Shown here: piece after piece, positions 1 through 61,843 of the stretch
Layout of the letters: every line of letters begins with the position of its first letter
Numbering within the stretch: position 1 is the first letter of the stretch
NCBI GenBank assembly: GCA_016840945.1
Contig: JAEORJ010000096.1
Location: 1-61,843 of the forward strand
Direction: 5' to 3'
Length of the DNA: 61,843 nucleotides
DNA from: Candidatus Gerdarchaeota archaeon
Lineage (GTDB): Archaea > Asgardarchaeota > Heimdallarchaeia > JABLTI01
The notes under the pieces: generated by a model
Told to the model about the DNA's origin: nothing
Seen by the model: the letters and a program-made list of their open reading frames with translations, nothing else
Databases searched by the model: none
Translations under genes and position numbers: made by a program

Positions 1-1341
1 AAAGAGTGGGCTAAAAAGAACAATGTAAAAGTAAAGGAAGATAAAGTAGGAAATATACTACTCTTCAAGGAAGCAACTAAAGGGTATGAGAAGTATCCTA
101 CGATTATTCTACAAGGACATTTAGATATGGTTTGTCAGAAAGAACCAAATGTGAAAATTAATTTTGAAAATGATCCTATAAAGGCTTATGTTAAAGATAA
201 TATTGTAACAGCTGAAGGTACATCATTAGGTGCAGATAATGGTATTGGAGTTTCGTATGCTTTGGCAGCTATTTCATCTGAAGAATTACAACATGGTCCA
301 ATAGAAGTATTGTTGACAGTCGATGAAGAAACAGGTTTAACAGGAGCATTTGGTCTAATGCCTGGTTTTTTCTCAGGCAAGTATCTATTGAACTTAGATA
401 GCGAAGATCTCGGAACGATAACCATTAGTAGTGCTGGTGGTGGTGGAACGGATTTCTATATGCCAATTAAATTAGAAGATAAAAGTGATTATAGAGGACT
501 TAAACTCACAATCACTGGACTAACAGGGGGACATTCAGGGACTGATATAGATTTACCAAGATTAAATGCTATTAAAATAGGTGTTGATGCTTTACTTCAT
601 GTAAAAGAATTTATCCTACTTAGAAACCTCTCAGGAGGTTCTGCTCATAATGCTATACCACGTGATTTTGAATGCCAATTTTTGATGCCTAATAATGAAC
701 TTAAAACAGTGTTGAAAAAATTAGATAATTGGAAGAAGAGCACTCTTAAAATAGCTAAACTAACAGAACCAAAAATTAAAATCGAAATAGCAAAAGACGA
801 TAACACTAAAGCATTTGATTCTGATAAAACCAAAGCTATTATCGATTTATTGGATGAAATTCATCATGGTCCTCATACTTACAGTAAAGAGATCGTGGGA
901 TTGGTTCAAACATCAAGCAATTTAGCTACAATTAATACAACAGAAAAAGAAGTAAGTGTTCATGTAAGCACTCGAAGCTCTGTTGTTGAAGAATTAGAAG
1001 AAGTAAGGAAGAAATTAGTTACATTAGGTGAAAATCATAATATCAAAGCAAAACTAGATGAAGCTTATCCAGGATGGAAACCAAACTTAGATTCAAAATT
1101 CTTAAACTTAGTTAAGAAATCATATGAAGAAATTTTAACTAAACCAGTTAAGCTTCTAGCTATTCATGCAGGCTTAGAATGTGGATTATTCAAAGCCATA
1201 GACCCTGAGATACAAATGGCTGCTTTAGGTCCAAATATTCGTAATGCTCATAGTCCTGATGAATATGTCGAAATTGATAGTGTAAAAGTAATTTGGGATA
1301 TTGTTACCAAAGTTATCGAAAATATGGGATCTATGAAATAA
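1..1341 (+). CDS. pepD: Aminoacyl-histidine dipeptidase (PepD-type, M20 family), 5' end outside window
   Basis: This is a cytosolic metallo-dipeptidase of the Xaa-His dipeptidase type. The reading frame is open from base 1, so the N-terminus lies upstream. The metal-site motif LQGHLDMVCQK is read at about 109-141, followed by the GADNGIGVSYALA segment with the bridging Asp, the TVDEETGLTGA segment with the catalytic Glu-Glu pair, and NLDSED. The C-terminal His lies in NAHSPDEYVEI. All expected M20 metal ligands appear present, unlike the M20 protein at 51385-52566. The gene converges on the beta-propeller gene and shares a hairpin with it. The family assignment is firm; the substrate is inferred. 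Confidence 0.9.
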   Translation, partial: KEWAKKNNVKVKEDKVGNILLFKEATKGYEKYPTIILQGHLDMVCQKEPNVKINFENDPIKAYVKDNIVTAEGTSLGADNGIGVSYALAAISSEELQHGPIEVLLTVDEETGLTGAFGLMPGFFSGKYLLNLDSEDLGTITISSAGGGGTDFYMPIKLEDKSDYRGLKLTITGLTGGHSGTDIDLPRLNAIKIGVDALLHVKEFILLRNLSGGSAHNAIPRDFECQFLMPNNELKTVLKKLDNWKKSTLKIAKLTEPKIKIEIAKDDNTKAFDSDKTKAIIDLLDEIHHGPHTYSKEIVGLVQTSSNLATINTTEKEVSVHVSTRSSVVEELEEVRKKLVTLGENHNIKAKLDEAYPGWKPNLDSKFLNLVKKSYEEILTKPVKLLAIHAGLECGLFKAIDPEIQMAALGPNIRNAHSPDEYVEIDSVKVIWDIVTKVIENMGSMK

Positions 1342-1388
1342 ACCAGTTCATAACAAGAAGAACAGTTTCGTTTGCAAAATATTAAAAA

Positions 1389-1416
1389 AACTAAGAACAT
1401 ATATGCGTTCTTAGTT
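1389..1416. terminator. Stem-loop between convergent genes
   Basis: There is a perfect 10-bp stem (AACTAAGAAC pairing with GTTCTTAGTT) with an 8-base loop. It lies between the pepD end and the stop codon of the minus-strand propeller gene, which it overlaps. A short T-rich tract follows on the plus strand. It is probably a bidirectional terminator. Confidence 0.6.
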
Positions 1417-3708
1417 CTTTCTATTTTTAGCTACAAAATGAATTCCAAGTAAAGATAAGATGCCTATAATGTAAACAAATGCTACTGTAAATCCCACAGG
1501 CTCTGTTGGTGTTGTTGATGGTGTAGGAGTAGGTACATTATTTGGTAATGTTAAGTTAAGATATAACTTGGTCACAAATAGGTCACTTGTGCCAGCTAAA
1601 GTTGATTGGTATGCATCTTGCGTTGGAAAATCGCTCGAGTGAGTTGCTCCCCCTATAATTATGGCATTATCGGAATCAACTTTTACACCTATAGCTTCAT
1701 CCTGGAATGCACCACCAAGATAACTAACAGATAGGATAGTTCCGTTGACAGCTATAACTGTAACAAATGCATCATAGTTTCCACCATAGTTCAATTGGTA
1801 GGTGTGAATTAATGGTAAATCAGGCGAGGTAGTTTTACCAACCAACACATAATTACCATCTTTATCAAGTGTAATATCATGAGCTTCTTCTCCACCACCA
1901 CCTCCAAAGTAAGTTGAATAAAGTAAACTTTGACCGTCTGGTGAGAATTTAGCTATGAAAGCTTCAGCTCCTTCTGATGTAGGTCGAGTTGCATCAACCA
2001 TGGGAAAATCAGAGGAAGTAGTACCGCCTGCAATGATAATATTATTATCATCATCTATAGCAATACCATAACCTGTTTCTATGAAATTACCATCAATTGT
2101 TGTAGAAAATTCTAATTCACCTGTTGAATTGAATTTAACTAATACACAAGCCCAATTATTTACTATACTCGTTTGGTAAGGATTTAAAGTTGGGAAAGTT
2201 GTACCTTCAGTTCTACCTGTAATTATGACATTATTTTCATTATCAATTTTCAAATCTAATCCAGCATCTGGGCCATCTCCACCTAAATAAGTAGAGAACA
2301 AAACTGATTGACCATCAGGAGAGAATTTTGTAAGAAAAATGTCCCCAGTTTCAAAAGTAGCAATTGTGTCTTGATAGGCATTTACAGTAAAGAAATCATC
2401 AGAAGAGGTAGAACCTGTAACATAAATATATCCTGAATCATCAAAATCAATACCATAACCCCAGTCTGAATAGGAACCTTGCCAATAGGTCGAAAAAATT
2501 AATGTGCCATTTTCATCAAATTTAGCAACAAAAGCATCTGTACTATACCCAACTGGTGATCCTAGAAAAGTACCTTGTAGTTCATTTAAAAGTGGAAAAT
2601 TGGTTGAAAACGTTGTACCAGTAATGCCAATATTATTTAATGAATCAATAGCTACCGAAGTAACCCACTCTTCATCATTTCCACCAAAATATGATGCAAA
2701 AAGTAAAGTTTGTCCATCAGGTGACAATTTCACAATTGAGCAATCACAGCTTCCATTAAGACTATCTTGATATGGTTGTGCAGTTGGAAAGTCAGTTGAT
2801 GTTGTACGGCCGCAAATAATTATATTATTATCATGATCTATAGCTAAATCTTTCTCTCCAACATCTCCCCCAGCTGTTGGATGTTCTGATAAACTACCAC
2901 CTAAAAAAGTTGAAAACAAACAAATAAGGGGATCTATAATGATTCCTCTCGAGTTATCATAATTCTCTGGCAAAGAAAATCTTACTTTGAAATTATCATC
3001 CATAAAGTTAGTATCTAATTGGTAAAATCTAATTGCTAAATTCTCATTATTATCAGAATACCATGAAATAAGATTCTCATCTGAAATTTTTATTTCATTC
3101 AACGAAAAAATTACTTTATTTGATTGAACCTTAATATCATCCAATCCATCATATAGCATCATAATTTGGGAAACATCAGCAAATGGTTCTATTCTGAAGT
3201 CATATTTTAATCCATGAGCTGAAATATAATATACTAAGGTTATACCATCGTAAAGATTATTGTAAGTAATCTTATTAAAATGCGTAACATATGTATATTG
3301 TTCATTTTTATAGTAAAAATTACTATAACTGCTGAGTTTATCACAACCCGTCGGTTTAATGCCATTAGCATTATTAAAAGAAATACTAAATTGATTATTA
3401 TTAATGAAAAACGTAATTCGATCTGTTGTAAATGCTAATGTGAACCCTGGTAATTTAACATAAAATTCATAATTTAGATCAAATTGACCTTTATTCTCAA
3501 TAAAATAATTTGATGTTAATTTTTCCGCTTGATCATAAGCATAATCATAAGCAATATTTTGTAATTTGTTTGAGTTATTTGCTTCAGATTTTATTTTCGA
3601 AAATGAAAATTGAGTATTAATAATATAACTTGTTGAAGCAAAAATCAACAAAAATAATATTGTAGTTTCAATAATACATTTAGTTTTTTGTTTCAAAATA
3701 ACCTCCAC
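1411..3708 (-). CDS. Membrane-anchored SBBP-type beta-propeller surface protein
   Basis: This 765-aa protein is probably exposed on the cell surface. It has an N-terminal hydrophobic segment (about residues 11-32), then a region like DUF7948, the domain found upstream of SBBP repeats, with FIENKGQFD near residue 70. At least seven repeats follow with the pattern F/Y-S-T-Y-x-G-G then a DxxxNxxxxGxTxSxDFP block, matching one seven-bladed propeller. A Pro/Thr stalk (TPTPSTTPTEP) leads to a C-terminal membrane helix and a basic end (KNRKN). The ligand is unknown. The repeats are visible directly; the surface location is inferred from the two hydrophobic ends. Confidence 0.82.
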   Translation of the reverse strand: MEVILKQKTKCIIETTILFLLIFASTSYIINTQFSFSKIKSEANNSNKLQNIAYDYAYDQAEKLTSNYFIENKGQFDLNYEFYVKLPGFTLAFTTDRITFFINNNQFSISFNNANGIKPTGCDKLSSYSNFYYKNEQYTYVTHFNKITYNNLYDGITLVYYISAHGLKYDFRIEPFADVSQIMMLYDGLDDIKVQSNKVIFSLNEIKISDENLISWYSDNNENLAIRFYQLDTNFMDDNFKVRFSLPENYDNSRGIIIDPLICLFSTFLGGSLSEHPTAGGDVGEKDLAIDHDNNIIICGRTTSTDFPTAQPYQDSLNGSCDCSIVKLSPDGQTLLFASYFGGNDEEWVTSVAIDSLNNIGITGTTFSTNFPLLNELQGTFLGSPVGYSTDAFVAKFDENGTLIFSTYWQGSYSDWGYGIDFDDSGYIYVTGSTSSDDFFTVNAYQDTIATFETGDIFLTKFSPDGQSVLFSTYLGGDGPDAGLDLKIDNENNVIITGRTEGTTFPTLNPYQTSIVNNWACVLVKFNSTGELEFSTTIDGNFIETGYGIAIDDDNNIIIAGGTTSSDFPMVDATRPTSEGAEAFIAKFSPDGQSLLYSTYFGGGGGEEAHDITLDKDGNYVLVGKTTSPDLPLIHTYQLNYGGNYDAFVTVIAVNGTILSVSYLGGAFQDEAIGVKVDSDNAIIIGGATHSSDFPTQDAYQSTLAGTSDLFVTKLYLNLTLPNNVPTPTPSTTPTEPVGFTVAFVYIIGILSLLGIHFVAKNRKN

Positions 3709-3934
3709 CTAACCAGATGAATTATAATTATCTGATAGTTTTTTAAAATATATGTAAAATCTGGGGTTTTCTCATAAAAATGAGAAAGGGGTAACCTGTT
3801 TTCTGAATTTTTTTTCCAATTATTATTTTTTTAATAAGATTAACAAAATACACTTATAATCGAATGATATTATAGTGATAGTTAAAATCATAGGAAGTAT
3901 AGAATTAACATTAGCTCCAACCTATTGGAGGTGG

Positions 3935-4855
3935 GTGAAAATAGCCAAATTTAAAGGAATTTATGTTTCCTTACTAACACCTTTCAATGAACAATTCGAT
4001 ATCGATTTTGAGACATTAAAGGACCAAATTAATTACGTAATTGAAAAGGGTATACACGGAATAGTGAGTTGTGGGGTAAATGGTGAATTTTCTAGTTTAG
4101 ACTTAGAAGAACGAAAGAAAGTAATTAAGGAAACAGTCACAGTAGCAAATAAGAGGGTACCTGTTATTGCTGGAGCCTATTCGAACAGTTATGTGGAATC
4201 TATCGAATTAACAAAATATTCTGAAAAAGTTGGTGCTAATGCTGCAATTATTACGACCCCTTTCTTTTTCCGCAAACCATCTGAAGAAGGCCTTTATGAT
4301 TATTTCAGTAAAATTCTTGATGAAGTGAAAAAATTTCCTATTTTTCTTTGCAATGTACCAATTTATTCTTTGATAGAAATTAGTCAAGAACTTGTTGAAA
4401 AATTAGCTTACAATTATAAAAATGTGGTTGGTATAAAAGATCTCAGTGGAATTACTGATAGTATTATAGCTTATGCTGGTGCTTTTGAGGAACTTTCAGT
4501 CTTGGTAGGTAGTGACCGAATGGTCTATAATGGATTAAACGCTGGTTGTGATGGAGCTGTAAGTGCAATTGCTAATATTATGCCTGAATACCTTTTAAAA
4601 ATCTATAATGCCTATAAAAAAGGCAGCATTGACCAAGCTTGGATTGAACAAGAATCACTAATAGGTATTAGATCGTTGATGAAAAGGTTTCCATCACGTT
4701 CGGCTCAAAAATATCTTTTTTCAAGAATCAATGGCAAGGAAGCTTATGTTCGCCCGCCTTTACGCAACCTTACAGAACAAGAAAAAGAAAACCTGCTATT
4801 AATTATGGGAGACCATGGACTTCAATTAGAATCCAAAGTTAGCGCAATAGATTAG
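3935..4855 (+). CDS. DapA/NanA-family lyase (dihydrodipicolinate synthase-like), substrate unknown
   Basis: This is a TIM-barrel class I aldolase/lyase that uses a Schiff-base lysine. Family motifs are KGIYVSLLTPF near the start, GVNGEFSSL (the equivalent of GTTGE) and VGIKDLSG with the catalytic Lys. The usual YNVP motif reads CNVP, so the catalytic Tyr of true DapA and NanA is replaced by Cys; lysine biosynthesis is therefore not assumed. The start is uncertain. GTG at 3935 is in frame, but the strong Shine-Dalgarno GGAGGTG (3927-3933) is spaced correctly for ATA at 3941, which would give MAKFKGIY. An in-frame GTG at 3875 lies further upstream and lacks this support. Confidence 0.8.
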   Translation: MKIAKFKGIYVSLLTPFNEQFDIDFETLKDQINYVIEKGIHGIVSCGVNGEFSSLDLEERKKVIKETVTVANKRVPVIAGAYSNSYVESIELTKYSEKVGANAAIITTPFFFRKPSEEGLYDYFSKILDEVKKFPIFLCNVPIYSLIEISQELVEKLAYNYKNVVGIKDLSGITDSIIAYAGAFEELSVLVGSDRMVYNGLNAGCDGAVSAIANIMPEYLLKIYNAYKKGSIDQAWIEQESLIGIRSLMKRFPSRSAQKYLFSRINGKEAYVRPPLRNLTEQEKENLLLIMGDHGLQLESKVSAID

Positions 4856-4893
4856 CAACGAAAATTTAAAATCTAGTTATTTTATACAATGGG

Positions 4894-4918
4894 AAGATTA
4901 ATTCAAAGACTTAATCTT
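4894..4918 (+). terminator. Stem-loop downstream of DapA-family gene
   Basis: AAGATTAA pairs with TTAATCTT around a 9-base loop, followed by only a short T run. It lies 19 bases before the next start, so it could be a weak terminator or a leader hairpin of the following hydrolase gene. Confidence 0.3.
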
Positions 4919-4937
4919 TTCAGGAGATAGCTAGAAA

Positions 4938-5819
4938 ATGTGCCGTAAATCTAAGAAGGTAAAAGATTATAGAACGGAACTTGAGAAAAAAGGGATTGCA
5001 AAGTATTTCACTATGTCTGATGGGGTTGAGGTAAGAGTTCTAGATTTTCAATTAGTAGAGAAACCACATGAATATACTTTTATTCTTATACCTGGCTTCA
5101 TTACAGTTTTCCAAAGCTGGCAAAAAGTCATGGAATTGTTAACACCAGAGTTCCGTGTTATTTATTTTGAATCTCGAGAAAAGGCTAGTTCTAAGGTGCC
5201 TAAAAAAATGGAGAGAAAAATAACCTTTAGAGATTTAGCTCATGATATTGGTGAAGTTGTTAACCAACTTGGTCTTACAGATAAGAAATTTATTACGTTA
5301 GCTAGTTCATTGGGAGGAAATATTTTAGTTAAAGCTTTAAGTGAAAAGTGGTTGAAACCGACTGGAGCAGTTCTTGTGGGACCTGCTATGGAATTTCATT
5401 TAAATTGGTTTATAGTTTTCATGTCAGCAATTATACCTAATTTCATCAAGCAAACAATTATGGTACCAATGGTTCGCTGGTACGTATCAGTTTTTTATGT
5501 TAATAAAAAGAAAGAACCAGAACAATTAGAGAAATATATGCGTGCCTTTTCAGAATGCAATATGAGAAGAGCTATGCCTTTATTCAGAAAGATGTATCGT
5601 CATAAATCTTGGGATGATCCACCTAAGGTTGAAGCACCTATATTACTACTTGGAGCTTCATTAGATAAAATGCATGCAACAGAGGAAACGCAAAGAGTCC
5701 ATGAATTGTTACCAAATTCAATTTTTGTTGATTTAGGTTCAAATAAAGCGACTCATGACGAACCATTAATTATTGAAATAAAGAATTTCATTGATTATTT
5801 GGAAAAACATAAGAAATAA
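4938..5819 (+). CDS. Alpha/beta hydrolase, first of a tandem pair
   Basis: This 293-aa protein has the alpha/beta-hydrolase fold. The oxyanion-region motif IPGFITVFQSW is at 51-61. The nucleophile elbow reads LASSLGG with likely Ser124, where the small residue two positions before Ser is Ala and not Gly. The acid is Asp243 in GASLDKMHATEET and the base is His273 in KATHDEP. It has no signal peptide, so it is probably cytosolic. The next gene is a close paralogue, 73 bases downstream. A Shine-Dalgarno AGGAGAT precedes the ATG. The substrate cannot be read from the sequence. Confidence 0.82.
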   Translation: MCRKSKKVKDYRTELEKKGIAKYFTMSDGVEVRVLDFQLVEKPHEYTFILIPGFITVFQSWQKVMELLTPEFRVIYFESREKASSKVPKKMERKITFRDLAHDIGEVVNQLGLTDKKFITLASSLGGNILVKALSEKWLKPTGAVLVGPAMEFHLNWFIVFMSAIIPNFIKQTIMVPMVRWYVSVFYVNKKKEPEQLEKYMRAFSECNMRRAMPLFRKMYRHKSWDDPPKVEAPILLLGASLDKMHATEETQRVHELLPNSIFVDLGSNKATHDEPLIIEIKNFIDYLEKHKK

Positions 5820-5892
5820 TGGAAAAAGATTTTAAATTTTAAAAATATCAAAACAAGACAATCGAGAAAGAAATTAACAATGAGATGGTATC

Positions 5893-6756
5893 ATGGGTAG
5901 ACAAAAAGAAGATTTACGAACAGAGATAGAGAAAAAAGCAATCGAACATTATTATGAGATGAGTGATGGCACAAAAGTACGTGTCCTAGAATTTGATCTA
6001 GCGAAAAAACCAAATGATTATGTTTTATTCTACATTCCTGGTTTTGCAACAGTTTTTCAAAGTTGGGAAAAATCAATTGAACTTTTATCTAAAGATTACA
6101 AAATATATTACTTTGAATCTCGAGAGAAAGGATCAGCTATTTATCCAAATAGGAAAACTGAGAGGAAAAACACCTTAGAGAAGATGGCTCATGATATCAA
6201 AGAAGTTATTGAGCAGATGAAATTGGATGATCAAAAATATGTTACTCTCTGTAGTTCAACAGGTGGAACTATAGAAGTTGAAGCTTTAGCTAATAAATGG
6301 CTTCACCCTGATGGGGCTATTATGATTGGCCCTACTATTGAATATCATATGAAATTCGCAGCACCATTTCTAATACAAATCTGCCCTATTTTTGTTAAAG
6401 ATTTCTTCATGCCAGTATTTAGATGGTATATGGGTAAATTCTATGTTGATAAAAAGGCATATCCTAAACAATATGCAAAATATGTACGAGCAGGAGAGGA
6501 AGCAAAGATTCGTAGAGTTCGTAAAGTCCTCTGGCAAACACTAAATTACGCGAATTGGGAAAAAGTACCTTTAGTAGAAGCTAGATCATTACTAATTGGA
6601 GCATCAGAAGATACAATGCATGCAACAGAAGAAACACATAGAGTACACAAGTTAATGCCTAATTCAACGTTTATAGATTTAGGTACAAATATCGCAGCTC
6701 ATTCTGAACCATTAGTTGAAGCTGTTAATGATTTTATTAAAGAATTAGAAAAATAG
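5893..6756 (+). CDS. Alpha/beta hydrolase, second of a tandem pair
   Basis: This 287-aa paralogue of the preceding gene is similar from end to end. Shared blocks include GFxTVFQSW, YYFESREK, FRWYMGKFYV and MHATEETHRVH. The predicted triad is Ser122 in LCSSTGG, Asp240 in GASEDTMHATEE and His270 in AAHSEP. Here the elbow begins with Cys where the first copy has Ala, so the two copies differ next to the active site. Local gene duplication is the simplest origin. It ends at a strong hairpin terminator shared with the convergent gene. Confidence 0.82.
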   Translation: MGRQKEDLRTEIEKKAIEHYYEMSDGTKVRVLEFDLAKKPNDYVLFYIPGFATVFQSWEKSIELLSKDYKIYYFESREKGSAIYPNRKTERKNTLEKMAHDIKEVIEQMKLDDQKYVTLCSSTGGTIEVEALANKWLHPDGAIMIGPTIEYHMKFAAPFLIQICPIFVKDFFMPVFRWYMGKFYVDKKAYPKQYAKYVRAGEEAKIRRVRKVLWQTLNYANWEKVPLVEARSLLIGASEDTMHATEETHRVHKLMPNSTFIDLGTNIAAHSEPLVEAVNDFIKELEK

Positions 6757-6759
6757 GAA

Positions 6760-6788
6760 AAGTTGCTATTAAAGCAACTTATTTTTTT
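6760..6788. terminator. Hairpin plus T-run between convergent genes
   Basis: An 8-bp perfect stem (AAGTTGCT with AGCAACTT) encloses a 5-base loop and is followed by ATTTTTTT on the plus strand. It begins four bases after the hydrolase stop codon and ends at the stop of the convergent minus-strand gene. Confidence 0.75.
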
Positions 6789-7482
6789 AAAAGTCACCCT
6801 CTTCAGATGACGTTTTTCTACAACCAGTAACAATAGAAGAGAATTCTATGATTTTCCATTGACCTTTGTTATTTAATCCAACTTGAACAGGTGTTGGAAA
6901 ATCTTTACCGCCACTTTGGATGAACACTTTACCATGTTTTTCTTCTTCCATTTGGAAGGTTAATAGATCCATTACTGGTTTCTTTTCATCAAATTTGTAA
7001 TCATCTTTGTAATTTGCACCTAGATAGGATTTAGCAATATTTGGATTTTCAAGCAAATAGTTCATGAGTTGTTTGTTTGTAGGTCCAAATCGGTAACCAG
7101 ATAAAGCACTGTTATCTTTTTGGTTGTGTTTAGTAGAAAGTAATAGAGTAGCCATAGCTTCACCTATTTTACGATCAAGTGTATAATTATAACAAGCTAT
7201 AAGAAAATGAAATACTGATTGTGCAGGATCATCAGCTGACTTTTCCCAGCTTTTCTTAAATTTATCATAATCAGTTATCATTTCGCCAGTAACTTTCTTT
7301 TGAACTTTCATTCCTTTCATGGCTTTAACTTGAGCATCCATGCTTTCATCGATTCTACTTTGAGCGTCACTTCGAACTTTGTCTACTTGTCTATCGACTT
7401 GCCTTTCAGCTTCATCTTCGACAGCATCACCCACAGCTCTTCTTACTGCACTGGTAGCTTTTCTTCTAAGTTTATCAAACAT
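6787..7482 (-). CDS. Conserved hypothetical protein with charged N-terminal helix
   Basis: I do not recognise this protein with confidence. Starting at ATG 7482 it is 231 aa, with a GTGAT Shine-Dalgarno-like site just upstream; an in-frame GTG lies at 7491. Residues 1-55 are highly charged and helical (VEDEAERQVDRQVDKVRSDA). The rest looks like a compact alpha/beta domain with DPAQSVFHFLIACYNYT and AMATLLLSTKHN, which faintly recalls the DUF6935 type. There are no membrane segments or catalytic motif. It is monocistronic. Confidence 0.6.
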   Translation of the reverse strand: MFDKLRRKATSAVRRAVGDAVEDEAERQVDRQVDKVRSDAQSRIDESMDAQVKAMKGMKVQKKVTGEMITDYDKFKKSWEKSADDPAQSVFHFLIACYNYTLDRKIGEAMATLLLSTKHNQKDNSALSGYRFGPTNKQLMNYLLENPNIAKSYLGANYKDDYKFDEKKPVMDLLTFQMEEEKHGKVFIQSGGKDFPTPVQVGLNNKGQWKIIEFSSIVTGCRKTSSEEGDF

Positions 7483-7598
7483 ATAAATCACATCTTGTGG
7501 TTAACCAAACATAAACTAGGTTAACTTTAACGTATATACTAGTTTAGTTATTATTTACTTAATAACATTTTTTCTTTTAAAAATGAAAGATAAATGAT

Positions 7599-7617
7599 TT
7601 AGCTAAATTTTAGCTAA
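7599..7617 (-). terminator. Palindrome at the end of the FGGY kinase gene
   Basis: TTAGCTAAA and TTTAGCTAA form a 9-bp inverted repeat separated by one base and overlapping the stop codon. The minus strand downstream is T-rich (CATTTTT). The full stem cannot close over one base, so it would fold with a shorter stem. Confidence 0.4.
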
Positions 7618-9153
7618 TTCATTGTATAGATTTTCTTTTTTCATTGTAGTATAGAGTTTACGATAAACTTCGAAATATTTGTTGTAAATTTTAACATTTT
7701 CAGCTTTTGGTTCTTGACGTTCAGCTATTGCAACCATTTCTTCAGAAGCATTTTGGATGGTTTTGTACACACCAGATCCAACTCCAGCTAAAATTGCAGC
7801 TCCTAGTGCTGTAGCTTCTTCAATTTTTCCTTTGCTTACTGGTAAACCACAAATGTCTGCTTCTATCTGATTCCAAGTACTACTTCTCGAAGCCCCACCA
7901 GTAATCCTAAGCTCTTCAACTTTTACACCCAATTCACTAAATACTTGTAAATTGGTTTTTATTTCATAACAAGTTGCTTCCATAATTGCTCTTATTATAT
8001 GATTTCTAGTATGACCTAAACTCAAACCAAATATTAATCCTCGAGCATTTGGATCCCAATAAGGAGCTCCTGCACCAACAAAATGAGGTAATAGTAATAC
8101 CCCTTCAGACCCAGGTGGGATTGATTTAGCTTGCATATCTAATAAATCATAACAATCCAAATTTAGATTTGGAGCAATACTTTTCTCAGCTGAGGCAAAA
8201 TTATCTCTAAACCAACGCAAAATTGAACCCGTTGTAAAAATACTTGCTTCGTACACAAAACTACCAGGCATGGCATGGCAACTGCATAGGACTCTATGTT
8301 TAGGGTCCCTTTGACTTTTCTCTAAAAATGCAAGCAAAAAGGTACCAGTGCCAGTGGTAGCTTTTACTCTTCCCTTTTTTGTTACACCAACTCCTATTGC
8401 TGCACATTGTTGGTCTCCTCCACCAGCAATAACAGGTAACCCAGCTGGCAAACCTGTTTCATCAGCTGCTTCCTTTGTAATTTCACCAATTTTAGTTCCC
8501 GAAGCAATTGGTTTTGGTAATTTTTCTTTTGGAATTTCCAACATATTAAGAATTTTATCTGACCAAGAAAGTGTGTTAATATCAAATAACATTGTTCTTG
8601 AAGCATTACTAAAATCAGTGATAAATTCCCCAGAAAGCTTCATTTGAATATAATCATGAACAAGCAAAAATTTATGGGCATTGTTGAAAGCTTGAGGGAT
8701 ATTCTTTTTCACCCAAAGTATTTTTGGTCCAGAGAAATAAGGGTCAACCGTTAATCCAGTTATATTATAGATTTCATCTTCACCAATCTTTTCCTTTATT
8801 TCGTGACATTCTTTTGTTGTTCTTCTATCTTGCCAAACTATTGCGCGAGATAACGCTTCACCATTTTTATCGACAGGTACAATAGTTTCTCTTTGATTTG
8901 TAACACTTACACCTGCAATATCTGATACTCTGATTTTTGAGGATTCAAGGGTTTCATTTATTGTTTTTTTTGCTACTAACCACCAATCGCTTGCATGTTG
9001 CTCAACTTCTGTTGGTGTTGGGTAGTAGCTAGGATATTCTACATAAGCGCTTCTAATTATTTCACCTTTATCATTGAATATTATTGTTCTTCCACCAGTT
9101 GTACCAATATCAATGCTTACTAGATATTGAGATTTATCTTTACTCACTTTCAT
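7603..9153 (-). CDS. FGGY-family carbohydrate kinase (xylulokinase/glycerol kinase-like)
   Basis: This 516-aa protein is an ATP-dependent sugar or polyol kinase with two RNase H-fold domains. The N-terminal phosphate-binding loop is DIGTTGGRTIIF. NQRETIVPVDKNG and IVWQDRRTT are typical of the family. The catalytic Asp is expected in GGGDQQCAAIG. The C-terminal FGGY signature region contains GLIFGLSLGHTRNHI, and the adenine-site region is ITGGASRSSTWNQI. The length is normal. NQRET and WQDRRT resemble glycerol kinases, but I do not assign the substrate. There is no transporter or catabolic partner beside it. Confidence 0.85.
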   Translation of the reverse strand: MKVSKDKSQYLVSIDIGTTGGRTIIFNDKGEIIRSAYVEYPSYYPTPTEVEQHASDWWLVAKKTINETLESSKIRVSDIAGVSVTNQRETIVPVDKNGEALSRAIVWQDRRTTKECHEIKEKIGEDEIYNITGLTVDPYFSGPKILWVKKNIPQAFNNAHKFLLVHDYIQMKLSGEFITDFSNASRTMLFDINTLSWSDKILNMLEIPKEKLPKPIASGTKIGEITKEAADETGLPAGLPVIAGGGDQQCAAIGVGVTKKGRVKATTGTGTFLLAFLEKSQRDPKHRVLCSCHAMPGSFVYEASIFTTGSILRWFRDNFASAEKSIAPNLNLDCYDLLDMQAKSIPPGSEGVLLLPHFVGAGAPYWDPNARGLIFGLSLGHTRNHIIRAIMEATCYEIKTNLQVFSELGVKVEELRITGGASRSSTWNQIEADICGLPVSKGKIEEATALGAAILAGVGSGVYKTIQNASEEMVAIAERQEPKAENVKIYNKYFEVYRKLYTTMKKENLYNELAKI

Positions 9154-9223
9154 ACACCAAAACCCAATTATCTTTTTTAATTATTTAATTTCTATTCCAT
9201 AAGTTTATTGTTTCTTTGTCGAG

Positions 9224-10000
9224 TTATTTTCTAGCCATTATTAGAAATCTACCACTTGAAATATCTATATACCCTTGTTCTTGAATCTTTAAGTGTAACT
9301 CATATAATTTTTCTTTGTATTTTTCGACAGAGAAATCTGGGAATTGCCAAGGAACAGCTTTTAGATAATATACTACTGCTCCAATGTCAAAAATGCGTGA
9401 AGTTGGAAAATCCTCCTTTTTTATTTGAATTTCAAAACCTTCATTTTCAAGCTCATTAACAGCATAATCTAAATTCCAATAAGCATATTGTGTTTCACTA
9501 ATATCCTTAATCGCACCTAATAGAATGTTCAATTCAAGATCATTGCTTCCATCTACCTGTTGGGTGATAAAATAACCTTCTTTTTTCAAAATCCTATAGA
9601 GTTCCTTGACATTATATTCTTCATGCCTATTAATTATTAAATCAAAATAATTACTTTCAAATGGCATTTTATTATAATTTTCTAATTCATGAACTTTAAC
9701 ACCCAAAGGTTCGAGCTTTTTTCGAGCGATAGGTACATTTGGTTTATAACACTCAGTAGCATGCGAATCCTTTGGTAGTGGTTGTAAAGTTGCCAAGAAT
9801 TCCCCTCCACCTGTACCCATATCCAAAAGCGAATTTAATTTTCTTATTAATGGTATAATTATACTAGGATAACTCCATGTCAATGGAGCGGTTGATATTC
9901 TATAATCTAAGTAAGAAAAATCCCAACCTGAAAATGGTTTATTACAATCTTCAATAAGAACATTAAAAATCTCTTTAGTACCTAAAGGCAAGTAAGTCAT
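9224..10000 (-). CDS. Class I SAM-dependent methyltransferase
   Basis: This 258-aa protein has a Rossmann-fold methyltransferase domain. Motif I is LLDMGTGGGEFL (about residues 58-69), and the motif IV region is FDLIINRHEEYNVKELYRILKKEG, as in methyltransferase type-11 proteins. The N-terminal 55 residues and the C-terminal helix are family-specific. The acceptor substrate is unknown. It lies 70 bases upstream of the FGGY kinase on the same strand, so the two may be cotranscribed, although no functional link is evident. Confidence 0.8.
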   Translation of the reverse strand: MTYLPLGTKEIFNVLIEDCNKPFSGWDFSYLDYRISTAPLTWSYPSIIIPLIRKLNSLLDMGTGGGEFLATLQPLPKDSHATECYKPNVPIARKKLEPLGVKVHELENYNKMPFESNYFDLIINRHEEYNVKELYRILKKEGYFITQQVDGSNDLELNILLGAIKDISETQYAYWNLDYAVNELENEGFEIQIKKEDFPTSRIFDIGAVVYYLKAVPWQFPDFSVEKYKEKLYELHLKIQEQGYIDISSGRFLIMARK

Positions 10001-10176
10001 CTATTTTACCTCATTAAGTTTAAGAAATGAATTAGCAGCTATTAAGAATAGGTGTTTTTATTCGTTTTTTAATATTGCTTGTATATGCTCTTTCCGTAAG
10101 GTTCAAAAAAAGGTGAATAACTTATTATTCATTGTGAGTATTAACTAAACACTAGACATTTGGTAGGGATAAAAAG

Positions 10177-11175
10177 TTGAAAATATTTTTTGATGAAACA
10201 CAAAAAGAACGTGGCAAGATAAATACTAACTATTCTATGCTTCGCGATTCTTTAAGAAACGAAGGATTTGAAGTAGATATGTATAACGATTTTCCAATTT
10301 CAGAGAAATCATTAAAATGTGACATATTTGTTTTTGCTTGCCCTGATGGTTCCAAGTTAGAGAAAAATGAAATTGATGCTATATTGACTTTTGTTGAAAG
10401 AGGTGGGGGGTTGTTAGTTATAGGCAATGCTGGAGGAGACAGAGGTTTGCGAACCAACCTAAATGAAATTTTAAATCGTGTTGGTATTGAAATGCTTTCT
10501 GATCAAGTTAAAGATGAAAAGAATAATGAATTTAATATGCCAACTCATCCTATAATAAGGGACATTAAAAAACACCCAATAAATAATGGCGTTTCAGAAA
10601 TTGTTATTGTTGCAGGATGTTCAGTTAGAGGATCAGCTCAAATGCAAGGAATAGCTTATACTTCACCAGTGGCTGAACCAGCAAATGCTCCCGTTGTGGT
10701 ATCTGGTGATTATAAAAATGGACGAGTTGTTGCGGTAGGAACCTATAGGATTTTCTCAAATTATGGGGCAGGACTTTCATTAAGAAATAACAAAACATTT
10801 GCTATGAATATTTTTCGATGGTTAGCTCGTAAAGACCCTGGCACAGCTCCTACTGATGCTCATGTACCTAAAAAAGTACCGGATATACCACAAGTAGCTA
10901 CAATAACTCCATCAAAACCAATTGTAGAAGATAAACCACCAACTTCTATACCACCACTTCCTTCTACCAAACCTGCACAACCAATTATTAGCACTACACC
11001 TACTTCGACAATATCTGATAGAGGTGTATTACAAGAAATCGAAAGTTTGAGGGGAGAAATTTCAGAAATGAGGGAGATTATCGCTAGACTTTATTCTGAT
11101 TCTTTAGGGTATTTACAAGAGATGAAAGAAGAAGTTCGCTCAATGTTAGATTATCTTCGTACAAAAGAAGGGTAA
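10177..11175 (+). CDS. GIFT/DUF4350-like domain protein with Pro-rich linker and C-terminal coiled coil (IFT52-like N-domain)
   Basis: This 332-aa protein starts at TTG. Residues 1-218 form an alpha/beta domain of the glutamine-amidotransferase-like/GldG-IFT52 type: FFDETQKERGKIN, a short helix, CDIFVFACPDG, then ILTFVERGGGLLVIGNAGGD at 69-88 and NLNEILNRVGIEM. The domain ends with RVVAVGTYRIFSNYG and MNIFRWLA. The order and spacing match the N-terminal domain of eukaryotic IFT52 as I remember it. Residues 220-280 are a Pro/Thr linker, and 283-332 form a coiled coil that could mediate assembly. No amidotransferase Cys-His pair was recognised, so a structural role is likelier. The function is inferred. 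Confidence 0.6.
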   Translation: MKIFFDETQKERGKINTNYSMLRDSLRNEGFEVDMYNDFPISEKSLKCDIFVFACPDGSKLEKNEIDAILTFVERGGGLLVIGNAGGDRGLRTNLNEILNRVGIEMLSDQVKDEKNNEFNMPTHPIIRDIKKHPINNGVSEIVIVAGCSVRGSAQMQGIAYTSPVAEPANAPVVVSGDYKNGRVVAVGTYRIFSNYGAGLSLRNNKTFAMNIFRWLARKDPGTAPTDAHVPKKVPDIPQVATITPSKPIVEDKPPTSIPPLPSTKPAQPIISTTPTSTISDRGVLQEIESLRGEISEMREIIARLYSDSLGYLQEMKEEVRSMLDYLRTKEG

Positions 11176-11202
11176 AGAATACCCTCTCTTTTGAGTTATT
11201 TT
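11169..11202 (+). terminator. Stem-loop and T-run after the GIFT-like gene
   Basis: AGGGTA pairs with TACCCT around a 5-base loop overlapping the stop codon, and a run of seven T follows within about 20 bases. Confidence 0.6.
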
Positions 11203-11282
11203 TTTATTCTTAGAGATATTTATTAGCTATACCTCCATTAATGAATAACAACAAGTGTTGTATGTTTTACTTAGGTGTTATT

Positions 11283-13064
11283 ATGAAATTCTCCACTTTA
11301 GCAAAAAGCTACAAAAAACTAGATGCTACAACAAAAAGGCTTGAAATGATAGATATTTTAATTGAATTATTTAAAAACACCCAGAAAAATCAGATGCAAG
11401 CTGTACTTTACTTAACTTCAGGTAAAATTTGCGCTGATTATGCGGGTCTGGAATTAGGATTTGCTGATCGAATGGTTATCAAAGCTATAGCTAAAGCTGT
11501 AGGTAAAAATGAGGATGAAGTAGACAAACTATACAAACAAAAAGGCGATTTAGGAGAAGTAGCTGAAATTTTAATGAGTAAGACTGGGCAACAAAGCTTG
11601 GGAGCATTTTTTAATTCCAATGCTGATTCTGAAAGTGATTTAACTGTTGAGGAAGTTTGGGACACATTAAATAGGATTGCTAAAGTTGAAGGGAAAGGAT
11701 CAACTCAAAAGAAAACAAATTTACTTTTAGGGTTATATTCTCGAGCATCTCCAATTGAAGCTAAATATCTAACACGTATTGTTCTCTCTCAATTACGATT
11801 TGGTGTTAAAGATCTTACAATTATTGAAGCTTTATCTAGAACTTTTGGTGACAAAGAAGATTCAAGGAAAATAATTGAACATGCATATAATATAACAAGC
11901 GATATTGGTGAGGTAGGAGAAATATTAGCTACTAAAGGCATTTCAGCTGTAGAAAATATACCAATTAGAGTAGGTCGTCCTATCAGAATGATGGCAGCAC
12001 AAAGAATGCCAACAGCTGAAGACATTTTAGAAAAGCTAGGTGGTAAATGTGCTTTAGAATTTAAATATGATGGAGAGAGAGTTCAAGCACATATCAAAGA
12101 TAAAAAAGTGATGCTTTACTCACGTAATCTTAATGATATTTCAGAAATGTATCCTGATGTTGTAGAGGGATTGAAACGTAGTTTAAAAGTGAAAGAAGCA
12201 ATAATTGAAGGGGAGATTACAGCTTGGGATCCAGAAAAAGGCAAATTAAAACCTTTTCAAATTCTAATGTCTCGAAAAAGAAAATATGACATCCATGAAA
12301 TGGTGGAAAAGATACCCGTTAAAGTATTCTTATTTGACATCCTCTATCTTGATGGTAATAGTTTACTAGACTTGTCTTACCCAAAAAGAAGAGAGTATTT
12401 AGAAAATATTGTTTTGAATGACAAGATAATTGTTATTTCCTCAAGAGAAATTGTCACATCAAGTGAGGAATTCGAAGCATTCTTTGAAACAGCTATTGAA
12501 AACGGTTGCGAAGGAGTAATGGCAAAAGACATTCGAAAAGACACTCCCTACCAAGCAGGTAATAGAGGTTTTCTTTGGATAAAACATAAATTTGATTATA
12601 CTACTGGATTTGCAGATAGCTATGATTTTGTTATTGTAGGTGGCTTTTACGGAAAAGGTAGACGTTCTGGAACGATAGGAACGATATTAATGGCTGCCTA
12701 TAACCCAGAAGAAGAAAGATATGAAACTGTTTGTAAATTAGGATCAGGTTTTTCCGATGAAGATCTTGTTAGATTAACAGAAGAATTGCTCAAAATAAAA
12801 GTAGGCACGAAACCTAAAGATGTGTATTCTAATATGGAACCTGATATTTGGGTCTATCCTGAAAAAGTATTAGAAATACAAGGAGCTGATCTCTCAACTA
12901 GTCCTGTACATACTTGTGCTATGAACGAAATCAAAAAAGGAAATGGTATAGCAATACGTTTTCCAAGATTTGTTCGGTTCAGAGATGATAAAGAGGCAGA
13001 ATTGGCTACAACAACTAATGAGGTAGTGGAAGCCTATAAGAAGCAAAGATTACCAACCTCATAA
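11283..13064 (+). CDS. lig: ATP-dependent DNA ligase
   Basis: This is a replicative-type archaeal DNA ligase that seals nicks using ATP. The N-terminal DNA-binding domain covers about 1-230 (SKTGQQSLGAFF, LRFGVKDLTIIEALS). The nucleotidyltransferase motif I is EFKYDGERVQAH with the adenylated Lys261. Further motifs are LYSRNLNDISEMYPD, FLFDILYLDG, GCEGVMAKD and LWIKHK, and the OB-domain includes EVLEIQGADL-like sequence near the C-terminus. The start at 11283 (MKFSTLAKSYKKL) is preferred over an ATG at 11241, whose extra 14 residues are unlike the family. The length of 593 aa is normal. Confidence 0.95.
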   Translation: MKFSTLAKSYKKLDATTKRLEMIDILIELFKNTQKNQMQAVLYLTSGKICADYAGLELGFADRMVIKAIAKAVGKNEDEVDKLYKQKGDLGEVAEILMSKTGQQSLGAFFNSNADSESDLTVEEVWDTLNRIAKVEGKGSTQKKTNLLLGLYSRASPIEAKYLTRIVLSQLRFGVKDLTIIEALSRTFGDKEDSRKIIEHAYNITSDIGEVGEILATKGISAVENIPIRVGRPIRMMAAQRMPTAEDILEKLGGKCALEFKYDGERVQAHIKDKKVMLYSRNLNDISEMYPDVVEGLKRSLKVKEAIIEGEITAWDPEKGKLKPFQILMSRKRKYDIHEMVEKIPVKVFLFDILYLDGNSLLDLSYPKRREYLENIVLNDKIIVISSREIVTSSEEFEAFFETAIENGCEGVMAKDIRKDTPYQAGNRGFLWIKHKFDYTTGFADSYDFVIVGGFYGKGRRSGTIGTILMAAYNPEEERYETVCKLGSGFSDEDLVRLTEELLKIKVGTKPKDVYSNMEPDIWVYPEKVLEIQGADLSTSPVHTCAMNEIKKGNGIAIRFPRFVRFRDDKEAELATTTNEVVEAYKKQRLPTS

Positions 13065-13147
13065 ATTTTCAAGAATAGAAACTTTCAATAAGTAGAGTTA
13101 GATAACTATTATAGTTAATTCCTTTGATTAATTGGAGGTCATGAAAC

Positions 13148-13774
13148 TTGGCCAATTTAAGAAACGATGATTTAGATGATGATGAAGAATCTTTAAGCAG
13201 TTTAGGACCAAGACAATCACGGATTAAAATCGGTGAACGTGTTGATACTATTGATGAAATAAATCCAAAGAAAGCTTTGAAAAATTTACATGGAAGTATT
13301 AAAGATTATGAGGATTACCAAACTGTTCCAAACAGAAGAAAAACAGATGCTATTTTTCGAGATTACTTTTCAAATCACATAAATCAAACAAACGATATAC
13401 TCAAAGAAGTTCATGCCATGTTAATAGAAAAACAGCAGATGTCCTCCTGGTCAAAAGGTGTACAATTAACAAACGAGATTTCATCTTTTAGTAAAGATAT
13501 AGATAGAGGTGATTATGGATTTACCACCTTTTTTGAAAATCCAAAATTATTAGAAATAGATATTTCACAATTATACCTTATTGATCATGAAATCTATGAA
13601 GCACTTCTAATTATTCGGGAGAGAACTGAAGCTTTCATGCATATGGTGCAATTGAATTATTTAGAAGATATAGAAGATTGGTTTACTACGCTAGATAGAA
13701 TTTTAGGAAAATTAATTCGATTAAATGATGATCGTCTCAAATTAATTGGATCATATGAAAGAATATCATATTAA
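13148..13774 (+). CDS. Hypothetical protein, acidic N-terminus, helical
   Basis: I do not recognise this 208-aa protein. It starts at TTG: the Shine-Dalgarno GGAGGTC (13134-13140) is followed by seven bases and then TTG, and the ATG within those seven bases is out of frame and soon hits a stop. Residues 1-60 are acidic and probably disordered. Residues 70-208 are predicted helical (HINQTNDILKEVHAMLIEKQ, EDIEDWFTTLDRILGKLI). There are no membrane segments or enzyme motifs. It lies downstream of DNA ligase on the same strand, but with its own 83-base leader. Confidence 0.65.
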   Translation: MANLRNDDLDDDEESLSSLGPRQSRIKIGERVDTIDEINPKKALKNLHGSIKDYEDYQTVPNRRKTDAIFRDYFSNHINQTNDILKEVHAMLIEKQQMSSWSKGVQLTNEISSFSKDIDRGDYGFTTFFENPKLLEIDISQLYLIDHEIYEALLIIRERTEAFMHMVQLNYLEDIEDWFTTLDRILGKLIRLNDDRLKLIGSYERISY

Positions 13775-13789
13775 TTCAAAAGTGATATA

Positions 13790-14101
13790 TTAACTTTCAA
13801 TTATTCTTTTTCGTACTTCTGTTGAGGTGACACCAGGGATTAATAGTAATTTATCTCGAGAAGTATGACCTGAAATTATTGATACATCAGAAGTGGATTT
13901 GTTGAACAATTTAGCAATTAATTTTATCAATTCTTTATTGGCTTTTCCTTTATCTGCTGGTGATTTTAAATGAATAAAAAGCAGATTAGCAGCAGCATCG
14001 AAAACTAATTTTTGTTCTCTGCTATTTGGTTTCACACTTACTTTTAAGGCAATTCCATTATTAAGTTCCTCTAAATAATCATTGGAATTCATCGTCATCA
14101 C
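13790..14101 (-). CDS. DUF167/UPF0235 (YggU) family protein
   Basis: This small alpha/beta protein of about 100 aa has the family motifs KVSVKPNSREQ, IHLKSPADKGKANKELI and IISGHTSRDKLLLI. The family is widespread and its role is not established. Its start overlaps the end of the upstream membrane-protein gene by about 20 bases, indicating translational coupling. Candidate starts are GTG 14101 and ATG 14098. Confidence 0.88.
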   Translation of the reverse strand: MMTMNSNDYLEELNNGIALKVSVKPNSREQKLVFDAAANLLFIHLKSPADKGKANKELIKLIAKLFNKSTSDVSIISGHTSRDKLLLIPGVTSTEVRKRIIES

Positions 14102-15149
14102 TCAATTCTTCTTGGAACTCATATTTACTGTCAGCAAAATCATTTAACATTTTTAATGCTCGCTTGAATATCTTTGTAGCTTCCTTGGGAGAGGTATGAT
14201 AAGGGCTTTCCACCTTAGGAGATTTTGATAAAACAAATAAATGCAAACCATTTTCTTCAACTATATGCTGAATTTTTACAATGCGGTCGGCATAGGCTAT
14301 TTTTTTCTTAAGAGGTTGCCAGTCAGATGGATTTTTAATTCGTAAGAAACAAACCAATGAAGGGAATTTATTTCCTCCTACACTTTTATTGACCATTACT
14401 TGTATAGATAATTCCTCAAAAATTGATGGAGGATCGTTTAAATCAATCATAAAACGAACATTTATTGGTAACATAATTTCATCATCAGAGCTGGGATCAA
14501 TAACTCTTTGTAATTGAATTGCCGGAGTGGTTATAAACTCAACTTCGTCTAAATCTTCATGTTTTGTAAATTGATAATAGAATAAGATTTTCCGCATTAT
14601 ATCTGGTTCCCAATACTCTATTCTAATGATGAACCATAATGGCACTATTAAAATGTAAAAATCAATTAAAAATAAAATTGTTGAAAAGAATAATCTGTTT
14701 ACTGCTAATAATAACAAGAGATAGATTAAAGTTACACCAACAATTGCTGCTAGAAAAATCCATCGGCCTTTAGATTTGGTTAGATCAAAAAATGCAGCAT
14801 TAGATTTCTGCTTCTTTTGTCTAGTATTTATGGCATTAAATACATCAGACAATTGTTTCATTGTAGCATCTTTCCATATTGGTGAATCAGTACTAAGTTT
14901 TGGTTCTTCGGAAATAATTAATCGAATTGGGAATAACAATAGAACAGCTAATATTAGTAGCACTAAACCTATTGTAAATGTAACTGGTGAAACTGAGGTT
15001 TGTTCAAATGGAAAGATTCCTTGAATTGGGATAAAAAGTTGGACAATAATACCAAAAATAGCTAGAAGTGATGCAATTACTAATCTTGGTATATAGGGGA
15101 TTTTTTTGAAAATGAGAAAGTCATTATTTTTAATATCGATTGTAACCAA
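14079..15149 (-). CDS. Hypothetical membrane protein, four predicted TM helices
   Basis: This 356-aa protein starts at TTG. Two hydrophobic pairs are visible: about residues 20-40 and 50-73, then 132-152 and 153-175. A soluble C-terminal region of about 180 residues follows (LQRVIDPSSDDEIMLPINVRFMI, ending DDDEF). The C-terminal part probably faces the cytoplasm. I do not recognise the family. It overlaps the DUF167 gene and lies 53 bases after a smaller four-helix membrane protein, so the three probably form one operon. Confidence 0.6.
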   Translation of the reverse strand: MVTIDIKNNDFLIFKKIPYIPRLVIASLLAIFGIIVQLFIPIQGIFPFEQTSVSPVTFTIGLVLLILAVLLLFPIRLIISEEPKLSTDSPIWKDATMKQLSDVFNAINTRQKKQKSNAAFFDLTKSKGRWIFLAAIVGVTLIYLLLLLAVNRLFFSTILFLIDFYILIVPLWFIIRIEYWEPDIMRKILFYYQFTKHEDLDEVEFITTPAIQLQRVIDPSSDDEIMLPINVRFMIDLNDPPSIFEELSIQVMVNKSVGGNKFPSLVCFLRIKNPSDWQPLKKKIAYADRIVKIQHIVEENGLHLFVLSKSPKVESPYHTSPKEATKIFKRALKMLNDFADSKYEFQEELSDDDEFQ

Positions 15150-15202
15150 TTATATCACCAGTTTTACTTTTCCTTGTGATTATTTTTCACTAATTTTAAT
15201 AT

Positions 15203-15637
15203 TTATTCTGTATTGTTTGATATTTTATTACCTTCTGAATTACTGCTTTCATTTTGAATTTGTTTTTTTGAGGGAAAAATTAGTATTTTTGTTGTAAAAC
15301 TAACCGACCAAAATAAAATACTCATCCCAGCTAAAATTGTTATCTGCCATATTGGAGTAGAAACAAAATAAAGAATCAGAGCTGACACGATGCCGCCTGA
15401 AAGTATTACTGGCAAAATTTCTATTGTTCTAAGCTTAATTATATAAGTTGAAATCCATCCAAATATAAGCCAAACAACCAGAACTACTAATCCAACATAG
15501 AAATTTACCATTAATAATAAAATTGCTAAACCAGCTGCAATACCACCTTCAATTATACCTAATCCTATCGATTTAATCAATGAGAGTAGAATTACCTCTC
15601 GATGCGCTTTTTTTGAGGGGCTATTTTTGCTGCTCAT
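15203..15637 (-). CDS. Hypothetical small membrane protein, about four TM helices
   Basis: This 144-aa protein has a basic N-terminus (KNSPSKKAHRE) followed by about four hydrophobic helices (residues 17-45, 48-65, 75-90 and 96-115) and a polar tail rich in Ser/Asn. It recalls small ATP-synthase-I-like or glycine-zipper membrane proteins in shape only. It is the first gene of the putative operon with the larger membrane protein and DUF167. The function is unknown. Confidence 0.55.
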   Translation of the reverse strand: MSSKNSPSKKAHREVILLSLIKSIGLGIIEGGIAAGLAILLLMVNFYVGLVVLVVWLIFGWISTYIIKLRTIEILPVILSGGIVSALILYFVSTPIWQITILAGMSILFWSVSFTTKILIFPSKKQIQNESSNSEGNKISNNTE

Positions 15638-15808
15638 AGTTAATGATTATTTTTTGAAATTAAAAATCATTGCTAAAATTCCACTCAAATTTTTGATAAA
15701 AAAAGAAATGCTTGTAAATCGCAAATTATCAACAAAAAAACTAAAAGCATTCATCACTGTTGTATTAAATTGATATTAATTAACAGAACTTAATAGAATA
15801 TTTACATA

Positions 15809-17698
15809 ATGGTGGAAAGTATGCTACCTATTTTAACAAGTCTTGAATTTTCCAAAATATTACCTTTAAGTGAGAAATCTACTGAAAACATAACATTTCA
15901 TAAAGGAATCAATAAATTTCTCGCGGAAAATGGTTCTGGGAAAACAACCTTAACTGACTTAATTGAACACTCTTTGGTTAGAGATGCACACGCTTTTGCT
16001 TGGAATGTTTTCTCCAAAAAAAGAGCTGATCGAACAGCTTATGTTAAATCTGAATGGACTTTTGGTAATGAAGCAAATTCTATAATTCATGAATTTACAG
16101 ATGCAGGAGCTCGAACGAGAGTAACTTCATCGAAATTCTCAAACAAAGCTTTGACAAGAGATATGTATTCAGATTTTCTTTATTCACGAACAAATCTTTC
16201 TTTAGAACAAACTCAAAAATTGTTTGAAGGTGTATATTATAAACGTGAGAATGATTTAAACCTATTAGGAACACCTGGTGAAGAAAATCTTATGGAATTT
16301 TTTGAATTGTTAAATAAAGCAATACGTATGGAAACACCAGCCACTATAAAACTTCGAAATGAAATTGGTGAAACAAAACGCCAGATTGAAATGCGTAAAA
16401 ATAATAAAAGGAAAATTGAAACTCAAATAGAAAAGATGGAAATCATTTTTGCTAGTGCAGAAACATCAGCGCAAGCTCTTGATTCAATTGGTGATAGAAA
16501 AGGCGCATTGGTGAGAGATAATAATAATTTGAAAGATGAAATTGATAAAATCTGGAAAGCACTTCAAGCAGTAGAAGATGATGATGAGAATATGATTAGT
16601 GAATTAGATACTAATCAAAATTCTCTAATGAATATTAGAAGTAAACAAGACCAATTGAAATCACAAAGATATGTTTTGCAGTCTAATATTGAACGATTGC
16701 AAAATGAATTAGAAGGATATTCAAAATTAGGTGTTGTTAATTATCAAGAGATTAAAAGTAATTGGTCGAAAAAACAAAGCTGCGAGCTTTGTGGTTCAAC
16801 TATATTCAATCAATGGGATGAGAGGATAGCCATTGGTTGCCCTGTTTGTGGTACTGATTGGAAAAAGATACCAAAAGAAGTTCAAAACTCAATTAATAAT
16901 CATAAAATAAAAAACGATCCAGCTAGGGACATTCAAAACGAAATTGATAAATTAACACATGAATTAAGAGGAATTGAGGAAGATCTCATAAAAAATGAAA
17001 ATGAAGAAGATGAATTAGCAAATACAAACAAAAATCTTAGAGAAAAATTATCTTCAAATAATGTTCGAAGAAGAGAATTACAAAGAAAGAATGAAGAGTT
17101 TAATCAAAAAATCCAAAGAATTGGTGTAGAATTAGGTAGCCTAACGGCTCAAGAAAAAATGGTTAATCAAGATGAGAGTATTGGATTGTTAAAAGTAAAT
17201 TTAGAGAAGATAAATTCTGAATTAGAAAAATATCAATTACAATTAGAACGTTTGGAAAAAGAACTACCAGAACAGAAAGAACTTCAACAGATATTGAATA
17301 ATTTTACACGCACCACTAAAGAGATATTTGGCTATAGTATTTTGGCTGATACTGACACAAGAATTATCACCATAACAAAAGATGATTCAAATAGGGATTT
17401 TGCAGCAATGTCATGGTCAGAAAGATATTTCATAGATGTTGTATTCAGAATTGCTATTTTCCATTATTTAATTGAGAATAACATAATGACTAGGGGACTA
17501 TTAATTCTAGATTCACCTGAGGCCGCTCTTGACCCCTTTAGGTTAGAATTACTAGCTAACCTGATTAATAGAAATAAGGATAAAATAGATTTCATTATTG
17601 CTACCCGAGTCAATAAATTCTATGATATATTAGATGGGAAAGCATTAGACATACGAAAACAAACACAAACAAGTTTGTTTGATTTTATATCCACATAA
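15809..17698 (+). CDS. Rad50/SMC-like coiled-coil ATPase with four-cysteine zinc hook
   Basis: This 629-aa ABC-type ATPase has the Rad50 arrangement. Walker A AENGSGKTT is at 39-47, where the usual first Gly is Ala. A long coiled coil covers about 180-320 and another about 365-500. The signature-like segment MSWSERYFIDVVFRIAI precedes Walker B LLILDSPEAALDP. The loop between the coils holds two CxxC pairs, Cys325/328 and Cys344/347. Rad50 has one CxxC per protomer and dimerises to bind zinc; here one chain could bind zinc alone. Mre11 is not in the window. It is followed closely by the aminotransferase gene. It probably acts on DNA, but the target is unknown. Confidence 0.75.
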   Translation: MVESMLPILTSLEFSKILPLSEKSTENITFHKGINKFLAENGSGKTTLTDLIEHSLVRDAHAFAWNVFSKKRADRTAYVKSEWTFGNEANSIIHEFTDAGARTRVTSSKFSNKALTRDMYSDFLYSRTNLSLEQTQKLFEGVYYKRENDLNLLGTPGEENLMEFFELLNKAIRMETPATIKLRNEIGETKRQIEMRKNNKRKIETQIEKMEIIFASAETSAQALDSIGDRKGALVRDNNNLKDEIDKIWKALQAVEDDDENMISELDTNQNSLMNIRSKQDQLKSQRYVLQSNIERLQNELEGYSKLGVVNYQEIKSNWSKKQSCELCGSTIFNQWDERIAIGCPVCGTDWKKIPKEVQNSINNHKIKNDPARDIQNEIDKLTHELRGIEEDLIKNENEEDELANTNKNLREKLSSNNVRRRELQRKNEEFNQKIQRIGVELGSLTAQEKMVNQDESIGLLKVNLEKINSELEKYQLQLERLEKELPEQKELQQILNNFTRTTKEIFGYSILADTDTRIITITKDDSNRDFAAMSWSERYFIDVVFRIAIFHYLIENNIMTRGLLILDSPEAALDPFRLELLANLINRNKDKIDFIIATRVNKFYDILDGKALDIRKQTQTSLFDFIST

Positions 17699-17723
17699 TT
17701 GAAAGAGAAGGATGATTAATAAC

Positions 17724-19073
17724 ATGTCAGATTGGCTAAAAGAAGAAATTGAGAAATATAAAACACAACATCAAAAATCACTTTTGCTTTGGAAGGAAGC
17801 TCAAACACTAATTCCAGCTGGTGTTTCTCACAATATCAGAGATTTTCATATGACACCTTTTGGATTATCACCACCATTTATCAAAAAAGCAGCAAAAACA
17901 TTGCTTTTTGATATTGATGAAAATACCTACCTAGATTATTGGTTAACTCATGGTGCAGCAATTTTAGCTCATGCACCGGATGCTGTAATGAAAGCTATTG
18001 CTAACCAATTACCTTTGGGCAATCATTTTGGTATGGTTAATGAACAAACATTATTATTAGCAAAAAAAATAATTGATGCAACACCAAGTATTGAAAAATT
18101 ACGATTTTGCACAACTGGAACAGAAGCTACTATGTATGTCTCAAGATTAGCTAGAGCATATACTAAGAAAAACAAAATTGCTAAAGTTCAAGGTGGCTGG
18201 CATGGTGGTAATGATACCTTATTCTATTATGTAAAAGATGTAAAAGAGGGAATTGAATCTAAGGGATTAAAATCATTAAAGGATGCTGATATCTTAAGTT
18301 TTGATTATAATGACATCGATGGATTCCGAAGAATAATCCAGGAAAATAAAGATGATTTAGCTGCTGTTATCATGGAACCAGTACTAGGAGCAGGCGGAGC
18401 TATACCTCCTCGAGAAGGATTCCTAGAAACAATTCGAGAAGAAACTGAGAAAAATGGCATTCTACTTATTTTTGATGAGATTATAACAGGATTTAGATTG
18501 AGTTATCATTCTGGGCAAGGTTATTTCAATGTAATACCAGATTTAACTACTTTAGGCAAAATTGTTGGAGGAGGAGCGCCTATAGGTGTTATTGGTGGTA
18601 GAGATGACATTCTAGAACAAGCTAATCTACAAAAAGGTGGAGAAGTTTGGATTGGCGGTGGAACCTTTTCTAGTAATCCTGTAAGTATGGTAGCGGGTAA
18701 AGCTACCTTAGATATTTTGGATAAAAATAAGGATAAGTATTATTCAAAATTAGACTCTGATGGTAAGAAAATTCGCGATAATATTGAAGTTTTATTACAA
18801 GAACTTAATGCACCTGGAATAGTTACCGGAGTTGGTTCAATGATCTGTATTCACTGGTTTAAGGAAAAAAACATACGATCAGAAAGTAGCGCTTTTCTTA
18901 AACTAAATGTTGATAAAGATAAAATTGCTCAATTCCAACTATTAATGTTGAACAGAGGAATATTGATACGTAGTGGATTTGGCTATTTATCAGTGGAACA
19001 CACTGAAAAAGATTATAATAAAACCCTTGAAGCTATGGAAGAATCAATAAAAATAATGATTCAAAAGAATTAA
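17724..19073 (+). CDS. Class III aminotransferase, glutamate-1-semialdehyde 2,1-aminomutase-like
   Basis: This PLP enzyme has an N-terminal IPAGVSHNIRDF motif, the PLP-phosphate region TTGTEATMYVSRLARAYT, VQGGWHGG, the Asp-bearing FDEIITGFRLS and the Schiff-base Lys (about 279) in TTLGKIVGGGAPIGV. Overall it is most like HemL, which makes 5-aminolevulinate. No other tetrapyrrole gene is nearby, so a different amino substrate is possible. ATG 17724 is preferred because GGATGAT at 17710-17716 is seven bases upstream; another ATG at 17712 lies inside that site. Confidence 0.8.
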   Translation: MSDWLKEEIEKYKTQHQKSLLLWKEAQTLIPAGVSHNIRDFHMTPFGLSPPFIKKAAKTLLFDIDENTYLDYWLTHGAAILAHAPDAVMKAIANQLPLGNHFGMVNEQTLLLAKKIIDATPSIEKLRFCTTGTEATMYVSRLARAYTKKNKIAKVQGGWHGGNDTLFYYVKDVKEGIESKGLKSLKDADILSFDYNDIDGFRRIIQENKDDLAAVIMEPVLGAGGAIPPREGFLETIREETEKNGILLIFDEIITGFRLSYHSGQGYFNVIPDLTTLGKIVGGGAPIGVIGGRDDILEQANLQKGGEVWIGGGTFSSNPVSMVAGKATLDILDKNKDKYYSKLDSDGKKIRDNIEVLLQELNAPGIVTGVGSMICIHWFKEKNIRSESSAFLKLNVDKDKIAQFQLLMLNRGILIRSGFGYLSVEHTEKDYNKTLEAMEESIKIMIQKN

Positions 19074-19153
19074 AAAGTCGTTATAATGCTAATACTTTAA
19101 AAACAGTTGATAAATTCATCAAGTAGTAGAATAAAAAAAGATAGTTTGTCTTA

Positions 19154-19756
19154 ATGAAGTGTGAAGAAATGAGCTCCAGTGAAGATATAAAAACCAAGAA
19201 TTTGTTAAAAGGGATAATATCAATTCTTGTTCGTCGTAAGTATAAGGTTGTTAAAGAAGAGCATTTTGAGGATTATATTGATTTAATTTGTGAATTAGAA
19301 GAAGATCCATCAAATGAAATGTATGCTAGAATTTCATTAGAAGATAAAGTAGGCGTCTCAGTACTTCGTGATTATTTCAAAAAACTTGAAGAAAGAAAGC
19401 AAGAAAAAGGAGAAGATAATGTAAAAGGCCTTCTAGTAGCTTCTAATAGATTTACTCATTATGCTCGAAGAGAAGCTAAAGAAAACAACATCTGGATTAT
19501 AACAAGTAAAGACCCTCGTTTTGATATTTTCACTCATAATTTAGTCCCAGAACATTTAATTTGCCCAGAAGATGAATTGAAAGTACTTTTGGATAAATAT
19601 AATATAAAACGACGTCATTTACCCAAGATCCTTGCAAGTGATCCTGCTGTTAAAGCAATCGGCGCTAAACCAGGTCAAGTAGTGAAAATCCTCCGTGATA
19701 GTGATGTCTCTGGTGAATCTACTGCTTATAGATTAGTTGTGAGACGAGCAGGCTAA
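19154..19756 (+). CDS. rpoH: RNA polymerase subunit Rpb5/RpoH with eukaryote-like N-terminal domain
   Basis: This subunit sits in the jaw of RNA polymerase. Residues 129-200 are a textbook archaeal RpoH/Rpb5 C-terminal assembly domain: HNLVPEH, LPKILASDPAVKAIGAKPGQ and YRLVVR. Ordinary archaeal RpoH is only about 80 residues long. This one has about 125 further residues that resemble the eukaryotic Rpb5 jaw domain in order: an N-terminal helix (LLKGIISILVRRKYKVV), DPSNEMYARISLEDKVGVSVLRD, then KGLLVASNRFTHYARREA and IWIITSKDPRFDI. The total length of 200 aa matches eukaryotic Rpb5 (about 210). It is not followed by rpoB, as it usually is in archaea. A hairpin terminator follows. Confidence 0.88.
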   Translation: MKCEEMSSSEDIKTKNLLKGIISILVRRKYKVVKEEHFEDYIDLICELEEDPSNEMYARISLEDKVGVSVLRDYFKKLEERKQEKGEDNVKGLLVASNRFTHYARREAKENNIWIITSKDPRFDIFTHNLVPEHLICPEDELKVLLDKYNIKRRHLPKILASDPAVKAIGAKPGQVVKILRDSDVSGESTAYRLVVRRAG

Positions 19757-19759
19757 TTT

Positions 19760-19803
19760 GAAAATGAATTTGGTTCATTTTCACTTTTTTATCCTTTTTT
19801 TAT
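19760..19803 (+). terminator. Hairpin plus T-runs after Rpb5 gene
   Basis: A 9-bp perfect stem (GAAAATGAA with TTCATTTTC) with a 5-base loop is followed by two T-runs of six and seven. It is one of the clearest intrinsic-type terminators in the window. Confidence 0.8.
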
Positions 19804-19955
19804 ATATAATATCATAAACTGAATCATCGCAAAACATATAAAAGACTTAAATTTCTCTGATAAAACTTGATGAATAACCTCTTGGGAATTAAATCCGATT
19901 CCTTTTAAAGGGGAAATGTAAACATAAACATGAAATATATAGAGGTATATGAAAA

Positions 19956-20135
19956 ATGCCAACAAAGATTGATTTCGACAAATGTTCAAAATGTGGTACA
20001 TGCATTGAAATGTGCCCAGAAGAAGTATATGATGAAGCAGATGATGGTGCACCAATTATTGCTAGACCAGAAAACTGCACTGATTGTGGTATCTGCGTCG
20101 AAGAATGCCCAGAAGAAGCTATTGAATTGATTTAG
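19956..20135 (+). CDS. Two-cluster 4Fe-4S ferredoxin, 59 aa
   Basis: This is a small cytosolic electron carrier. Two CxxCxxCxxxCP motifs are visible: Cys10/13/16/20 and Cys41/44/47/51, which would bind two [4Fe-4S] clusters. The protein begins MPTKIDFDKC and is rich in Glu and Asp. The ATG at 19956 is preceded by GAGGT at 19942-19946. It is easily missed because a longer overlapping frame (19930-20130) has no ferredoxin features. No partner oxidoreductase lies nearby. A T-rich tract follows. Confidence 0.93.
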   Translation: MPTKIDFDKCSKCGTCIEMCPEEVYDEADDGAPIIARPENCTDCGICVEECPEEAIELI

Positions 20136-20139
20136 AATT

Positions 20140-20196
20140 TTAATTTTCTAGTTTATTTCATTTTTAATTTTCTTTCTTTTTATTTTCTTTTTAAAT
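20140..20196 (+). terminator. T-rich tract after ferredoxin
   Basis: Several T-runs (TTTTT, TTTTC, CTTTTT) occur without a clear stem. This fits the U-tract type of archaeal terminator. Confidence 0.45.
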
Positions 20197-20296
20197 TTGA
20201 ATCAAATGATATTTTTTCTTAATGCACAGACCAAAAGCTTTTGATATAATTATTTGTTTAAATTAAACAAATCTGGTTCATTTGTGGGAAATTAAC

Positions 20297-21205
20297 ATGG
20301 CTACACCGTTTACTTTTCAAAGTGAGAATACTGTTAAATTATCAAAAGATGCTTTAGATGAACTCCTAGAACCAATTCCTGAAGATGTTCTTGTAGAAAA
20401 AATTGGTTTACTTAATGATTGGAAAACGAAGCGGGTCCCATTAGGTAAAAAGGAATCAAAAAGTGAATATCTAATTAAAAACTATGGCCCATTATTAACA
20501 CTAAAAGTTTTACGTGAACTTAGAATTATCCGAGAACATGCAACCATCGAGAATCATTATTGGAATATCTTTTATTGGGATAAAAGTATTAGCAGATATT
20601 ACCCCGATAAAATAAAGAAAAAATTCGAAGATATTATTGTAACTCATGATACAATGATAAATGTTGATTTATTAAATGTAAATGAGGAGAAACAGACACT
20701 CTTTTTACTACTTGAACAATGGCAGGATGATATTGTAGCAGATACATTTCTTTCTCAAGTAAAAACTCAATTACCAAAATACTTCAGAGTTTACTTATCG
20801 ATAGCAGAAAAAATGTTACTAGTACAAGAAAAATCTGAAAAAGCTACTGCTAATTTCATTAAAATATTTGAAGAAGCATTTGGTGTTGTAACCTCAAAAA
20901 TAACAATTAATGCAATGGCTATTCAAGAATTTGTTAAGAAATACCCTAATGAACTTACAAGATTGGTAATCAAGGTCCCACAAGAAGTTGCAGGTTTTGG
21001 TGGATTAACTGAATTAACATTGATTGGCAGCGATGTCATTAAAGGATCCAAAGGATTAATGGATAGACATGAAACATCACCTATTCTGATTGGACCTTGG
21101 ACTGGTGTTTCAAATAAAAACCTCAATATTGATATCAATAAACCAATTAAAACAAATTCTATTGAAGCAACCATCGATTTATTTAAACTTATTAAGGATT
21201 TATGA
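20297..21205 (+). CDS. Hypothetical protein, 302 aa, soluble
   Basis: I do not recognise this protein. ATG 20297 (MATPFTFQSENTVKL) is preferred; an in-frame TTG lies at 20282. Residues 1-120 are mixed helical with many charges, 120-200 are helical, and 200-302 look alpha/beta (VTSKITINAMAIQEFV, FGGLTELTLIGSDVIKG). There is no signal peptide, membrane helix or enzyme motif. The next gene, 171 bases downstream, encodes the proline-rich coiled-coil protein; a functional link is possible but unsupported. Confidence 0.6.
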   Translation: MATPFTFQSENTVKLSKDALDELLEPIPEDVLVEKIGLLNDWKTKRVPLGKKESKSEYLIKNYGPLLTLKVLRELRIIREHATIENHYWNIFYWDKSISRYYPDKIKKKFEDIIVTHDTMINVDLLNVNEEKQTLFLLLEQWQDDIVADTFLSQVKTQLPKYFRVYLSIAEKMLLVQEKSEKATANFIKIFEEAFGVVTSKITINAMAIQEFVKKYPNELTRLVIKVPQEVAGFGGLTELTLIGSDVIKGSKGLMDRHETSPILIGPWTGVSNKNLNIDINKPIKTNSIEATIDLFKLIKDL

Positions 21206-21376
21206 TCGATAATGCAAAAATAGAAACGTTTTTTACACTCTTTTTGAGCAAATATGTCATAAACATAGCATTATTATTTAGTAATTATAATTAATAATAT
21301 AGTAAGATTTATTGCATACTTAAGAAACATTAAACAACTACAGATTGTGTTGAAATAAAGTAGGTGGCAAAATAAA

Positions 21377-22177
21377 TTGAGTAATAATATCGATAATCTA
21401 TTAGGAGAAATCTATACTTCAGATAGTCAAAGTCAAGGCGTTAAAGAATTAGCTAATTTAATTAATAATTTATCTCAACTTCTTCTAAAAGCTATTAGTC
21501 AACTAGAAGCTCGAGTTGGAAAACTAGAACAACAAGTCGCACGAGGTGGTGTTGCACCAGCACCAAGAATGCAACAACCAACTGCTCCAAGTCCTATGCC
21601 CACACCACCACCTGCTCCGAAACCAAAAGTAGCTTCTCCTTTTAGTGCCCCAGTAGCTCCTGTAAGTACTCCACAACCTACTGCTACACCAACTGTTCAA
21701 CAACCAGTAGCTCAAACACCTGCTCCGGCATCTAATGCTGGGGGAGGACCAGGTTCAGTTGCTGAAGCAGCTTCAATGTTAGGTGTTACATTAACAAAAG
21801 CACCAACTTCACCACAACCTACTGCAACAACATCCACAACACCAAGCTCAGGACCATCATTTTTAACAGGAGTTGTTAATCCAGAAGCAAAAGTTACACC
21901 TGATGCAGTTGCTCCAACAACAGCTCAACCTGAAGCTATGGCACCAAGTACTGGTGGCGGTGTTGCGGGACCAACAGGTGGATTTAGAGGAGAATTAGCT
22001 GAGAAGCTAGAACGTAGAAGGCAAAAAGTTCAACAACAACTAGATGATGATTACGAATCCGCAGATATATTGGATGATGTAGAAGAAGAAGAAGTTGCTG
22101 AAGAATCTACTAGTAGCGAATTAAAATCCGACCTAGAAGATGAATTGAGAAATGCTTTCTCAAAACTTAAAGGTTAA
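21377..22177 (+). CDS. Proline-rich coiled-coil protein with an Ena/VASP FAB-like basic motif
   Basis: This 266-aa protein starts at TTG. The layout is a short N-terminus, a coiled coil at 22-56 (LINNLSQLLLKAISQLEARV), a long Pro/Ala/Thr-rich disordered region at 58-200 with PTPPPAPKP, then an amphipathic basic motif FRGELAEKLERRRQKV at 203-218, an acidic stretch (DDVEEEEVAEE), and a C-terminal amphipathic helix (LKSDLEDELRNAFSKLKG). The basic motif resembles the F-actin-binding motif of Ena/VASP, which also follows a Pro-rich region and precedes a C-terminal helix. An actin- or profilin-linked role is an inference. It is four codon-lengths or less from the next gene and is probably cotranscribed with it. 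Confidence 0.6.
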   Translation: MSNNIDNLLGEIYTSDSQSQGVKELANLINNLSQLLLKAISQLEARVGKLEQQVARGGVAPAPRMQQPTAPSPMPTPPPAPKPKVASPFSAPVAPVSTPQPTATPTVQQPVAQTPAPASNAGGGPGSVAEAASMLGVTLTKAPTSPQPTATTSTTPSSGPSFLTGVVNPEAKVTPDAVAPTTAQPEAMAPSTGGGVAGPTGGFRGELAEKLERRRQKVQQQLDDDYESADILDDVEEEEVAEESTSSELKSDLEDELRNAFSKLKG

Positions 22178-22185
22178 CATATAAT

Positions 22186-22902
22186 ATGTCAAAAAAAGTA
22201 ATTTGTTTGTTAAGCGATGGGTTAGATTCACCCGTTGCTACCTTCCTTCTTGAGCAAAAAGGTTTAGAAGTTATAGGTTTAAATTTTGACAATCAACCTT
22301 ATGTTAGTTTGAAAACTGGAAATAGTAATACAGATCCATTAAGCAAAACTTCATTGCCAAATAATAAATTTGCAGCACCAATTTTTCATATCGCACAGAT
22401 TTTAGTTAATTCCTTTAAAACACAAACGCATTTTGAATTATATCAGATGCCTCATGGTAATGATCTTAAAAAAATAATTGATTATTCAAATGATCCAAAA
22501 CTAACTTGTGTTTTATGTAAAAGACTAATGTTAATGAAAGCTCAAGAACTTGCAGAAAAACTTGATGCTGATTATATTGCCACAGGAGAAATTTTAGGCG
22601 AGCAAGGAAGTCAAACTATTGATAATTTACATGTAATAGAAAGTACTTTGTCAAATAAGAAATTATTAAGACCTAATATTGGGTTGAATAAAGAAGAAGT
22701 TATTACTATAGCTCGAAAAATTGGGACCATTAAATACTCAGAGGAAGCAGCTAAATTTACTTGTACAGCTGTTCCTGACAAACCATCAACCCAAGCTACT
22801 CTTGACAGAGCTCTTCTAGCTGAAAGTAACTTAAACACTTATAATTTAATCTCTACTAGTCTTGATTCAAGGGAAGTATTTATTTTCCAAAAAAAGAGTT
22901 AA
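22186..22902 (+). CDS. ThiI-like PP-loop ATPase without THUMP domain (putative tRNA sulfurtransferase)
   Basis: This 238-aa PP-loop nucleotide-alpha-hydrolase is like the C-terminal catalytic half of ThiI. The PP-loop is LLSDGLDSPVA (residues 7-17). The archaeal CVLCKRLM motif is at about 106-113, with DYIATGEILGEQGSQT after it. KFTCTAVPDKPSTQA near residue 190 has another conserved Cys. ThiI makes 4-thiouridine in tRNA and normally carries N-terminal NFLD and THUMP domains for tRNA binding; both are absent here. A partner protein or a different substrate is possible. It starts nine bases after the preceding gene. Confidence 0.78.
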   Translation: MSKKVICLLSDGLDSPVATFLLEQKGLEVIGLNFDNQPYVSLKTGNSNTDPLSKTSLPNNKFAAPIFHIAQILVNSFKTQTHFELYQMPHGNDLKKIIDYSNDPKLTCVLCKRLMLMKAQELAEKLDADYIATGEILGEQGSQTIDNLHVIESTLSNKKLLRPNIGLNKEEVITIARKIGTIKYSEEAAKFTCTAVPDKPSTQATLDRALLAESNLNTYNLISTSLDSREVFIFQKKS

Positions 22903-23130
22903 AATGATAAATTAAGGTATAAGTATTTTAATATCCTAAATAAAAAAGTATAATAATAATGTTATTAAGAATAACAATAAAATAATCTAATGACAAAATT
23001 ATTCATTATTAACTCGAATGAAAAATAAAAAAACCAATCTAATAATCGAAATACAGAAATTGGTATATAGAGAAATATTTTTCAATGAGTATAATAATGA
23101 GTGGTTCAATAAAAGAGGATTGATGCTCAA

Positions 23131-23544
23131 TTGAAGGGAATTATCACAGCTTCAAAACTTGTCTCGTCTCCAAAGGAGATTGCATTTCCAGATTCAGTAG
23201 TTACAGATCTAGCTGAACTCAGTGGTGACAGTGGCAAAATCTTGATTGTTTACGCTTCGAATGTAAAAGCCATATACTTCTTTTCTGTGGAATCTGAAGT
23301 CATTAAAATTGGCATTAAAATCTATCCATTAACATCACGAATCGTTGCTAAGATAATGGCAAAAATAAACGAATTTGCCAATAAAATAACCTATTCAACA
23401 GGGTTATGTTTAGTCGATGATGTTTGTGTTTGGGAGGGCTTTTTAGAGACACGACATCTAACTCGCTCAATGGAAGAAGTAAAGAGTTTACTTAAAGAAA
23501 TTGAAGAAGTTCAAGATGTTAAAATTGAAGAAGTACCTCATTAG
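23131..23544 (+). CDS. Hypothetical protein with STGLC motif, paralogue of the gene at 28953-29393
   Basis: This 137-aa protein starts at TTG. The N-terminal half (residues 10-50, FPDSVVTDLAELSGDSGKIL) is like an AbrB or other small beta domain. The C-terminal half resembles an ACT-like ferredoxin fold (IKIGIKIYPLTSRIVAKIM, then YSTGLCLVDDVCVWEGFLE, ending VQDVKIEEV). The paralogue at 28953 shares the YSTGLC-x-V-x(2-4)-CV-x-G motif and the same length and order. A ligand-sensing regulatory role is possible. I do not recognise a named family. Confidence 0.6.
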   Translation: MKGIITASKLVSSPKEIAFPDSVVTDLAELSGDSGKILIVYASNVKAIYFFSVESEVIKIGIKIYPLTSRIVAKIMAKINEFANKITYSTGLCLVDDVCVWEGFLETRHLTRSMEEVKSLLKEIEEVQDVKIEEVPH

Positions 23545-23579
23545 GTGAGGTCTTTTCAACTTTTATTATTTATTTCTTT
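23535..23579 (+). terminator. Stem-loop over stop codon plus T-rich tract
   Basis: ACCTCA pairs with TGAGGT around TTAGG. The stop codon lies in the loop, and T-rich sequence follows. Confidence 0.5.
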
Positions 23580-23672
23580 TATCATTAGCAGCTGATTCTA
23601 TAATTACCATCTGTAAAGTTTATTAGAAATCAATAATTCTCTTTATTTATTGATTATTTAAGTGTTTCAAAT

Positions 23673-24668
23673 ATGGATGATAGAATCAAGGATATTGGCG
23701 AACGCGGTTTGCTTGCATTATTTGAAAAATTAGTTGATGATGGTGATTTACCCTTTAATGATGATGCTGTTGCATTTTCATTAGATGATAAACAATCGAT
23801 TGTTGTAAATATTGATACTTTTGTTGCTAATACTGATGCACCACCAAATATGACTTCTTATCAAATGGGAGCTAAGGCAACTACTATGGCTATTAGCGAT
23901 CTTGCAGCAAAAGGCGTTCAGCCTTTATACATTATTGCATCAGGAGCATTCCCCGAGGAATACAAAACAAAGGATACTATTCAATTAGTAAAAGGAATTA
24001 AAGATACTGGAATTAAGTATGGGGCAAAATTTCTTGGTGGAGATACTAATGCAGCTGATGACATAATATTATCTGTAGTAGCATTAGGGATTTCAAAAAA
24101 AGAATCTTTAATTAAACGTAATGGTGCAAATATTGGAGATTTAATATATACAACAGGCAATTTTGGGTTGACTGGAGCAGGATTCAAAGTTTTTATTGAA
24201 AATTACAACTGCACAAAAAAGCAAAGAGAGAGATTTTATCAAGCCATTTACCAACCAGAAGCTAGATTGAAAGCAGGATTGCTATTCGCAAAATTAGGGG
24301 TAATTACAAGTTGTATTGATAGCAGTGATGGATTGGCTTGGTGTCTAAAAGAATTAATAAGGAATAAAAATGAGTGTGGAATTATAATAGATAATCTTCC
24401 AATAGACCCTTTTGCGCTTGAATTTGCTAAAAACCATAAATTAAACATTGATGATTTGATATTGTATGCAGGTGAAGAATTCGAGCTAGTATTTACAATT
24501 AATCCAAAAAATCGTGAATTGGTTGAACAACATCTTAAGAATGAGGATATAGATTTTTGTAAAATAGGAACTATTAGCTCTAAGCACCCTTCTAAATTAA
24601 TGTTATTAGTAAATGGCGAAAGTCAAGAAATAATCCCTAAAGGTTGGGAGCATTTTAAAGATAAATAA
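23673..24668 (+). CDS. thiL: Thiamine-monophosphate kinase
   Basis: ThiL phosphorylates thiamine monophosphate to the diphosphate cofactor with ATP. Visible motifs are the N-terminal FNDDAVAFS (the GDDAA region), VVNIDTFVANTDAPPN, KATTMAISDLAAKGVQPL, FLGGDTNAAD and the C-terminal CIDSSDGLAW and YAGEEFELVFTI. The length of 331 aa is normal. It lies upstream of pus10 on the same strand, about 60 bases apart, and they may share a transcript. No other thiamine genes are present. Confidence 0.92.
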   Translation: MDDRIKDIGERGLLALFEKLVDDGDLPFNDDAVAFSLDDKQSIVVNIDTFVANTDAPPNMTSYQMGAKATTMAISDLAAKGVQPLYIIASGAFPEEYKTKDTIQLVKGIKDTGIKYGAKFLGGDTNAADDIILSVVALGISKKESLIKRNGANIGDLIYTTGNFGLTGAGFKVFIENYNCTKKQRERFYQAIYQPEARLKAGLLFAKLGVITSCIDSSDGLAWCLKELIRNKNECGIIIDNLPIDPFALEFAKNHKLNIDDLILYAGEEFELVFTINPKNRELVEQHLKNEDIDFCKIGTISSKHPSKLMLLVNGESQEIIPKGWEHFKDK

Positions 24669-24729
24669 AATGTGTTTTTACATGTAATCAATGGGAAGAT
24701 TAAAAACTACATGCAAAATATTTTCAACT

Positions 24730-26058
24730 ATGCTTGAACTTGCTACAGCAATTTTAAAAGAATGTCGACTTTGCGATCATTGTTTAGGAAGACAATTTGC
24801 ACTATTAGGTTATGGGTTAGCAAATAATGAGAGAGGAGCAATAATAAAGGAAGCTCTTGTTTTAGAATTATGGGATAAAATTCCCGATAACAAAGAAGCA
24901 TATGAGATTTTGGATAATATAGCTCAAATGGGTAATATGTTAGCAAGACAATCATTGCAAAAGAAATACAACAAAGAATATCTTACAATGGAAACTAAAA
25001 GATGTGATTTGTGTGATGATTTATTTGAAAATCTATCTCAATACGTAATTCACCTAACAACTCTATTATCTAAAGAAGATTACCAAACATTTCTTATAGG
25101 AGCCAAAATGTTTCCCGAATTAATTGAAAAAGAAGATATTATTAGGGGTAAATTTAGCATCTCAACAGGTGAGAGTATTAAGTCAGAATTCACTCGAGAA
25201 ATTGGTAAATTACTTATGAAATCAACTAATAAAGAGCCTAACTTTGATTTACCTGATATTACAATTATAATAGATTTACCTAACCAAGATGTCACCTTTG
25301 AAAAGAGATCGTTATTTATTGCTGGTCGTTATAGGAAATTTGTTAGAACTATTCCACAAAGTAAATGGCCTTGTTGGGAGTGCAATGGTAAAGGATGCCA
25401 AAAATGTAATTTTACTGGGAAACTCTATCAGGAAAGTGTAGAAGAAATTATTGCTGGACCAATTATGAAAAAAGCAGGTGGTAAGGGAACGAAATTCCAT
25501 GGAGGGGGTAGAGAGGACATCGATGCATTAATGTTAGGAAATGGCAGACCTTTCGTTTTAGAAATCTTAAACCCACAGAAAAGACAATTGAATTTGAGGA
25601 AAATCGAGAAATTAGTAAACAAAAAGGCAAAGAAGAAAGTAGAAGTCTTAAATTTAGAATTTGCAGATAAAAAAACAGTTCAAGAATTGAAAAACCTATC
25701 AGAAAAAACCCACAAAACATATAGAGCAATTATTCATGTTGAAAGTAAAATTTCAGATGAAGATTTACAAAGGTTAGAAAATGAATTGAGAAACGTTGAA
25801 TTAAAACAAAAAACACCTCAAAGGGTTATGCATCGAAGAGCTGATCTTAGAAGATTGAAGACAGTTTATGAAGTGAAAACACGAAGAATAAACGATGTTG
25901 AATTTGAGGCAGAGATAACAGGCGATGGAGGATTATATATTAAAGAGTTAATTTCCGGTGATGATGGTCGTACTTTACCTAGTTTTACAAGTATATTAGG
26001 TACACAAGCTATTTGCACACAATTAGACGTTATTCATCTTCATAAAATCGATGATTGA
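24730..26058 (+). CDS. pus10: tRNA pseudouridine synthase Pus10
   Basis: Pus10 makes pseudouridine 54 and 55 in archaeal tRNA. The N-terminal zinc region shows CRLCDHCLGRQFALLGYG and CDLCDD, with a further CWECNGKGCQKC block. The catalytic segment GGGREDIDALMLGNGRPF holds the active-site Asp. RVMHRRADLRRLK and GLYIKELISGDDGRT are typical near the C-terminus. The start at 24730 (MLELATAILKECRLC) fits the family better than ATG 24691. It converges on the SWIM gene with only four bases between the stops. Confidence 0.95.
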   Translation: MLELATAILKECRLCDHCLGRQFALLGYGLANNERGAIIKEALVLELWDKIPDNKEAYEILDNIAQMGNMLARQSLQKKYNKEYLTMETKRCDLCDDLFENLSQYVIHLTTLLSKEDYQTFLIGAKMFPELIEKEDIIRGKFSISTGESIKSEFTREIGKLLMKSTNKEPNFDLPDITIIIDLPNQDVTFEKRSLFIAGRYRKFVRTIPQSKWPCWECNGKGCQKCNFTGKLYQESVEEIIAGPIMKKAGGKGTKFHGGGREDIDALMLGNGRPFVLEILNPQKRQLNLRKIEKLVNKKAKKKVEVLNLEFADKKTVQELKNLSEKTHKTYRAIIHVESKISDEDLQRLENELRNVELKQKTPQRVMHRRADLRRLKTVYEVKTRRINDVEFEAEITGDGGLYIKELISGDDGRTLPSFTSILGTQAICTQLDVIHLHKIDD

Positions 26059-26062
26059 TTTA

Positions 26063-26503
26063 TTAGGACAACCATTTATTCATTGATTCTTGATAATGAA
26101 CATCATCTAAGGTTACTTCCTTAAATTTGTTCATTCTTTCAGCTAATTCTCTAGCTAATAAATGATAACAAGATGGAGCTCCTTTTCTGAGAAGAGTTGT
26201 ATAAATAAAACCTTTACAAGAACAAAATGTTTTTTCTATAACGAGATATTCTTTTTCGTGACCAACAACTACCCAACGAATAATCTTTGATGGTACAAAG
26301 GTGTATTTTACTACTTTGTTTGAACTCACAAGACCTATTGCTTTTTGAACTCTGTCACCAAAGATTTTTTCTAGCTCATCAATATTATCAGCCGACAGTT
26401 TTCCATTCTCTTTTATATCAGAGAGGATATCAGGGAAAATCTCATAAGATTTTTTCCTTTTGATAGTTAATGATGGTTTAGGTTTTGATTTCTTATTATT
26501 CAA
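26063..26503 (-). CDS. SWIM zinc-finger protein, Shu2/SWS1-like
   Basis: This 146-aa protein carries a SWIM zinc finger: Cys94-x-Cys96, then Cys112-x-His114-xx-Ala in SCYHLLA. This matches the CxC...CxHxxA form typical of the Shu2/SWS1 family, whose members bind Rad51 paralogues and promote homologous recombination in eukaryotes. The N-terminal 20 residues are basic. The neighbour 58 bases upstream encodes a RuvC-like protein on the same strand, which supports a DNA recombination context. The SWIM finger is visible; the recombination role is inferred. Confidence 0.8.
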   Translation of the reverse strand: MNNKKSKPKPSLTIKRKKSYEIFPDILSDIKENGKLSADNIDELEKIFGDRVQKAIGLVSSNKVVKYTFVPSKIIRWVVVGHEKEYLVIEKTFCSCKGFIYTTLLRKGAPSCYHLLARELAERMNKFKEVTLDDVHYQESMNKWLS

Positions 26504-26561
26504 TTAAAAGAATTCTCCAAATAATAATACAAATGAATCCTAATAAGCTTCACCCTTATTG

Positions 26562-27389
26562 TTATTTTCTTTGTTTCTTTTGAAGCTCAATAGCTTCCTC
26601 AATAGTGATTTGTCCAAGACCTACTTTTTTAGCCAATTCTTGTGAAATTGTAACGACTCCTCTTGAAAATTGCCTTGAAAGCATTTGTATTTCCTTCAAT
26701 TCACCTTCTGACACTTTCCAGGTTTCTGGTGTTTTTACACTTTCACCCAAACGAAAAGCTATTTCCATTGCAGCAGTAGCATCTTTTCCAGCTTTGAGTT
26801 TCACACCTTCTAGTGTTCCTTCGACTATTCCAGCTTTAGCTTCTTGGCAACTAGCAGGCGTAGTTTGTAATTCATCAACAACCTCTAACGCAACTTCAGT
26901 AGGTTTGACATTGAGCAATTCATTTAGAAGAAGAACACGACGGTACCCCCCTGTAGAACCAACTCGAATAATAGTCATTTTTGATGGGGTGTTTTTTATG
27001 GAGCTAATTATAAAATCAATTGCCTCTTTTAAATCCCTTGTTTCTAGAACGGTACGTAAACACCCATCTGTAATTATAGCAATTCCAATGGTAATTCCAG
27101 GATCAACTCCAATTATCAAAGATTCCCAAACAGGTTTCCCTTCAATACCTAGCATAATTTTAGAATAGCTTTTATTTATGGATAAAATATCACTTGATGT
27201 TAAGATAACCAATTTTTCATACAGACCATCAAATTCCTTGTATTCCTCTTCTGTAGTAACAACTAATATAGATCCTCGAGGTGGTTTTCTACCAGGGATT
27301 ATTTGTTCAATAGTAAATCCTGATTTTGTAAGTTTTTCACGTAACAAATGACAGAGGCGGAAATTCATAGTCGCAAGAGTTATTATCAT
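26562..27389 (-). CDS. RuvC/YqgF-like RNase H-fold protein
   Basis: This 275-aa protein has an N-terminal domain of about 88 residues (IIPGRKPPRGSILVVTTEEEY), then an RNase H-like core beginning LIIGVDPGITIGIAII with Asp96. Candidate acidic partners are Glu169 or Glu173 in ALEVVDELQ and Asp203 in GKDATAAMEIAFR, the usual position of the last RuvC carboxylate. The C-terminus has a helix-hairpin-like QELAKKVGLGQITIEEAI. It could be a structure-specific nuclease such as a junction resolvase. It is paired with the SWIM gene downstream. The fold call is fair; the activity is inferred. Confidence 0.68.
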   Translation of the reverse strand: MIITLATMNFRLCHLLREKLTKSGFTIEQIIPGRKPPRGSILVVTTEEEYKEFDGLYEKLVILTSSDILSINKSYSKIMLGIEGKPVWESLIIGVDPGITIGIAIITDGCLRTVLETRDLKEAIDFIISSIKNTPSKMTIIRVGSTGGYRRVLLLNELLNVKPTEVALEVVDELQTTPASCQEAKAGIVEGTLEGVKLKAGKDATAAMEIAFRLGESVKTPETWKVSEGELKEIQMLSRQFSRGVVTISQELAKKVGLGQITIEEAIELQKKQRK

Positions 27390-27556
27390 TTAAACGGCTC
27401 CGAAAAACTACAAATATATTTGATAGTGACTTTACTAATATTAATTATTTATTTAATAGTAATTATATGTAAAAAAAAGTGATTTTCTAGAAGATTTTAA
27501 ATTTGGTAATACATTGAATAAGCAAAAGATAATCAATTATTGTACGAGTTGATATA

Positions 27557-28243
27557 ATGGGTAAAATTAGCTATCCACTAATATTGGTCAATTTTAAAAC
27601 TTATTTACAATCAACCGGAGAGAATGCATTAAAGCTCGCTAAAATCTGCGAGCAAGTTTCAGATGAAACAGGTATCTGTATAGCAATTGCTGTTCAAGCA
27701 GTTGATATTCGCTTGATTGCTTCAGAAGTTTCTATTCCTGTTTTTTCCCAACATATTGATCCCATTGAACAAGGTAGTAATACCGGTCAAATATTAATTG
27801 AAGCAATAAAAGAAGCTGGCGCAGTTGGTACACTTATTAATCACAGTGAACGAAAAATCAAATTGGTCAGTATAGATACTGTTATAGAATTAGCGAAAAA
27901 GCATGGTTTGTTCACATGTGTATGTGCAAGCACACCAAAAATTGCTGGCGCAATTGCAGCTTTAAACCCTGATTGTTGTGCAACGGAACCGCCAGAATTA
28001 ATTGGTAGTGGCATATCCGTAAGCACAGCTAAACCAGAAGTTATCACAGCAACTGTTGAAAAGATAGATAAAATAAATTCAAAGGTTGTGCCATTATGCG
28101 GTGCAGGAATTACAAATGCAGAGGATGTGAAAAAAGCTCTCGAACTTGGAACAAAAGGAATACTAATTGCATCAGGAATAGTAAAAGCTCAAGATCCATA
28201 TAAAGTGCTAACAGAAATGGCTCAAGTGTCAAAGGAATTTTAA
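27557..28243 (+). CDS. tpiA: Triosephosphate isomerase (archaeal type)
   Basis: This glycolytic and gluconeogenic enzyme interconverts dihydroxyacetone phosphate and glyceraldehyde 3-phosphate. The archaeal short form (228 aa) shows catalytic Lys14 in VNFKTY, His96 in LINHSERK and Glu144 in ATEPPELIGSG, and the phosphate-binding LCGAGITNAEDV and GILIASGIVKA. All catalytic residues are present. It is monocistronic, with its own leader. Confidence 0.96.
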   Translation: MGKISYPLILVNFKTYLQSTGENALKLAKICEQVSDETGICIAIAVQAVDIRLIASEVSIPVFSQHIDPIEQGSNTGQILIEAIKEAGAVGTLINHSERKIKLVSIDTVIELAKKHGLFTCVCASTPKIAGAIAALNPDCCATEPPELIGSGISVSTAKPEVITATVEKIDKINSKVVPLCGAGITNAEDVKKALELGTKGILIASGIVKAQDPYKVLTEMAQVSKEF

Positions 28244-28398
28244 ACTTAGTTACTTAAGGAAAAATTCTATAAACCCTAAAGAAATATTCAATAAAATTAC
28301 TAGAAATTGCCTATTTGGATGAATATTAATAACTTAGTATTCAGATATTATGTGCCTTTATTTACTAGTACACTAACATATAATGGGAGATAATAATA

Positions 28399-28914
28399 TT
28401 GTCAGACGACTATATTATACAAACAAAAGTACCAAAAAAATTAGCTGAATTCATCGATAAATTAACAGAAGAAGGGTATTTCACCTCACGTGATGATTTT
28501 GCTAGATGTTCAATGGAAATTATTGCTCAATTATATGGTTTAGCTGCTTCTTCTCCTAAAGGGAAATCCTTACTTGATATTCTATCAGATAATGGTAAAA
28601 TTACCACAAAATCTGTTACAACTTCTGCTACCAATGCTACTGCTACTAACACTGACGCTATTACTCAAAACATTGCAAATGATAATGAATTAACTCCAAT
28701 TGAGTATGATATTCTTGATCTATTTGTCGGTGCTACGTTTGAATTTGAAGATGCTTTGCATGCCAAATATACTATGGAATTAATGAAAATGGCCAAACCT
28801 CCTTTACCTAAAAATGAATTCATAGATTTACTTGATAAATTAGCAAGTAAAAAGAAGATTGAGAAAGGAGAACATGCTGGCAAAATCATTTGGAAAATTC
28901 TTGAAAAATACTAA
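28399..28914 (+). CDS. Putative DNA-binding protein: ribbon-helix-helix-like N-domain and winged-helix-like C-domain
   Basis: This 171-aa protein starts at TTG, with GGGAGAT seven bases upstream. Residues 4-45 (IIQTKVPKKLAEFIDKLTEEGYFTS, then RDDFARCSMEII) look like a ribbon-helix-helix strand followed by two helices. Residues 70-100 are a Thr/Ala/Asn linker. Residues 104-171 (LTPIEYDILDLFVGATFEF, FIDLLDKLASKKKIEKGEHAGKI) resemble a winged helix with a beta-wing. A transcription-regulator role is inferred. Both neighbours are metabolic or unknown genes. Confidence 0.6.
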   Translation: MSDDYIIQTKVPKKLAEFIDKLTEEGYFTSRDDFARCSMEIIAQLYGLAASSPKGKSLLDILSDNGKITTKSVTTSATNATATNTDAITQNIANDNELTPIEYDILDLFVGATFEFEDALHAKYTMELMKMAKPPLPKNEFIDLLDKLASKKKIEKGEHAGKIIWKILEKY

Positions 28915-28952
28915 TGGCTCAAAAGCAGATATTAAAGTATAACCGATTAAAG

Positions 28953-29393
28953 TTATTCTACTTCGAGAATTGAAATATTAACTCCTGTTATACCATCCAC
29001 TAACATAATTTTATTCTTTAACTCATTAATATCTATTTTTTCGAATTCGTCTGAATCAACATAGCCATCAAATACACATGTCTCTTCAACAAAACATAAA
29101 CCTGTTGAGTAAAGAGATTTTAATCCTAAAGCTAAAAATAAATTGCCAATTTTTCTCAAAAAATCAGGTGTTAATTTGCCAATATCTATACCAATTTTAT
29201 AGACTTTATTGGTATTTGTTGGGATTATTCGGATTATTTTTGTGTTAGGAGTAAGAACGATGATAGCATATTCCCCGATTTCAGGTTTCAAAGCTGATAA
29301 GAAATCACTCGTTAGATTAATAGATTCATTAGGATCTAATTTCATAATTTTTGCCATAGTTATTTGTGGAATTTCATGCTTCTTTTTAGTCAT
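28953..29393 (-). CDS. Hypothetical protein with STGLC motif, paralogue of the gene at 23131-23544
   Basis: This 146-aa protein has the same layout as its paralogue: a small beta domain (KLDPNESINLTSDFLSALK, IIVLTPNTKIIRII), then an ACT-like half (YKIGIDIGKLTPDFLRKIG, YSTGLCFVEETCVFDGYVD) and a final strand (ITGVNISILEVE). Both Cys residues of the motif are kept. It lies downstream of the mevalonate-3-kinase gene on the same strand with a 119-base gap, so cotranscription is possible. No family name is recognised. Confidence 0.6.
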   Translation of the reverse strand: MTKKKHEIPQITMAKIMKLDPNESINLTSDFLSALKPEIGEYAIIVLTPNTKIIRIIPTNTNKVYKIGIDIGKLTPDFLRKIGNLFLALGLKSLYSTGLCFVEETCVFDGYVDSDEFEKIDINELKNKIMLVDGITGVNISILEVE

Positions 29394-29512
29394 TTAAATT
29401 ATAACCCCATGCCAAATTAATAATCTAAATTGATTTCTTAAATAATGATTGAATTTAAGATAATTAAATTATTCCTTTATTGTATCTAAAGCATTACGCT
29501 ATGATTTTTTAA

Positions 29513-30508
29513 TTAATACTTCTCTGTGATAAGAGTTTTGTTACTTTCACTAATAATTTTTGGACCACTTGCTACTTTGAAATCATAAAAGTGCCATTTC
29601 TTGTTTGTTAGTTTTGCTGTTACTTCGTTAGTATATTCTTTTACTGTAGCTACTGTGACTAAATTACCACCTCCTATTAGATAATAGGCAAGTATCCCTT
29701 CTTGGCGCATTTGTTCAATATCCATACAAAGTGACAACATTTCAGATTTTCTTACAAAAAGATTTACACCTTCTAATAATTCATGAGCATTTCTTATGTT
29801 TTCTTCTGCAAGTTCAAGCATTTTGATAAAATCCTTCTGTTTAATAGCTGCCTTTATTTCTTGAACCCAATAAGGTATTTTTGTTACTCGCTGATTAAAC
29901 TCAGGATGAGTAATAATTCTAGCATGAATTTCATCTGCTGATATCCGCGAATCATAATGGAAAGGAATGGAAAAAAGCCTTATCGATTCTAAATCTTTTT
30001 CTGAGGCTAATTGTGAAACGATTAAGGGATCTGCATTTGCTTGAGTTAATGTTAAACCTCCAAATAAGCTTCTACCTGCACTTTCAGAACCTTTCATTGC
30101 ATAGCTCAATAATTCCTCTTTACTTAGATTAAGTTCAAATAAATCATCTAATCCAACAAATAATGCAGCTAAACCAGAATCCGAACTACCGCTAAAGATT
30201 TCATAATTGGTTGATTGAATTTCAATTTCAGCCTTTAATGAATTTGATGCCATAAAATCGTTCACAGCAGCAAGTATTTGGCTACCTCGTTTGCCTTTTA
30301 TCTTATTATTATTTAAGAAAAAATGAATTTTTGGTTGTTTTGTTGTTGAGTTTAGAATATTAATCTTAGTTTCTGTGCGGGTGCTTTCAGATAAGCTAGT
30401 AACAGCCAAACCCATGGTATCATACAAAGGTTTTCGATTTGGTGTAATACCACCTAGAAAGATTATTGGTATTGTTGGAAAAGCTGTTGCTGTTGTGGTT
30501 TTTTTCAT
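29513..30508 (-). CDS. Mevalonate 3-kinase (Thermoplasma-type, diphosphomevalonate decarboxylase-like)
   Basis: This 331-aa GHMP-superfamily protein belongs to the diphosphomevalonate decarboxylase (MDD) group. The ATP loop is IFSGSSDSGLAALFVG (105-119), followed by SESAGRSLFGGLT at 141-153. Two residues needed for decarboxylation in MDD are absent: the Lys in VIKYWGK is replaced in PIIFLGG (about Phe17), and the Asp in FDAGPN is replaced in VASGPK. This, and the opening AFPTIPIIFLGGITPNRKPL, match the Thermoplasma mevalonate 3-kinase. The upstream gene, 19 bases away, encodes the expected next enzyme. The remaining alternative is a decarboxylase of the same family, judged less likely. Confidence 0.78.
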   Translation of the reverse strand: MKKTTTATAFPTIPIIFLGGITPNRKPLYDTMGLAVTSLSESTRTETKINILNSTTKQPKIHFFLNNNKIKGKRGSQILAAVNDFMASNSLKAEIEIQSTNYEIFSGSSDSGLAALFVGLDDLFELNLSKEELLSYAMKGSESAGRSLFGGLTLTQANADPLIVSQLASEKDLESIRLFSIPFHYDSRISADEIHARIITHPEFNQRVTKIPYWVQEIKAAIKQKDFIKMLELAEENIRNAHELLEGVNLFVRKSEMLSLCMDIEQMRQEGILAYYLIGGGNLVTVATVKEYTNEVTAKLTNKKWHFYDFKVASGPKIISESNKTLITEKY

Positions 30509-30527
30509 CTATTTACACCCTTAATAC

Positions 30528-31403
30528 CTATTTACGGTTCTTTTCTATTTCATTCACAAGGGAAATAATTTCTGAATAATCCTTAAGTTGATTTAAATTA
30601 TCGATTCGTTGCAAAAGATAATCCAAGACTAAATCATAACCTTGTTCAATGTCATCAATATTGATGACTTCAATATTATATTTTTCAAAAATAGACATTT
30701 GATACTCTTGTAATAAAAGATATTTTTCCCTTTGAGCTATCAAGCGATCACCAGAGCTTCGTAAATGAGAGTAAATGTTTCTCCTTTGAAGTCTTTCCAA
30801 ATAAATAGATTCATCACTAATTACAAGAGCTATTGGAATTATACTAGGGTGTTTCAACACGTCCTTTTGATAGTGGGAAGGTAAGAAATGCAAATACTCA
30901 ACAATCATACTTTCGCCATCTCTTAATCCTCTATCAGCAATCACTTTTTCAACAACAGAATTCATTATCTTTGCTTGTGTGTCAAAACCTTTCCGTAGAT
31001 TTTCTATTGTATAATCACCAAAAAATTTCCAAGAATCATAAACACTGCTGAAAAAAACCTCATTTTGTTCTTTAGGTAAAACAAACCGTAAAGATGAACG
31101 CAATGCATCTCCCCCAATGACATGAGCAATATTCAATGCTGTAGCAAGTTCTTTGGCTATTGCAGTTTTTCCAACACCAGGGATACCAGTAATAATTGGT
31201 ATAATAGGTAATTTCTGATTACCATTTAATACTAATTCATTATATTTTTTGAAAATGAGATATCTTGTCAAGTATTTCTTATCAAATCTCTTTAGGGAAT
31301 CGGTAATTTCTTCTAGTGTTTTACTCGAGGTAAGAATTTCAGCAATGGTTTGTAACGATAACCCTGTAGCTAGCAGTTCTGAGTGAGTATCCCAATATAT
31401 CAT
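30528..31403 (-). CDS. P-loop kinase, 2-phosphoglycerate kinase-like; probable mevalonate-3-phosphate 5-kinase
   Basis: This 291-aa protein has an ATP-cone-like N-terminal domain (about 1-65, with LATGLSLQTIAEIL and TRYLIFKKYNELVL) and a P-loop kinase domain with Walker A ITGIPGVGKTAIAKEL at 71-86. Further motifs are GGDALRSSLRFVLP and VEYLHFLPSH. This is the layout of proteins annotated as 2-phosphoglycerate kinase, a group that includes the mevalonate-3-phosphate 5-kinase of Thermoplasma and Picrophilus. The mevalonate 3-kinase-like gene follows 19 bases downstream in the same direction, which favours the mevalonate role over the 2-phosphoglycerate role. Confidence 0.72.
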   Translation of the reverse strand: MIYWDTHSELLATGLSLQTIAEILTSSKTLEEITDSLKRFDKKYLTRYLIFKKYNELVLNGNQKLPIIPIITGIPGVGKTAIAKELATALNIAHVIGGDALRSSLRFVLPKEQNEVFFSSVYDSWKFFGDYTIENLRKGFDTQAKIMNSVVEKVIADRGLRDGESMIVEYLHFLPSHYQKDVLKHPSIIPIALVISDESIYLERLQRRNIYSHLRSSGDRLIAQREKYLLLQEYQMSIFEKYNIEVINIDDIEQGYDLVLDYLLQRIDNLNQLKDYSEIISLVNEIEKNRK

Positions 31404-31625
31404 TCTTATACCAACTATTATTCAAATCAATGATGAGATTATTAATCCTTAATATAAAACTTACATCTAAATGTTATGTAATTATTGCCTATCAAGTATT
31501 ATTTTAACATAGAATTGCTATTTAATTTCATTGACAAAAGAAAGATTTTTAATAGCTAACTATAGCAAAAGTGATACAGATTACTAATCATTGTTAATTT
31601 AACAAAAAAATAGGATTGAAAAAAA

Positions 31626-32069
31626 TTGTCCACACAAGAAGTAACTCAACAAGAAATTCGTAAATTTAGTTACATGGGATTAACACTTGAGGAATTACAA
31701 GCTAAATCCATGGATGAATTCATAAAAATGCTACCCTCACGAAAAAGAAGAAGCTTAACTAGACCAACTTATTGGGATGCAACTAGAAAGAAATTGTTAG
31801 AAGATATCCGTCAACAAGTAAGAATAATCAAAGACGGTGAAAAGAGAATAAAACCAATAAAAACTCATTTACGAGATATGATTGTATTACCAGAGATGGT
31901 ATATGCTAAAATTGCTGTTCACAATGGCAAAGATTTCGTTGAATTTATTGTTCATCCAGATCAAATTGGTCATGTTTTTGGCGAATTCGTTCTTACAACA
32001 AAACTTGTTCGACATGGTTCACCTGGTATGGGTGCAACAAAATCAAGTCTTTATATTCCATTGAAATAA
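31626..32069 (+). CDS. rpsS: Ribosomal protein uS19
   Basis: This protein of the small-subunit head contacts tRNA and 16S rRNA. The archaeal/eukaryal-type sequence has a FSYMGLTLEELQ N-terminus, LPSRKRRSLTR, KPIKTHLRDMIVLPEMVY, the core VHNGKDFVEFIVHPDQIGHVFGEFVLT and the basic HGSPGMGATKSS end. The TTG start is set seven bases after GGATTG. It stands alone here and not in the usual S10-spc cluster between uL2 and uL22. A hairpin terminator follows. Confidence 0.96.
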   Translation: MSTQEVTQQEIRKFSYMGLTLEELQAKSMDEFIKMLPSRKRRSLTRPTYWDATRKKLLEDIRQQVRIIKDGEKRIKPIKTHLRDMIVLPEMVYAKIAVHNGKDFVEFIVHPDQIGHVFGEFVLTTKLVRHGSPGMGATKSSLYIPLK

Positions 32070-32078
32070 TTAAAGGAA

Positions 32079-32110
32079 AATCCCTTTTGGGATTCTTTTT
32101 TTCTTATTTT
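32079..32110 (+). terminator. Hairpin plus T-run after uS19 gene
   Basis: A 6-bp stem (AATCCC with GGGATT) on a TTTT loop is followed by CTTTTTTTTC and more T-rich sequence. Confidence 0.8.
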
Positions 32111-32242
32111 TTCTTCTTTTAATTTCATTTTGTCATTCCATTAACCTTATTACTACCATCAGATTATATTTTTTGTAAAGTAGAAATAATTTGATTTGCT
32201 TAGGCTCAGAATCTTTTTTATTTTAACTTAGGTGTAAACAAC

Positions 32243-32644
32243 ATGTCAAGATTTAGATTACCTGAATGCAAAGACAAACGCGTGCAGAAAGGTCTTCGAA
32301 AACAAATCATTAGTGTCTTTAGTATAGATGTTAATGACATGGGACCTGAAGTAGAATTAATTGCTTCTCCTTATCCTTGTGAAAAGCTGTTTAATGAACG
32401 TGAAATCTCTATTTTATTTACCACGGTGACAATGCTTGAAGTAAGAGAAATGATCATGGGTGAGCTGAAATTAATTTTTGAAATATATGATAGTACTATG
32501 AATGATGGGCGACCTGCTAAGAAAGTGGTCGTAGCAGTTTGTGGGGAAGAAGTAATTAGTGGTCAAATTAGAAGTATTGTTAGAAATATGATCCATAGCA
32601 GCGATGAAGCGATAAAAAACCTAGAAAATTTGATGGAAAGATAA
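32243..32644 (+). CDS. Hypothetical protein between the uS19 and uS2 genes
   Basis: I do not recognise this 133-aa protein. It begins MSRFRLPECKDKRV, has an alpha/beta middle (MLEVREMIMGELKLIFEIYD, KKVVVAVCGEEVISG) and ends in an amphipathic helix (AIKNLENLMER). Three Cys are scattered and do not form a metal motif. No membrane segment is seen. The location between two ribosomal protein genes, each with its own leader, does not by itself prove a translation role. Confidence 0.55.
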   Translation: MSRFRLPECKDKRVQKGLRKQIISVFSIDVNDMGPEVELIASPYPCEKLFNEREISILFTTVTMLEVREMIMGELKLIFEIYDSTMNDGRPAKKVVVAVCGEEVISGQIRSIVRNMIHSSDEAIKNLENLMER

Positions 32645-32793
32645 GAAATTTTTTAATCGTTTTTTTTCCAGCAATTATTTAATTAACTGAAATCATTATA
32701 AACAAAAGAATTAAAAACGAATTGTAATGGATTTTGCTTTATAAGATAATATAATCAATATTTGAAGTTTAATAATATTTGAGGTATATAACA

Positions 32794-33474
32794 TTGTCAA
32801 TAGAACCAGATCAAATAACAGAAGAATTACTAATTGGTTTAGATGAATACTTAGCTGCAGGTGTACATATTGGCACCAGAATAGGCACAAAATCAATGAA
32901 GGATTTTATTTACCTCGTCAGAAGTGATGGCTTATATGTATTAGATGTACGAGCTACAGATGAACGAATTAGAATATTAGCCAAATTTTTAGCTCGATTT
33001 GACCCTAAACAAGTAGCTATCTTTTCAGCTAGACAATATGGTCAGGTACCTGGTAGCAAACTAGCGAAAGTTTGTGGTTTCTTGAGCTTACCGGGTCGTT
33101 TCATTCCTGGAACATTAACAAACCCTGAATTTTCAGGTTTTATAGAGCCAGAAGTAATTCTAGTAACAGATCCACGTGCTGATCGACAAGCAATAAAAGA
33201 AGCAAATAAAGTAGGAGTTGTAGTTGGTGCTATGTGTGATACAGATAATGAATTGCAAGGTGTAGACATCTGTGTTCCAACTAATAACAAAGGTCGAAGA
33301 GCACTAGCATTAGTTTATTGGTTATTAGCAAGAGAAATTCTTAGAGCTCGTGGTGACATTCCTCCTGATGGCTCAATTCCAGAAACAATTGAAGACTTTA
33401 CCTTCAAAGTACTCCCAAGCAGTATGCAAATTCAAACAGAAGGTCAAGAAGAAGAATACGACATGGATTATTAA
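32794..33474 (+). CDS. rpsB: Ribosomal protein uS2
   Basis: This small-subunit protein belongs to the RPSA/uS2 family. Motifs are AAGVHIGTRIGTKSMKDFIY, RSDGLYVLDVRATDERI, SARQYGQVPGSKLAKVCG, GRFIPGTLTNPEFSGFIEPE, VTDPRADRQAIKEA and CDTDNELQGVDICVPTNNKGRRAL. The start is taken at TTG 32794 (MSIEPDQI), eight bases after GAGGTAT; the ATG at 32779 lies before that site. The length of 226 aa is normal. It is monocistronic here. Confidence 0.95.
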   Translation: MSIEPDQITEELLIGLDEYLAAGVHIGTRIGTKSMKDFIYLVRSDGLYVLDVRATDERIRILAKFLARFDPKQVAIFSARQYGQVPGSKLAKVCGFLSLPGRFIPGTLTNPEFSGFIEPEVILVTDPRADRQAIKEANKVGVVVGAMCDTDNELQGVDICVPTNNKGRRALALVYWLLAREILRARGDIPPDGSIPETIEDFTFKVLPSSMQIQTEGQEEEYDMDY

Positions 33475-33494
33475 ATTGGGATTAAAACCAATTT
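33473..33494 (+). terminator. Stem-loop overlapping the uS2 stop codon
   Basis: AAATTGG pairs with CCAATTT around an 8-base loop, with ATTTTCCCTTTCTTTT after it. It begins at the stop codon of the uS2 gene. Confidence 0.5.
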
Positions 33495-33524
33495 ATTTTC
33501 CCTTTCTTTTATTTTAATAAAAAT

Positions 33525-33544
33525 GCTGAGAGTAATTTCTCAGC
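33525..33544 (-). terminator. Stem-loop downstream of the presenilin-like gene
   Basis: GCTGAGA pairs with TCTCAGC around a 6-base loop. The minus strand beyond it reads ATTTTTATT. It is probably the terminator of the convergent presenilin-like gene. Confidence 0.5.
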
Positions 33545-33569
33545 TATCAATTCATTATTTTATTTGTTC

Positions 33570-34679
33570 TCAAAATCCAAACCAATTAGGCATATTATAA
33601 CCCCAACCTTCAAAACCAATTATTGCGAGAATTCCCCAAACAATGAAAGCTAATACTAAACCTAAACCTATTGATAATGGTAAACCTGGCATCATTTTTA
33701 CTTTATCAAGTAATTTGATTGTACAAATAGCACCAATAATAACACCAACAAAGGAAGCTATTGCAGCATAGAACCCTAAATAGAGAAGTGAGAAACTCAC
33801 AATCATACCAAAGAAAGCCAAATCTCCTAGACCTAATTCAATATAATCAGTATAAATGTACTCTTCCTCATTATCTGATAGACGTGAATTCGACGTTTCA
33901 CCATTTGTAGGTGTAGTTTCATTGTCTATATTATCGGATGAAGTACTAGCTTCAATTAATTTATCAATGGTTTCATTTGAATCTACAGGTTGAGTATTAT
34001 TTGCCATTTCAGCTCTGTAACGCTCTTCACTTAATTCAGCTATTTTCTTTATTGGTCCTTTAAAAACAGAAATGATATCATATACACTCAAACCTATCAT
34101 TACCAATACAGAAGCTAAAGGTGGAAGGAAGGTTGCTAAAAAGGTTCCAGCAAAAACTGCAAATAGCATAGCCATGATTTGTGGAAGTGGATCAGGGACT
34201 AAACGATAAACCATAGAAACTACAGTAAAAGCTGAATAAGCTATTCCAAAAATAACTGCTAATGAAAGGATGATCTTTTCTGTGCTTGGAGCGAATACGT
34301 GGTTATCAGTTAGAAGATCAAGAAGGTAGTAAGGAGAAGTAAGTATAAAGAGAAATATAAAGAAAAATGATGTTAAAGCAATAGCAACAGCAAATAAAGC
34401 TCGGAGCAATTTGATATTACCATATTTAAAAATTAAGAATATACCAGTAGCACCGATAAAGGCGATACCAACATACATTAAAGCAGTTAAATAAGGGCTT
34501 TCAAAAGGGCTTGCAGGGGGAGGACCAGAGCCGCCACCAGCTTCAGTGAAGAAAAACCCGAAAACAACTATACTACATAAACCACTAAGAATTGAGCAGA
34601 TAAAAATTGGTAAAGTTAACGAGTAAAATTTCTTCTTAATGGTAACGCTAAAGGTTCCTAATTGACTTGCATAACCCAT
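33570..34679 (-). CDS. Presenilin/signal-peptide-peptidase-like intramembrane aspartyl protease (archaeal PSH)
   Basis: This 369-aa protein with about nine hydrophobic helices has all three family signatures: the YD motif in MIGLSVYDIISVF (Tyr200-Asp201), the GxGD motif in IELGLGDLAFFG (Asp286) and the PxLP motif in MMPGLPLSIG (about 331-334). The two Asp residues form the intramembrane catalytic pair. The loop between them (about 215-278) is long, acidic and low-complexity, as in presenilins. The start is ATG 34679 because GAGGTC lies seven bases before it; the TTG at 34694 lies upstream of that site. Substrates are probably membrane-protein stubs or signal peptides. It acts in the cell membrane. 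Confidence 0.88.
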   Translation of the reverse strand: MGYASQLGTFSVTIKKKFYSLTLPIFICSILSGLCSIVVFGFFFTEAGGGSGPPPASPFESPYLTALMYVGIAFIGATGIFLIFKYGNIKLLRALFAVAIALTSFFFIFLFILTSPYYLLDLLTDNHVFAPSTEKIILSLAVIFGIAYSAFTVVSMVYRLVPDPLPQIMAMLFAVFAGTFLATFLPPLASVLVMIGLSVYDIISVFKGPIKKIAELSEERYRAEMANNTQPVDSNETIDKLIEASTSSDNIDNETTPTNGETSNSRLSDNEEEYIYTDYIELGLGDLAFFGMIVSFSLLYLGFYAAIASFVGVIIGAICTIKLLDKVKMMPGLPLSIGLGLVLAFIVWGILAIIGFEGWGYNMPNWFGF

Positions 34680-34832
34680 TGATAATGACCTCAATTTTAT
34701 ATGATTAAATAATATAAATTGAAATTCTAACTATACAAGAATGGAACTCATACAAAAAAAACCTTTGCTTATTAAGTATTAATTAGAAAAAGAAAATTAA
34801 AATTATTAATAGATTGGGAAAGGAAAAAAAGA

Positions 34833-34857
34833 AGAAATAGCCCAATTGGCTATTTCT
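34833..34857 (-). terminator. Hairpin plus T-run after the substrate-binding protein gene
   Basis: A 10-bp perfect stem (AGAAATAGCC with GGCTATTTCT) has a 5-base loop. On the minus strand it is followed by TCTTTTTTTTCC, a strong intrinsic-type terminator. Confidence 0.8.
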
Positions 34858-34885
34858 CGATCTTAAAGGATATCAAATTTCTAAC

Positions 34886-36652
34886 TTATTTTCTTCGTTT
34901 TAGGAAGAATACTTGAGATGCGCCTACTAAAGCTAAAATACTAATAACGACAGCTAAACCAATACCATTGACTTCCGTGATAGAAACATCGAAACCAGCA
35001 GCAGCCATATGAGCAAGTGCTGTGTCAACAGAGTACTCATAAGGTTCAAGTGATTCATCAAAACCAACTGAAACACTAGGCCAGTGAGTAACTCCAGCTC
35101 TACCTAATCCATCGAGGATTTCATCAACAATGATTTGTCTTGGAATTATATGACTAATAGCTTTTCGAATGTGTTTACCAGATTCTGTTCCTGCAATTGG
35201 GCAGAGTTCACCAGTGCCAATGTAAGGATGTAGCATATTAATACTCATTTCTTGGTTTCCAGGATTGTCAACAGTATCGTAGTCAGAACCTGGGAGACCA
35301 GATAAATCGCTTACAGTTACATAGAATTCTGAATCAAGCATATCAACTAAGCCTGTGCCTAAAGCTGCTAAAGCGCCTTCTTTGTTGGAATAAGATTCAA
35401 AGTAAACATCATCAAAGTTTGGTTCAACACCAAACCAATCATCAAAGTAATCATTCTTGGTTAAGTGGATAATTGCATTTGTTGCATCCCATGCAGCTAA
35501 ACGATAAGGACCACAACCAAATAATTTACTTGGTTCAGAAGTAGCCCAGGAAATAGCTTGTGAAGCATGATCTATAGGAGCAACGGATTCCCAAATGTGT
35601 TTAGGTAATAAATCTAAAGCTAAATTGCCATCTTGGAAAACATATGGTTGAAGGAAGGTTATTGTACATTCTGTATCACTTATTTTGACAACTGAGTCAT
35701 TATTCCAGTATTGAGTGAAAAAGGAGTAAGTAGTATGGCCTAAGGAAGCGGTAACACCTAATTGATAATTATAGATAATATCATCAACGGTTAAAGGTGC
35801 ACCATCAGCCCAGTAAAGGTTAGGCTTGAGGGCAATATTATAAGTCAAACCATCACCACTAGTAACACTTTGAGCAATACGTGGTTGATAGGAGTTACTT
35901 TGAGTTGGATCTCGATCATAAATGCCATTGAAGATTTGACGTAACCAACCGGCATCATAAGTGGATTCGTATAACCAAGGATGGAAATCAACAAAGTCAG
36001 CTGGTACAGCATAATGGAAATCAGTTTGACCATTAAGGGACCAATTTTCCATTGGTTGATAACTGGAAGCCCATAATAAGGGGCTCCAACCAGCTAAACC
36101 TGGCTCATGAGCGTAGAGTGAAGTTTTATAGAGAATACAGAGTGAAGGGTTATCCTCATAAAGGATTTCTTGAATCTCTTTAGCCCATTCCATTCGTTCA
36201 TTGAAAACAAATGATTGGGTATAATTACCTACAGCCCAGTCCATTTCCGGATTAGCGTATTGATAATAATTATCGCCAGCGGGTGTCCAACCATCACTAG
36301 TGAATAAACCTGTAGGATCAAAGTCTAGGCCCCAACCATAGCCGATAAAGAGAATATCAAATCCTCCCTCTGCGTAGGTAGGTATTGGATAAGGTCCTGG
36401 ATGACTCCAAGTTCTTGGTCCTATTTGTGCCCAGCCTGTGTGATCGAATACATCAACAGCAATACCAATCTTAGGCAATTGTTCTACCATTAAGGTAGCC
36501 CATTGGTTTCTTGCTTGACTGGTATTTGGCGCAAGTATACTTATTGAGAAAAATGGTCCTGGATTTTTTGCTTGTGCAGGTGTTGCCAAGTATGGCAAAA
36601 TACTCAAACAAATTATCAAAGCGAAGGGTAAGACCATTCTTTTAAATCCCAT
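34886..36652 (-). CDS. Family-5 (peptide/nickel type) substrate-binding protein with permuted domain order and C-terminal membrane anchor
   Basis: This is an extracytoplasmic solute-binding protein of the SBP_bac_5 fold. It has a signal peptide at about 1-28 and a final membrane helix (GLAVVISILALVGASQVFF) with a KRRK end. Residues about 33-195 look like the usual C-terminal part of the family (WATLMVEQLPKIGIAVDVFD, YYQYANPEMDWAV, EIQEILYEDNPSLCILYK). Residues about 210-555 look like the usual N-terminal and central parts (QPRIAQSV, GLTYNIALKPNLYWADGAPL, HIRKAISHIIPRQIIVDEIL). This order is circularly permuted. No permease or ATPase genes adjoin it. ATG 36652 is used; an upstream in-frame GTG (36667) overlaps GAGGTG. 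Confidence 0.78.
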   Translation of the reverse strand: MGFKRMVLPFALIICLSILPYLATPAQAKNPGPFFSISILAPNTSQARNQWATLMVEQLPKIGIAVDVFDHTGWAQIGPRTWSHPGPYPIPTYAEGGFDILFIGYGWGLDFDPTGLFTSDGWTPAGDNYYQYANPEMDWAVGNYTQSFVFNERMEWAKEIQEILYEDNPSLCILYKTSLYAHEPGLAGWSPLLWASSYQPMENWSLNGQTDFHYAVPADFVDFHPWLYESTYDAGWLRQIFNGIYDRDPTQSNSYQPRIAQSVTSGDGLTYNIALKPNLYWADGAPLTVDDIIYNYQLGVTASLGHTTYSFFTQYWNNDSVVKISDTECTITFLQPYVFQDGNLALDLLPKHIWESVAPIDHASQAISWATSEPSKLFGCGPYRLAAWDATNAIIHLTKNDYFDDWFGVEPNFDDVYFESYSNKEGALAALGTGLVDMLDSEFYVTVSDLSGLPGSDYDTVDNPGNQEMSINMLHPYIGTGELCPIAGTESGKHIRKAISHIIPRQIIVDEILDGLGRAGVTHWPSVSVGFDESLEPYEYSVDTALAHMAAAGFDVSITEVNGIGLAVVISILALVGASQVFFLKRRK

Positions 36653-36892
36653 CTTAATTGTTAACACCTCATAATGTGGATTTTTTCAATCCATTATAGA
36701 AATATATCTCACAGTGTATAAAAAAGGTTCTCATCAGTCTGAGAAATTCATTCTTATTAATTTAAGAATGACTTATGATTTCTTTTACAGTGACCTTTTA
36801 ATTTAATCCTATAATTCAATGAAGATTAAATGTTTAAAAAATGCAAAAAATGATGAGAATAAAGAAAAAGGAAAAAAAATGGTATGTAAATT

Positions 36893-37114
36893 TCATGCCG
36901 AAGTAGTTTGTTCTTTTTCTTCTGCACCGGGTTTTTTAATGAAGGCTACGACTAAAACAATTAATCCTATTCCAACAATAATTATACCAAACCACATGAC
37001 CCAATCGGGCCAATTATATAGATTGCCGTCATTATACATTACGGCACCAAGAATAGTCATAGCTATTCCGATTACGATATTTACAATAGCTGCAATTAGG
37101 GGACCTTTTCTCAC
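36893..37114 (-). CDS. Small membrane protein, two TM helices
   Basis: This 73-aa protein starts at GTG. It has two hydrophobic helices (about residues 6-27 and 38-60), a short loop with NWPDW, and a charged C-terminal tail (KKPGAEEKEQTT). The hydrophobicity pattern and codon use look real, and a plus-strand frame over the same DNA does not look like a protein. I know of no family. It lies downstream of the longin/DENN-like gene, on the same strand. Confidence 0.55.
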   Translation of the reverse strand: MRKGPLIAAIVNIVIGIAMTILGAVMYNDGNLYNWPDWVMWFGIIIVGIGLIVLVVAFIKKPGAEEKEQTTSA

Positions 37115-37229
37115 TGTTTCACGTCCAGTATTTTTTTATAGTTACAATGATAGTAGTATGATAACTTCTTGCTTTTTAATTTTTGTTGCAATATAATAAA
37201 AATAGGTTTACCACCAAGTGTATTCGTGC

Positions 37230-39518
37230 TTATTTTAAACCTTGAGCTATTTTTTCTGCTAAACTTGGGCTAAGTTTTTGTATAAAGTCTATAACAAATT
37301 CATCGAAATTATCATCAAATTCAGCGAATATTTCTTTGATGGTTTGCTTTGATGGTTTTTTATCGTTCATAGCTTGGACCTTTTGAACTATTTTGTTAAT
37401 ATTATTAATCATCTCGATGATGTTATCGCGAATGAATTTCGGTCTATCTTTTGATCTTCGTCTCCACATTTTTCTCAAGAAGGTATGGAGATATTCTGAG
37501 CGAGGACCACCATAAGCATTCATTGAACGTAAGTTCACTTTTACTGCTTCTTTGAATAATTTATCTGTTCCTTCTTGAGCACCCATAATATCAAATGTAC
37601 TTGAAGCTATACCAGCAAAATTTGTCGTCCATATTTGTGCATTGATCGCTTTATGTGGTGCGAATATCGCTAAAGCTTCTATGATATGGTAAACATCTAT
37701 TGGATCATCTCCTATCACCACAATAGGTTCACCGAGAATAATAGCTCTAACAACGATATCCAGTCCTTTTCTAATATAAAATCCTGCGATGTAAGCACAG
37801 TCTTTATGTAGTCTTATTAATCGCTCTGATAATGCTAATCCTGCATCTAATACAACTACCCCAAAAGTTTTTTTCACCTCATTAAGATACAAATCAGGGG
37901 GTCTTCCTTCAATTTTTAAGGTATTAATATCTCTTGCGACTTTTAGCAAAATTGATGCTGAATTAGTTAGTTCCTTCAAAAGATCTTTTGGGGCGTCTAG
38001 CTTCTTTATTTTTTTAACAAGGTTCTTTGAAAAGTCGCTTGACTTTCCGCCAATTACTTTATTTTGTGTTATATCAATTATTGTTGCCCATGAATAATAT
38101 TTCAATTGTTCTTCTGGTATAGCTATTACGTCAGCTTCTTTTGGATGGATGAACATTGTACTTTTAACACATTCTAATTCTCTGTGAGGAGCTAATATTT
38201 GCAAATTCTCAAAAATTGAATCAATTAATATCTCATCATTTAATTCTGGTTCTTCACCAGTAATTACTAAAAAGTCTCCCATGAATAGTGCTTCAATGAT
38301 GTTTTCAAAATCACGCTTAATCCTTTTCATTAATATAAATGAATCTTTATTTCGATCACTTGGGATTCGTATTTTACCAGTATTAAATCCCTTTTCTCGC
38401 CGTAAGGAATTTGGTGGTAAGAATCCATTTTTAGGTATAATTATTGTTTCTTGATGAGAAAGGTCAATTTCTTTTGCTATTGGGTCTTCCTTTAATTTTA
38501 TCCCTTTTTGTTCACTTCGTATTTTTATACCCTCTTCATCTTCTTCTTTGTCTATTTGAGGTGTAATTGTTTCTCCAATATCCTCTCTCGTTTGAGTATC
38601 AAAACCAAAAGAGCTTTCAGCTGAGATGCTTCTTTTCTCCCAATCCATAGGGGGCATCATAGCTGATCCAATAGAATCTTGAGTAGATTCTTCTCTTTTT
38701 TGAGAAATTTCTACATCTGAAAAATCAAATTTCGGTTTTTTAACTTCACTTTCTGCTGTTGTATCAAAAGAGGGATACGCTGTTTGAGTGGATGATTCAT
38801 CATCTGTTTTATTTAATTGAGCTATTTCCTCAGCGCTAGTTGTTTGAGGTGATCTTGGCGTTATTATTCGTGTTCCTTCATCTGATTCAAAAGGTTTAAT
38901 TGAATAATATGATTTGTTAGATATTTTTGTAATAAATAAATAGCCCTTGTCATATATTTCTCGTAGTTGTCTTTCTACATCATTAGCTGGAATGCCTGTA
39001 ACTTGTGAAACCATATCTGGTGTAACAACTTGCATTTTTACCAATACTAATGCTACCATCTGGAATTCAGATGGGAGATTTAGCACCTCAAAAGCATCTA
39101 AATCTTTTCTGCTTCCAGCGCTTTCAATTTTTCTTTGAATAAAAGCTTTAACCAATGCTGTTAATGTTTTATCAAAAACTCTGAATGATGAAATGTCTTT
39201 TGGATCAAATGCTTTTGCTACATATTCCGGGAATTGTTCAAAAAATAATTCTTCAAGTTCTGGTAGAAAAACTGATGGAATGCTTGTTTCTTCTAGATCG
39301 GTTCCTACAACGAATAACACATCAGATCGTGTATGGTAATAATATTTAGTACCGTCAATGATGATATCTTGAACTTTCTCAGTAAATTCACTTACAGGAC
39401 CACTTAACCACCCATAGAACTTTTCAAGACGGCTTCGCTCTTCTTGATCTGAAATTTTAATAAACCTCATCCCAGTAGCAGGGGTATCCTTAATTATTAT
39501 CCATATGAATTGAATCAT
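37230..39518 (-). CDS. Longin-like, winged-helix and duplicated DENN-like module protein
   Basis: This 762-aa protein has four parts. Residues 1-105 resemble a longin domain (IWIIIKDTPATGMRFIK, YYYHTRSDVLFVVGTD, LPELEELFFEQFPEYV). Residues 140-210 resemble a winged helix (FQMVALVLVKMQVVTPDMVS and so on). Residues 215-395 are acidic and disordered. Residues 400-762 hold two copies of a module: IIEALFMGDFLVITGEEPEL...LQILAPHRELE (407-449) and VVRAIILGEPIVVIGDDPID...LAIFAPHKAIN (589-626). The module pattern L-x-G-x-(P/F)-hVV-x-G...AL...P resembles the DENN core of the folliculin/SMCR8 type. A role with small GTPases is inferred. The next genes on the strand are infB and ndk upstream. Confidence 0.6.
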   Translation of the reverse strand: MIQFIWIIIKDTPATGMRFIKISDQEERSRLEKFYGWLSGPVSEFTEKVQDIIIDGTKYYYHTRSDVLFVVGTDLEETSIPSVFLPELEELFFEQFPEYVAKAFDPKDISSFRVFDKTLTALVKAFIQRKIESAGSRKDLDAFEVLNLPSEFQMVALVLVKMQVVTPDMVSQVTGIPANDVERQLREIYDKGYLFITKISNKSYYSIKPFESDEGTRIITPRSPQTTSAEEIAQLNKTDDESSTQTAYPSFDTTAESEVKKPKFDFSDVEISQKREESTQDSIGSAMMPPMDWEKRSISAESSFGFDTQTREDIGETITPQIDKEEDEEGIKIRSEQKGIKLKEDPIAKEIDLSHQETIIIPKNGFLPPNSLRREKGFNTGKIRIPSDRNKDSFILMKRIKRDFENIIEALFMGDFLVITGEEPELNDEILIDSIFENLQILAPHRELECVKSTMFIHPKEADVIAIPEEQLKYYSWATIIDITQNKVIGGKSSDFSKNLVKKIKKLDAPKDLLKELTNSASILLKVARDINTLKIEGRPPDLYLNEVKKTFGVVVLDAGLALSERLIRLHKDCAYIAGFYIRKGLDIVVRAIILGEPIVVIGDDPIDVYHIIEALAIFAPHKAINAQIWTTNFAGIASSTFDIMGAQEGTDKLFKEAVKVNLRSMNAYGGPRSEYLHTFLRKMWRRRSKDRPKFIRDNIIEMINNINKIVQKVQAMNDKKPSKQTIKEIFAEFDDNFDEFVIDFIQKLSPSLAEKIAQGLK

Positions 39519-39715
39519 TCATTTCTTTCCTCTAAGATTTCAACCAGTGTACAATTAATAATTATTACTTAACCTTATACAATAATATCTTCAATCATAT
39601 TTGATGTTTTTCTAAGGTTATTTTTTATTTAACTTTTTTAAGTGTAGTGAAACTGCCAAATTATTCGTAAAGGAGAAAAGAATACCCTTTCAAAGTTATT
39701 TCTTAGTCATTATTA

Positions 39716-41569
39716 TTAGAAAGCCCAATATTTGTTCTCTTCACCCATACTTCTTTTGAGGGTAATAAGATCATCCAAAGCTTCTTTCTCATCAACAGTA
39801 AGTTCTTCAAGATATTTATCTTTAATTTTACGCACAACACTTTCAGGTAAATCTACAAATAATTCCATATCCTCAGTTATTTGCCTTCCAATAGTTGGTC
39901 CACGTATTGAAATAGCCACTTGTTTTCCTTTGCGTGCTTCTTTAACTGATTGATTATTCTCTTGAATTTGCTGAATAGAACCACATTTTTTACCATCGGT
40001 GCCACGTATTATAGGAACACGTGGTGAAATACGCCCTGCCAAAACTTCTACTCCTACAATTGCTGGCTTACTAGCTCGAAAAACCATTCCTGGCAAGATC
40101 TTAATTTTTGCTGGAAAGGTCAAATCTTTCAAGCTTTCTGCTTTTAATTTGTTTTCAACATCAATTTTCCAATGTTGATATTCATCTAATAAAGTGTAAA
40201 TAATTTCACTTTGGAATAATGCAATATTGTTTACTTCAAGCTCTTCTTGAGCGTCAGGGAGAACATCAACATTAAAACCAATTATTGCTGCTAAAGCTGG
40301 TGATGTTTCTTTAACTATAATTGCTTCAGTAACATTATTCTTAGTGATATCACCAATATCAGCGTATTTAATAGGGATTCTACGGTCACTAAACTCTTTC
40401 ACAAGAGCTTCTAGGGCACCTATAGTATTGGCTTTTATAATGATACCTTCTTTTTCAGTATCAATTTTAATTACCTTAAGCTCATCCTCAATACTCTTAA
40501 TTGCTTTTTTGATTTCTTCGGGGGTATTAGCGACTAAAACTTGGGCACCTGCAACAGCATCATTTAATCCCGAACCAGCAATTTTGATCCCAGCAGCTGC
40601 ATGAACTTTTTCGATAGAATTGAACTTCTCACGTGGGTCTCGAATTTCATCTAATTCTTTTGGTTCTAATAAAGCTCTAATTTTTGCTTCATGAGCCTTT
40701 TCTTTTCCACCATAGACAATATGATCATTTTTACAAAAAGTACCTTTGTGTACTATTACGTTGATAGTTTTACCCATACCGACTTCTTCAGTTACCTCAA
40801 GAATAGTTCCCTCACCAGGTCCCTCACTATATTCCAGTTTTTTCATCAAAAATTGTTGTGCTAAACCAGACAAAACAAGAAATAAATCTTGAATCCCCTC
40901 ATGAGTCTTTGCACTGGTAGGAACAATGGCAACATTTTCAGTATAATTACGAATTTGATCGTATCTATTTGATGGGTAGTTTAATTTTGAGAGCTCGCCC
41001 ATCAATACATACAAATGATTATCTAATGCATGCTGTGTGTCAACTGTTTGTTTTTTATATGTTTTAATAAAGGAATCACCTTTATTTGATTTCCAACCTG
41101 CTACGCGATCAATCTTATTAGCTGCAACAAGGAATGGTATTTTTCTTTGTTTAAGTAGGCGTAATGATTCAAAGGTTTGTGGTTGGAAACCAGCTTGAAC
41201 ATCAACAACAAGTATAGCAATATCAGCAACAGAGGTACCACGTGCTCTAAGATTTAAGAAAGCAGCATGACCAGGAGTGTCAACAATAAGTATACCAGGA
41301 AGCTTGAGCTTTATTGACCCTTTAGACATCATCTCACCACAGATGTCTTGAATGGTTTCAATTGGAAAATATGAAGCACCAATTTGTTGTGTAATACCAC
41401 CTGCTTCACGAGCTTGAACAGCAGTGCCACGAACAGCATCTAAAATGGAGGTTTTACCATGATCGATATGTCCCAAGATTACACAAATAGGCGCTTTAAT
41501 ACGCTTAGATTCATCGATTTTGATTTCTTTTTCAACAGGTTCCTGATCAACTTGTTTTTCTTGCGACAT
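39716..41569 (-). CDS. infB: Translation initiation factor aIF5B
   Basis: This GTPase promotes ribosomal subunit joining and initiator tRNA placement. The G-domain motifs are GHIDHGKTSILD, VDTPGHAAFLNLRARG and AANKIDRVAGW. Domains II to IV follow, with EGPGEGTILEVTEEVG, IKADTIGALEALVKE-like sequence and the C-terminal IKILPGMVFRASKPAIVGVEVLAG. The start is ATG 41569: GGAGG eight bases upstream supports it, and the TTG at 41584 lies before that site. The length of 617 aa is normal and no intein is present. It follows ndk by 40 bases in the same direction, a conserved archaeal gene order. Confidence 0.97.
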   Translation of the reverse strand: MSQEKQVDQEPVEKEIKIDESKRIKAPICVILGHIDHGKTSILDAVRGTAVQAREAGGITQQIGASYFPIETIQDICGEMMSKGSIKLKLPGILIVDTPGHAAFLNLRARGTSVADIAILVVDVQAGFQPQTFESLRLLKQRKIPFLVAANKIDRVAGWKSNKGDSFIKTYKKQTVDTQHALDNHLYVLMGELSKLNYPSNRYDQIRNYTENVAIVPTSAKTHEGIQDLFLVLSGLAQQFLMKKLEYSEGPGEGTILEVTEEVGMGKTINVIVHKGTFCKNDHIVYGGKEKAHEAKIRALLEPKELDEIRDPREKFNSIEKVHAAAGIKIAGSGLNDAVAGAQVLVANTPEEIKKAIKSIEDELKVIKIDTEKEGIIIKANTIGALEALVKEFSDRRIPIKYADIGDITKNNVTEAIIVKETSPALAAIIGFNVDVLPDAQEELEVNNIALFQSEIIYTLLDEYQHWKIDVENKLKAESLKDLTFPAKIKILPGMVFRASKPAIVGVEVLAGRISPRVPIIRGTDGKKCGSIQQIQENNQSVKEARKGKQVAISIRGPTIGRQITEDMELFVDLPESVVRKIKDKYLEELTVDEKEALDDLITLKRSMGEENKYWAF

Positions 41570-41609
41570 ACGGTAATCCTCCAAAGATAATAGTTATTCC
41601 TCTACTAAA

Positions 41610-42068
41610 TTATTCATAGATCCATTTTTCATCTGGAATTTCATTTGCTAATATTTCTTCCTCTGTAAAATAAATAGAATACTCTATTTTAGCATTTTCT
41701 GGTGAATCAGCAGCATGGATAACATTACGACCAATATCCATACCAAAATCACCGCGGATAGAACCAACTTCAGCATCCATAGGATTGGTTGCTCCAGCAA
41801 GTTTACGAACACGTTTCACAGCATCCTTACCTTCAACAATCATTGCAATAGCGGGACCACTGGAAATAAATTTAACGAGCTTATCATAGAAAGGTTTACC
41901 TTTGTGAACAGCATAGTGTTCCTCAGCCATAGCTTTAGTAAGATGAAGCATTTTCATCGCAACAATACGTAGACCAACTTGTTCTAACCGACCAATAATT
42001 TCGCCTATGAGACGACGTTTTACGCCATCAGGTTTAACCATAACAAATTCGCGTTCCATTTTAACCAT
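41610..42068 (-). CDS. ndk: Nucleoside diphosphate kinase
   Basis: It transfers the gamma-phosphate between nucleoside triphosphates through a phosphohistidine. The sequence shows EREFVMVKPDGVKRRLIGEI, HKGKPFYDKLVKFISSGP and the active-site segment SIRGDFGMDIGRNVIHAADS with His118. The length is 152 aa from ATG 42068, which has GGTGA upstream; ATG 42059 is the other candidate. It precedes infB as in many archaea, but the usual neighbours L7ae, S28e and L24e are not present. Confidence 0.97.
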   Translation of the reverse strand: MVKMEREFVMVKPDGVKRRLIGEIIGRLEQVGLRIVAMKMLHLTKAMAEEHYAVHKGKPFYDKLVKFISSGPAIAMIVEGKDAVKRVRKLAGATNPMDAEVGSIRGDFGMDIGRNVIHAADSPENAKIEYSIYFTEEEILANEIPDEKWIYE

Positions 42069-42224
42069 TTAATTCACCACTAGTACTTGACAAAACTAAG
42101 AGTTATCAATCATAAAATTTGCGATGAAAAAGAAATTAACTCTGGTTTTAAATCTAAAGGTAATTTTTGATATAGAAAAGGATAGTTTAATGCCGAAAAA
42201 CTAATTCGTCATTAAACATTTAGT

Positions 42225-43421
42225 TTAAACCCAATCACCAGTTTCAATTTTGGTTGGAAGATATTCTTCAGTGAAGAATTTAATACCTCGACTAGCAAGT
42301 GCTTGAATTTCTGCTTTTTGTCTGGTTTCAATCATCAATCGAAGCTCTTTAACCCATTCAGGACGAACTTTAACGAATTTCTCTTCAAGCATCATTCTAG
42401 CACGAGAAATGTCCATCTTAGACATTGGCAGACGAGTATTCTGTGGGAGATTATATTTATCTAAATCTGAAGGACGAACGCCTAGCCATTTAATATTAGG
42501 AGTAGCTAATTCATAAGACTCATAAGACAAGGCTTTACTACCCAAACCATAGACCCTTAGTATGTCCAAACCATATGGATCTGAATCCATGATTGCAAAG
42601 ATTGGTAGATCTAATTCTTGACTCATCCTTCTTAAGAAAATCCTTGTAGCTACGTTTGGTTGTCCACTACCAGTCATAATTACACATGGATATCTTTCAT
42701 AGAATTTATCTTCTGCTAATCTTAGAAAAGCTGCTTGTTTCTCCACTACTAAAATGAACTCTGCATCTGATTGCAAATCGGTAATATGGTCTTGCATTGG
42801 ATTAATGTTCTTACCACTTGATCCTTGTTTTGTACAATCTATTAAATCACCATTATCAAGATAACTTATTCTGCCAACTACTAACCCTCTATCATTAGCA
42901 GTCACATGAATATTCTTTCGGTAGGTGCCTAACATTACAGCACTATCTTCTATTAATGGATCGCTTCCTCTATTTTGATCTTCGAATAGAGCAACATCTG
43001 TATAGAAGACTTCTCTTTTACTACCATGAATGTTTAAATCTAACAATTCATAGATGATCTGTAATACTCTTAATTGTGCAGTAAATCTCTTAATAGCACT
43101 GATATCATCCCATTTTCTATCAGTGAAATTTTCACCCAACAATAATAGATCTGATTCTTCATCGTAAATAACATTACTAGCACTTCTAGAGGGTACTTTT
43201 AATATTGGTGTTCCCGAATTGATGGTGTCAACAAACACCCTTTTGAATATCTCCTCTATTCTTCTCATACCTTCGTCTCGAGATATTTCACTTATCTGGT
43301 GAATGCCATCAGGTAAATCCTCTATTTTATGTCGTCTCATACCTTTGATTACTTCACGTTCATGTAGAACATGTTTTAATATTGTTCGGGAAACTTCTTT
43401 GGGATATTTTTTGCTTGACAT
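42225..43421 (-). CDS. top6A: DNA topoisomerase VI subunit A (Spo11-like)
   Basis: This is the DNA-cleaving subunit of the type IIB topoisomerase. The catalytic Tyr140 is in SKREVFYTD of the winged-helix domain. The Toprim domain has Glu227 in LVVEKQAAF and the DxD pair Asp279/Asp281 in AIMDSDPYGLDI. Further motifs are GSGQPNVATRIFLRR and WLGVRPSDL. The length of 398 aa is normal. It is 17 bases downstream of top6B, with GAGGA before the ATG, so the two are cotranscribed and made together. Confidence 0.97.
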   Translation of the reverse strand: MSSKKYPKEVSRTILKHVLHEREVIKGMRRHKIEDLPDGIHQISEISRDEGMRRIEEIFKRVFVDTINSGTPILKVPSRSASNVIYDEESDLLLLGENFTDRKWDDISAIKRFTAQLRVLQIIYELLDLNIHGSKREVFYTDVALFEDQNRGSDPLIEDSAVMLGTYRKNIHVTANDRGLVVGRISYLDNGDLIDCTKQGSSGKNINPMQDHITDLQSDAEFILVVEKQAAFLRLAEDKFYERYPCVIMTGSGQPNVATRIFLRRMSQELDLPIFAIMDSDPYGLDILRVYGLGSKALSYESYELATPNIKWLGVRPSDLDKYNLPQNTRLPMSKMDISRARMMLEEKFVKVRPEWVKELRLMIETRQKAEIQALASRGIKFFTEEYLPTKIETGDWV

Positions 43422-43438
43422 TTTTCTTCCTCACTTTT

Positions 43439-46400
43439 TTATTTCCCAGCCAATTCAGCTGCTGTTTTAAATGAGCGCATGATATGCTTTCGTATTGTTT
43501 TAATTGTTTTCACACCCAAACCTTTCACTGATGATGTTAAAGCTATTTTTGCATTTTGGAATTGCTTTATAGTATATATTCCCACGCTATTTAGCTCTTC
43601 TTTTATTGCAGGGGTAATGTGTGGTAAAACCTCCACTGACAAGTTTTTACGTAATTCAATTATCTTATCTTCAGATATGCCACGTACTTCAGATAGTTTT
43701 CCAATATCCTTCTTGAAAAGATCACCTGCTGTTTTTACACCTAGTTTAGCGAAATTTTCTTCCGTTGTCTTCCCTAAGCCAGGTATTTTCCTAATAGCTA
43801 AATCAGCTTCTATGTAATCTTTTGGAGGAGTAGTTTTCGATGGTTTCTTTGTCTCCTCTGTAGTGTCTTTTTCCTTTGTTTCCTTTGTTCCAAGAAATTC
43901 AGCTATTGTTTGGTCTCGTTTCTTTGGTGCTTTTTCTTTTGGTTTCACTTCTTCTTTAGGAGGTTCAGGTTTTTCTGCTGGTTTAGCTTTTGGTTTTGTA
44001 GTTGTCTTTGGTTTTTTAGTTGATACTACACTAGAACCAGGTGTCATCAACAATTTTTCTTCTATTTCAACTTTTAATTTAGTAATAGTTGGTAAACGTA
44101 ATCCTCTGATATTTGTTAATTGATTGTCATCCGCATCTAAGAATTCTTTTACAGTGAAAATACCCATTAAATTGAGATCTCGTTTTCCTTCAAAAGAAAT
44201 TCTTGGTAAAACCATAACATCGGTATTACCTCTATTTTGAGCTATAGTCTTTTCACCTAATCCTTTGATTTTCAACAATCTGCTATTAGCTACCATATAG
44301 AATTTATGGACAGTTTCAATTCCCTTTTGTTCTAATCTTTCAGCCATTACTTTCCCTACACCTTCAAGTTTGCTAACAGAAGCATCTGCTTCTAAAAAGC
44401 CAGGTGGTGGTGTGGGGCCTTTTTCTTTCATATGCTTAGCTATTTTTATTTCTTCACTTTCAACTGTTTCCTCAGCTACCTCTTCGCCTTCTGATTTGCG
44501 AAATTCCTCTATATCTAGATCAAGATTTTTGCGAATATGTTCAAATAAAGAGACTATTCTTTCTTGTGATAATCCAAATATTTTTAGTAATTTTTCGGGA
44601 TTGGAATCAAGGAAATCTAATACACTATAGATTTTCATGTTATGCAATTCTGAGACTGTTTTTGCAGTAATATTTGGAAGTACATCAACATTACATTTAG
44701 ATTTTAACTCAACAATATCATTAATTGTCAAATTACTGTTTGTCAATAATGCATTATCAGTGTTGAAGAAGTCTTTAACATTTTTAACTCCTTGAGCTCT
44801 TAAAGATCGTTCTGTTGCAGGACCTACACCAGGTAATCTTGATAAGTTATCCAAAGCACCATATAATTCAATTCCATCAATTATACCTCGTTCTTTAGCA
44901 AATTCATCTAACGCAACAGCACTAGTAGATTCTACTAATTCGTCTTTAGCTATTTCAGGTAACTCTAATATTGCTCGTAAAATTTGTTCGGATTGATCCA
45001 AGGCATCTTCAGATAATCCTAAGGAAAATAATTCTTGCAATTGATCTTCATTTAAGAGAATAAGATCTTGAAGTGTTTGAATATCATAACGTTCAAGATT
45101 AACACCTTCTATTGAATCCATTGGTAGTGCTTCTACCGGTATAGGATTCTTTGGGAGAAAAACTGATCCTTCACGATTCTTCAAACAATTGCTAAATTGA
45201 GTGGAGCTAAATAAGAATTGAAACTCGTCCTCATCCATCTTGCCCAATATTTGCCCAACAATGGAAGTGGCAATGGGAGCATATTTTTCGAAGATACGCA
45301 TTCTTTTTGCTTGTTGCTCTCTCTTCTTCAAAGCTCGCTGGAATCTCATTAATTTTCTTCCAGCTTTTTGTAAACATAATCTTAGTTCTTTTCTAATTTC
45401 ATCTACTTCAGCAATATACTCTTTGCTAGTTTCTGGGAAGGGTATTTTTGTACTTACTAATGATATAGCAAAAATCAATGGGTCATTATTGAGATTAGTT
45501 TTGTAATTAGACCAATTTATACTTTCGATGGTCTTTTTAATCAAATCATTTCCTTCACCAAAAAGTAATGGTATCCTATTAGCAAAGCGAGCTAATTTAT
45601 AAGGTGGTGAATTCCCCACGCCACCATAACCTATAGCTACTTCAACTTGAAAAGCATGACCACTGTAACTAGAAGGAGGTCTTGTTTCAGAGCAAGTAAA
45701 TTCCGGTTTATAAACCATCTTCATACCTGCTTCAAGATTGTTATGACCTAAAGGAGAAAGGCATTTACCATCTGGTGGGAAGAATTTAACTTTAACAAAA
45801 CCTTCATGAATTAAACGACGTAATTCCATTTCATCTAATTTTTTAGGATCTTTAGTCTTGGAGACATTTGAAATTGTTAGAACTTCATCTGCTGTTTTAT
45901 CACCGATTCTTTGGAAATGAGTTTTAAGGAAATCACGCATAGTTTTTGATTCAGTTCGAGAGATTTCACTTTTCAATTGATTGATGTCGGTACCTATAGG
46001 ATGAAGTGGAACTTCAATAGGTGGTTCAGGAATATCGTCAACTGTTCGCTTATGAATAATTGGTTCATCAGGATTATCAGGGGTAATTATGTGGAAAGTA
46101 GCATAAGGTGTAATTACAGCCATTTCATCGAAATATTCGTAAACATATCTTTTTGATCTGCTCCAAGTTCCTGCAAAACAAACAGAAACTTCTGTTCCAT
46201 GGCCTTTTAATTGATTTTTTGAGCTACCAGTATACTTTTTGGTATCAACAATTTCTGGAGCGTTTTTTACTATATCAATAAATAATTTATAGTGACTTGT
46301 AAAATCAGCAGATTTCTTTTTTGAAAGTGCTAATCGAGATTTGATTTCAAATGGCACTCTAATAGTGGATTGTGAATAAATTAATACCATTTTCGCTCCT

Positions 46401-46783
46401 AAACCAAAACGACCTCGAGATTGACGTTCGCCATAATTAGAACCAGTTAATACTCTACCAAATAATTTTGGAATATCATCATGGCGTATACCAATACCAT
46501 TATCACGCACTGATAATCTTATAAATTCGCTAGTAGCTTCTTCATCAAATTTGTAATTTTTTATACCCATTAAGTCGCCTACTTCTTCAGGAGACATCAA
46601 TTCAATACGAATTTCAATCTCTGGTAAAAAACCACCTTTTTCAGCTGCATCTAAAGCATTTTCTACTAATTCACGTACACTTGTATAAGTAGATCTTGTT
46701 GGATTATCAAAGCCCGCAATAGCTTTGTTTGCTTCAAAGAATTCAGCAGCAGACCGTTCTATTATTTTCTCACGCGCAATCAT
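43439..46783 (-). CDS. top6B: DNA topoisomerase VI subunit B with very long C-terminal helix-hairpin-helix array
   Basis: This is the ATPase subunit of topoisomerase VI. The GHKL domain shows SVRELVENALDAAE, SVRDNGIGI and RGRFGLGAKMVLIYSQ. The H2TH and transducer domains follow, to about residue 480. Usual archaeal subunits are 500-660 aa; this one is 1114. The extension holds three units of roughly 100-120 residues, each with one HhH (LPGVGPATERSL near 650, LEGVGKVMAERL near 805, IPGLGKTTEENF near 1000) and a second half starting VLPxIT/S and containing IYSVLDF, IFTVKEF or IYTIKQF. Lys/Pro-rich linkers (about 900-985) separate the later units. Extra DNA binding is inferred. Confidence 0.95.
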   Translation of the reverse strand: MIAREKIIERSAAEFFEANKAIAGFDNPTRSTYTSVRELVENALDAAEKGGFLPEIEIRIELMSPEEVGDLMGIKNYKFDEEATSEFIRLSVRDNGIGIRHDDIPKLFGRVLTGSNYGERQSRGRFGLGAKMVLIYSQSTIRVPFEIKSRLALSKKKSADFTSHYKLFIDIVKNAPEIVDTKKYTGSSKNQLKGHGTEVSVCFAGTWSRSKRYVYEYFDEMAVITPYATFHIITPDNPDEPIIHKRTVDDIPEPPIEVPLHPIGTDINQLKSEISRTESKTMRDFLKTHFQRIGDKTADEVLTISNVSKTKDPKKLDEMELRRLIHEGFVKVKFFPPDGKCLSPLGHNNLEAGMKMVYKPEFTCSETRPPSSYSGHAFQVEVAIGYGGVGNSPPYKLARFANRIPLLFGEGNDLIKKTIESINWSNYKTNLNNDPLIFAISLVSTKIPFPETSKEYIAEVDEIRKELRLCLQKAGRKLMRFQRALKKREQQAKRMRIFEKYAPIATSIVGQILGKMDEDEFQFLFSSTQFSNCLKNREGSVFLPKNPIPVEALPMDSIEGVNLERYDIQTLQDLILLNEDQLQELFSLGLSEDALDQSEQILRAILELPEIAKDELVESTSAVALDEFAKERGIIDGIELYGALDNLSRLPGVGPATERSLRAQGVKNVKDFFNTDNALLTNSNLTINDIVELKSKCNVDVLPNITAKTVSELHNMKIYSVLDFLDSNPEKLLKIFGLSQERIVSLFEHIRKNLDLDIEEFRKSEGEEVAEETVESEEIKIAKHMKEKGPTPPPGFLEADASVSKLEGVGKVMAERLEQKGIETVHKFYMVANSRLLKIKGLGEKTIAQNRGNTDVMVLPRISFEGKRDLNLMGIFTVKEFLDADDNQLTNIRGLRLPTITKLKVEIEEKLLMTPGSSVVSTKKPKTTTKPKAKPAEKPEPPKEEVKPKEKAPKKRDQTIAEFLGTKETKEKDTTEETKKPSKTTPPKDYIEADLAIRKIPGLGKTTEENFAKLGVKTAGDLFKKDIGKLSEVRGISEDKIIELRKNLSVEVLPHITPAIKEELNSVGIYTIKQFQNAKIALTSSVKGLGVKTIKTIRKHIMRSFKTAAELAGK

Positions 46784-47134
46784 TTTTGTAACCTACTAGC
46801 CACCTCGATATTAATAAAAGGAAATTTTTGCCTTCTGTCTCTTTCCTTTTACATCATCCGAAACCAGTTCACCTATCATATTATTATTTTGACCTAATAT
46901 AAAGGTCTTAATGATAATAGTACATTGTAACTGTTTTTTTGCGATAGTTTTCTTTCCACTAATATTCTATCATTCTTTTCTAATCAGTTCTTTAATACTT
47001 TACCATTCTAGCAAATTAAAACATTCGACCTTTTTTAATTTACGGTAGTAGCTTTTCGTATATGATAAGATTAAAGTGAGTATTGCTTGCAATCATATAT
47101 GCTACTAACAATCAACCTCTAAATTAATCTCTCT
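46784..47134. other. Intergenic region between asnS end and top6B start
   Basis: These 351 bases hold no gene that I can support. The right-hand part has an imperfect inverted repeat (47046-47107). The left-hand part carries the top6B leader; read on the minus strand, GAGGTGG and TAGGTT lie upstream of its ATG. No tRNA-like T-arm or other RNA signature was seen. Confidence 0.5.
47046..47107. repeat. Imperfect inverted repeat downstream of asnS
   Basis: TAGTAGC (47046-47052) matches GCTACTA (47101-47107) inversely, and ATATGAT (47060-47066) matches ATCATAT (47092-47098). The arms are interrupted by unequal gaps of seven and two bases. It could be a 3'-end structure of the asnS transcript or a regulatory site for top6B. 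Confidence 0.4.
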
Positions 47135-48451
47135 TTATGGTTTTAAGATATCGACAGTCCTTGGGAACATAATAGCTTGTTTTATATTGTCCAAACCACA
47201 AATCCACCAAATCAATCGTTCAAGACCTAAACCATAGCCAGCATGTGGAGGTATGCCATATTTGAATAGATTTAGGTACCAGCTATATGAAGCTAAGCTA
47301 TATCCTTGTTTTTTAATGACTTGTACCATCTTTTCATACTCATGGACTCTTTGACCACCAGTACATAATTCTACAAATCCTCCTGGTGCCATGAGATCAA
47401 AACTATTCGAAATCTTTGGATCTTCATCATTAACACGATAATATATTCCTCGAGTATGTACGGGCCAGTCAGTGATGAAGAATGGTGTTTTGAAATGATT
47501 TGAGAGAGCTGTTTCCTCTGGTGAAGTAAAATCATCATTTAAATTAACTGGTTCCTCAAGATCAAAACCTGAAACGATTTCTTTACAATCCTTAAATGTA
47601 ACTCGTGGGAAATTGCCTTTTAATTTCGATGGTTTTGCTCCTAATTCTGCAAGTGGTTCTTCAGCTGTTTTTATTGTTGTATTTACTACATATACTAGCA
47701 TATCTTCTAGTACTTGCATCATACTAATATGATCGTGAAATGCTGCTTCAACTTCAATTTGCCAAAATTCAGCAACGTGTTTTCTAGTACGAGATTTTTC
47801 CATTCTAAATGAAGGTATTATTCCGAATACTTTCTCGTGCGCTGTAACAGCAGCTTGCTTGTAAAATTGAGCACTTTGAGCTAAAAATGCATCTTCATCA
47901 AAATATTTGACTGGAAACATTGTTGCGCCTCCTTCAGTTGCAGTTGCGACAATTAAAGGAGAATATAATTCAGTGAAACCTCTTTTTAAAAAGAATTCGC
48001 GAATAGCATGAGCTGTATGAGCTTTTACAGCAAAAGGTAAATTATTCTGAGGCATGCGTATTGTTAATTCCCTAAGGTTAAATACTGTACCTTCATCCAT
48101 CGGTGTTCTGCCTGTAACATCAATGGGGATTGGACCTTCGACTTCGTTCAATATTAATAATTTTTCCGGTAAAACTTCAATACCATTCGGTGCAACATCA
48201 TTCTTCTTTATTTTACCTTCTATCCACACAATTGTTTCTTTCTTTAAAGATACTAAGTTATTCCATAAATCTTCAGGTAATTTACTTTTAATACCAGTTA
48301 TTTGTAACTTACCTGTGGCATCCCGTAAAGTCAAGAAACAAATTTTACCCTTATCAACAAGATGTTCAGCCCAACCACCTAATCTTACATTTGTACCATC
48401 TGCTTTTTTCAAAGCTTCTCTTATAGGAGTTTTTGTAGAATAGTCTGTCAT
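47135..48451 (-). CDS. asnS: Asparaginyl-tRNA synthetase
   Basis: This class IIb aminoacyl-tRNA synthetase joins asparagine to its tRNA. The N-terminal OB-fold (NVRLGGWAEHLVDKGKICFL, LRDATGKLQI) is followed by the class II core. AFLAQSAQFYKQAA is shared with AspRS, and motif 2 is PSFRMEKSRTRKHVAEFWQI, where SRTR and EFW favour Asn over Asp. Motif 3 is HAGYGLGLERLIWWICGLDNI. The start is ATG 48451 with GTGA eight bases upstream; GTG 48463 is the alternative. A non-discriminating AspRS cannot be fully excluded. Confidence 0.85.
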   Translation of the reverse strand: MTDYSTKTPIREALKKADGTNVRLGGWAEHLVDKGKICFLTLRDATGKLQITGIKSKLPEDLWNNLVSLKKETIVWIEGKIKKNDVAPNGIEVLPEKLLILNEVEGPIPIDVTGRTPMDEGTVFNLRELTIRMPQNNLPFAVKAHTAHAIREFFLKRGFTELYSPLIVATATEGGATMFPVKYFDEDAFLAQSAQFYKQAAVTAHEKVFGIIPSFRMEKSRTRKHVAEFWQIEVEAAFHDHISMMQVLEDMLVYVVNTTIKTAEEPLAELGAKPSKLKGNFPRVTFKDCKEIVSGFDLEEPVNLNDDFTSPEETALSNHFKTPFFITDWPVHTRGIYYRVNDEDPKISNSFDLMAPGGFVELCTGGQRVHEYEKMVQVIKKQGYSLASYSWYLNLFKYGIPPHAGYGLGLERLIWWICGLDNIKQAIMFPRTVDILKP

Positions 48452-48632
48452 AATATTATTCACTTTTCATGATTTTATCTTTTACACCTTCGAGCTATCA
48501 CCCAAGTTTAAAAGGGTTTTTTTTCAATTCAAAAAGTTTGTACAAGCATCCTAATAATAATTCACTCTAATACAATTTGCTATGTAAAAACCTCTTTCGA
48601 AAGTATAATTAACAATGCTCTAAAGATTAGGA

Positions 48633-49034
48633 TTACTTCTTTATTTTTCTAATTGCATCTGCAGCCCATGAACGAACACGAATATCATCATCTTCAAGTG
48701 CTATCTTTGTTAATTCAGGGATAGCTTCTTCAGAACCAATGTTACCTAAAGCTACTGCAGCTTCCAATCGTACTCCAACTATTTTATCAGATTTCATTGT
48801 TTCAATTAATATTTTTACTGCTTCCTGTGCTTCTTGTCCAAGATCACCTAAAGCTGCAGCAGCAGAAGAACGAACCAATGAATCTCTATCCTCTTTGAGG
48901 ATTTTTGCTAGTTCATCTAGAGCTTCTTTGGCTTTTATTTCACCTAATCTTGAAGCTGCTTTTGAGCGAATCCAACCATCACGATCTTTTAAATTCTTTA
49001 ATAGTTGATTGAGTTGTTTTTCATCATATGTCAC
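48633..49034 (-). CDS. HEAT-repeat protein
   Basis: This 133-aa protein is made of four HEAT/PBS-lyase-type repeats. Recurrent pattern: DRDSLVRSSAAAALGDLG, KIVGVRLEAAVALGNIG and DDIRVRSWAADAIRKI. The GTG start follows GAGGGTGAG. Such short alpha-solenoids bind other proteins. No partner is indicated by the neighbours, and I assign no specific role. Confidence 0.85.
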   Translation of the reverse strand: MTYDEKQLNQLLKNLKDRDGWIRSKAASRLGEIKAKEALDELAKILKEDRDSLVRSSAAAALGDLGQEAQEAVKILIETMKSDKIVGVRLEAAVALGNIGSEEAIPELTKIALEDDDIRVRSWAADAIRKIKK

Positions 49035-49163
49035 AACAACTCACCCTCATTAAATTATTACTAATATGATTATAGTATTAATATAGAAAAATATTTGGTA
49101 ATTTAAGGGTATCGACAAAAAACCATTAGAAATCTTAAAGAATGGACATAGGAAATTAATGTC

Positions 49164-49667
49164 ATGAAGCTTTTTGCTATAGTAGGTATTACTGATTCTG
49201 GTAAAACTACTACACTTATTGAAATAATCAAAGAATTAACAAAAAGAAAAAAAATTATCAATACTGTAAAAGCAATACATATTGATAATTTTAGCTTGGA
49301 TATAGAAGGCAAAGATTCGTGGTTACATAAACAAGCAGGAGCGAAAGCTACAGCTATTAGATCTAATATTGAAACAACATTTATGTATCAACGTTCAATG
49401 GAAGCAAAAGAAATCATTGAATTCTTTAAAGGAGATTACTTGATTTTTGAGGGATTCCATAAAGAAGGGAGATTACCAAAAATAGTTTGTGGAAAAACTA
49501 TAGAAGATATTGAATTGCGAATTGATGATTCTACATTTGTTATTTCAGGATGTATAACGAACTCAATTAAAGAGTACAAAGGATTACCAGCTATCAATGG
49601 ATTAAAAGAGATAGACAGATTAGCTGATTTGATAGAGCAAAAAGCGCTTGATAGTTCATTGTTTTAA
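49164..49667 (+). CDS. mobB: Molybdopterin-guanine dinucleotide biosynthesis protein MobB
   Basis: This GTP-binding accessory protein for molybdenum or tungsten cofactor guanylation has the P-loop IVGITDSGKTTTLIEII at residues 6-22, VKAIHIDNFSLDIEGKDSW (the MobB KH...D.EGKDT motif) and DYLIFEGFHKEGRLPKI. The length of 167 aa is normal. No other cofactor genes adjoin it. Its stop overlaps the stop of the convergent ABC ATPase gene by four bases. Confidence 0.9.
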   Translation: MKLFAIVGITDSGKTTTLIEIIKELTKRKKIINTVKAIHIDNFSLDIEGKDSWLHKQAGAKATAIRSNIETTFMYQRSMEAKEIIEFFKGDYLIFEGFHKEGRLPKIVCGKTIEDIELRIDDSTFVISGCITNSIKEYKGLPAINGLKEIDRLADLIEQKALDSSLF

Positions 49668-50485
49668 TGTGATTTTTTTCCAATAAAATAAGCTAGCAAT
49701 TCAGATTTCTTTAAGACGTTTTCTGGTACCCCAAGATTATGTAATTGATAAATAAAATCGATATAAGTTGTTGGGCTTAAACCTATAGATTCAAGATTTT
49801 CAGGATTCTTAAAGAAATCACTTTTTGTTGTATCTAAATGAATCTCATTATTTTTTAGAGCTATTACTCTATCAAAATGTTCTATTAATAAATCAAGGCT
49901 ATGGGAAATGAGGATGATTAATTTTCCTTCCTTCTTTAATAATTCAATATAATTTGCTATTATTGTTCTTTGGGTAATATCTATACCAGAAAATGGCTCA
50001 TCAAAAATAATTGCTTCAGGATTTTGAATTAAAACTGAAGCTATAGCTAGTTTTTGTTTTTCACCACGACTGATAAGTCTAGGATGATTATCTCTTAAAT
50101 GATCCATTGAAAAGAAATCTAACATATCATTAATTTTCTCTTTTCGTTCATTTTTTGAAAAATTGAATCGTAAAAGGCTCAATTCTAACTCCTTTTCAAC
50201 GGTATTAGCAAAAAGCATCTGATTTGGATTTTGGAATACGAAGCCCACCTGTTCAGCTATTTCAGCGATTTTCATTCTATCCGTCGATTTTCTGTTAATT
50301 AATATCTTCCCATTTTGAGGTTTTATCATTCCAGTGATTAATTTAACTAAGGTTGTTTTACCAGCACCATTAGAGCCAATTATAGCTATTTGCTCACCTA
50401 AAGCAAAATCCACCGAAATATTCCTTAAAACAATATTAGCTTTAGAATAACCAAATGAGACATCAAATAATTCAATGAAAGTCAT
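49664..50485 (-). CDS. ECF-type ABC transporter ATPase, second copy
   Basis: This energy-coupling-factor (CbiO/EcfA-like) ATPase powers vitamin or metal import. Walker A is IIGSNGAGKTTLVK, the Q-loop is GFVFQNPNQMLFANTVEKEL (typical of EcfA), the signature is LISRGEKQKLAIA, and Walker B AIIFDEPFSGID is followed by switch His ISHSLD. The start is ATG 50485, whose ATGA overlaps the stop of the first ATPase gene, giving translational coupling. The transmembrane EcfT and a substrate-binding S component are not seen in the window. Confidence 0.9.
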   Translation of the reverse strand: MTFIELFDVSFGYSKANIVLRNISVDFALGEQIAIIGSNGAGKTTLVKLITGMIKPQNGKILINRKSTDRMKIAEIAEQVGFVFQNPNQMLFANTVEKELELSLLRFNFSKNERKEKINDMLDFFSMDHLRDNHPRLISRGEKQKLAIASVLIQNPEAIIFDEPFSGIDITQRTIIANYIELLKKEGKLIILISHSLDLLIEHFDRVIALKNNEIHLDTTKSDFFKNPENLESIGLSPTTYIDFIYQLHNLGVPENVLKKSELLAYFIGKKSH

Positions 50486-51324
50486 TTTCCCAACCACTCC
50501 TTTGCCACTTGGATTGCTTGCTCTAATGAAATTGGTAGATCTTTAACCTCGAGTTTATTTTCTTTAAAGTAATGAAATAATGCTACCAATGTTGGTGGTG
50601 TTAAACCATTTTCAGTTAATAATTTGATATTAGTTAGAATGGGTTCAGAGGAATCATCAACGATTATTCTTCCATTATTAATTAGTATGAATCGATCACT
50701 TAATTGTAGAGCAAAATCTAAATCATGTTCTACCAAGATTATAGTTTTATTATAGTCACTATTTAATTTCTTCAATATTTTAATCAACTCAAATTTACTT
50801 TTTGAGTCAATCATGCTGGAACATTCGTCTAACACAAGTATTTTTGGTTCCATAGCCAATATTGAAGCAAGGATAACTTTTTGTTTTTCACCTTCGCTTA
50901 AATCCGAAGTTAATCTGTGTCTTAAATGAGAAATGCCTAGTTCAGTCATTACAGATACCAATCTTTCTTCCATAATATCCTTAGGAGTAGCGAAATTCTC
51001 TAATCCAAAAACAATCTCAGATTCAACATGTGGAGAGGATATTTGGAAGCTTGGCTCTTGTAAAATATAACCAACAATTTCACTGATTTGATCAATGGTA
51101 TGATCTAAAACATTTAATCCATTAACTTCAATTGAACCTTCAAAAAAACCGCTAATGGTATGGGGGATGAGACCATTAAAGAGATAACAAATAGTGCTTT
51201 TTCCTGAACCTGTGGGACCGATTATACTTACAATTTCACCTTCTTTAATGTCTAATGAAAACTCTTTCAAAATCGGTTCATCAGCATTCCTATATTGGAA
51301 AGTTACATTTGTTATCTTTATCAT
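50482..51324 (-). CDS. ECF-type ABC transporter ATPase, first copy
   Basis: This partner of the following ATPase would form a heterodimer with it. Walker A is IIGPTGSGKSTICYLF, the Q-loop region is GYILQEPSFQISSPHVESEIVFGLEN (residue run split by the Q-loop), the signature is LSEGEKQKVILA, Walker B is ILVLDECSSMID and the switch His is in LVEHDLD. The Walker B carboxylate is Glu within DEC. It is the first gene of a coupled pair. No membrane component is adjacent. Confidence 0.9.
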   Translation of the reverse strand: MIKITNVTFQYRNADEPILKEFSLDIKEGEIVSIIGPTGSGKSTICYLFNGLIPHTISGFFEGSIEVNGLNVLDHTIDQISEIVGYILQEPSFQISSPHVESEIVFGLENFATPKDIMEERLVSVMTELGISHLRHRLTSDLSEGEKQKVILASILAMEPKILVLDECSSMIDSKSKFELIKILKKLNSDYNKTIILVEHDLDFALQLSDRFILINNGRIIVDDSSEPILTNIKLLTENGLTPPTLVALFHYFKENKLEVKDLPISLEQAIQVAKEWLGK

Positions 51325-51369
51325 TATTATCAGCTAAATCATCATTAGAAATTAAAAAAAATAAAGCTT

Positions 51370-51404
51370 TGAAAGATAAAAAGCTTAAGATGATTTATCT
51401 TTCA
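51370..51404 (-). terminator. Hairpin over the stop of the M20 gene plus T-run
   Basis: A 10-bp perfect stem (TGAAAGATAA with TTATCTTTCA) contains the stop codon in its loop region. The minus strand continues into ATTTTTTTTAAT about 15 bases further. Confidence 0.7.
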
Positions 51405-52566
51405 TTTGAACACAAATTTTCTCAGCTAAAACAGTATAGACTTTTGCAGCTTTAATTACTTGATCAACTGGTACGTGTTCATAAGGACTGTGAGCAAATT
51501 TCTCATCACCTGGACCAAAACCTACAATTGGTATATTTACATCTAATAACTCAGAGATAGTTACACCACTACTCCAATGGCCAATCTTAGCTTCTTTTCC
51601 AGTAGCAATAGTACTTGCTGTTTGCAAAACAGAAATAATTTCCTCCTTTGGATTTGTGTCTAAAGCATCATAGTAACGTTCTAATTGAACTGATACCTCA
51701 GCTTCTTTGTAATTATTTTTCTTAAGTAATTCAAGAAAATCATCTCTAATTTTCTCAGGAGATTCATTTTTAAAATATTGTCTAATTAGGAGAGCTTTAC
51801 AAAGATTTGGAATTGAATGTGATTCACCCAAAGGTTCTGATGAAATTGAACTTATGATCATGTTAGCTTTTCCATAACGTTTTTCCTCAGGTAAAACGGC
51901 ATTTTCATATAGACATTCAATAACTTTAGCTAATTTTAAAATTGCATTATCGCCTTGTAATGGATTACCAATATTAGACATTTTTCCTTTAGTAACTATT
52001 TCAAAAATTGCTTTTCCAGGATGCGAGATATTAATATCGAGATTAGTAGGAGCACAAGAGACAACAAAATCAGCTTTAATCTCAAATTTCTTTAGGATTT
52101 CTTTCAAACCAATTGATTTACCATTCTTTGAATTAGACATACCAACTACAACATAATTACCTTTTAGGCGCGCTCGTGCTCGTTTCATTGCTAAACTGGC
52201 ACTTATCATTCCAGCAAAAGCAGCTTTCATATCACAAGCACCTCGACCTACTATCACCTTCCCTTTGGTACCTAATTTTGAACCATCGGTTTCCTGAGCA
52301 CTAAATGGATCAGGCATATCTCCAGGAGGTACCGTGTCGATATGGCCTACTAAAACTAAAGTCTTACCTGTACCTAATCCAGGCATAACACCAACAATGT
52401 TGCTTTCATCATCCCAATGAACTTGAGTGAAACCTGCTTTTTGCATTTCGATTGCTAGAAGGGTAGCAAATTTCTTTTCATTCCCACTTAAACTTTGAGT
52501 TTTTATCAAACGTTTTGCTAAATCAACAACTGATTTTTCGTCTAATTGTTCCAAGGATTTGGACAT
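51385..52566 (-). CDS. M20-family peptidase homologue lacking catalytic and metal-binding glutamates (probable pseudoenzyme)
   Basis: This 393-aa protein is close to ArgE/DapE deacylases. The metal residues His75 and Asp77 (GHIDTVPPGD), Asp112 (RGACDMKAA) and a C-terminal His (FAHSPYEHVP) are present. The usual DEE motif, with the catalytic base and a metal ligand, reads SKN (about 146-148, in MSNSKNGKSIG). The next ligand Glu, normally in GEPTN, is Ala172 in CAPTNLD. So a two-metal hydrolase centre cannot form in the normal way. The rest of the fold, including the dimerisation lid, looks intact and under selection. A binding or scaffolding function, or different chemistry, is inferred. Confidence 0.82.
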   Translation of the reverse strand: MSKSLEQLDEKSVVDLAKRLIKTQSLSGNEKKFATLLAIEMQKAGFTQVHWDDESNIVGVMPGLGTGKTLVLVGHIDTVPPGDMPDPFSAQETDGSKLGTKGKVIVGRGACDMKAAFAGMISASLAMKRARARLKGNYVVVGMSNSKNGKSIGLKEILKKFEIKADFVVSCAPTNLDINISHPGKAIFEIVTKGKMSNIGNPLQGDNAILKLAKVIECLYENAVLPEEKRYGKANMIISSISSEPLGESHSIPNLCKALLIRQYFKNESPEKIRDDFLELLKKNNYKEAEVSVQLERYYDALDTNPKEEIISVLQTASTIATGKEAKIGHWSSGVTISELLDVNIPIVGFGPGDEKFAHSPYEHVPVDQVIKAAKVYTVLAEKICVQMKDKSS

Positions 52567-52666
52567 GACCCAGTTCTCCGGTTTACTTAAAATTTATTTT
52601 TGAATATTATAGTCACACAATATGTAATAAGTAATTCTATGAAAAAGCTTCTTTCAAACATCAAGT

Positions 52667-52685
52667 CTTGATTTGATTAATCAAG
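52667..52685 (-). terminator. Stem-loop over the stop codon of the AlaX gene
   Basis: CTTGATT pairs with AATCAAG around a 5-base loop, and the stop codon lies inside the structure. The minus strand continues with GTTTGAAAGAAGCTTTTTC. Confidence 0.5.
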
Positions 52686-53408
52686 TGCTAAAGTAATTCT
52701 TTCTTTATTTTTGCCCATACTTCTTCGCTTGATAACCTTTATTGTACCTATTTCAGAAGTATTTGCTACATGTGTTCCGGCACAAGAAGCATGATCATAA
52801 TCCCCTACAGAAATTATTCTAAAGATTTTTACTGAAGCAGGTACCATTTCAATATAGTCAACTTGATAGCCTTTTTCTTTCAAGAAAATTTTAGCTTCTT
52901 CTCTAGGCATAAAAGTAATATTAATTGGGAGATTTTGTGAGATTATCGAATTTACACCTGTTTCAATTCCTTTTAGTTGATCATCAGTTAATGCTCCAGG
53001 TAAATCAAAGTCAGCTCGTCCATTTCGTTCGGAAATATTATTTCCAACAACATCGGCATCAAAATGCTCTTTCATATAAGTGCTGAGTATATGAATAGCT
53101 GAGTGATAACGCATGTGAATTAATCTTTTGTCCCAATCTAATGTGCAATGGATTGTTGAATCTACCACTGGGAGAGATTCTTTTTCAGCAATAAAATGCT
53201 TAACGTCTCCTGATTCTTTTTTTACTTTTGTAACTGTTAATATTTTATCAGAATAAGTTATAGTACCAGAATCACTTTCTTGACCACCACCTTCTGGATA
53301 AAAGGCTGTTTTGTCTAAAACAATATAATCTTCACCAACAGCAAGGACTTTTGCATCAAAATCCTTGATATAATTATCTTCCATATACAACATTGCAGTT
53401 TTGGGCAT
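52677..53408 (-). CDS. alaX: Alanyl-tRNA editing protein AlaX
   Basis: This free-standing editing protein removes Ser or Gly wrongly attached to tRNA-Ala. The glycine-rich motif is FYPEGGGQESDSGTI. The zinc-binding pairs are HSAIH and CAGTH (in DHASCAGTHVANTSEIG). SERNGRADFDLP is typical of the editing core. With about 243 residues it is the medium form, AlaX-M. The start is uncertain among GTG 53423, ATG 53420 and ATG 53408; the last gives MPKTAMLYMEDNY, which fits the family. Confidence 0.92.
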   Translation of the reverse strand: MPKTAMLYMEDNYIKDFDAKVLAVGEDYIVLDKTAFYPEGGGQESDSGTITYSDKILTVTKVKKESGDVKHFIAEKESLPVVDSTIHCTLDWDKRLIHMRYHSAIHILSTYMKEHFDADVVGNNISERNGRADFDLPGALTDDQLKGIETGVNSIISQNLPINITFMPREEAKIFLKEKGYQVDYIEMVPASVKIFRIISVGDYDHASCAGTHVANTSEIGTIKVIKRRSMGKNKERITLALD

Positions 53409-53492
53409 TTGAATACACATCACTTATTATTAATATGAAAATGGTTTTTTAATTTTATATAAAAAATCAAATGTTAGGTAAAGAAAAGAATG

Positions 53493-53518
53493 TTGAAAGA
53501 TTAATTAAACTCTTTCAA
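53493..53518 (-). terminator. Stem-loop over the stop codon of glnA
   Basis: TTGAAAGA pairs with TCTTTCAA around a 10-base loop that includes the glnA stop codon. The minus strand continues CATTCTTTTCTTT. Confidence 0.5.
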
Positions 53519-54806
53519 ACATTTGTGAAAATTCCCATTCCGTTACTTCATCAGTATCAGGATCTTTCACATTTTTTGTATAAGCTTCCCATTCCATTTT
53601 CTTGGTTTTGTTAAAAATCTCAATAAATTGAGGACCTAAAAAGTCACATAGATATTTATCAGCATTTAACGCTTCCAAAGCTTTCATTAAATTCATAGGA
53701 GTTTCTTGTATTCCCATCTCTTTACGTTTTTCTTCTGATAAATTATCAACATTTAAGGTTGTACCTTCAATTGGTTCAATTTTATTCTTAACACCATCTA
53801 AACCAGCTGCGAGAAGCAAAGCTAAAACAAGGTAGATGTTTGCGGAACCATCTGCACCACGGTATTCTATTCTAGCAGTTTTTTCATAACCTGGAATTCT
53901 CACAAGAGCTGTTCTATTGGCAATCCCCCAAGCAATGTGTACTGGAGCTTCGTGCCCAGGAACGAGACGTTTGTAGGAATTAACAGTTGGATTAAAGATT
54001 GCTGTTAATCCTGGAGCATGTTTTAATAGTCCTCCAACAAAATGTCTGAGAGTTTTGGAGGGCACACCATCTGCAGCGCTAAATATGCTTTCATTATCTT
54101 TAAACAACATGTGATGAACATGCAAACCATTTCCAGCTTCTGTTGTATATGGTTTTGGCATAAAACTAGCTATGAGCCCTGCTTCCCAGGTAACTATTCT
54201 TACTATTTGTTTAACTGTTTGAACCATATCAGCAGCTTCTAAAACATCCTCCATATCAAACTCAATTTCCATTTGTGAAGGACCAACTTCATGATGGATC
54301 ATTTTAGGATAATAACCAAATTCCATCATTAAATCAGCTATTGCTCTTCGTAATTCTATTTCTGCATCTAATGGTGGGGCATCCATGTAACCACCTATAT
54401 CAGCTGGTTCACCATCATCACTCATTACATACCATTCAAGCTCTGGTCGTGTTTTCATGGTAAATCCAAAATCAAGTTTAGCCATATTAATAGCTTTTTT
54501 CAAGATACTTCTAGGGTCACTTGGTAAAGGTTGATTATTGGTATCATAAATGTCACAAATCACTCTAGCTATTCTATTATCCCAAGGGATAACATGAAGA
54601 GTGGATAAATCAGGAATTATACGCATGTCGCTTTGTTCTGTTAATAAAAATCCAATTGAGGAACCATCTATACCTAATCCCTCATTCAAATATTTTTCAG
54701 CAAATCTCTTTGGTACTTCAACTGCTTTTAAATCGCCATTAATGTTTGTAAATTGAAACTGTACATAATCAATATCAGTTAGCATTTTAGACAAATCAGG
54801 TGCCAA
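53505..54806 (-). CDS. glnA: Glutamine synthetase, type I
   Basis: It makes glutamine from glutamate, ammonia and ATP. It starts at TTG, with GGAGATGG upstream. The beta-grasp domain is at 1-100 (VEVPKRFAEKYLNEGLGIDGSSI). Catalytic-domain motifs include MEIEFDMEDVLEA, KPYTTEAGNGLHVHHMLF with the metal-binding His, GHEAPVHIAWGIANRT and RIEYRGADGSANIYL. The length of 433 aa fits the short, GSI-alpha-like archaeal form without the 25-residue insertion. No adenylylation Tyr motif was recognised near the C-terminus. It is divergent from the metzincin gene. Confidence 0.96.
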   Translation of the reverse strand: MAPDLSKMLTDIDYVQFQFTNINGDLKAVEVPKRFAEKYLNEGLGIDGSSIGFLLTEQSDMRIIPDLSTLHVIPWDNRIARVICDIYDTNNQPLPSDPRSILKKAINMAKLDFGFTMKTRPELEWYVMSDDGEPADIGGYMDAPPLDAEIELRRAIADLMMEFGYYPKMIHHEVGPSQMEIEFDMEDVLEAADMVQTVKQIVRIVTWEAGLIASFMPKPYTTEAGNGLHVHHMLFKDNESIFSAADGVPSKTLRHFVGGLLKHAPGLTAIFNPTVNSYKRLVPGHEAPVHIAWGIANRTALVRIPGYEKTARIEYRGADGSANIYLVLALLLAAGLDGVKNKIEPIEGTTLNVDNLSEEKRKEMGIQETPMNLMKALEALNADKYLCDFLGPQFIEIFNKTKKMEWEAYTKNVKDPDTDEVTEWEFSQMFERV

Positions 54807-55004
54807 TTATTTCCATCTCCAAATTACATATGTTTTTAAGTTCTGGATTTAAAGAACATCATATACCTACAATTAAAGATTTTGACTAAACTATTAATTA
54901 AAACATCTTTTCTTAAAAACAATTAATTATTATTGAAAAAAGCAAACAAAGTTAAAATTGATTGAAATAATCCAATATAGAAAAAAAGTTTAAGTGATTT
55001 GATA

Positions 55005-55026
55005 GGTATTTATTTTTAAAAATACC
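55005..55026. promoter_or_regulatory. Palindrome upstream of the metzincin gene
   Basis: GGTATTT pairs with AAATACC around ATTTTTAA, ending 33 bases before the ATG. It is placed where a TATA box or an operator would act, and lies in the divergent glnA/metzincin region. The function is unproven. Confidence 0.35.
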
Positions 55027-55059
55027 GTATGATATTATTGAAACGTTTGGGGATTTGAA

Positions 55060-56988
55060 ATGACTTTAAAGAGTAAAAAAAGAAATGTTATTCCTATTTG
55101 GTTTTCAATTGGTTTAATATTTATTTTATTAATACCTGTTTATCAAAAATCATTTTCAACTATTAATGAATCCATTGTAATCACTAAACCAAAAGTTGGT
55201 GAATTTATCCGAGAAGAAAATCTCACACTAACAATTTATTTCATGGGTTTAAAAGAGGAATTAATTAATATTGAAGAAATTGAAAGTCAACTCTATGATA
55301 CTTTTGAGCGTTCTGTAATAAATCCCCATGCAAAGTACACATTTAATTTCCAATTTGAATTCGCTAGCGAACTTGCTTATACAAATTTAAAAACTTATAT
55401 TGAGTCAATAGCTGTTAATGGCACTGGGACAGGTTATACTTTAAATGTCACTCAATTACTTGATGATTTAAACACTGGTAATCGCAATGAAATATTCATC
55501 CCACAAGATGGAATGGCAATAGATGCAGAATTAGTGGAAGAATACATTTACCAAAACTTATACCAAGCACCACCAATTGATAACCCAGGATATTCATTTT
55601 TCTTACTTAATTTCTCTCAATTTGATTCTCCTGATCATGTGTTAGAACACTGGTATGACACTTCTAGTGTCAGTTCAGATCATAACAGTACTGTTACCTG
55701 GTGGTATGCTGGATATGGTGACCTTGAGAAGAGAGCTGCAATGGGATGGGGTGGCAAATATCGCTTCTGTTATTTAGATCTCTCTGCATATTCCTGGTAT
55801 ATTGATTATGTGAAAAACGCTTGGAGTAATTTTGGGATTGGAAATTATCTCTATTATCAATATCTTGAAATCGATAAGTTAGCTCAAGCATACGATTTTA
55901 ATACCTCACTTGGCAAGGATAAATTGACCCAATATCTTAAGGAATGGATCAACTCCTATACTAGTAATGTTTTTTCGGGTCCATGTTATGATCCACAAAT
56001 TGGCAAATCAATTTCACTACAAGTTAAAGTGTTCAATAATTTAACAGATAATGGTTATACCTTTGACGATATTCGTTGGTGCATCTCAGACTACCGTATT
56101 AAACAACAATTAGATTTAGATTTTCCTTGGATGGATTGGCGTATAGAAGTAGAGTGGGTAGAATTGGATGAGTACCCTGGTTTATTTAATTTCATTCAAG
56201 AAAATATCCAAGAAGATGTAAATGGTAGATATCTCGAGGTAATTCCCGATTTCTTTGAAATATTGTATAGCCAACTTGATTTTCACTTCAATTTGACTGC
56301 TGCGGATGTAGTTTTACCATGCTATTATTTCTTAACGGATGATATTCAATTCAAAGCAGATGGTATTTCATTTGCGGGACTAGGTGGTATGGGGTGGGAA
56401 ATACTATTAGGGAGTCAATATAGTATATTTGAAGATGGCAATGCCAACGAACCAAGAAGAGGAATGACACAAGTAATGATCCATGAGCTAGGACATTCTT
56501 TAGGATTGCCACATCCACATACTGGCACAGGTTGGGGTTCATCTTTTGTAGCAGATGTTATGAGTTACTTCTCAACGAAAGATAGTTTCAGCTCTTTCTA
56601 TAAAGATGGAGTGGATAGAGCACATACTGATGCTAATTATTATTTTGCTCAAAATGAATACTTTGCAGCTTGGCAAGCTTTTGTTGAAGCAGGGCAACCA
56701 GAAGCTGTTGCTGAAGAAATAGCTGTTATCAATAGTATGATAGAATCTGTTCCTATTCATTACCAATCAATGGAATACCAAGAAGCAATCTCACAAGCAT
56801 TATTGGCAAGAGAATTAATTGAATTATTCTATATCCATTTACAAGAAAGCTTTTTCTCAACCACTACATCACCAACACAAAATACTAGCAATTATTCGAT
56901 TGTCATCTTATTACCAATAACTTGGCTAGTTATACATTTATACTTTAAAAGAAAAATAAGTCATCAATTAACAAGAAAGATAAAATAA
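55060..56988 (+). CDS. Secreted, membrane-anchored metzincin metalloprotease
   Basis: This 642-aa protein has an N-terminal signal segment (about 10-33) and a C-terminal membrane helix (YSIVILLPITWLVIHLYF) with a basic tail, so the catalytic part is outside the cell. The zinc motif is HELGHSLGLPH (His475, Glu476, His479, His485), the full HExxHxxGxxH form, and the Met-turn is in ADVMSY (about Met501). The N-terminal 450 residues are unlike any prodomain that I recognise. The metzincin class is firm from the motif; the exact family and substrate are unknown. Confidence 0.85.
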   Translation: MTLKSKKRNVIPIWFSIGLIFILLIPVYQKSFSTINESIVITKPKVGEFIREENLTLTIYFMGLKEELINIEEIESQLYDTFERSVINPHAKYTFNFQFEFASELAYTNLKTYIESIAVNGTGTGYTLNVTQLLDDLNTGNRNEIFIPQDGMAIDAELVEEYIYQNLYQAPPIDNPGYSFFLLNFSQFDSPDHVLEHWYDTSSVSSDHNSTVTWWYAGYGDLEKRAAMGWGGKYRFCYLDLSAYSWYIDYVKNAWSNFGIGNYLYYQYLEIDKLAQAYDFNTSLGKDKLTQYLKEWINSYTSNVFSGPCYDPQIGKSISLQVKVFNNLTDNGYTFDDIRWCISDYRIKQQLDLDFPWMDWRIEVEWVELDEYPGLFNFIQENIQEDVNGRYLEVIPDFFEILYSQLDFHFNLTAADVVLPCYYFLTDDIQFKADGISFAGLGGMGWEILLGSQYSIFEDGNANEPRRGMTQVMIHELGHSLGLPHPHTGTGWGSSFVADVMSYFSTKDSFSSFYKDGVDRAHTDANYYFAQNEYFAAWQAFVEAGQPEAVAEEIAVINSMIESVPIHYQSMEYQEAISQALLARELIELFYIHLQESFFSTTTSPTQNTSNYSIVILLPITWLVIHLYFKRKISHQLTRKIK

Positions 56989-57031
56989 AAAATTTGCATT
57001 TTGATTTAATAAAGTTCAGATTAACAAAAAA

Positions 57032-57041
57032 TTTATTTATA
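57032..57041 (+). promoter_or_regulatory. TATA-box-like element
   Basis: TTTATTTATA lies about 50 bases before the short ORF at 57081, and 30 bases before its Shine-Dalgarno sequence. This is consistent with an archaeal promoter giving a short leader. Confidence 0.4.
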
Positions 57042-57080
57042 CAAGACGCTTGCCAATTAATTGCAAAAATGGAGGTGCTA

Positions 57081-57158
57081 ATGAAAATGATAGTAATGAA
57101 TGATTTTATGGTTAAATGTTATTTTCAAAGTAGTACCTCAAGTAAGATTCCTTATTAG
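57081..57158 (+). CDS. Putative 25-aa peptide with strong ribosome-binding site
   Basis: GGAGGTG at 57071-57077 is followed by ATG at 57081 (three-base spacing) or by ATG 57087 (nine-base spacing). The peptide would be MKMIVMNDFMVKCYFQSSTS plus five residues, ending in TAG. It is short and Met-rich, with no similarity that I know of. It may be a real small protein, a leader peptide for rio1 or chance. Confidence is low. Confidence 0.3.
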   Translation: MKMIVMNDFMVKCYFQSSTSSKIPY

Positions 57159-57328
57159 CTAATTTTGCTAGTGCTTAATTTTGCTTGTTCTTTTGAAAGT
57201 AATTTTACCATTAATAATACGATTGTGTCAGAGTTAATTTCCAATTCTTTTTTGGTAAATGATACTAGACAAACTGTGAAATTACAAACTATTGATTTTC
57301 TTTAGCCCTAAAAAAAGAGGTATTAAAA

Positions 57329-58363
57329 TTGAAGAAAGAAAAGAACAAACAAAAAAGTAATGATGAGAAAATTTCAGACAACGAACAAATAGATACCAAT
57401 CCAGTTGAAGAACCTAATGAAAATCAGCTGAGAACAGATGATTTGGAAGTTGCTGAAAGGGTAAAAGTACAACAGAAGATAAAAGGCATCTCACGGGTAA
57501 TGAGAGCTATTGAACGAGATCCAAAAGAAACTATTACAAAATTCGATAGGAAAATCTTTGATGCAGGCTTTATGCAAATGCATACAAGTGAGTTTACCTA
57601 CAGATTACTTCGTGATGAGCTAAAAAAATATGGTATAATATCAGATTTAGTGGCTGAAGTTAATGCTGGTAAAGAAGCATCCATCTATATAGCTCACTTA
57701 CATGGCTCTCCATTAGTAGTTAAAGCCTTTAGGTTACAACAAACATGTCATAACCAATCAAAAGGAAATCCACAATTAAGAATGACTTCAATAGCTGTTA
57801 GAGAATACGATCGGTTAACTCGTGCATATAATGCAGGGATGAATGTTCCCACACCAGCTCGTCAAATCAACAATACAATAATAATGAGTTTTATAGGAAA
57901 AAACTGGAATCCAGCACCACAACTGCGCAATATCAAACTGCAAGAACCTGAGAAAATATTGGATGATATAATCGAAGAGTTAAAATTAATGTATACAAAA
58001 GCAAAATTAATTCACGGTGATTTATCAGAGTATAACATCCTCATACACGATAATAAACCAGTAATTATTGATTTCCCACAAGCTATTGATATGAGCCTCT
58101 ATCACATGCGTTTTACTGATACCCTAAAAAGTAGTCTCAAAGTTCTACAGAAAGATGTTAACACTATCAAGAAATATTTTGAAAAAGAATATCATATAAG
58201 CTTCGATTTTAATGAAGTTTATAGCTATATAGTAGGTAAAGACGCAAATCTTGAGAATGTTAATTACTCGATTGATGATATAGAAAAAATGATAGGATTA
58301 AAAACATCAGAAGATGAAAATTCAAAAAATGAATATGTTAAAAATTACTTAGTTAGAAATTAA
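57329..58363 (+). CDS. rio1: RIO-family serine/threonine protein kinase (RIO1-type)
   Basis: This atypical kinase is needed for late small-subunit maturation in eukaryotes and probably in archaea. It starts at TTG after GAGGTAT. The N-terminal 60 residues are charged and probably disordered. Kinase motifs are VAEVNAGKEASIYIAHLHG, the ATP Lys132 in LVVKAFR, the catalytic loop IHGDLSEYNILI (Asp231, Asn236) and the metal Asp248 in IIDFPQAID. There is no winged helix, which argues against RIO2. A shared hairpin lies at its end. Confidence 0.93.
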   Translation: MKKEKNKQKSNDEKISDNEQIDTNPVEEPNENQLRTDDLEVAERVKVQQKIKGISRVMRAIERDPKETITKFDRKIFDAGFMQMHTSEFTYRLLRDELKKYGIISDLVAEVNAGKEASIYIAHLHGSPLVVKAFRLQQTCHNQSKGNPQLRMTSIAVREYDRLTRAYNAGMNVPTPARQINNTIIMSFIGKNWNPAPQLRNIKLQEPEKILDDIIEELKLMYTKAKLIHGDLSEYNILIHDNKPVIIDFPQAIDMSLYHMRFTDTLKSSLKVLQKDVNTIKKYFEKEYHISFDFNEVYSYIVGKDANLENVNYSIDDIEKMIGLKTSEDENSKNEYVKNYLVRN

Positions 58364-58388
58364 ACAAACTAAGTAATTTTTGTTATCT
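58339..58388. terminator. Long hairpin between convergent rio1 and radical SAM genes
   Basis: A 15-bp perfect stem (58340-58354 with 58367-58381) has a 12-base loop holding the rio1 stop codon. The radical SAM stop codon lies in the right arm. T-runs follow on the plus strand. It appears to serve both directions. Confidence 0.75.
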
Positions 58389-59307
58389 TTTTTTCAACAA
58401 ACCAAACATCTAGCGATTGTTGTGTATATTTATGAATTAACAAATTCCTTGATTGAAAGTGATTTAAATTATATTTTTTCCTAAGTAATTTGAACTGGTT
58501 ATGTATTTTATTTTTATAATCACTAGGTGGTGATTTGTATTGATAGTAATGATGTATCTTTGATATTAACTCAGGATAACTTTCTGAAATGAATGAAAAA
58601 AATCTGTTTTTAGAAGAACCTATGAGATATAACAAGCCAGGGATCACATAATTAGCTCCAGCAGCAGCAACGCTTTTGAATAATTCAGCTAACTCATCAA
58701 AGCTATCAGAAAGAAATGGTACTATTGGCATCAAAAGAGCGCCAACAGTTATGCCTTCATTTCTAAGAACAGAAATTGTGTTTAAGCGTTTTTCTATTGA
58801 TGAAGCTCTAGGATCAATTTCCTTTCCAAATGCATCATTTATAGTTGGAATTGAAATTGCTACATCAACATAAGTTTCTTCTGAAATTAAAGCTATCAAA
58901 TCTTTATCTCGAGTAATAAGATCTGATTTTGTTGCTATTGTTAAAGGGCTTTTTGCGTGTAAAAATTCTCGAAGCATTGCGCGTGTTATTTGATATTTTT
59001 TTTCTATTGGTTGATAGGGATCACAAACTGAACCTAAATTAACCAATTCTCTTTGCCAAGTCGATTTTGATAATTCTTTCCTTAATACTTGAGCCGCATT
59101 TCTCTTTACAATTATTGTTGAATCAAATTCCTTTTCAGGATCTAAATCTAAATAACCATGTGTATATCTCGCATAGCAATACACGCAAGAATGAAAACAC
59201 CCGCGATAAGGATTTGCCCCCCATTTAAATGGTAAACGAGGAGCATTTATTGCATGTAATATTTTTTTGCAATCCTGTTTGAGATAATTTGTTTTCATTC
59301 TAAACAT
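58369..59307 (-). CDS. Radical SAM protein, SplB-like (COG1533 type)
   Basis: This 312-aa radical SAM enzyme has the cluster motif CFHSCVYC (Cys37, Cys41, Cys44) in NPYRGCFHSCVYCYARYTH, the typical opening of the Rv2578c/SplB-like group. The barrel continues with LVNLGSVCDPYQPIE and LTIATKSDLITRD, and later LLMPIVPFLSD. The family is often called DNA repair photolyase-like, but most members have no known substrate. It is convergent with rio1 and shares a hairpin with it. Confidence 0.9.
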   Translation of the reverse strand: MFRMKTNYLKQDCKKILHAINAPRLPFKWGANPYRGCFHSCVYCYARYTHGYLDLDPEKEFDSTIIVKRNAAQVLRKELSKSTWQRELVNLGSVCDPYQPIEKKYQITRAMLREFLHAKSPLTIATKSDLITRDKDLIALISEETYVDVAISIPTINDAFGKEIDPRASSIEKRLNTISVLRNEGITVGALLMPIVPFLSDSFDELAELFKSVAAAGANYVIPGLLYLIGSSKNRFFSFISESYPELISKIHHYYQYKSPPSDYKNKIHNQFKLLRKKYNLNHFQSRNLLIHKYTQQSLDVWFVEKKITKIT

Positions 59308-59445
59308 AAACCATTATTTTTCTAAACATTTTAAGAAGATAGATATAATAATCTGCGAACACAGCTATATAATTATTTAATATAATATTTAAAAAAAGAA
59401 AACTCCAGACTTAACCAAAAGTAATCTAAAGGTGTGATAGGATAT

Positions 59446-59808
59446 ATGCAAGAAATAATCATAACAATATTAACGATACTAGCTTCAATTTCCGATCAAA
59501 CACATATTATATCATTCTCGTTTTGCCCGGCAATTTTTGGTGGCATGGCTATTTTTGCTATTGTGAAGTGGATGAAGTTACAACCCGAACAGAAAAAAGA
59601 AATGATTTGGTCTATATTAGTTATCATTATGGCTGTTATAGTGTTGGTTTTTGTGGGTTTGAATACCTTTTATTGGAAGAGTGATTTGTTATTCTATCTT
59701 TTTATAGGATTAAGATTTTCATTATTACTTTTCCTAGCAATTCTTGCAAACCCATATATTAAATGGGCTCCATTTAAGAAATTATTTAAAACCAATCAAG
59801 AAAATTAA
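59446..59808 (+). CDS. Hypothetical membrane protein, about three to four TM helices
   Basis: This 120-aa protein starts at ATG 59446 after GGTGTGAT; an in-frame GTG lies at 59434. Hydrophobic helices lie at about 3-20, 27-45, 54-76 and 83-103, with polar ends (KLFKTNQEN). I do not recognise the family. It ends in an 11-bp hairpin. Confidence 0.6.
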   Translation: MQEIIITILTILASISDQTHIISFSFCPAIFGGMAIFAIVKWMKLQPEQKKEMIWSILVIIMAVIVLVFVGLNTFYWKSDLLFYLFIGLRFSLLLFLAILANPYIKWAPFKKLFKTNQEN

Positions 59809-59835
59809 GGTTTATCTCCTTAATTTTCAATTTTT
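59800..59835 (+). terminator. Hairpin over stop codon plus T-run
   Basis: An 11-bp perfect stem (GAAAATTAAGG with CCTTAATTTTC) has a 7-base loop and is followed by AATTTTTGG. The stop codon of the small membrane protein lies in the left arm. Confidence 0.75.
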
Positions 59836-59872
59836 GGACAAATTATATAATTGTCATAGATTTTCTTTATTC

Positions 59873-60262
59873 ATGACAAATTTTAGCTCACTAATCACTT
59901 TCTTCAAGACTGATGATTTGGAAAAAACTACAACTTTTTACACAGAAATTTTAAATTGTAGATTAATTGTTGATCAAGGTGATTGTAGAATTTTTGAATC
60001 ATCAAAAGGATCCTATTTTGGTTTTTGTGTTACTGAGTTTTTGAAGAAAGAAGATAATGCTGCATGTTTAACTTTTGTTTGTGATTCTAAAAAGGAAGTT
60101 GATTATTGGCATCAAAAATTAGTAAAATATGAAGTGGAAATAAGAAAACCACCACTAGAAAATAGTAAATATAAGATTTACAACTTATTTGCTATAGATC
60201 CAAATAATGTATTATTTGAGATACAATATTTCTTACACCCTTTTCCGCCAATGGATGAATGA
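59873..60262 (+). CDS. VOC-superfamily (glyoxalase/bleomycin-resistance-like) protein
   Basis: This 129-aa single VOC domain has FFKTDDLEKTTTFYTEILNC, then DCRIFESSKGSYFGFCV and CLTFVCDSKKEVDYWHQKL, and ends with LFAIDPNNVLFEIQYF. Glu in FEIQ matches the usual last metal ligand. The start is ATG 59873; the same frame remains open upstream to 59744, but those residues are unlike the family and overlap the previous gene. The substrate is unknown. Confidence 0.85.
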   Translation: MTNFSSLITFFKTDDLEKTTTFYTEILNCRLIVDQGDCRIFESSKGSYFGFCVTEFLKKEDNAACLTFVCDSKKEVDYWHQKLVKYEVEIRKPPLENSKYKIYNLFAIDPNNVLFEIQYFLHPFPPMDE

Positions 60263-60296
60263 CCTATGAATTGATAATAATTAGTGTGGTAATAAG

Positions 60297-61574
60297 ATGA
60301 CTGATATGAGCTCTTCAAATGACAAGTCAGATCAATACGAAGATCAGTTTAGTAAAAAATTCATTGGATTTTATCTTGTAGTAATTATTCTTTTCTTGGT
60401 AATGTTTACAATGCGGGGTACCATAACTGTATTACAAGTTTATGGTCCTGTTATAAATGATGCTCTTTTATTACAAGAAGGGCAAATATCAATTATTTTT
60501 ACGATTTATGGCATGACCGCAGCAATAACTTCATTATTTATTGGTCCCATAACTGATAGATTAGGATATAAAGTAATAATTGCAGCAGGCATGCTTTTTT
60601 TCGCTGGTGGAACCATTTTATCATCTTTTGGGAATGTTTTTTGGCTAATCAAAGTAGCTCAAGCTTTGGTAGGATTTGGAGCGGCATTATTTGGACCTGC
60701 AGTAATAGCCTTTGCTGGTGAATATTTCCCTCAAGAGAAAATATCTACTATAATTGGAGTTATTATGTCATCATTTTATGTTGCTACGATAGTAGCAGTG
60801 CCACTTGTGGTATATGCAGCTAGTTATCTAGATTGGCATTGGGGTGTGCGCCTTATTGGTTTGGTTGGGGCGTTAGTTTTTATTTTAACACTTTTTGGAC
60901 TTCCTAAAACTAGGAAAAAGCGCAAATCACAAGAATCGAATGGAATTGAGAAAAAGAATGAAATAAAAGATTATTTCTCGAGATTTAAAATTGTGTTAAA
61001 AGACAAATACGCTATTGGTACATTCTTTACAACTTTCTTCCAAAGAGGAGGTATTTTTGCTATAACGGTGCTATTGTCATTTTGGGTGAGTGAAGAGTTT
61101 GGTTATAATGAGATGCAAAAAGCACTTATCTTGATGGGTTCAGGAATAGCAGCAATAATTAGTAATACCTTATTTAGTTACATTGCTGATAAAACCAATA
61201 AACGTATAATTATTTTAGTAGGAACAGGGTTAACTGGTATCTCTTTTCTAATTTTACCATTTATAGCGAAAACTGGCATACTTTTTATTGTAGGATTTAT
61301 TATAGCCAACTTTTTTGGAGGAATGCCTATGGGAAGCTATAATGCCTATATAACGGAAATCCTACCAGATTCTAAAGGAACAGTTGTATCAATCAATAAT
61401 TCTTTTGGGCAGTTTAGTCAAGCTATTGCTGTTGCTATAATAGTGAGAATAATTTATGTGCAAACACAAAATTATATTTGGTGTGGAATAGCGGCTTTTA
61501 TTTTATATGCTATCAGTGTTATTTTAATGATTTTCTTTGTTAAAAAGAAAAATAACCAAGTAACTACCTCATAA
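60297..61574 (+). CDS. Major facilitator superfamily transporter
   Basis: This 425-aa protein has about 12 membrane helices. Motif A in the loop between helices 2 and 3 reads GPITDRLGYKVIIAAG. The central cytoplasmic loop is basic (KTRKKRKSQ). The second half has its own motif A-like FSYIADKTNKRIIILVG. The shape resembles the MFS group near CynX/NarK, but the substrate cannot be assigned. It lies 34 bases downstream of the VOC gene and may be cotranscribed. Confidence 0.9.
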   Translation: MTDMSSSNDKSDQYEDQFSKKFIGFYLVVIILFLVMFTMRGTITVLQVYGPVINDALLLQEGQISIIFTIYGMTAAITSLFIGPITDRLGYKVIIAAGMLFFAGGTILSSFGNVFWLIKVAQALVGFGAALFGPAVIAFAGEYFPQEKISTIIGVIMSSFYVATIVAVPLVVYAASYLDWHWGVRLIGLVGALVFILTLFGLPKTRKKRKSQESNGIEKKNEIKDYFSRFKIVLKDKYAIGTFFTTFFQRGGIFAITVLLSFWVSEEFGYNEMQKALILMGSGIAAIISNTLFSYIADKTNKRIIILVGTGLTGISFLILPFIAKTGILFIVGFIIANFFGGMPMGSYNAYITEILPDSKGTVVSINNSFGQFSQAIAVAIIVRIIYVQTQNYIWCGIAAFILYAISVILMIFFVKKKNNQVTTS

Positions 61575-61579
61575 CACAA

Positions 61580-61606
61580 CATTTTTGTTTAAAAATGGAC
61601 TATTTT
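61580..61606 (+). terminator. Hairpin plus T-run after the MFS gene
   Basis: CATTTTT pairs with AAAAATG on a GTTT loop, followed by GACTATTTTTG. Confidence 0.55.
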
Positions 61607-61646
61607 TGTTGTAAGGTATAATATTAAGAGCAATTGAGGGATTTAA

Positions 61647-61843
61647 TTGAAAATACACGGTAATGAAATTAATGAATTCGAAATAATTAGCAAGCTTACT
61701 ACTCTTCTACTAGAATGCGAATCCCTCCAAGATATTATAAAAATCACGAAATTTCTTAGTGAATGTTGCCCATATGATTTAGGTGCGATCTATTTATTTG
61801 ATAACCCTACATTGTTAGAAATAAAAGCCCGTTATGGAATCAA
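61647..61843 (+). CDS. GAF-domain protein, 3' end outside window
   Basis: The frame from TTG 61647 stays open to the end of the window. GAGGG lies just upstream. The 65 visible residues (LLLECESLQDIIKITKFL, YDLGAIYLFDNPTLLEIKA) look like the start of a GAF sensor domain. It may be part of a histidine kinase or other signalling protein, but the output domain is not visible. Confidence 0.65.
   Translation, partial: MKIHGNEINEFEIISKLTTLLLECESLQDIIKITKFLSECCPYDLGAIYLFDNPTLLEIKARYGI

Follow-up and report, generated by a model that had tools for sequence, protein, structure and literature searches.

The window, a 61,843-nucleotide stretch of DNA from a Candidatus Gerdarchaeota archaeon, encodes a protein that is very probably the cell's own RpoH/Rpo5, equipped with a genuine Rpb5-type jaw that would grip downstream DNA. 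In the portions of the literature available to us, the Rpb5 jaw is called eukaryote-specific and archaeal Rpo5 is said to lack the first ~130 residues (PMC2675907), archaeal RpoH is stated to have no jaw (PMC3906176, PMC6690254), and Asgard Rpo5 is modeled in complexes with no jaw mentioned on it (PMC13257274). Among the matches listed from titles and opening abstracts of the open-licence literature, we found no report of an archaeal Rpb5 jaw. The features of the locus are as follows.

15809..17698, + strand: conserved upstream neighbor, SMC/AAA-like ATPase (Pfam matches under cut-off)
17712..19073, + strand: conserved upstream neighbor, class-III aminotransferase (Pfam)
19154..19756, + strand: RpoH/Rpo5 gene with jaw, 200 codons and a stop; start likely at 19169 (Met6)
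19154..19516, + strand: predicted N-terminal jaw (residues 1-121), an Mrr/PD-(D/E)XK-type nuclease fold lacking the catalytic [DEQ]xK; Rpb5-jaw-like in sequence and fold
19454..19465, + strand: T101-H102-Y103-A104, the place of the eukaryotic TPSA downstream-DNA contact (joint alignment)
19520..19738, + strand: C-terminal assembly domain PF01191, residues 123-195 (Pfam, E 8.2e-27)
20282..21205, + strand: conserved downstream neighbor, not rpoB; no Pfam match at E<=1

The gene (19154-19756, + strand) is a single open frame of 200 amino acids with no internal stop. Most homologues start at the position corresponding to Met6, so the true start is probably 19169 and the protein 195 amino acids long. 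For comparison, we used eight metagenome-assembled relatives (seven Candidatus Heimdallarchaeota and one Asgard group archaeon, a ninth, Micrarchaeota locus being set aside), whose rpoH genes are 73-80% identical to that of the window. Codon comparison placed changes in the N-terminal part mostly at third positions (0.43-0.55 per third position vs 0.09-0.14 per second), which argues that this extension is translated and under selection as protein; the pattern in the C-terminal part is similar. Some public records start only around residue 110 or residue 56 and so lose all or half of the jaw: two 86-aa records are, first residue aside, identical to residues 111-195 of 195-aa predictions from contigs with matching listed lengths (P0063/P0029 and P0064/P0034), while 145-aa records, P0049 among them, start at the place of Met56. 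Such shortened records may be one reason why the jaw was overlooked.

The C-terminal domain identifies the protein as RpoH. It scored 93.2 bits against PF01191 (the Rpb5 C-domain; curated cut-off 23.5), the whole protein passed the NCBIfam RpoH model NF007129 (101 bits vs 83), and the domain is 54-56% identical to Thermococcus/Pyrococcus chains. The earlier note on this DNA had entertained a second Rpb5-like copy and suggested looking for a short RpoH elsewhere in the genome. We ran that search in the relatives' metagenome-assembled genomes, where the extended gene was the sole PF01191 match in 8/8, so the suggestion of an extra copy was dropped; on these matches, the jaw-bearing protein appears to be the cell's RpoH/Rpo5. 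The same result makes it scarcely credible that the protein is a DNA-binding or defense protein reusing an RpoH domain outside the polymerase. Its separation from rpoB and a weak match to PF22722 (NACHT-associated inactive nuclease) would fit such a role, but seven of the eight genomes also hold rpoB, and their polymerase would otherwise be left without an Rpo5.

The N-terminal domain resembles the eukaryotic jaw in sequence. A single-sequence phmmer search aligned human Rpb5 63-209 with window residues 47-195 in one stretch with small gaps, and this alignment includes the DP(S/T)(N/D)xM and KVG(V/I) segments that the earlier note had recognized as following Rpb5 order. Pfam found PF22722 on the window N-domain just above its cut-off and NucS_C and Mrr_cat below theirs, with no PF03871 (Rpb5_N) match on the protein at E<=1. 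We built a profile from 34 Asgard N-domains after cutting away the C-domain and searched all PDB sequences with it; among the 25 rows up to E 10, Rpb5 filled the first 11 places. Human Rpb5 ranked top (E 1.4e-9), yeast Rpb5 scored 1.2e-4 and two plant Rpb5 sequences 0.033 and 0.11, with the best unrelated row at 0.013. The predicted structure contains a folded N-domain with the jaw fold followed by the C-domain, in the domain order of Rpb5. Profile search, profile comparison and predicted structure thus all back the full-length, eukaryote-like Rpb5 architecture first proposed for this frame, and we regard the N-domain as a homologous jaw, a reading of its sequence that makes no claim of PF03871 membership.

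The fold is also that of a nuclease, as is reported for the Rpb5 jaw itself in the accessible parts of two studies (PMC551604, PMC1185551). It is conceivable, though unlikely, that archaeal RpoH and eukaryotic Rpb5 separately captured an inactive Mrr/NucS-like domain, which would make the archaeal domain jaw-like in its working but not ancestral. By fold alone, NucS fits the isolated predicted N-domain slightly better than Rpb5 does, and the Mrr-like structure 1y88 matches it about as well as Rpb5, or better. Searched singly against Pfam, all 34 Asgard N-domains matched Mrr_cat (best 2.1e-12) and 33/34 matched NA-iREase1, whereas Rpb5_N was matched by 7/34 (best 1.4e-5) and NucS_C by 6/34. Such capture is opposed by the domain order and the join to the C-domain, which are identical in Rpb5, and by the PDB search, in which none of the 25 rows carried an Mrr or NucS name. 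Human Rpb5 N also scored 42.9 bits with the Asgard model vs 6.3 with an Mrr-type model of 10 sequences, a preference of 36 bits for the RpoH domain; the Mrr-type comparison set is small and some of its members themselves lack catalytic residues, which weakens this control.

Scores of one Mrr-type protein, L078, shift the balance a little. With the Asgard model, L078 and yeast Rpb5 both reach 27.1 bits, and with the model of the P0070 group, a large metagenomic group with jaw-bearing RpoH, L078 (21.6 bits) lies just over human Rpb5 (20.6). We accordingly trust a shared jaw slightly less, and convergent fusion slightly more, than we otherwise would. L078 is one of several stand-alone Mrr-type proteins of 116-133 amino acids in Asgard genomes (with L081, L088, L091, L096 and L097) that lack an aligned [DEQ]xK; their presence in the same genomes would suit convergence, and it is possible that they are kin of the jaw's source. 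Profile comparison by hhalign gave 51.9 for the archaeal-eukaryotic pair, 61.2 for archaeal-Mrr and 27.8 for Mrr-eukaryotic, which, with the model scores, places the archaeal domain between the two; it thus appears intermediate between Mrr and the eukaryotic jaw. The earlier note had offered, as its own counter-reading, a restriction endonuclease-like domain with no specific link to Rpb5. The nuclease-like fold holds, but the missing link does not, as the sequence link of the Asgard profile is to Rpb5.

Individual residues point the same way as the homologous jaw. We aligned 34 Asgard, 14 P0070-group, 4 eukaryotic and 11 Mrr-type domains jointly. The catalytic [DEQ]xK is present at the aligned place in 4/11 Mrr-type domains and in none of the Asgard (0/34), P0070-group (0/14) or eukaryotic (0/4) ones. 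Conversely, R-x-[YF] occurs in every Asgard, P0070-group and eukaryotic domain (34/34, 14/14 and 4/4) vs 0/11 of the Mrr type, two of which retain the arginine alone. The TPSA-site threonine is likewise universal in these three groups (34/34, 14/14, 4/4) and found in 4/11 Mrr-type domains. That archaeal and eukaryotic domains have all three traits in common tells against independent capture. The proline after the threonine varies (18/34 Asgard, 0/14 P0070-group, 4/4 eukaryotic, 0/11 Mrr-type), and the alanine of the site is kept in 43/48 archaeal N-domains. In Pol II of human and yeast, the TPSA site contacts the DNA downstream, in yeast at the minor groove, although the yeast Rpb5 change P118T causes no growth defect (PMC6690254). 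The window reads THYA at this place, keeping T and A with P replaced by H.

These observations suggest how the subunit may work. The C-domain of Rpo5/Rpb5 docks on the largest polymerase subunit, and here it would seat the jaw-bearing subunit on Rpo1. The N-domain, an inactive Mrr-type nuclease fold, would then reach into the cleft as part of its lower jaw and close the downstream side from below. If the comparison with Pol II holds, the threonine loop (TPSA in eukaryotes, THYA in the window) would hold the incoming downstream duplex, and the free face of the archaeal jaw would be available to factors. It is by this analogy that we infer incorporation, DNA contact and factor binding for archaeal Rpo5.

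The locus itself lacks an rpoB neighbor, a point made in the earlier note and upheld here. A tblastn search with six archaeal RpoB proteins found no rpoB in the whole window, and none was found in the rpoH loci of 8/8 relatives, where gene order follows that of the window over the full extent of each locus. Among 26 loci without a jaw match, 25 (20 Asgard and 5 other genomes) have rpoB on the same strand, starting no more than 203 bases downstream. The sole exception (G164, L115:982-1620) encodes not an ordinary short RpoH but a 212-aa protein, whose N-terminal part of ~120 residues has no jaw-profile or Pfam match at E<=0.1. At jaw-bearing loci, rpoB lay within 1.5 kb downstream in 0/59 Asgard cases (56 of these loci extend 300 bases or more in that direction) and was adjacent in 0/30 cases from a second, Thermoproteota-like phylum, or 0/89 together. 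Where the two fall on one contig, as in seven jaw-bearing genomes, 18 kb to 1.9 Mb separate rpoH from the RpoB domain. A missing rpoB neighbor is therefore the rule for jaw-bearing RpoH in the sampled loci. This unlinking would be explained most simply if the fusion took place elsewhere in the genome and the copy in the operon was lost, although the trees favored neither direction of change. As a separate observation, G166 carries two short rpoH genes (L129, L130), each beside its own rpoB, indicating either two polymerases or a mixed bin.

Jaw-bearing RpoH is widespread. In the Asgard phylum, to which the relatives belong, PF01191 was found in 205/227 genomes and the N-domain profile matched 126/225 at E<=0.001, three of them weakly (5.5e-6 to 3.2e-5). 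Of 147 genomes with a listed C-domain position, 85 carry the N-domain in frame immediately upstream and 62 lack it there, with no genome having both forms; the 62 include G160, which does carry an N-domain although absent from the profile matches listed, G071, in which the N- and C-terminal parts lie on separate contigs, and G164 with its unassigned N-terminal part. In one search, the genomes outside this phylum with listed positions matched the C-domain only. A second phylum, that of G367, had RpoH profile matches in 378/398 genomes. Among the matches listed, at least 56 in at least 55/398 genomes span both domains, starting no later than profile position 10, in frames of 180-209 amino acids. 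In G558 the match is split in two within a 232-aa frame, and G408 shows an additional partial match; the other listed matches begin no earlier than profile position 75 and lie in frames of 76-152 amino acids. We call this phylum Thermoproteota-like because G367 carries Rpo8, which the available part of PMC13257274 limits to Thermoproteota and Asgard. The P0070 group appears to belong to it: the 14 proteins compared share 53-91% identity with their closest counterparts among 30 loci of the G367 phylum. In a third phylum, that of a Micrarchaeota genome, 111/116 genomes match, and all frames among the matches listed are short forms of 76-156 amino acids.

The earlier note had weighed occurrence in many archaeal phyla against its reading, and such occurrence applies to two of the three phyla surveyed. 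With the jaw in two phyla, the idea of a rare link falls and homology is untouched. The proposed transitional form survives only in a weaker sense, not as a rare intermediate, since the architecture is widespread; jaw-bearing RpoH appears to be an established archaeal form.

Several variants were observed during this survey. Multi-jaw RpoH proteins of 372-498 amino acids (L116, L117, L119 and L120, from G045, G043, G046 and G044, as well as L118 and L121) have two or three successive N-domains before one C-domain, the first copy being weak where there are three. Five Asgard-phylum genomes carry two jaw-bearing rpoH genes in tandem, ~650 bp apart (L047, L049, L052, L054, L092). In five genomes (L122-L126; G017, G020, G019, G022, G033), jaw-bearing RpoH ends in a long Lys/Pro/Thr/Ala-rich C-terminal tail that by eye is like a histone H1 tail, and the Heimdall-type proteins P0043, P0044, P0053 and P0055 have an insertion of ~45 residues within the jaw. 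Elsewhere in the window, 43439-46783 (- strand) encodes a 1114-aa protein with a long C-terminal extension, which by eye resembles topoisomerase VI subunit B; it adjoins a likely subunit A (42225-43421).

Jaw-bearing archaeal Rpo5 is most likely the counterpart of the eukaryotic jaw subunit and probably its forerunner, the two domains being probably of common descent. As a history, we favor, with reasonable though not high confidence, an inactivated Mrr-type nuclease that fused to archaeal RpoH before eukaryotes arose while the gene left rpoB; eukaryotes would have inherited the product, and some Asgard lineages would have multiplied the jaw (up to three) or duplicated the gene. Transfer in the opposite direction, with Rpb5 from (proto-)eukaryotes entering Heimdall-like archaea and then spreading, seems very improbable. 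A case has been made for gene exchange between Heimdallarchaeia and proto-eukaryotes (PMC12395588), and the best tree sets the eukaryotes beside Heimdall-like rows. In that tree, however, the four eukaryotic sequences group on a single long branch with no archaeal row nested inside, the jaw-bearing form extends across the Asgard phylum and a second phylum, and archaeal sequences are nearer to Mrr than eukaryotic ones are. The trees do not fix the position of the eukaryotes. If inheritance from archaea is correct, recombinant archaeal polymerases become a place to test the jaw as a feature of archaea, a domain common to all three eukaryotic nuclear polymerases (I, II and III) arose before eukaryotes, and jaw presence coupled with lost rpoB linkage offers a possible marker for archaeal phylogeny.

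Compared with known systems, the window protein has the same two-domain order and the same join as eukaryotic Rpb5/RPABC1 (PF03871 + PF01191), with which the archaeal jaw has in common a nuclease-like fold without catalytic residues and conservation of the R, VG, T and A residues. The archaeal jaw differs in being ~20 residues shorter, lacking the eukaryotic insertion after the first strand, lying nearer to Mrr_cat than to Rpb5_N in Pfam, and reading THYA in the window protein rather than TPSA. With canonical archaeal RpoH/Rpo5 (~80 aa, directly before rpoB), the protein has the C-domain in common but adds the N-domain, and jaw-bearing loci lack the adjacent rpoB (0/89). A chimera of a yeast jaw and a Pyrococcus C-domain reportedly required a single change within the latter (PMC3906176). 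Mrr_cat/NucS (EndoMS) and NA-iREase1 (PF22722) resemble the RpoH N-domains in fold and in superfamily-level sequence, whereas the latter lack [DEQ]xK (48/48) and are fused to RpoH.
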